A stretch of 18,368 bases of DNA from Candidatus Izemoplasmatales bacterium (GTDB lineage Bacteria > Bacillota_I > Bacilli_A > Izemoplasmatales > Hujiaoplasmataceae): NCBI GenBank assembly GCA_028699855.1, contig JAQVTV010000007.1:1-18368 (forward strand). The letters are read 5' to 3'. The notes below the pieces were generated by a model that saw only the letters and a list, made by a program, of their open reading frames with translations, was not told the DNA's origin and did no database searches. This document shows, piece after piece, positions 1-18,368 of this stretch. Position numbers and translations under genes: made by a program. How positions within the stretch are numbered: position 1 is the stretch's first letter; each line of letters opens with the position of its first letter.

Positions 1-1
1 G

Positions 2-310
2 ACCGATCGAGAAATCTATGAACTGGTCACTTCGGAAAACAATGAAGCAAACGTTGTACTTTCCGATGATGAAGGGAAAGTTTTCGAGATGGAACAGCTC
101 GGCATCATTCCACTTCACGGAGTGGTATATGCCGTATTGAGCTTGCTCAAGATCGAGGGCAAAGAGGTGGAAGATGATGAAGCGGGTCTTGTCATGCTGG
201 AATGTGATTATGATGAAGAATCGGATGAATACTATGTTTCAACAGTCGAAGATGATGAACTTTTCGATTCTGTCATCGCTGAATTCGAAAAATTACCGGA
301 GCACGAATAA
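2..310 (+). CDS. DUF1292 family protein (YrzB-like), 5' end outside window
   Basis: The frame is open from base 2 and has no start in its first 28 codons, so the gene begins upstream; at least 102 residues are present. The visible protein is a small acidic polypeptide. It has a beta-strand-rich start (VVLSDDEGKVFEMEQLGIIP), a hydrophobic strand (VVYAVLSLL), an acidic linker, and an end of the form ED-DELFDSVIAEFEKL. This matches the DUF1292 pattern: a 'LvdedG.e..Fe' start, a central 'Y.vL' strand and a closing 'deeE...v...fe'. The family has no established biochemical function. In many Firmicutes it lies beside ireB (yrzL) and ruvX (yrrK) downstream of alaS, so those may sit just outside this window (inference). 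The ATG at 89 is an internal methionine, not the start. Confidence 0.8.
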   Translation, partial: TDREIYELVTSENNEANVVLSDDEGKVFEMEQLGIIPLHGVVYAVLSLLKIEGKEVEDDEAGLVMLECDYDEESDEYYVSTVEDDELFDSVIAEFEKLPEHE

Positions 311-324
311 CTCTTCATCGACGC

Positions 325-353
325 TTTCTTTTTTCTATGAGATGTGATATCAT
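325..353 (+). promoter_or_regulatory. Candidate promoter of the desulfoferrodoxin gene
   Basis: An extended -10 element, TGATATCAT (345-353), lies 34 bases upstream of the gene. A weak -35 (TTTCTT, 325-330) is placed with a 17-base spacer. The call rests on sequence match only. Confidence 0.4.
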
Positions 354-371
354 GAATCCAGATTTACGAAT

Positions 372-377
372 AGGAGG
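372..377 (+). promoter_or_regulatory. Shine-Dalgarno site fixing the desulfoferrodoxin start
   Basis: A perfect AGGAGG lies 10 bases before the ATG at 388. An in-frame ATG at 337 has no such site and would add 17 residues ahead of the conserved cysteine domain, so 388 is preferred. Confidence 0.8.
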
Positions 378-387
378 AATATCAGAA

Positions 388-765
388 ATGAATATTTTCT
401 ATTGTAAACATTGCAAGCGAATCTGCTTTTCCTTTCCGGTCGATAGCACGTTGGTGTGTTGTGGAGATGAAATGACATTATTGAAACCCAAGACCATGGA
501 TACAGGAAATGAAAAACATCTCCCAGTGGTAGAGCGGATCGCTCCAAACAAGATCAAGATTACCATCGGAAGCGTATTGCATCCCATGCTGGAAGAACAT
601 TACATCCAATGGGTGTTCATCGTCCAAGACGACACTTATCAGATTAAGACATTGAAGCCCGGGGATACGCCCGAGTGGGTTGCGACCATCAAACCTGAGG
701 AAAATATCAAGGTGTATGAATTTTGCAATATCCACGGTTTGTGGATGACTGAAGTGAATAAGTAG
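388..765 (+). CDS. dfx: Desulfoferrodoxin (two-domain superoxide reductase)
   Basis: This cytoplasmic enzyme reduces superoxide to hydrogen peroxide without making oxygen, a typical anaerobe defence. The 125-residue protein has both domains of a class I desulfoferrodoxin. Residues 1-36 form the desulforedoxin-like FeS4 domain, with Cys6 and Cys9 (CKHC) and the Cys24-Cys25 pair in LVCCGDEM. Residues 37-125 form the catalytic domain with a complete set of mononuclear iron ligands: His44 (NEKHLPV), His65 and His71 (HPMLEEHY), Cys113 and His116 (CNIHGLW). The Glu-Lys before the first histidine, thought to assist substrate, is conserved. The gene appears to stand alone, between its own candidate promoter and a terminator at 781. 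Electrons would come from rubredoxin or a similar donor, not encoded here. Confidence 0.95.
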   Translation: MNIFYCKHCKRICFSFPVDSTLVCCGDEMTLLKPKTMDTGNEKHLPVVERIAPNKIKITIGSVLHPMLEEHYIQWVFIVQDDTYQIKTLKPGDTPEWVATIKPEENIKVYEFCNIHGLWMTEVNK

Positions 766-780
766 AAGGCTTCATATAAG

Positions 781-813
781 AGCCGGAATGGTTTGTTATG
801 ATCCGGCTTTTTT
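781..813 (+). terminator. Rho-independent terminator after desulfoferrodoxin
   Basis: The inverted repeat AGCCGGA (781-787) / TCCGGCT (802-808) is followed directly by a T tract. It lies 15 bases after the stop codon and separates the gene from uppP. Confidence 0.85.
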
Positions 814-854
814 ATTCGATTTCGTGACATGAGCGTGAGCATGGGGGATATGGT

Positions 855-1700
855 ATGAGTTTGTTAGAAGCCCTAAAGTATTTGATTTTAGGTATCATTC
901 AAGGAATTACCGAAGTACTGCCGATTTCTTCCAGTGGTCATGTGGAAATCGCAAAAGCTTTGATTCATCTTCAAGCGGATGAAGGTTTGCTGTTTTTGAT
1001 TCTTGTCAATTCAGGGTCGCTTTTCGCTTTTGTGTTTCTGTATCGGAAACGCTTGATTGCCCTGATCAGAGATTTTGTCTTGTATATCGTGCGCAAGCGT
1101 ACGCGTGATGAAACAAAGGAAAACTTCGAATATGCTTTGAAAATTGTGATTGCCTCCATCCCCGCTGCGATTTTGGGGATAGTGGCTGCGGATTGGTTCG
1201 ATTCATTGTTATCAAACTACAATGTGCTGATATCGGGTGTGGGCTTGCTTTTGACGGGATCGGTGCTCGTGTTGATTGGACAGAACCGGCATCGCAATGG
1301 AACAACCGTGATCACAACCAAGGATTCCATCATCATGGGGTGTGCGCAAGCATTGGCCCTTTTTCCGGGGGTTTCGCGGTCAGGTATGACGACATCATCT
1401 GCCATTTGTAACGGGGTCGGTGTCAACTCAGCACTTGATTTTTCGTTTTTGATGTACATTCCTGTTTCTGTGGGAACAGTGGCTTTGTCGATGTATAAAG
1501 GTTTGAACGAGGGATTCAATTTGCCTGGAAATCACTATATTCTTTATTATGTTTTGGCATTCCTGGGAGCGATTGTGGCAACATATTTTGCTTTCAAGAT
1601 GATCTTCAGTATTTTTAGAAGTCGTAAATTGCGATATTTTGGATTCTATTGCTTGTTGATGTCGCTGATATCTATTGGTATTTACATCATTCGTCTGTAA
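855..1700 (+). CDS. uppP: Undecaprenyl-diphosphatase, copy 1
   Basis: This integral membrane phosphatase (BacA/UppP family) dephosphorylates undecaprenyl pyrophosphate at the membrane. It recycles the lipid carrier used for peptidoglycan, teichoic acid and capsule export. At 281 residues it has near-standard length and several hydrophobic helices. Both signature motifs are intact. The first is QGITEVLPISSSGH (residues 16-29), with the (E/Q)xxxE residues Gln16 and Glu20, the serine run 25-27 and His29. The second is PGVSRSGMT (171-179), with the catalytic Arg175. A G-rich SD-like GGGGGA lies 6 bases before the ATG. A related second copy follows 42 bases downstream, probably co-transcribed. Family assignment is firm; specificity for undecaprenyl pyrophosphate rather than another polyprenyl pyrophosphate is assumed. 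Confidence 0.93.
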   Translation: MSLLEALKYLILGIIQGITEVLPISSSGHVEIAKALIHLQADEGLLFLILVNSGSLFAFVFLYRKRLIALIRDFVLYIVRKRTRDETKENFEYALKIVIASIPAAILGIVAADWFDSLLSNYNVLISGVGLLLTGSVLVLIGQNRHRNGTTVITTKDSIIMGCAQALALFPGVSRSGMTTSSAICNGVGVNSALDFSFLMYIPVSVGTVALSMYKGLNEGFNLPGNHYILYYVLAFLGAIVATYFAFKMIFSIFRSRKLRYFGFYCLLMSLISIGIYIIRL

Positions 1701-1732
1701 TTGAATCAAAGTATACTCAATTTATCTTTTAT

Positions 1733-1737
1733 AGGAG
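1733..1737 (+). promoter_or_regulatory. Shine-Dalgarno site fixing the second uppP start
   Basis: AGGAG lies 5 bases before the ATG at 1743. An in-frame TTG at 1701, directly after the previous stop, has no SD site, so 1743 is preferred. Confidence 0.7.
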
Positions 1738-1742
1738 CGAAC

Positions 1743-2615
1743 ATGCCATTCTCAGAAGTAGTCAAAAATATTATAAAATATCTATTCTTAGGAATGGTTC
1801 AAGGCTTGACTGAAGTCTTGCCCGTATCCTCGAGCGGTCATGTGGTCATCTCGCAAGAGTTTTTTGGGATTGCGGATGAAGGATTACTTTTTTTGACGCT
1901 TATCAACTTGGGATCATTCATCGCGATTTTGCTTCATTTCCGTGAGTTGATTTTTGGTATCATCAAAGATTTCATCATTTATATCTTCCGCCCGAAGACA
2001 CGGGAAAAGACACAACAAGGTTTCGAATATGCATTGAAAATCGCGATCGCAACCATTCCCGCGGGAATCGCAGGGTTGTTGCTGGCCTCGCGGATCGATG
2101 ACTTCTATCAAGACATCCGTTTGATTGTTGTCGGAGTAGGGTTGTTACTTACGGCCACATTCCTGTTTGCGGTGCGCTTTGCGCCGAATCGTCATGTGAA
2201 TCAAGAGATTCGCTATAAAGACGCCATCGTGATTGGTTTGATCCAGGCAGTGGGGATTTTGCCAGGATTTTCGCGTAGCGGATTGACGACGTCTACGGGA
2301 TTGGCACGCAAGCGCTCGATGGATACAGCGCTCAAATTCTCATTCATGTTGTATTTACCGCTTTCGCTCGGGTCATCACTGCAGTATGTAATCAAGTGGA
2401 TCAGTGATCCCAGCGATATCGCATCTGTAGAACCAGGGATGATCGCTTATAAAATTGCTTTTTATATCGTCGCTTTTATCGCGAGTATGATCACCACACG
2501 TTTTGCACTGAAACATATATTTCGATTGTTCCGACGCGGAAAACTCGTATATTTCGCCTTCTATACGGCTTTTGTCGGAATGATCGCTTTGTTCGTGGGA
2601 GTTATGAGATATTAG
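1743..2615 (+). CDS. uppP: Undecaprenyl-diphosphatase, copy 2
   Basis: This is a second UppP/BacA-family membrane phosphatase of 290 residues. It has the same two catalytic motifs as its neighbour: QGLTEVLPVSSSGH (residues 20-33, with Glu24, Ser29-31 and His33) and PGFSRSGLT (174-182, with Arg178). The copies align along their whole length. Shared blocks include DEGLLFL, FEYALKI and GVGLLLT, and both have Val where the family usually has Phe in TE-F-LP. Linker and loop sequences have diverged, so this is an old tandem duplication rather than a recent one. The products may be redundant, which gives bacitracin tolerance in other bacteria when dosage rises, or may divide work between cell wall and capsule. 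The polysaccharide-control operon starts right after this gene. Confidence 0.92.
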   Translation: MPFSEVVKNIIKYLFLGMVQGLTEVLPVSSSGHVVISQEFFGIADEGLLFLTLINLGSFIAILLHFRELIFGIIKDFIIYIFRPKTREKTQQGFEYALKIAIATIPAGIAGLLLASRIDDFYQDIRLIVVGVGLLLTATFLFAVRFAPNRHVNQEIRYKDAIVIGLIQAVGILPGFSRSGLTTSTGLARKRSMDTALKFSFMLYLPLSLGSSLQYVIKWISDPSDIASVEPGMIAYKIAFYIVAFIASMITTRFALKHIFRLFRRGKLVYFAFYTAFVGMIALFVGVMRY

Positions 2616-2632
2616 CATCGCCCGCATTATCG

Positions 2633-2661
2633 TTGATGTTTTCACATAAATGATGTACAAT
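2633..2661 (+). promoter_or_regulatory. Sigma-A-type promoter of the cpsCDB operon
   Basis: TTGATG (2633-2638) and TACAAT (2656-2661) are separated by exactly 17 bases, close to consensus on both sides. They lie 55 bases before the cpsC start. This is one of the two best-matching promoters in the window. Confidence 0.75.
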
Positions 2662-2716
2662 GGATTCACAATCAGTCGAGTAGCAATCATTCGAGGTATC
2701 GGGAGGACATAGTAGT

Positions 2717-3460
2717 ATGGATGAAATGGCGCGTCAAGAAGGTTTTGTCGAAGAAGGCATCACGCTTCAACAACTCTTGAAAATCATGTGGAACAACATT
2801 ATTTTGATTATGCTCGTTACCCTCTGGGTTACGGTCATAGGCATCATCTACACATATGTGATTGTAACGCCCAAATATACCGCCACATCACAAGTGATTG
2901 TCCAGGTTGATTGGTCGAACACACAATATTCAGAACAAACGGCGATTGCGATCGCCAACGCGTTGATGTTGACATATCAGGAGTTTGTGGTTTCTGATCT
3001 TGTTCTTGAAAGCGTGATTGAGGATGTTCCATCGCTCGGAAATATCAGCGCTTCCAGCCTTAAAAAAATGGTGACGATTTCAAGTAAAACCGGTGTGTAC
3101 ATTTTTTACATCCGGGTTGAGCACCCGACACCGGAAGTGGCGAGTGCGGTTGCGGATAAAATAGTGGAAAATAGCATCACTATCGCCAACGATCCGGAAA
3201 ATGGGTTTTTGTTCTTGCAAAACAAGCTGAAAAAAGTACCACCTGACGCGAAAGTCCCTTCAGTTCCGAGCTCACCGAATAAAGTGTTGAATGTCATGAT
3301 CAGTTTTATTCTTGGTGCTATCCTGTCTTTGGGAATCATTTTTGTCAAAGAGATGTTCAACAATAAGTATCAAACAAAAGATGATGTGGAGAGACATTTG
3401 AACCTTCGCGTGATCGCAACGGTTCCCGGAACGATCAAAGAAAGAAAGTTGGTGGATTAG
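2717..3460 (+). CDS. cpsC: Wzz/CpsC-like polysaccharide co-polymerase (kinase activator)
   Basis: This 247-residue membrane protein has the Wzz chain-length-determinant architecture of Gram-positive CpsC/CapA/YwqC. It has a short cytoplasmic N-terminus and a first helix at about residues 28-50. The extracytoplasmic domain starts with the typical TPKYTATSQV strand. A proline-rich stretch (PSVPSSPNK) precedes the second helix at about 190-211, and a cytoplasmic tail follows. In this family the C-terminal tail binds and activates the cognate tyrosine kinase, encoded in the next gene with no gap between stop and start. The complex sets polymer length and assembly of capsule or exopolysaccharide. 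GGGAGG (2701-2706) precedes the ATG at 2717 by 10 bases. Confidence 0.88.
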   Translation: MDEMARQEGFVEEGITLQQLLKIMWNNIILIMLVTLWVTVIGIIYTYVIVTPKYTATSQVIVQVDWSNTQYSEQTAIAIANALMLTYQEFVVSDLVLESVIEDVPSLGNISASSLKKMVTISSKTGVYIFYIRVEHPTPEVASAVADKIVENSITIANDPENGFLFLQNKLKKVPPDAKVPSVPSSPNKVLNVMISFILGAILSLGIIFVKEMFNNKYQTKDDVERHLNLRVIATVPGTIKERKLVD

Positions 3461-4159
3461 ATGGAATTTTTTGAATATCGCAACGTTGTCATCGAAACAC
3501 CGAATTCAGCGGAAGCTGAAGCATATCGCAAGCTGGAATTGAACATCCAGATGATGTCGATCGATCAAAAGACGCAAGTGATTCAATGTACATCCGCGAC
3601 GCCTGAAGACGGAAAAACGACGACCTCTATCAACCTTGCGGCTGTTTATGCGGAAAAAGGGAAGAAAGTCATCATTCTCGATTTTGATATGCGCAGACCG
3701 AAAATTCATCGCGCGTTCCATCAACCCAATGACAAAGGGTTTTATGACTATATCACCAATGATGTGGATTATCACGAGTTGATTATCCATGACAAATCGG
3801 GAATCGATTTGATGTTGACAGGAAAACACATGTCATTCCCGCACATTGTCCTCGAGTCGCACAAAACAATCGATATGGTTCAGGCACTTCGAAATGAGTA
3901 TGATTACGTCATCATTGACTCACCCCCGATATTGTCCGTGACAGATGCGATGATCATTAGCTCCTATGTCGATGGGATCATTTATGTCGTGGCATACAAC
4001 AAAACGAAAAAAGAAGATGCCAAATCAGGTCTGGTTCAACTGCAAAAGAACAACTCACGGGTATTAGGTGCGGTATTGGCTAATATCGATGTACGCAAAA
4101 ACAAGGTGTATTATGGGTATTATGGGAAGTACACTTCAGAAAATAAGGATAACATTTAG
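3461..4159 (+). CDS. cpsD: Bacterial tyrosine kinase, CpsD/YwqD-like
   Basis: This is a cytoplasmic BY-kinase of 232 residues that autophosphorylates on a C-terminal tyrosine cluster and controls polysaccharide assembly with its CpsC partner. Visible motifs are Walker A SATPEDGKTT (45-54), Walker A' VIILDFDMRRP (70-80, with Asp74 and Asp76) and Walker B YVIIDSPP (149-156, with Asp153). The tail is tyrosine-rich, with Tyr217, 218, 220, 221 and 224 in VYYGYYGKY. The start codon abuts the cpsC stop, implying translational coupling. As in other Gram-positive systems, kinase and membrane activator are separate proteins rather than the fused form of proteobacteria. The short ParA/MinD-like fold could suggest a partition ATPase, but the RRP motif, Tyr cluster and neighbours exclude that. 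Confidence 0.92.
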   Translation: MEFFEYRNVVIETPNSAEAEAYRKLELNIQMMSIDQKTQVIQCTSATPEDGKTTTSINLAAVYAEKGKKVIILDFDMRRPKIHRAFHQPNDKGFYDYITNDVDYHELIIHDKSGIDLMLTGKHMSFPHIVLESHKTIDMVQALRNEYDYVIIDSPPILSVTDAMIISSYVDGIIYVVAYNKTKKEDAKSGLVQLQKNNSRVLGAVLANIDVRKNKVYYGYYGKYTSENKDNI

Positions 4160-4167
4160 GTACAACA

Positions 4168-4857
4168 ATGGTTGATATCCATGCGCACATTTTGCCTTTC
4201 GTTGATGATGGATCTTCAAGCCTTGAAGTATCGCTTGAACTGATTCGCGAGGCCATGGACTGTGGCGTTAAAAATCAATTTTTGACACCACACTTCATGA
4301 AAACCCGTAATTTTCTTTCTGTTGCCGAAGAGAACCAGAAAGTCTTTCAGTCGTTCAAAGACACAATCAAACAACGAGGTTGGAATATCAATCTCTATCT
4401 CGGAAATGAAATCTACTATTCCATCGATGTGCTTGAAAGTCTTAGGAAGAAGCATATTCTTCCATTGGGAAATTCGAATAAAGTCCTCATCGAGTTCTCC
4501 CTATCCGAGATGCTTGAGGATATGCCCGAAGCCGTGCATAATATTTCATCGCTCGGATATGTTCCCGTGATTGCTCATGTGGAGCGCTATTCGTATCTCA
4601 ATCGCTTGGATGATATCAAGATACTACGTCGAATGGGCGCAATGATCCAAGTGAATGCTTCATCAATCGTCGGTTTAAACGGAAAAACCCAACAAGCTAA
4701 AGCGATGAAGATGATCAAGTTGAACGATGTGGATTTTGTCGCCTCCGATGTGCATGCATCGCGGATCAACCACATGAAACAAGCCTATGCGATCATCTTG
4801 AAAAAATTCGGTCGTGATATGGCCGAAAAAATCTTCAACAATCAAAGCGTTCTTTAA
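4168..4857 (+). CDS. cpsB: PHP-domain tyrosine-protein phosphatase, CpsB/YwqE-like
   Basis: This 229-residue metal-dependent phosphatase of the PHP family removes phosphate from the CpsD tyrosine cluster and closes the kinase cycle. Metal-binding residues typical of CpsB are present: His5 and His7 in DIHAHILPFVDDG, His42 in TPHFM, Glu81 in GNEIYY, His137 in IAHVERY, and Asp194 and His196 in ASDVHASR. Length is close to the usual 240-250 residues. The gene starts 8 bases after the cpsD stop with only a weak TTAGG overlapping that stop, so reinitiation is likely. It is the last gene of the operon and is followed at once by a terminator. The PHP fold also occurs in histidinol phosphatase and DNA polymerase subunits, but the motif spacing and the kinase neighbour favour CpsB. 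Confidence 0.92.
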   Translation: MVDIHAHILPFVDDGSSSLEVSLELIREAMDCGVKNQFLTPHFMKTRNFLSVAEENQKVFQSFKDTIKQRGWNINLYLGNEIYYSIDVLESLRKKHILPLGNSNKVLIEFSLSEMLEDMPEAVHNISSLGYVPVIAHVERYSYLNRLDDIKILRRMGAMIQVNASSIVGLNGKTQQAKAMKMIKLNDVDFVASDVHASRINHMKQAYAIILKKFGRDMAEKIFNNQSVL

Positions 4858-4864
4858 CCAAATT

Positions 4865-4890
4865 CGCCCTCAAGGGCGTTTTTTCTTTTT
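4865..4890 (+). terminator. Rho-independent terminator of the cpsCDB operon
   Basis: CGCCC (4865-4869) and GGGCG (4874-4878) close on a TCAA loop and are followed by a long T-rich run. It starts 8 bases after the cpsB stop codon. Confidence 0.85.
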
Positions 4891-4923
4891 TATTTATATC
4901 ACAATTTCATCATAGAGAGTGCG

Positions 4924-4929
4924 TATAAT
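4924..4929 (+). promoter_or_regulatory. Consensus -10 box of the response-regulator leader
   Basis: A perfect TATAAT sits 186 bases before the response-regulator start. I find no good -35 element at 16-18 bases upstream (ACAATT at 4901 for a 17-base spacer), so an activator may be needed. Transcription would start near 4936. Confidence 0.5.
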
Positions 4930-4935
4930 CAAACT

Positions 4936-5090
4936 GAAGATTCAAGAAATGCATATTCACTTCTCCCCCTATGATGATATAGCAGACACTTGAGTTTTCC
5001 ACCTGGTGTGGGTTCGCCCGCACCGCCCCGCATGAGACCAGCGTTCGCTGTTTCTATATGATCAAGGCTTGTAAAAGTCTTTTATTTTCT
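4936..5090 (+). promoter_or_regulatory. Candidate structured leader RNA ending in a terminator
   Basis: This is the only large gap in the window (4858-5109) and has no convincing ORF. A GC-rich patch in AT-rich surroundings holds an 8-bp hairpin, GGTGTGGG-TTCG-CCCGCACC (5005-5024, one G-U pair), and a 4-bp hairpin CAGC-GTTC-GCTG (5039-5050). A long-range stem encloses both: CCT, TGAT and ATATAG in 4968-4982 face CTATAT, ATCA and AGG in 5054-5067, with one bulged A (4971) and one G-G mismatch. An alternative pairing, CTGGT (5003-5007) / ACCAG (5037-5041), is also possible. The long stem shares the AAGG at 5064-5067 with a terminator hairpin, so the two folds exclude each other, as in attenuators and riboswitches. 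I could not match it to a known riboswitch class. A separate small RNA (6S-like) is an alternative. Confidence 0.45.
5064..5090 (+). terminator. Terminator-like hairpin just before the response regulator
   Basis: AAGGCTT (5064-5070) pairs with AAGTCTT (5075-5081) around a GTAA loop, with one G-U pair, followed by TTATTTTCT. Only 19 bases remain before the ATG at 5110, too few for another promoter, so the downstream genes would depend on read-through. The stem is modest (7 bp), so it may be a conditional terminator. Confidence 0.55.
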
Positions 5091-5109
5091 AAGAAAGTGT
5101 GATGATTAT

Positions 5110-5805
5110 ATGAAGAATACTTATGTTTTAGTTGCGGATGATGAATTTCGTATTCGCAAATTGCTTGGTGATTTTTTGCAAAGAGAAGGCTATAAGGTTT
5201 TGGAGGCCGAGGATGGAGAAGAGACGATCGACCTCATGTTTTCCTCGAAAGTCAAGATTGATCTCGTCATTCTTGATGTCATGATGCCGAAGTATGATGG
5301 GTGGTTTGTACTGGAAAGAATCCGCGAGTTTTCGACTGTTCCCGTGATTATGCTCACAGCAAGAAGCGATGAGAATGATCAACTCAAGGGATTCAAACTC
5401 GGCGCAGACGATTATGTCACCAAACCATTTTCTCCGAGTGTGCTGATGGCGCGAATCAACAAATTGCTCAAGCGTGACAAGGTCGAAGCGAGCGAGGTCG
5501 TATTTGGAGCCATCCGGATGTCTTTGCTTGCCAGAGAAGTTACCATCAACAACGCGAAGGTGGAACTCACCCCGAAGGAATTCGAGTTGCTCAAGTACTT
5601 CATTGATAACAAAGGGATCGCATTATCGCGGGACAAGATTTTGAACTCTGTGTGGAACTATGATTATTTTGGTGATTTGAGAACGGTTGACACTCATATC
5701 AAACAACTTCGAGCCAAGTTGGGAGATTATGCTTACTATATTTCTACAGTCAGGAGTATTGGCTATCGTCTAGACATCGAAAATGAGAGCATCGATCAAA
5801 AGTAG
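5110..5805 (+). CDS. OmpR/PhoB-family response regulator
   Basis: This 231-residue DNA-binding regulator pairs with the histidine kinase encoded next. The receiver domain (about 4-118) has the acidic pair Asp10-Asp11, the phosphoacceptor Asp56 in ILDVMMP, Thr83 in MLTARSD and Lys105 in DDYVTKPFSP. A winged-helix effector domain (about 127-226) carries LTPKEFELLKYF, the recognition-helix region RTVDTHIKQLRAKLG and a closing IRSIGYRL-like hairpin (VRSIGYRL). Target genes cannot be read from the sequence. Neighbouring cpsCDB and capD genes make envelope glycans a reasonable guess (inference). An SD-like GTGTGAT (5097-5103) precedes the ATG. Expression probably depends on the leader and conditional terminator immediately upstream. 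Confidence 0.93.
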   Translation: MKNTYVLVADDEFRIRKLLGDFLQREGYKVLEAEDGEETIDLMFSSKVKIDLVILDVMMPKYDGWFVLERIREFSTVPVIMLTARSDENDQLKGFKLGADDYVTKPFSPSVLMARINKLLKRDKVEASEVVFGAIRMSLLAREVTINNAKVELTPKEFELLKYFIDNKGIALSRDKILNSVWNYDYFGDLRTVDTHIKQLRAKLGDYAYYISTVRSIGYRLDIENESIDQK

Positions 5806-7342
5806 GCTTTTCCTTATCACCTATGCCATCATATTGGCCTTCATCGTCGGACTCATCGTTCTCAACAACACATATCTAGAACGCTATTATATCCGTTACC
5901 GCCAGCAAACACTGTTGGCGGCTTTTGACGATGTTCAAATGGTGAATCTGACGCAGGTCAATACATCCGAACAGATGTTTGAGATCGAGCAAGAATATAA
6001 TATCAACATCCATATATTCAAAGCGCGCATCGTCCCGGATAATCCGTTCAATGAAACTATCGGTGATTTGCCACGACCGTTTATTCGTTTGTACGGAAGC
6101 GAGTTTTCGATGCATGATGGTGCCATCAGCCGCATCATGCTTGAGTTCAATGAACAGATGGGCGGAGATACGAGTGCATTGGTCAACCCTGTCCCGATGG
6201 AAGATGAGAGCTACATCGCCTATTTTATGGGCGCAGGACCCCAAGAGGTGATACCCGGAAGCGATACACAGATGTTAAGCTTTTGCGTGGCAACCGAAGA
6301 ATCTGACGGGTTATTGCTATATTATGTGCTTACGGTTACATTCCAATCGATGCGCGACGCAATAGGGGTTTTCAATACATTTACCATTTTGGTCGGATTC
6401 ATCTTCATGATCATATCTGGGCTTGTGATGTATCTGATCAGTTACAAGTTCACGAACCCGATTTTAGAAATCAATAAGGTTGCACAGAATATTGCCAACT
6501 TGCGTTTCGATGAACGCGTCAACATCAATGCGAAAGATGAGATTGGAGATCTCGGAAACAGTATCAATATGATGAGCCATCAGCTTGAAGATGCCATCAA
6601 TGAGTTGAAGCGAGCAAATGAGCAATTGTCCCAAGACATCGAGCTGAAAGATAAGATCGATGCCATGCGGAAAGAGTTTATTGCGAATGCGTCCCACGAA
6701 TTGAAAACGCCCTTATCATTGATCATGGGATATAGTGAAGCACTGAAATTGCCCGGACTCGACCCAAACACGACCGAGGAATATGTCAATATTATTCTGG
6801 ACGAAACGAACAAGATGAACAAATTGGTGATGGGTTTATTGAAAATTTCACAACTTGAAGGCGGTTTCACTGAATCTCAATTATCGATTTTTTCCATAGT
6901 GGATTTGATTGAAGAGACTTTGCGATTGTTTTCGATTGTATTTGATGAGAACAAAATACACCTCGAAACGAGTCTTTTGGATATAGAGGTTGAGTCGGAT
7001 TATGACCAATTACAGACAGTTCTCACTAATTTCATTGCAAACGCATTGCATCATGTCGATGAACATCGCAACGTGAAAGTTTATGTGGAACAATTGTCCG
7101 AAATGGATATTCGCGTGGTCGTTTATAATAGTGGCATATCGCTACCTGAGGCGGAATTCGAGCGTATTTGGGAGAGCTTCTATAAGGTCGATAAAGCGCG
7201 CACGCGAAGTTATGGAGGACAAGGACTTGGACTCAGCATTGCCAAAACGACCTTGATCAACTTGGGACATGCATACGGTGTTCGGAACGTTTCGGGGGGC
7301 GTTGAGTTTTATTTTGATATTAAAACAATAGTCCCGAAATAA
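5783..7342 (+). CDS. Sensor histidine kinase (HAMP-HisKA-HATPase)
   Basis: This 519-residue membrane kinase overlaps the response regulator by 23 bases in another frame, which implies coupled translation; no strong SD site is seen. Order of parts: transmembrane helix 1 (about 8-28), an extracytoplasmic sensor region of about 165 residues with no recognised fold, transmembrane helix 2 (about 195-219), HAMP (about 221-273), a short coiled stretch, and HisKA with phospho-acceptor His305 in ANASHELKTPLS. The ATPase domain has an N box (TNFIANALHHV, Asn416 and Asn420), a divergent G1 box (YNSGISLPEAE in place of DxGxG), an F region (FERIWESFYKVDKAR) and a G2 box (GGQGLGLSI, 478-486). The NSG-type G1 box is common in VanS/BaeS-like kinases. 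The signal sensed is unknown. Confidence 0.92.
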   Translation: MRASIKSRLFLITYAIILAFIVGLIVLNNTYLERYYIRYRQQTLLAAFDDVQMVNLTQVNTSEQMFEIEQEYNINIHIFKARIVPDNPFNETIGDLPRPFIRLYGSEFSMHDGAISRIMLEFNEQMGGDTSALVNPVPMEDESYIAYFMGAGPQEVIPGSDTQMLSFCVATEESDGLLLYYVLTVTFQSMRDAIGVFNTFTILVGFIFMIISGLVMYLISYKFTNPILEINKVAQNIANLRFDERVNINAKDEIGDLGNSINMMSHQLEDAINELKRANEQLSQDIELKDKIDAMRKEFIANASHELKTPLSLIMGYSEALKLPGLDPNTTEEYVNIILDETNKMNKLVMGLLKISQLEGGFTESQLSIFSIVDLIEETLRLFSIVFDENKIHLETSLLDIEVESDYDQLQTVLTNFIANALHHVDEHRNVKVYVEQLSEMDIRVVVYNSGISLPEAEFERIWESFYKVDKARTRSYGGQGLGLSIAKTTLINLGHAYGVRNVSGGVEFYFDIKTIVPK

Positions 7343-7381
7343 CCTGTTTTCCCCGATTTCCTAGTGCCCGGTCAAAATAGA

Positions 7382-7417
7382 ATTACAAGATATTATCTTC
7401 TGTTATTAACTTGTAAT
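7382..7417 (+). promoter_or_regulatory. Inverted repeat overlapping the capD promoter (candidate operator)
   Basis: ATTACAAG (7382-7389) and CTTGTAAT (7410-7417) form a perfect 8-bp inverted repeat with 20 bases between. A second perfect palindrome, AAGATA-T-TATCTT (7387-7399), overlaps the left arm. The right arm covers the -35 box, so protein bound here would block or modulate transcription. The regulator is not identified. Confidence 0.45.
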
Positions 7418-7439
7418 ATCTCATATGATGTGATAAAAT
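7411..7439 (+). promoter_or_regulatory. Promoter of the nucleotide-sugar dehydratase gene
   Basis: TTGTAA (7411-7416) and TAAAAT (7434-7439) are spaced by 17 bases. The -10 is extended by TGA (7431-7433). Predicted transcription starts about 27 bases before the gene. Confidence 0.65.
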
Positions 7440-7472
7440 CTTGTTATCATTTAGGGGTCATGGGGGAGTTTT

Positions 7473-9347
7473 ATGAGCGATCGGATCACAACTTCTTTTG
7501 GGGAGTACATGAAAAAAATCCGAGTCTACCAATTTATCTTTGTCGACGCCATCGGAATTTTCATCACATACCTTCTCGCTTTTGCCTCGCTGAAATACAC
7601 CGAAGTGCCAGATTTTTCTTTTCGGATGGCATTAGTTGTATTGCCCTTTTTCATCGTTTTCAAAATCATTGTCTATTTCATCTTCAAATTTTACAAACTG
7701 ATATTGGAAAATGTCGGTATTGATGAAATCATTCGGATCTTCTTGGGAGTCACTTTAACCAATGGTATCGCCATGGTTTTTTTCTTGATATTTGAAAGAA
7801 TCGTTTTTATCCCGATGATCTATTATGTATTCACGACTGTGATCGAAGCCATCATCCTTTCTTTTCCGCGTTTGCTCAAGCGATTCTTGAGCATCTTTTT
7901 CATCAAACGAATCAAGATCGGCGGCAAGCGGACTTTGTTGGTCGGTGCAGGCGCAGGAGGGAAACTCGTACTCAATGAAATTCGTTCTAACCCCCAATTG
8001 ATGAACATTCCCATTGCTTTCGTTGACGATGATCCGGACAAAATCGGACGCATCTTGTCGGGTTTTAAGATTTATGGCCCGATATTGTCGATTCCCAAAT
8101 TCATTGATGATTTTGATATTGAGGAAGTCATCATCACGATTGCAGATATTGATTCTTTGAGATTTCAAGAGATCATCCAAATCATCGCTGAACGCCCGGT
8201 CAAGATCAAACGGATTCCCAAGTTCAAGGAACTCAAAAAGGATGCGCCAAAATCATTGCTTGAGGTGAATGTCGAAGACCTCTTATCGCGGGATGTCATC
8301 GAACTCGATGACGATAGCATCCATCAGTTCATCAGTGGTAAACGAGTTCTTGTGACAGGTGCGGGAGGCTCGATCGGTTCAGAGCTCGTACGCCAAATCG
8401 TGGATTACCGGCCTCAGGAAGTGTTGATGGTCGATATTTATGAGAATGGTGTCTATGATTTGCAAATGGAGTTGAATTACAAATTCTCGCAACCCGGCAT
8501 CCAACCTGTCAATCGAAAAGTGTTGATTGCATCGGTATACAATTATGAGCGGATGGAGAGCATATTCTCGAGTTTCAAACCGCAGATTCTCTTTCATGCA
8601 GCCGCGTATAAACACGTACCTTTGATGGAAGATTCCTCAGTCGAAGCGATTAGAACCAACATTCTTGGAACCTATAACATCTGCAAATTGGCATCTCAGT
8701 TCAAGGTCGAACAAATGGTGCTTGTATCAAGTGACAAAGCCGTCCGACCCACCAATGTCATGGGTGCCACAAAACGGTTTGCCGAAATGATCATGCAGCA
8801 TTTCTCACAGACATCAAAGACGAAATATTCTGCGGTCCGCTTTGGCAATGTTCTGGGCAGCAACGGATCCGTGGTACCTTTATTCAAAAAGCAAATCGAA
8901 CGTGGGGGTCCGTTGACCGTGACGGATCGCAATATCATCCGGTATTTTATTACTATTCCGGAAGCTGTCGGTCTGATTCTCCAATCCGCGACCTGTGCCA
9001 AAGGGGGAGAGATATTCATCCTCGATATGGGAGAGCCAGTTCGGATCATCGATCTTGCGGAAAAGATGATCATGTTGACGGGGCTGAGACCCTACATCGA
9101 CATCGACATTCAAATCACAGGATTGCGTCCGGGCGAGAAATTGTTTGAAGAACTTCTGCTTGATGGCAACAAAAACAACATCAAGACGCCGAACAAAAAG
9201 ATCTTCATCGACACCTGCGAAGACCACAAAGCGATCGAAGAGGAATTGCAGATGGTGTTTTCATCTTTTGAAAAACTGAAAAACAAAGAAATCAAGAAAT
9301 TGATCAAAGAGATAGTGCCGACCTATTCGCCGAATGGCGATAGTTGA
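7473..9347 (+). CDS. capD: Membrane nucleotide-sugar 4,6-dehydratase, CapD/PglF-type
   Basis: This 624-residue enzyme belongs to the CapD/FlaA1-like SDR family. Members convert UDP-GlcNAc to UDP-4-keto-6-deoxy sugars, the first step to bacillosamine-, FucNAc- or QuiNAc-type residues for capsule or glycoprotein. Four N-terminal helices (about 17-38, 52-74, 86-108, 113-132) anchor it to the membrane. A first Rossmann domain has LLVGAGAGGKL (155-165). The catalytic SDR domain has VTGAGGSIGSE (294-304). The active-site region SSDKAVRPTNVMGATKR (419-435) contains Asp421, Lys422, Met430 and Lys434; Met replaces the usual SDR tyrosine, as is typical of PglF-like dehydratases. GLRPGEKLFEELL (550-562) is the family C-terminal motif. 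The gene has its own promoter and terminator. GGGGGAG (7462-7468) precedes the ATG. Confidence 0.92.
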   Translation: MSDRITTSFGEYMKKIRVYQFIFVDAIGIFITYLLAFASLKYTEVPDFSFRMALVVLPFFIVFKIIVYFIFKFYKLILENVGIDEIIRIFLGVTLTNGIAMVFFLIFERIVFIPMIYYVFTTVIEAIILSFPRLLKRFLSIFFIKRIKIGGKRTLLVGAGAGGKLVLNEIRSNPQLMNIPIAFVDDDPDKIGRILSGFKIYGPILSIPKFIDDFDIEEVIITIADIDSLRFQEIIQIIAERPVKIKRIPKFKELKKDAPKSLLEVNVEDLLSRDVIELDDDSIHQFISGKRVLVTGAGGSIGSELVRQIVDYRPQEVLMVDIYENGVYDLQMELNYKFSQPGIQPVNRKVLIASVYNYERMESIFSSFKPQILFHAAAYKHVPLMEDSSVEAIRTNILGTYNICKLASQFKVEQMVLVSSDKAVRPTNVMGATKRFAEMIMQHFSQTSKTKYSAVRFGNVLGSNGSVVPLFKKQIERGGPLTVTDRNIIRYFITIPEAVGLILQSATCAKGGEIFILDMGEPVRIIDLAEKMIMLTGLRPYIDIDIQITGLRPGEKLFEELLLDGNKNNIKTPNKKIFIDTCEDHKAIEEELQMVFSSFEKLKNKEIKKLIKEIVPTYSPNGDS

Positions 9348-9364
9348 TCTGATAAAATCCTGAG

Positions 9365-9394
9365 ACATCGCCCTTTCATGGCGATGTTTTTATT
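9365..9394 (+). terminator. Rho-independent terminator after capD
   Basis: ACATCGCC (9365-9372) and GGCGATGT (9380-9387) form a perfect 8-bp stem with a 7-base loop, followed by a T-rich tract. Confidence 0.9.
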
Positions 9395-9417
9395 TTCCGA
9401 ATCTAGGGAGTGACGAG

Positions 9418-9450
9418 ATGAAACATGTCATTCGGATTTCTGATGTCTAG
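9418..9450 (+). other. Possible 10-residue micro-ORF with a good SD site
   Basis: AGGGAG (9405-9410) lies 7 bases before an ATG that opens a 10-codon frame, MKHVIRISDV, closed by TAG. It sits between the capD terminator and the promoter of the next gene. It could be chance, a degraded gene remnant or a leader peptide. Nothing shows that it is expressed. Confidence 0.15.
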
Positions 9451-9455
9451 ACCTC

Positions 9456-9484
9456 TTTATCATTCTGTCGCTTTATGGTATGAT
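9456..9484 (+). promoter_or_regulatory. Candidate promoter of the rRNA methyltransferase gene
   Basis: An extended -10, TGGTATGAT (9476-9484), with a weak -35 (TTTATC, 9456-9461) at 17-base spacing. It lies 53 bases before the start codon, downstream of a terminator. Confidence 0.5.
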
Positions 9485-9522
9485 ATGAATAGAACCCGAA
9501 TGCGATGATTTCATCATCAGTG

Positions 9523-9531
9523 AAGGGAGGT
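9523..9531 (+). promoter_or_regulatory. Shine-Dalgarno site fixing the methyltransferase start
   Basis: AAGGGAGGT lies 6 bases before the ATG at 9538. An in-frame ATG at 9505 lies upstream of this site and would place it inside the coding region, so 9538 is preferred. Confidence 0.8.
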
Positions 9532-9537
9532 TGGACC

Positions 9538-10932
9538 ATGGAAAACCTCAGCGTCGGCAGTCGTATCACGCTGGATATTCGCAAACAAGGAATCAACGGA
9601 GAAGGAATTGGATATTTCAATAAACTCACTGTTTTTGTTCATGGCGCCATCTTAAAAGAAACCATGTTGTGCGAGGTTGTGGAGTTGTATCAGACCTATG
9701 CGGTCGCGAAAATCGTCGAGATCATTCGCGCATCTACCCGCAGAGTCGTTCCGTTGTGCAAGTTCTATGACCGGTGCGGCGGCTGTCAAATGCAGCACAT
9801 CCATTATCGCGAGCAGCTCAAGATTAAACAAAGCATCATTCATCAGGCATTGTCGCGATATACCGAACTCAATCGTCAGGAAATCGACGTAATGCGTACT
9901 ATCGGTATGGATGATACCTATCGTTATCGCAACAAAGCCCAAATGCCTTTGAAGAACACGAATTTCGGACTCGCTTTGGGTTTGTATGCCCCCGGCAGCA
10001 ATCAATTCGTCTATGTGGATACGTGCATCGTCCAGGATGAAGCCGTCAACCTCATCAACAAAGAGACTTTGTCGCTGTTTCGCAAGCATGATTTGCTTGC
10101 GAACGATTCGAGCAATCCCGAAGGCATTCTTTTGAATTTGGTGACTCGGTATCTCGCATCGACCCATACGGCGAGCGTCACCTTCGTCGTGACGGATTTT
10201 GATGAAAGACTGAAGATCATTGCCAAAGAGTTGTTGGCAAAAAATCCCGTCATTCGTTCTGTGAGTTATTCCATCAATCGCAAGAAGAATCCCCAAGTCA
10301 TGGGGGATCATGTCACCTTCCTTGGTGGTGAGAAGCAGATTTATGAACATTTCGAAGGCATGGATATCGGGATTTCACCTGATGCGTTCCATCAACTCAA
10401 TTCACGGCAAATGCGGATTCTGTATTCGGAGATGCTTAAAGCTGCGCGTTTGACTGGAACGGAGTTGGTTGTGGACGCGTACTCGGGGATCGGGATCACA
10501 TCGCTTATTTTGGCGAAATCGGCAAAACATGTCTACGGCATCGATTACTCGAGCGCTTCGATCAAAGATGCAATCGATAATCAACACAAAAACCATATCA
10601 AAAATGTGACATTCATCGAACACCATGTCGAGAGAGGACTCCCGGAATTATTCAAGAAGGGCATCATCCCCGATGTCCTGATCGTTGATCCACCGCGGGC
10701 GGGACTTCAAGAATCGTTGATCAAGGCGATTCTTGCGGTACGGATCCCGAAGCTGGTCTATGTCTCCTGCAATCCATCGACCTTGGCGAAAAACCTGAAC
10801 CTATTATTCAAGTCGTATCGACTTGAATATATCCAACCCATTGATATGTTTCCCCATACAGCGAGTGTGGAGAGTGTGACCTTATTGACTTTGAAATCAA
10901 CTCATAAAACGCCTGAACCCGTGAGAGGATGA
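9538..10932 (+). CDS. rlmD: 23S rRNA (uracil-C5)-methyltransferase, RlmD/RlmCD type
   Basis: This 464-residue cytoplasmic enzyme methylates uracil C5 in 23S rRNA using SAM (TrmA/RumA family). An N-terminal TRAM domain (about 5-62, with NGEGIGYFNKLTVFVHGA) binds RNA. Four cysteines for a [4Fe-4S] cluster are present: Cys74, Cys80 and Cys83 (C-x5-C-x2-C in the CGGCQMQH block) and Cys163. The SAM-binding motif is VVDAYSGIGITSL (311-323). LIVDPPRAGL (381-390) and catalytic Cys411 in VYVSCNPSTLAKNL follow. HTASVESVTLL (440-450) supplies the general base Glu445. Gram-positive homologues often modify both U747 and U1939 (RlmCD), so the exact uridine is not decided here. The gene is followed without a gap by a small membrane-protein gene. 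Confidence 0.93.
   Translation: MENLSVGSRITLDIRKQGINGEGIGYFNKLTVFVHGAILKETMLCEVVELYQTYAVAKIVEIIRASTRRVVPLCKFYDRCGGCQMQHIHYREQLKIKQSIIHQALSRYTELNRQEIDVMRTIGMDDTYRYRNKAQMPLKNTNFGLALGLYAPGSNQFVYVDTCIVQDEAVNLINKETLSLFRKHDLLANDSSNPEGILLNLVTRYLASTHTASVTFVVTDFDERLKIIAKELLAKNPVIRSVSYSINRKKNPQVMGDHVTFLGGEKQIYEHFEGMDIGISPDAFHQLNSRQMRILYSEMLKAARLTGTELVVDAYSGIGITSLILAKSAKHVYGIDYSSASIKDAIDNQHKNHIKNVTFIEHHVERGLPELFKKGIIPDVLIVDPPRAGLQESLIKAILAVRIPKLVYVSCNPSTLAKNLNLLFKSYRLEYIQPIDMFPHTASVESVTLLTLKSTHKTPEPVRG
10923..10928 (+). promoter_or_regulatory. Shine-Dalgarno site for the small membrane protein
   Basis: GAGAGG lies within the end of the methyltransferase gene, 6 bases before the ATG at 10935. It is immediately adjacent to the alternative ATG at 10929, too close to serve that one. 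Confidence 0.6.
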
Positions 10933-10934
10933 AT

Positions 10935-11315
10935 ATGAAATCGGAAACTTGGTTAAAAATCATCAATATCCTGAGTTGGGCGATCCGGGCTTTCACGATT
11001 CTGTTTTCCGGATTCATGTTGGTGTTGTTCATCGGTCAGGACTTTCAACTGTTGAGCGACGTTGAAGTCGCGATGTTTGTCTTTATTCCCTTGTTGTACT
11101 TGATTGGCGGGATTGTATCTCTATTTCGGGAACTCATCGGCGGATTGATGTTATTCGTGAGTGTCGTCGGTTTTAACATCGCGAACAACATCGGTAATTC
11201 GAATGGTGTCATCGATTTCCCGTTCTGGTTTCTTTTGATTCCCGCTTTTATGATCGTGGTTCATTGGGCGTTCACGAAACAAAGTGGAAACACCCAGAAA
11301 TCAGTGAGCGATTGA
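10935..11315 (+). CDS. Small four-helix membrane protein, function unknown
   Basis: I do not recognise this 126-residue protein. Hydrophobic segments at about 11-33, 46-63, 67-85 and 95-113 predict four transmembrane helices. Between them lie a short acidic loop (GQDFQLLSDVE) and an Asn/Gly-rich loop (NIANNIGNSNG). The C-terminal tail is polar. No catalytic or metal-binding residues stand out. Its pattern recalls short DUF7670-like membrane proteins, but this is a loose resemblance. An in-frame ATG at 10929 overlaps the rlmD stop as ATGA; 10935 has the better SD spacing. It is probably co-transcribed with rlmD and translationally coupled; no separate promoter is visible. Confidence 0.7.
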   Translation: MKSETWLKIINILSWAIRAFTILFSGFMLVLFIGQDFQLLSDVEVAMFVFIPLLYLIGGIVSLFRELIGGLMLFVSVVGFNIANNIGNSNGVIDFPFWFLLIPAFMIVVHWAFTKQSGNTQKSVSD

Positions 11316-11374
11316 GACTCAGAAGCGCGTGAAGTGAGTAATGGTTTACGGTAAGAGAAATTCACATAATGAAT

Positions 11375-11380
11375 GAGGTG
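11375..11380 (+). promoter_or_regulatory. Shine-Dalgarno site fixing the fhs start
   Basis: GAGGTG lies 4 bases before the ATG at 11385. The in-frame ATG at 11373 would overlap this site, so the protein most likely starts MKTDLEIAQ. Confidence 0.75.
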
Positions 11381-11384
11381 CCAC

Positions 11385-13049
11385 ATGAAGACGGATTTAG
11401 AAATTGCACAAGCATCAAAAATGAGACCCATCCACTTGGTCGCGAAAGCGTTGGGCATCGGTCAACAGTATTTAGAGACCTACGGCGCATACAAGGCCAA
11501 AATCAAGCCTTTCCCCTTCGCAAATGAACCCAAGTCACCAGGAAAAGTCATCCTTGTCACAGCCATCACCCCCACACCGGCAGGAGAAGGAAAATCCACA
11601 ACGACCATCGGCCTGGGAGACGCCCTCAATCGCTTGGGCAAAAAAGCGATGATTTGTCTTCGCGAGCCATCGCTCGGGCCGGTGATGGGCGTCAAAGGCG
11701 GAGCGGCCGGAGGCGGATATGCCCAAGTTGTTCCGATGGAAGACATCAATCTTCATTTCACCGGCGACATCCACGCGATCACGAGCGCAAACAATCTGAT
11801 CAGCGCTGTCATCGATAATCACTTGTACCATGGCAATGCGCTGTCGCTTGATAAGGAGCGGATTGTCTGGAAACGCGCGATGGATATGAACGATCGCGCA
11901 CTTCGTTTGATCGAAGTGGGGCGTTCGAGCAAAAAAGAGACACCGAGGCCGGATGGATTCGATATATCGGTGGCTTCCGAGATCATGGCGGTTTTGTGTT
12001 TGAGTCAGAACATGGATGATCTCAAGCAACGTTTGGCGCGGATGGTCGTGGGATATAATCTCGATTCCCAACCCATCACAGCCAAAGACCTCAATGTCCA
12101 TGGTGCGGTCGCGATGTTGTTGAAGGATGCTTTGAAGCCGAACCTCGTGCAGACGCTTGAACATACACCGGTGTTCATCCATGGCGGACCATTCGCCAAT
12201 ATCGCGCATGCACGCAATTCGGTCATCGCCACGGATCTTGCGACGAAGTTGGCCGATTATGTGGTGACGGAAGCGGGTTTCGGAGCGGATTTGGGCATGG
12301 AGAAATTTATCCACATCAAAGCACCGGTGCTGAACAAAATACCTTCTGCGGTTGTGCTCGTCGCGAGCATTCGCGCGCTGAAGATGCATGGTGGTTTGAG
12401 CAAGGCTATGATCAAGGATGAAGACATCGAATCCCTGAAAGCGGGTATCGTCAATCTGGAGAAACACATCGAGAACATTCGCGCTTTCGATCTCCCCTTC
12501 GTCGTCGCCTTGAACCACTTCGAGAGCGATAGCGACGCTGAGGTCGAATGGATATTGAAGTGGGCTCAAGAGAACCGTGTTCCGATGGCTTTGTCAGATG
12601 TCTTTGCCAAAGGTTCGAAAGGCGGTGTCGACCTTGCCCAAGCGGTGTTGGAAATCATCGAGGGGAATCCAGATTATCAAGGAAAACAGTTGTATCAGAA
12701 GGAAGCATCTATCGAGGAAAAAGTGACCACGATCGCTCGAAAACTTTACGGGGCGAGTCATGTCATTTTCTCGGAAAAGGCTCAAGCCTTTATCATAGAG
12801 GCCTCTCGACTGGGTTGGAACACACTGCCTATTTGTATGGCGAAAACGCCTTTATCGCTTTCCGACAATCCCAAGTTATTGGGAAGACCAAGGGATTTCA
12901 CGGTCACGATCCGCGATTTCAAACCTTCGATTGGTGCGGGATTCATCGTCGCATTGACCGGAGATATCATGACCATGCCCGGGTTGCCTAAAATCGGAGC
13001 ATTTGAGAATATGGATGTCATTGATGATAAAATCATCGGTTTATTTTAG
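11385..13049 (+). CDS. fhs: Formate-tetrahydrofolate ligase
   Basis: This cytoplasmic enzyme makes 10-formyl-THF from formate, THF and ATP. It feeds purine and formyl-methionine synthesis and links to the folate branch of C1 metabolism. At 554 residues it has the full family length of about 555. The N-terminal part has the ATP-binding loop TPTPAGEGKSTTT (62-74), REPSLGPVMGVKGGAAGGG (93-111) and NLHFTGDIHAI (122-132). The centre has FIHGGPFANIAHARNS and EAGFGADLGMEKF. The end has TGDIMTMPGLP and closes with DKIIGLF as expected. The promoter is unclear: a CATAAT (11365-11370) has no good -35, and read-through from rlmD is possible since no terminator is visible between them. A strong SD site for the next gene overlaps its stop codon. 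Confidence 0.97.
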   Translation: MKTDLEIAQASKMRPIHLVAKALGIGQQYLETYGAYKAKIKPFPFANEPKSPGKVILVTAITPTPAGEGKSTTTIGLGDALNRLGKKAMICLREPSLGPVMGVKGGAAGGGYAQVVPMEDINLHFTGDIHAITSANNLISAVIDNHLYHGNALSLDKERIVWKRAMDMNDRALRLIEVGRSSKKETPRPDGFDISVASEIMAVLCLSQNMDDLKQRLARMVVGYNLDSQPITAKDLNVHGAVAMLLKDALKPNLVQTLEHTPVFIHGGPFANIAHARNSVIATDLATKLADYVVTEAGFGADLGMEKFIHIKAPVLNKIPSAVVLVASIRALKMHGGLSKAMIKDEDIESLKAGIVNLEKHIENIRAFDLPFVVALNHFESDSDAEVEWILKWAQENRVPMALSDVFAKGSKGGVDLAQAVLEIIEGNPDYQGKQLYQKEASIEEKVTTIARKLYGASHVIFSEKAQAFIIEASRLGWNTLPICMAKTPLSLSDNPKLLGRPRDFTVTIRDFKPSIGAGFIVALTGDIMTMPGLPKIGAFENMDVIDDKIIGLF

Positions 13050-13061
13050 GAGGTTAAGCGT

Positions 13062-13490
13062 ATGAAACAAGACTGGAAAGATTTACCCAAACGTTTGCAT
13101 GATCTTGGACTGTCAGTCGTCGAAAAGACGAAAAAAGGAATCAAACAAGTCAAAGAGAGTATTGAAAACACCGTGTTGGAAGATCAGTTGCGTAAGCGAT
13201 TCAATTTGGAAAATCCGTACAAATTTCAACTTGTGAAACCGGATCGTTCCCTCGGTTCATGGATTCAGGAACAGATGCCGCGTCACGCCAAGAGATATGA
13301 TGAGGATGATTTGTTCGTATTTTATGGATCTATTGAACAAAACGGATTTTCGAAAGGTGAGATTATCAAGGATCTGAGCGATGAAGCGATGTACAAGATC
13401 GTGCACCAAGTGGAAGTATGTGTGTCGGTTCGCTTGGATGAAAAAGCTCATGATGTCGTCGCGACGGCAGTGAGTTGTGAACTGCTATGA
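13062..13490 (+). CDS. Conserved-looking protein of unknown function
   Basis: I do not recognise this 142-residue protein. A very strong AGGAGGT (13048-13054), overlapping the fhs stop, precedes the ATG by 7 bases, and codon use is like the neighbours, so it is a real gene. The first 45 residues are highly charged and probably helical (LSVVEKTKKGIKQVKESIENTV), with no signal peptide or membrane helix. The rest looks like a compact mixed alpha/beta domain (PYKFQLVKPDRSLGSWIQEQM, then DEDDLFVFYGSIE). Two late cysteines, in EVCVSV and VSCELL, have no obvious metal site. Its last codons overlap the HD-hydrolase start as ATGA, so the two proteins are probably made together and may act together. 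No function is assigned. Confidence 0.8.
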   Translation: MKQDWKDLPKRLHDLGLSVVEKTKKGIKQVKESIENTVLEDQLRKRFNLENPYKFQLVKPDRSLGSWIQEQMPRHAKRYDEDDLFVFYGSIEQNGFSKGEIIKDLSDEAMYKIVHQVEVCVSVRLDEKAHDVVATAVSCELL

Positions 13491-14074
13491 GCGACAAGGA
13501 GTTGTTTCTCGACATTTTTAAAAGTACCATCCACCGCCCCGGAACGGAGGAATTGTTGAAGTTTTTGCTTGAACAGTCGGATTTTTTGACCGCACCAGCA
13601 TCCACGCGCTTTCATTTATCATGTGAAGGCGGGTTGCTTCGCCATTCGCTCAACGTCTATGAAGCCTTGAAAGCATATTTGGCACGTGAACGTGTCAGAG
13701 ACTTATATGGGTTGAAACCATCGGATGAGACCGTAGCCATCGTGGCTTTGCTTCATGATGTGTGCAAGATCAATGTGTACCGCAAGTCTTTCCGGAACGT
13801 CAAAGATGCTTCGGGCACTTGGACCAAAGTACCTTCCTATGACTATCAAGATGATCTCCCCTACGGTCATGGGGAAAAGTCGGTCTATATATTGTCCGGA
13901 TTCATCAAACTATCCCGAGAGGAAGCATTCGCAATCCGTTATCACATGGGTTTTTCTGATACCGAAGACAAGCAGAATGTCTCCCGGGCATTCGAGATGT
14001 TCCCCCTCGCTTTTGCATTGTCGGTTGCGGATATGGAAGCGACCTTCCTCGTAGAAAGCAAAGAAAACTCATAA
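13487..14074 (+). CDS. HD-domain phosphohydrolase
   Basis: This 195-residue cytoplasmic protein has one HD domain, a metal-dependent phosphohydrolase fold acting on nucleotides or nucleic acids. Conserved residues are His53 in GGLLRHSLNVYE, the HD pair His90-Asp91 in ALLHDVCKI, His128 in PYGHGEKSV, His153 in IRYHMG and Asp182 in SVADMEA. The GGLL-RHS start resembles the HD part of YhaM-type 3'-5' exoribonucleases. The OB-fold domain of YhaM is absent here, so the substrate is unclear. Other HD families (dGTPases, (p)ppGpp hydrolases) have different motif spacing. The ATG overlaps the preceding stop in ATGA. The gene ends a probable fhs-unknown-HD operon and is followed by a strong terminator. 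Confidence 0.85.
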   Translation: MSDKELFLDIFKSTIHRPGTEELLKFLLEQSDFLTAPASTRFHLSCEGGLLRHSLNVYEALKAYLARERVRDLYGLKPSDETVAIVALLHDVCKINVYRKSFRNVKDASGTWTKVPSYDYQDDLPYGHGEKSVYILSGFIKLSREEAFAIRYHMGFSDTEDKQNVSRAFEMFPLAFALSVADMEATFLVESKENS

Positions 14075-14084
14075 GTCTCATACG

Positions 14085-14117
14085 AAGGGAATTTCCAATT
14101 TGGAAGTTCCTTTTTTT
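14085..14117 (+). terminator. Rho-independent terminator after the HD hydrolase
   Basis: AAGGGAATTTCC (14085-14096) pairs with GGAAGTTCCTTT (14102-14113) as a 12-bp stem with two G-U pairs and a 5-base loop. It runs into a T tract ending at 14117. Confidence 0.9.
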
Positions 14118-14137
14118 CATCAAACGCATGTGGGCTG

Positions 14138-14146
14138 TGATATAAT
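14138..14146 (+). promoter_or_regulatory. Extended -10 promoter of the MATE gene
   Basis: TGATATAAT is a perfect extended -10 (TGnTATAAT). The -35 position (CATCAA at 14118 for a 17-base spacer) is poor, which extended -10 promoters tolerate. It lies directly after a terminator and 23 bases before the start. Confidence 0.65.
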
Positions 14147-14157
14147 TAATGACACAT

Positions 14158-14165
14158 GAGGTGAT
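14158..14165 (+). promoter_or_regulatory. Shine-Dalgarno site supporting a GTG start
   Basis: GAGGTGAT is a perfect complement of the 16S 3' end and lies 3 bases before the GTG at 14169. The next in-frame methionine codon is well inside the first helices, so GTG is the likely start. Confidence 0.75.
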
Positions 14166-14168
14166 AGG

Positions 14169-15560
14169 GTGTCGAAGGTTTTTGACCTGACTGAAGGGTC
14201 GATTTTCAAGAAGTTGTTTCTGTTGGCTTTACCGGTATTGCTGACGACGATTTCGCAGATGGCGTATAATTTGACCGACATGTTTTGGATTGGTCGCGTG
14301 GATAACATCGGTTTGGTCGAAAAAGAAGCGATTTCCGCGATTGGCACCGCGGGATATGTGACGTGGTTCGCTTTTGGCTTGATCCTGATCGCAAAAATCG
14401 GGACGAGCGTGAAAGTGTCGCATGCGGTGGGAGAAAAACAATGGGGTGATTTAAACCGTTACGCCTCGAACGGATTGTTGCTTCAGCTGCTGTTGGGAAG
14501 CGTTTTTTCGGTGTTGATCTTCATCTTCAAACGTCCGATTCTCTCGATATTCGATATTTCAAGCCCTCAAGTCGTCATTTATGCGATGCAGTATCTGTCG
14601 ATTGTCGGCGGTTTGTTGGTTTTCCAATTCGTATCCAACGGATTCGCTGCGATCAATGAAGGTTTGGGAAAAACGAAGACGAATTTCCGGATCATGGTCG
14701 TCGGCTTGATTGTCAACATGATCCTGGATCCGATTTTGATCCTTGTTTTCCGACTCGGCGTCCAAGGAGCGGCGATCGCGACCGTGATCGCGCAAGGATT
14801 GACGCTCGGTGTCTTCTTTCTTCACCATCACTGGCAAAAAGAGAAACTGTACCGGTTTCATGTCTCTGAGTTCGACCCCAAAGCGATGCAGGATATTTTA
14901 CGCATCGGATTGCCCGCCGGAATCCAAAGTATGGTTTTCACTTCCATTTCCATCTATATCGCCCGGATGGTCTTTCGTTTTGGCGATGATGTGATGGCGG
15001 CGCAACGCGTCGGCACACAGATTGAGCAATTGACGTGGATGATATCCGGAGGGTTTCAAGCCGCTTTGACGGTGTTCGTCGGGCAAAACTTCGGTGCGAA
15101 AGCCTTCGGTCGGATCCGCAAAGGCTTCGGAATTATCTCGTTTGTGCTCCTTCCCTATGCGTTCATCGTGGGACTCATGCTCTTTTTCTTCGGCGAGGAT
15201 TTGATGGGTCTGTTCCTTGACGACCCCGTGACGAAGGCCTTTGGTATGAGGTACTTGCGCATCATCTCCTTGGCGCAGGTGTTCATGATGTCGGAAGCCA
15301 TCGGAGCTGGCGTGTTCAATGGGATCGGGCGGACGTATGTGCCTTCCATCATTGGCGTCATCGGCAATGGCATCCGCATTCCGCTGGCGATCTGGTTGAT
15401 TCTGTCATTTCAGGAAGAAGGCATATGGTGGGCGCTCAATTACTCGGATATATTCAAAGGGATCATTCTGTTTGCCGGAGCGGTGATCGTCCTCGTCAAT
15501 ATTGAAAAGATTCGTCGCAAACAAAGCAAAAAACAGATCATTCCCGCAGAGGGCATTTAG
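14169..15560 (+). CDS. MATE-family multidrug/toxin efflux transporter
   Basis: This 463-residue integral membrane antiporter exports cationic compounds using a Na+ or H+ gradient. Its length and about 12 hydrophobic helices fit the MATE fold. Recognisable features are the N-terminal LFLLALPVLLTTISQMAYNLTDMFWIG-type entry (residues 16-42, with the LP and the NLTD/FWIGR region), the repeated half around residues 240-260 (ILRIGLPAGIQSM) and the INEGLGKTK loop after helix 5. Asn and Asp residues in helix 1 are typical of the DinF/NorM branches. Substrate cannot be predicted from the sequence. It has its own promoter just after the upstream terminator and starts with GTG. No classical T-tract terminator follows; an imperfect inverted repeat lies 10 bases after the stop. 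Confidence 0.93.
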   Translation: MSKVFDLTEGSIFKKLFLLALPVLLTTISQMAYNLTDMFWIGRVDNIGLVEKEAISAIGTAGYVTWFAFGLILIAKIGTSVKVSHAVGEKQWGDLNRYASNGLLLQLLLGSVFSVLIFIFKRPILSIFDISSPQVVIYAMQYLSIVGGLLVFQFVSNGFAAINEGLGKTKTNFRIMVVGLIVNMILDPILILVFRLGVQGAAIATVIAQGLTLGVFFLHHHWQKEKLYRFHVSEFDPKAMQDILRIGLPAGIQSMVFTSISIYIARMVFRFGDDVMAAQRVGTQIEQLTWMISGGFQAALTVFVGQNFGAKAFGRIRKGFGIISFVLLPYAFIVGLMLFFFGEDLMGLFLDDPVTKAFGMRYLRIISLAQVFMMSEAIGAGVFNGIGRTYVPSIIGVIGNGIRIPLAIWLILSFQEEGIWWALNYSDIFKGIILFAGAVIVLVNIEKIRRKQSKKQIIPAEGI

Positions 15561-15570
15561 TACAACTCAG

Positions 15571-15594
15571 GACGTTTTCACGTACGAAATCGTC
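15571..15594 (+). repeat. Imperfect inverted repeat between MATE and hydrolase genes
   Basis: GACG-T-TTTC (15571-15579) pairs with GAAA-T-CGTC (15586-15594), with one T-T mismatch and a 6-base loop (ACGTAC). There is no T tract, so it may be a weak transcript end, an mRNA-stabilising hairpin or an operator for the promoter that follows. Confidence 0.4.
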
Positions 15595-15601
15595 TGATAT
15601 A

Positions 15602-15610
15602 TGGTACAAT
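15602..15610 (+). promoter_or_regulatory. Extended -10 promoter of the hydrolase operon
   Basis: TGGTACAAT is an extended -10 element 30 bases before the hydrolase ATG. No good -35 is seen at 16-18 bases upstream. The inverted repeat at 15571-15594 occupies the -35 region. Confidence 0.5.
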
Positions 15611-15640
15611 AATAGGAGACATTTCTTAAGGGGGTCGCTG

Positions 15641-16582
15641 ATGGAGTGGTATGTTTGGGTTCCAATCATCCTCGTTGTCTTCTTCATTCTCGTGATGGGG
15701 TATGTGACAGCCAAATCTCTGTATCATCCGAAGCGATTGACGCTGGATGCTTCAAGAGCGAAAGAAAATGTTCGCAGCCCGGGTTTGATGGACATCTATG
15801 ATACTTGGGATATCGAAACATTCTGGATTGATACACAACAATCCATCCGTTTGAAAGCCTATTTTTTGCCGGCAGAAGTAGACAATAACCGCTATGTGGT
15901 CATCGCCCACGGATATTCCTACACCCATCACGGCGCCATCAAGTACGCTCGGATGATGAACGAACTCGGATTTCATGTCCTGATGTATGATGAGCGTTAT
16001 CATGGAGAGAGCGAAGGCGACATGTGCACGATGGGTCATCTGGAACAACACGATCTCTACGATGCGATTTCCTATCTCTATGAACGTTTTGGGCCGGATA
16101 TCATCCTTGGCACCTATGGCGAATCGATGGGAGCCGCCACCGCTATCCTGGAACATCAATTCGACGATCGCGTTCAGTTCGTGATTTCCGATTGCGGATT
16201 CGCGGACTTGAGAATGCTGCTAACTTATCTCTATCGGCTTCGGCATTTGCCGAAGTATCCCTTTATTTGGGCAGCTGATCTCTGCTTTTATTGGAAGACC
16301 AAGGTGCGTTTGCGCGCATTGTCTCCGATCGAAGCCGTGAAGCGCGCCAAAGTACCGATGTTGTTCATGCATGGGGAAAGTGATCGTTTCATTCCTAAAG
16401 ATCACAGCATCAAGATGCATGAAGTCTGCCCGACGACGAAGGGGCTCTTGATTGCGCCCAATGCTGCGGATCATACGGAAGCTTCACGAAAAAATCCAGA
16501 GCTTTATCGAGAAGTCTTGAAAGACTTCTTGATGAAAATACAGATGATTACGAATAACAAAGAGGGTGGGAAACATGATTGA
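15641..16582 (+). CDS. Membrane-anchored alpha/beta hydrolase (YqkD-like)
   Basis: This is a 313-residue serine hydrolase. One N-terminal hydrophobic helix (about 5-23) anchors it. The hydrolase domain (about 55-300) has the oxyanion loop HGYSYTHHG (90-98), the nucleophile elbow GTYGESMGAA with Ser162, the acid Asp248 in HGESDRFIP and the base His278 in ADHTEA: a full catalytic triad. The DERYHGESEG stretch and the overall layout match the YqkD/YkfD-type alpha/beta hydrolases of Firmicutes. Substrate is unknown; esterase or lipase-like activity on a membrane lipid would fit the anchor and the G3P-type neighbours, but that is inference. AAGGGGGT (15628-15635) precedes the ATG by 5 bases. Its 3' end overlaps the next gene by 8 bases. 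Confidence 0.88.
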   Translation: MEWYVWVPIILVVFFILVMGYVTAKSLYHPKRLTLDASRAKENVRSPGLMDIYDTWDIETFWIDTQQSIRLKAYFLPAEVDNNRYVVIAHGYSYTHHGAIKYARMMNELGFHVLMYDERYHGESEGDMCTMGHLEQHDLYDAISYLYERFGPDIILGTYGESMGAATAILEHQFDDRVQFVISDCGFADLRMLLTYLYRLRHLPKYPFIWAADLCFYWKTKVRLRALSPIEAVKRAKVPMLFMHGESDRFIPKDHSIKMHEVCPTTKGLLIAPNAADHTEASRKNPELYREVLKDFLMKIQMITNNKEGGKHD

Positions 16583-18011
16583 TGTAATCATTATCGGCGC
16601 CGGAGTCGTTGGCGCGAATATCGCGAGAGAATTATCGCGCTATGATTTGAGCATTGCGGTCATCGAGACACATGAAGATGTCTGCGAAGAAACGTCCAAG
16701 GCGAATTCGGGCATTGTCCATAGCGGATATGATGCGAAGCCGGGAACGCTGAAGGCGAAGTACAATGTTTTGGGCAACCAAATGATGGAGGCTTTATGCC
16801 TGAAACTGAATGTCCCCTTTAAACGCAACGGATCCTTGGTCCTTGCTTTTGATGAAGCGGGAGCGACACACCTGAATGAATTGCTGGTCCAAGGTCAAAA
16901 GAATGGCGTTCAGGGACTGAAAATCATCGATCGCGAGGAGATTCTTCGACGTGAACCGCGCTTGAATCCTGAGGTGCTATGTGCATTGGATGCGCCTATG
17001 GGCGGGATTGTAGATCCATTTCAATTGACCATCGCGAGCGCGGAAGTCGCAAGCAGAAACGGTGTCGCATTCCATTTTGGCCAACAAGTCGTCGGACTCG
17101 AAAAAATCACGGATGGCTTCCGTGTGACCACGAGTTCTCAAGTGTTCGAGTCGCGGAAAGTCATCAATTGCGCCGGGGTCTATGGCGACGAGTTGAACAA
17201 TCTTGTAAGCAAGCACCATTATCATATCAAACCGCGCAAAGGCGAGTATCTGTTGTTTGATAAACAAGTCGGTCAACACGTGAGGCATACCATTTTCCAA
17301 CTCCCCGGAGTTCATGGCAAAGGCGTGTTGGTTACACCGACGGCCGAAGGCAATTTGCTGATCGGGCCCAACTCGGTGTATGTCGATCGCAAAGATGACA
17401 CTGCCACGACTCCTGAGGGGATTCGTGCGGTCATCGAAACCGCACGGATGAGTATGCCTCAAATTCCCCTGCCTTTCCTGATTACGGGGTTTGCGGGTTT
17501 GCGTGCGAGCGAGACAGGCGGAGATTTCATCATCCAAGAGGCGGAAGACGTTCCAGGGTTCTTCAATGTCATCGGTATCGAATCGCCGGGACTCACCGCA
17601 ACACCCGCTATCGCACAGGATGTGGCGATGTGGGTCGCGCGCGCTTTGCATGCCAAGGAAAAAACGGACTACCGATCAGAACGCGCGGTCATCGTCCGGT
17701 TCATCGAGCAAGACACAAAGAGACAAAAGGAATTATTTTCCGAAAATCATGATTATGGTCGGATTGTCTGTCGTTGTGAATCGATCACGCTCGCGGAGAT
17801 CAAAGACGCCATCCATCGCGAACTCGGTGCGAAGACTGTCGACGGGATCAAGCGTAGAACCCGGGCAGGAAGCGGCAGATGTCAAGGGGGATTTTGCACG
17901 CCGAAAATCATGGAAGTCCTGGCTCAGGAACTCCATTTGACGCCCAAAGAAATCAAGAAATTCAGTCCGCAATCGACGTATCTTGTCGGCCTGGACAAGG
18001 ATTTACTATAG
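16575..18011 (+). CDS. GlpA-like FAD dehydrogenase with BFD-like [2Fe-2S] domain
   Basis: This 478-residue flavoprotein resembles the large subunit of anaerobic glycerol-3-phosphate dehydrogenase, which oxidises G3P to dihydroxyacetone phosphate. The N-terminal dinucleotide loop is IIIGAGVVGANIARELS (5-21), followed by the DAO-type SKANSGIVHSGYDAKPG (41-57). The DAO fold ends near LRASETGGDF and IGIESPGLTATPAIA. The C-terminal BFD-like domain has Cys399 and Cys401 (VCRCE) and Cys436 and Cys441 (RCQGGFC) for an iron-sulphur cluster. In Firmicutes such proteins are usually followed by an HcnB-like FAD protein and a DUF1667 protein. The first of these follows 11 bases downstream; the second would lie beyond the window. 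An in-frame GTG at 16566 was rejected in favour of ATG at 16575, which has the SD-like GAGGGTGGG before it. Confidence 0.9.
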   Translation: MIDVIIIGAGVVGANIARELSRYDLSIAVIETHEDVCEETSKANSGIVHSGYDAKPGTLKAKYNVLGNQMMEALCLKLNVPFKRNGSLVLAFDEAGATHLNELLVQGQKNGVQGLKIIDREEILRREPRLNPEVLCALDAPMGGIVDPFQLTIASAEVASRNGVAFHFGQQVVGLEKITDGFRVTTSSQVFESRKVINCAGVYGDELNNLVSKHHYHIKPRKGEYLLFDKQVGQHVRHTIFQLPGVHGKGVLVTPTAEGNLLIGPNSVYVDRKDDTATTPEGIRAVIETARMSMPQIPLPFLITGFAGLRASETGGDFIIQEAEDVPGFFNVIGIESPGLTATPAIAQDVAMWVARALHAKEKTDYRSERAVIVRFIEQDTKRQKELFSENHDYGRIVCRCESITLAEIKDAIHRELGAKTVDGIKRRTRAGSGRCQGGFCTPKIMEVLAQELHLTPKEIKKFSPQSTYLVGLDKDLL

Positions 18012-18022
18012 GAGGCCGAGAG

Positions 18023-18358
18023 ATGAAAAGAGCGATTGTGATCATTGGCGGAGGACCTGCCGGATTAGCGGCGGCGATTAGCGCTTATCAAAATGGTGCA
18101 AGAGATATCTTGATCCTCGAACGGGAAAACTATCTCGGCGGGATCTTGAATCAATGCATCCATAACGGTTTTGGCTTGCACACGTTCAAAGAAGAATTGA
18201 CCGGACCCGAGTATGCGGCAAGGTATGTGGATCAGATCCATGCCTTGGGCATCGAGTACAAACTCAATACGATGGTGCTCGATATCGATGCTTCGCGGAT
18301 GCGGCGACCCGCGTTCCAGCGGTTCCCGCGCGAACACGTCCAGGCAGGCGCCCCGTAG
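18023..18358 (+). CDS. HcnB/GlpB-like FAD oxidoreductase, N-terminal part, 3' end aberrant
   Basis: A perfect AGGAGG (18010-18015) precedes the ATG by 7 bases. The protein opens with the FAD loop IVIIGGGPAGLAAAISAYQNG (residues 5-25), then ILERENYLGGILNQCIHNGFG (33-53), diagnostic of the small FAD-dependent oxidoreductase that partners GlpA-like proteins. Family members have roughly 400 residues, but this frame stops after 111. Up to about residue 92 (NTMVLDIDAS) the sequence is ordinary. From about 18296 it becomes very GC-rich (51 of the last 68 bases are G or C) and encodes an atypical Arg/Pro-rich tail. This looks like a contig-edge artefact or chimera rather than a real gene end. The intact gene would be an oxidoreductase partner of the preceding dehydrogenase. 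Confidence 0.75.
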   Translation: MKRAIVIIGGGPAGLAAAISAYQNGARDILILERENYLGGILNQCIHNGFGLHTFKEELTGPEYAARYVDQIHALGIEYKLNTMVLDIDASRMRRPAFQRFPREHVQAGAP

Positions 18359-18368
18359 CCGCCTTAGC

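Follow-up and report, generated by a model that had tools for sequence, protein, structure and literature searches.

We found that the response regulator/histidine kinase operon of a Candidatus Izemoplasmatales genome is preceded by a structured RNA leader, which is conserved in the family and begins with a hairpin predicted to expose a C-rich loop. Our best reading, which we hold tentatively, is that the leader of this Izemoplasmatales two-component operon, which would be autoregulated, encodes a C-loop RNA and perhaps also serves as an attenuator. The window analyzed is an 18,368-nt stretch of contig JAQVTV010000007.1, and its source genome comprises 1.34 Mb in 242 contigs (68.5% complete). 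The leader is located between the gene for a CpsB-type phosphatase (4168-4857) and the response regulator (RR) and histidine kinase (HK) pair (5110-7342). The named relatives of the window's RR were from Candidatus Izemoplasmatales and related Tenericutes/Bacilli MAGs.

The locus was found to be a polysaccharide locus with the gene order Wzz, BY-kinase, CpsB, leader, RR, HK, CapD across the 29 family loci compared, within the sequence extent of each locus: L071, L084, L087, L114, and L035 stop within or soon after HK, and L072 and L035 begin only after Wzz. In this comparison CpsB was not found in the six g6 loci, nor CapD in L074, where about 950 bases past HK were covered. The f2 loci L088-L090 contain RR and HK but none of the polysaccharide neighbours, and they have no such leader; none was seen in L102, which is cut within RR. 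Elsewhere in the window, two adjoining genes (855-1700 and 1701-2615) look to us, from their sequence, like tandem UppP-type undecaprenyl-diphosphatases, and the product of an ORF at 337-765 is presumably similar to desulfoferrodoxin/superoxide reductase.

Table 1 Features of the leader and the two-component operon, in positions of the window.
Feature	Position	Strand	Basis
Terminator-like hairpin and T-run, 3' of cpsB and 5' of the leader promoter	4865..4878	+	Consensus terminator scan
Probable RR box (putative binding), a TCACA-N6-TCATA direct repeat with an 11-bp period spanning the -35 region	4899..4914	+	
-10 box TATAAT	4924..4929	+	Read in the sequence
P1, 5'-terminal hairpin	4936..4999	+	Outer helix 4936-4946/4989-4999; arm covariation
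Conserved exposed core ACUUCUCCCCCUAU, C-tract 4965-4969	4959..4972	+	Exact in 7/15 long leaders
P2, GC-rich hairpin	5005..5024	+	Halves covary: z -7.7, 0/5000, n=15
P3, small hairpin	5039..5050	+	Part of the window's MFE fold
Hairpin P4 (5064-5081) with the U-rich tract after it, perhaps a weak terminator/attenuator	5064..5088	+	
Response regulator (RR), OmpR/PhoB type	5110..5805	+	Response_reg and Trans_reg_C domains
Histidine kinase (HK)	5783..7342	+	HAMP, HisKA, HATPase_c domains

The TATAAT that the first-pass annotation had placed upstream of the leader is present and belongs to a conserved promoter. The pattern TCACA-N7-CATA-N9-TATAAT, with at most one mismatch, was found at the RR promoter in 25 out of 34 family genomes, and the distance from the box to TATAAT was fixed at 9 nt in the matched relatives. 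In total the 34 genomes contain 86 matches to this pattern, compared with 5 for the pattern read backwards. The consensus scan of the window called no sigma-70 promoter on the + strand near the leader, which makes an activator likely at the RR promoter. The 11-bp repeat resembles OmpR/PhoB-type sites. From the sequence, the RR probably binds the direct repeat over the -35 region, which would make the operon autoregulated, and the other 61 promoter-box matches may include a wider regulon. Another exact match to the RR-promoter box is located near 510-540 in L523, upstream of an ORF whose product we assume to be a serine hydrolase, and a similar box is found in G031. The box was not matched at RR in g11, and transcripts of the RR genes in this genus may come from upstream or from a different promoter. 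In the g11 loci L081, L082, L085, and L087, upstream of 2501, the leader hairpin is located directly at the cpsB stop codon.

The comparison of leaders covered 30 from the family, each from a different genome: the window, L035, L062-L087, L091, and L114. A C-loop hairpin at the start of the RNA, a few nucleotides past the -10 box, was found in 25 of them. These can be grouped into 15 long leaders (g1-g4, g7, g8, and g10) and ten short ones (g6 and g9), the latter reduced to a single C-loop hairpin of about 45-60 nt with a U-run. Both the frequency of the hairpin and its survival alone, with a U-run, in the short leaders argue for a C-loop RNA. The absence of the C-loop from the remaining five leaders argues against it: L068 (G023) keeps only the last hairpin, and the four g11 leaders keep a hairpin and a U-rich tract before the Shine-Dalgarno sequence (SD). 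A fifth g11 genome, G020, likewise has the hairpin without the C-loop.

The 5'-terminal hairpin, P1, starts about 7 nt past the -10 box, at the predicted 5' end of the RNA. MAFFT alignments (A2, A5, and A8) misaligned the P1 arms between genera, and we therefore used duplex-energy permutation instead of column covariation. Among the 15 long leaders, the arms of P1 pair better with each other than with the arms of other genomes (z -6.8, 0/5000 permutations). The result was the same, 0/5000, when one leader per genus was used (n=7), and 222/5000 was obtained for the four g1 leaders alone, for which RNAalifold found only one pair changed on both sides. The own partner ranked 0 to 2 among the 15, except in G009, where it ranked 7. 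The arms covary while the loop core stays, being exact in about half of the long leaders (Table 1), which speaks for a C-loop RNA. The predicted mean probability of being unpaired was 0.93 for the C-tract and 0.34 for the remaining C of these leaders (n=25), which also speaks for this reading. The MFE fold encloses the C-tract in a helix in 24 out of 25 C-loop leaders, the exception being G009 (L035). An exposed C-rich motif in a hairpin loop or single strand is one of the criteria for C-rich-loop (UCCC) sRNAs, and such a motif was found in the folding predictions for the 25 leaders.

We searched for known RNA classes and for further copies of the element. Rfam covariance models run against 4880-5130 gave no match (best sR24, E 0.23), and there were no gathering-level hits in 20 relative loci, with 6S RNA, T-box, and EAR included; only chance-level matches were obtained. 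The first-pass annotation had been unable to match the leader to several riboswitch consensus elements or to T-box. The pattern CTYYTCCCCCTAT was found once each in 12 of the 34 genomes, eight times as the RR leader. Of the other four matches, L127 is the opposite strand of the SD of a presumably HAAS/DUF1700-like gene, L133 lies inside an ORF, and L128 and L136, which were read and folded, showed no P1-like hairpin. A covariance model, R1, built from four g1 sequences, was run on the 34 genomes. E-values were 4e-14 or lower for the four g1 leaders and between 0.04 and 0.6 for six leaders from other genera. Beyond g1 the model is of limited sensitivity, with several known leaders going undetected, and its best hit outside leaders has E 0.075. 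Of its non-leader hits we read 11: ten had no C-loop hairpin, and in the eleventh, L490, the C-tract is the reverse strand of a lipoprotein gene SD (L307). The hairpin pattern ATTCNATAT...ATATTGAAT was matched in 17 of 90 genomes covering the order, and the matches with at least four C in a row were all RR leaders. Combining R1 (34 genomes) and the pattern (90 genomes), a convincing C-loop hairpin was found only as the RR leader, one per genome. This looks like a gene-specific leader rather than a dispersed riboswitch class. The confinement of the C-tract matches to RR leaders, together with the retained promoter box, favours the C-loop RNA.

If this reading is correct, the RR probably binds the direct repeat and thereby starts the RNA, the first ~64 nt of which would be P1, whose loop would keep the CU-rich core accessible. 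Like the C-rich-loop small RNAs, this core would most likely base-pair with a G-rich RNA. It could act from a short leader RNA, released where the U-tract hairpin ends transcription before the SD, or while still attached to the mRNA, and the U-tract hairpin would set the amount of RR-HK mRNA.

Small RNAs of this kind are known from other bacteria, and these analogues lend the reading some support. LhrC of Listeria monocytogenes has been described as acting through UCCC loops, under the control of the two-component system LisRK (PMC4132741). It shares with the leader the CU-rich UCCC motifs in hairpin loops, the two-component control, and a low-GC Gram-positive relative as host; in contrast, it is encoded by stand-alone genes in five copies and has proven targets (PMC4132741), whereas the window RNA is a single copy inside the leader of the two-component operon itself, with a partner that is only putative. 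In GsrN of Caulobacter, the 5' C-rich loop is described as the most conserved part, and homologues are usually found near core stress regulators (PMC5869019). The conserved 5' C-rich loop and the location near regulators are similar, but GsrN, which we liken by description, is an alphaproteobacterial sRNA under a sigma factor with a proven target, katG (PMC5869019). RsaE, RNAIII, and SprD of S. aureus and FsrA of B. subtilis are listed as using a UCCC motif against Shine-Dalgarno regions (PMC4132741); these are separate RNAs with proven targets, while the window leader has no Rfam match. As a claim of membership, the likeness to C-rich-loop RNAs under stress regulators such as LhrC and GsrN would be at most an analogy. 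Among the titles and abstracts found by searching open-licence papers, none describes this element, and no paper on Izemoplasma small RNAs was found in that open-licence literature.

Two further kinds of leader have a similar setting. Terminator-attenuated operon leaders have a hairpin and a U-rich tract between the promoter and the first gene. Their layout is alike, but no conserved anti-terminator fold was found in the window leader and its terminator is weak. Polysaccharide operons are also the setting of EAR (eps-associated RNA) and of LoaP-type antitermination; the window leader is likewise an RNA element in a polysaccharide locus but matches none of the Rfam models, that of EAR included.

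We looked for a pairing partner of the loop core. Pairing in cis with the operon's own SD was rejected, as the two showed no covariation (z -0.32, 1857/5000, n=25). The sequence TAGGGGGA, an SD complementary to the core, precedes an ATG in 34/34 family genomes. Lipoproteins were enriched downstream of it, with 15 of 83 ORFs compared with 16 of 382 background genes from 400 kb of three genomes (20-kb stretches L315-L334; two-sided Fisher p 5e-5). However, this enrichment is not specific, because the control SD TAGGAGGA is just as rich: 13/76 for TAGGGGGA compared with 10/65 in the same genomes (one-sided p 0.48), where the 76 exclude nine hand-picked g9 regions, the source of two of the 15 lipoproteins. 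An LhrC-like lipoprotein regulon was therefore rejected. Further TAGGGGGA loci gave lipoproteins in 0/5 ORFs in g9 and 0/10 in g6. Compared with genomes lacking the C-loop (g11 1/31, f2/f3 1/21), the difference was 13/76 to 2/52 (p 0.018), to which we give little weight, as it is uncorrected for the base lipoprotein rates of g11 and f2/f3. Within the first 60 residues, membrane or signal segments were found in 40/76 ORFs behind TAGGGGGA and 22/65 behind TAGGAGGA (one-sided p 0.019). In the comparisons with TAGGAGGA the genus mix is unmatched, since the 40 control regions fetched by place come from g1 and G009 only. ORFs shorter than 50 aa had been removed from all these counts. Genes behind strong SDs were in general richer in lipoproteins than average genes (TAGGAGGA and background counts above).

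The core and its candidate targets also showed no sign of co-evolution: the core of a genome fits the sites of that genome no better than the cores of other genomes do (difference -0.08, s.e. 0.18 kcal/mol, 68 sites). As a possible single target we considered a gene which we take to be HAAS/DUF1700-like. Among its 24 readable rows, seven, from four genera, have TAGGGGGA as the SD, which is antisense to the leader core (three further rows could not be anchored). In these loci (L127, L170, L172, L176, L188, L190, and L191) it is located behind a presumably PadR-like gene. The same SD was found in 0/3 g6 rows, though g6 has the C-loop. Taken together, these sequence-based pairing tests would neither show nor exclude a role in trans. 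The negative results for cis core-SD pairing, the lipoprotein regulon, and co-evolution count against the C-loop RNA.

These results bear on a purely cis-acting leader, which is a serious possibility: the 5' stem-loop may protect the RR-HK mRNA or bind an RNA-binding protein at the C-loop, with the U-tract hairpin as an attenuator. The position of P1 at the predicted 5' end and the failure of the SD-class and co-evolution tests to find a trans target are in keeping with this, as is the g11 leader, which keeps its hairpin and U-rich tract before the SD without a C-loop. On the other hand, a pyrimidine-flanked C-tract is kept in 25/30 leaders, which exceeds the needs of a stabilizing hairpin.

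The U-tract hairpin is located just before the SD and is formed by P4 in 13/15 long leaders (34-nt windows) and by P1 itself in the ten short ones. In the window, the hairpin and following TTATTTTCT that the first-pass annotation took for a terminator are present, and 19 nt separate 5090 from the RR ATG at 5110, as had been stated. The strength of the terminator is another matter. P4 in the window is weak (-6.0 kcal/mol), shows no stability gain over shuffles in context (z -1.11), and goes unreported by the consensus terminator scan, whose single call is the hairpin upstream of the promoter; the halves of P4 do not covary among the 15 long leaders (z 0.09, 2655/5000). Compared with shuffles, the stretch before the SD gave z -5.4 to -7.1 in six g6 leaders, -3.2 to -4.8 in four g11 leaders, and -2.8 to +1.1 in four g9 leaders, where the 61-nt window cuts into P1; among long leaders, z was below -2 in only 2/15. 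Because of the weakness of P4, its lack of covariation, and the result of the scan, termination is plausible but unproven, and intrinsic termination at P4 would be a plausible but weak prediction from the sequence. The weak terminator also weighs against the C-loop RNA reading.

The same hairpin could act mainly as an insulator, stopping or lowering transcription that runs on from the polysaccharide genes upstream, with a minor role for the C-loop. We consider this unlikely. It would suit g11, where the cpsB stop codon is immediately followed by the hairpin, with no conserved promoter between them. In the window, however, the separate terminator-like hairpin already precedes the promoter, and P1, in all 25 leaders with a C-loop, comes after the RR promoter and has a conserved loop.

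The first-pass annotation had read the leader as a possible riboswitch or attenuator built on a three-way junction. Its view that the operon is preceded by a structured RNA was borne out: the 155-nt stretch folds to -44.6 kcal/mol, compared with a shuffle mean of -31.1 kcal/mol (z -4.05, 0/200 shuffles as stable). The UUCG-capped hairpin it described is P2, and its 4-bp hairpin is P3; both are present, the former with covarying halves. The junction itself did not hold up. The proposed 13-bp long-range stem (4968-4982/5054-5067) is missing from the MFE fold of the window and pairs no better within than between genomes, either among the 15 long leaders (z -1.37, 435/5000) or within the four g1 genomes (z -0.65, 1722/5000). 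It would also cross P1, which is the enclosing helix supported here and had been absent from the annotation. This stem, the alternative fold examined, is not conserved and gives no support to a mutually exclusive anti-terminator. The annotation had suggested the long junction strands as a binding site; conservation centres instead on a C-loop hairpin at the 5' end. A metabolite riboswitch is therefore very improbable despite the stable fold, since support is confined to P1, its loop, and P2. An aptamer of this kind is not expected before one operon only, shrinking to a single hairpin in g6/g9, losing its C-loop in g11, and lacking an Rfam match. Of the original proposal, the conserved multi-helix aptamer falls and an attenuator perhaps stands. 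That the fold arose by chance and has no function is scarcely credible: P4 is not above shuffles in most long leaders, but P1 and P2 covary, at 0/5000 each. A leader-peptide attenuator, in which the ribosome would sense a small ORF across the C-tract, was rejected as having next to no probability, because the 14-codon ORF present in the window is not conserved (8/15 long leaders have an ORF there, with differing sequences, and 7/15 none) and the C-tract length differs by single bases.

The leader adds a covariation-supported RNA without an Rfam match to a little-known lineage. Its first cultured member was described in 2021, and the lineage has been proposed to lack a cell wall and to stand between Firmicutes and Mollicutes (PMC8397711). 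Action of the C-loop in cis would imply a partner able to recognize a C-rich loop located at the mRNA 5' end. Action in trans would mean that a signalling operon carries a small RNA of its own within the leader. It is possible, though we regard it as doubtful, that upon kinase activation the RR drives, from one promoter, both its own increased synthesis and that of a C-loop RNA acting on G-rich translation starts. In that case, a terminator immediately upstream of the start codon would determine the ratio of signalling proteins to RNA regulator.
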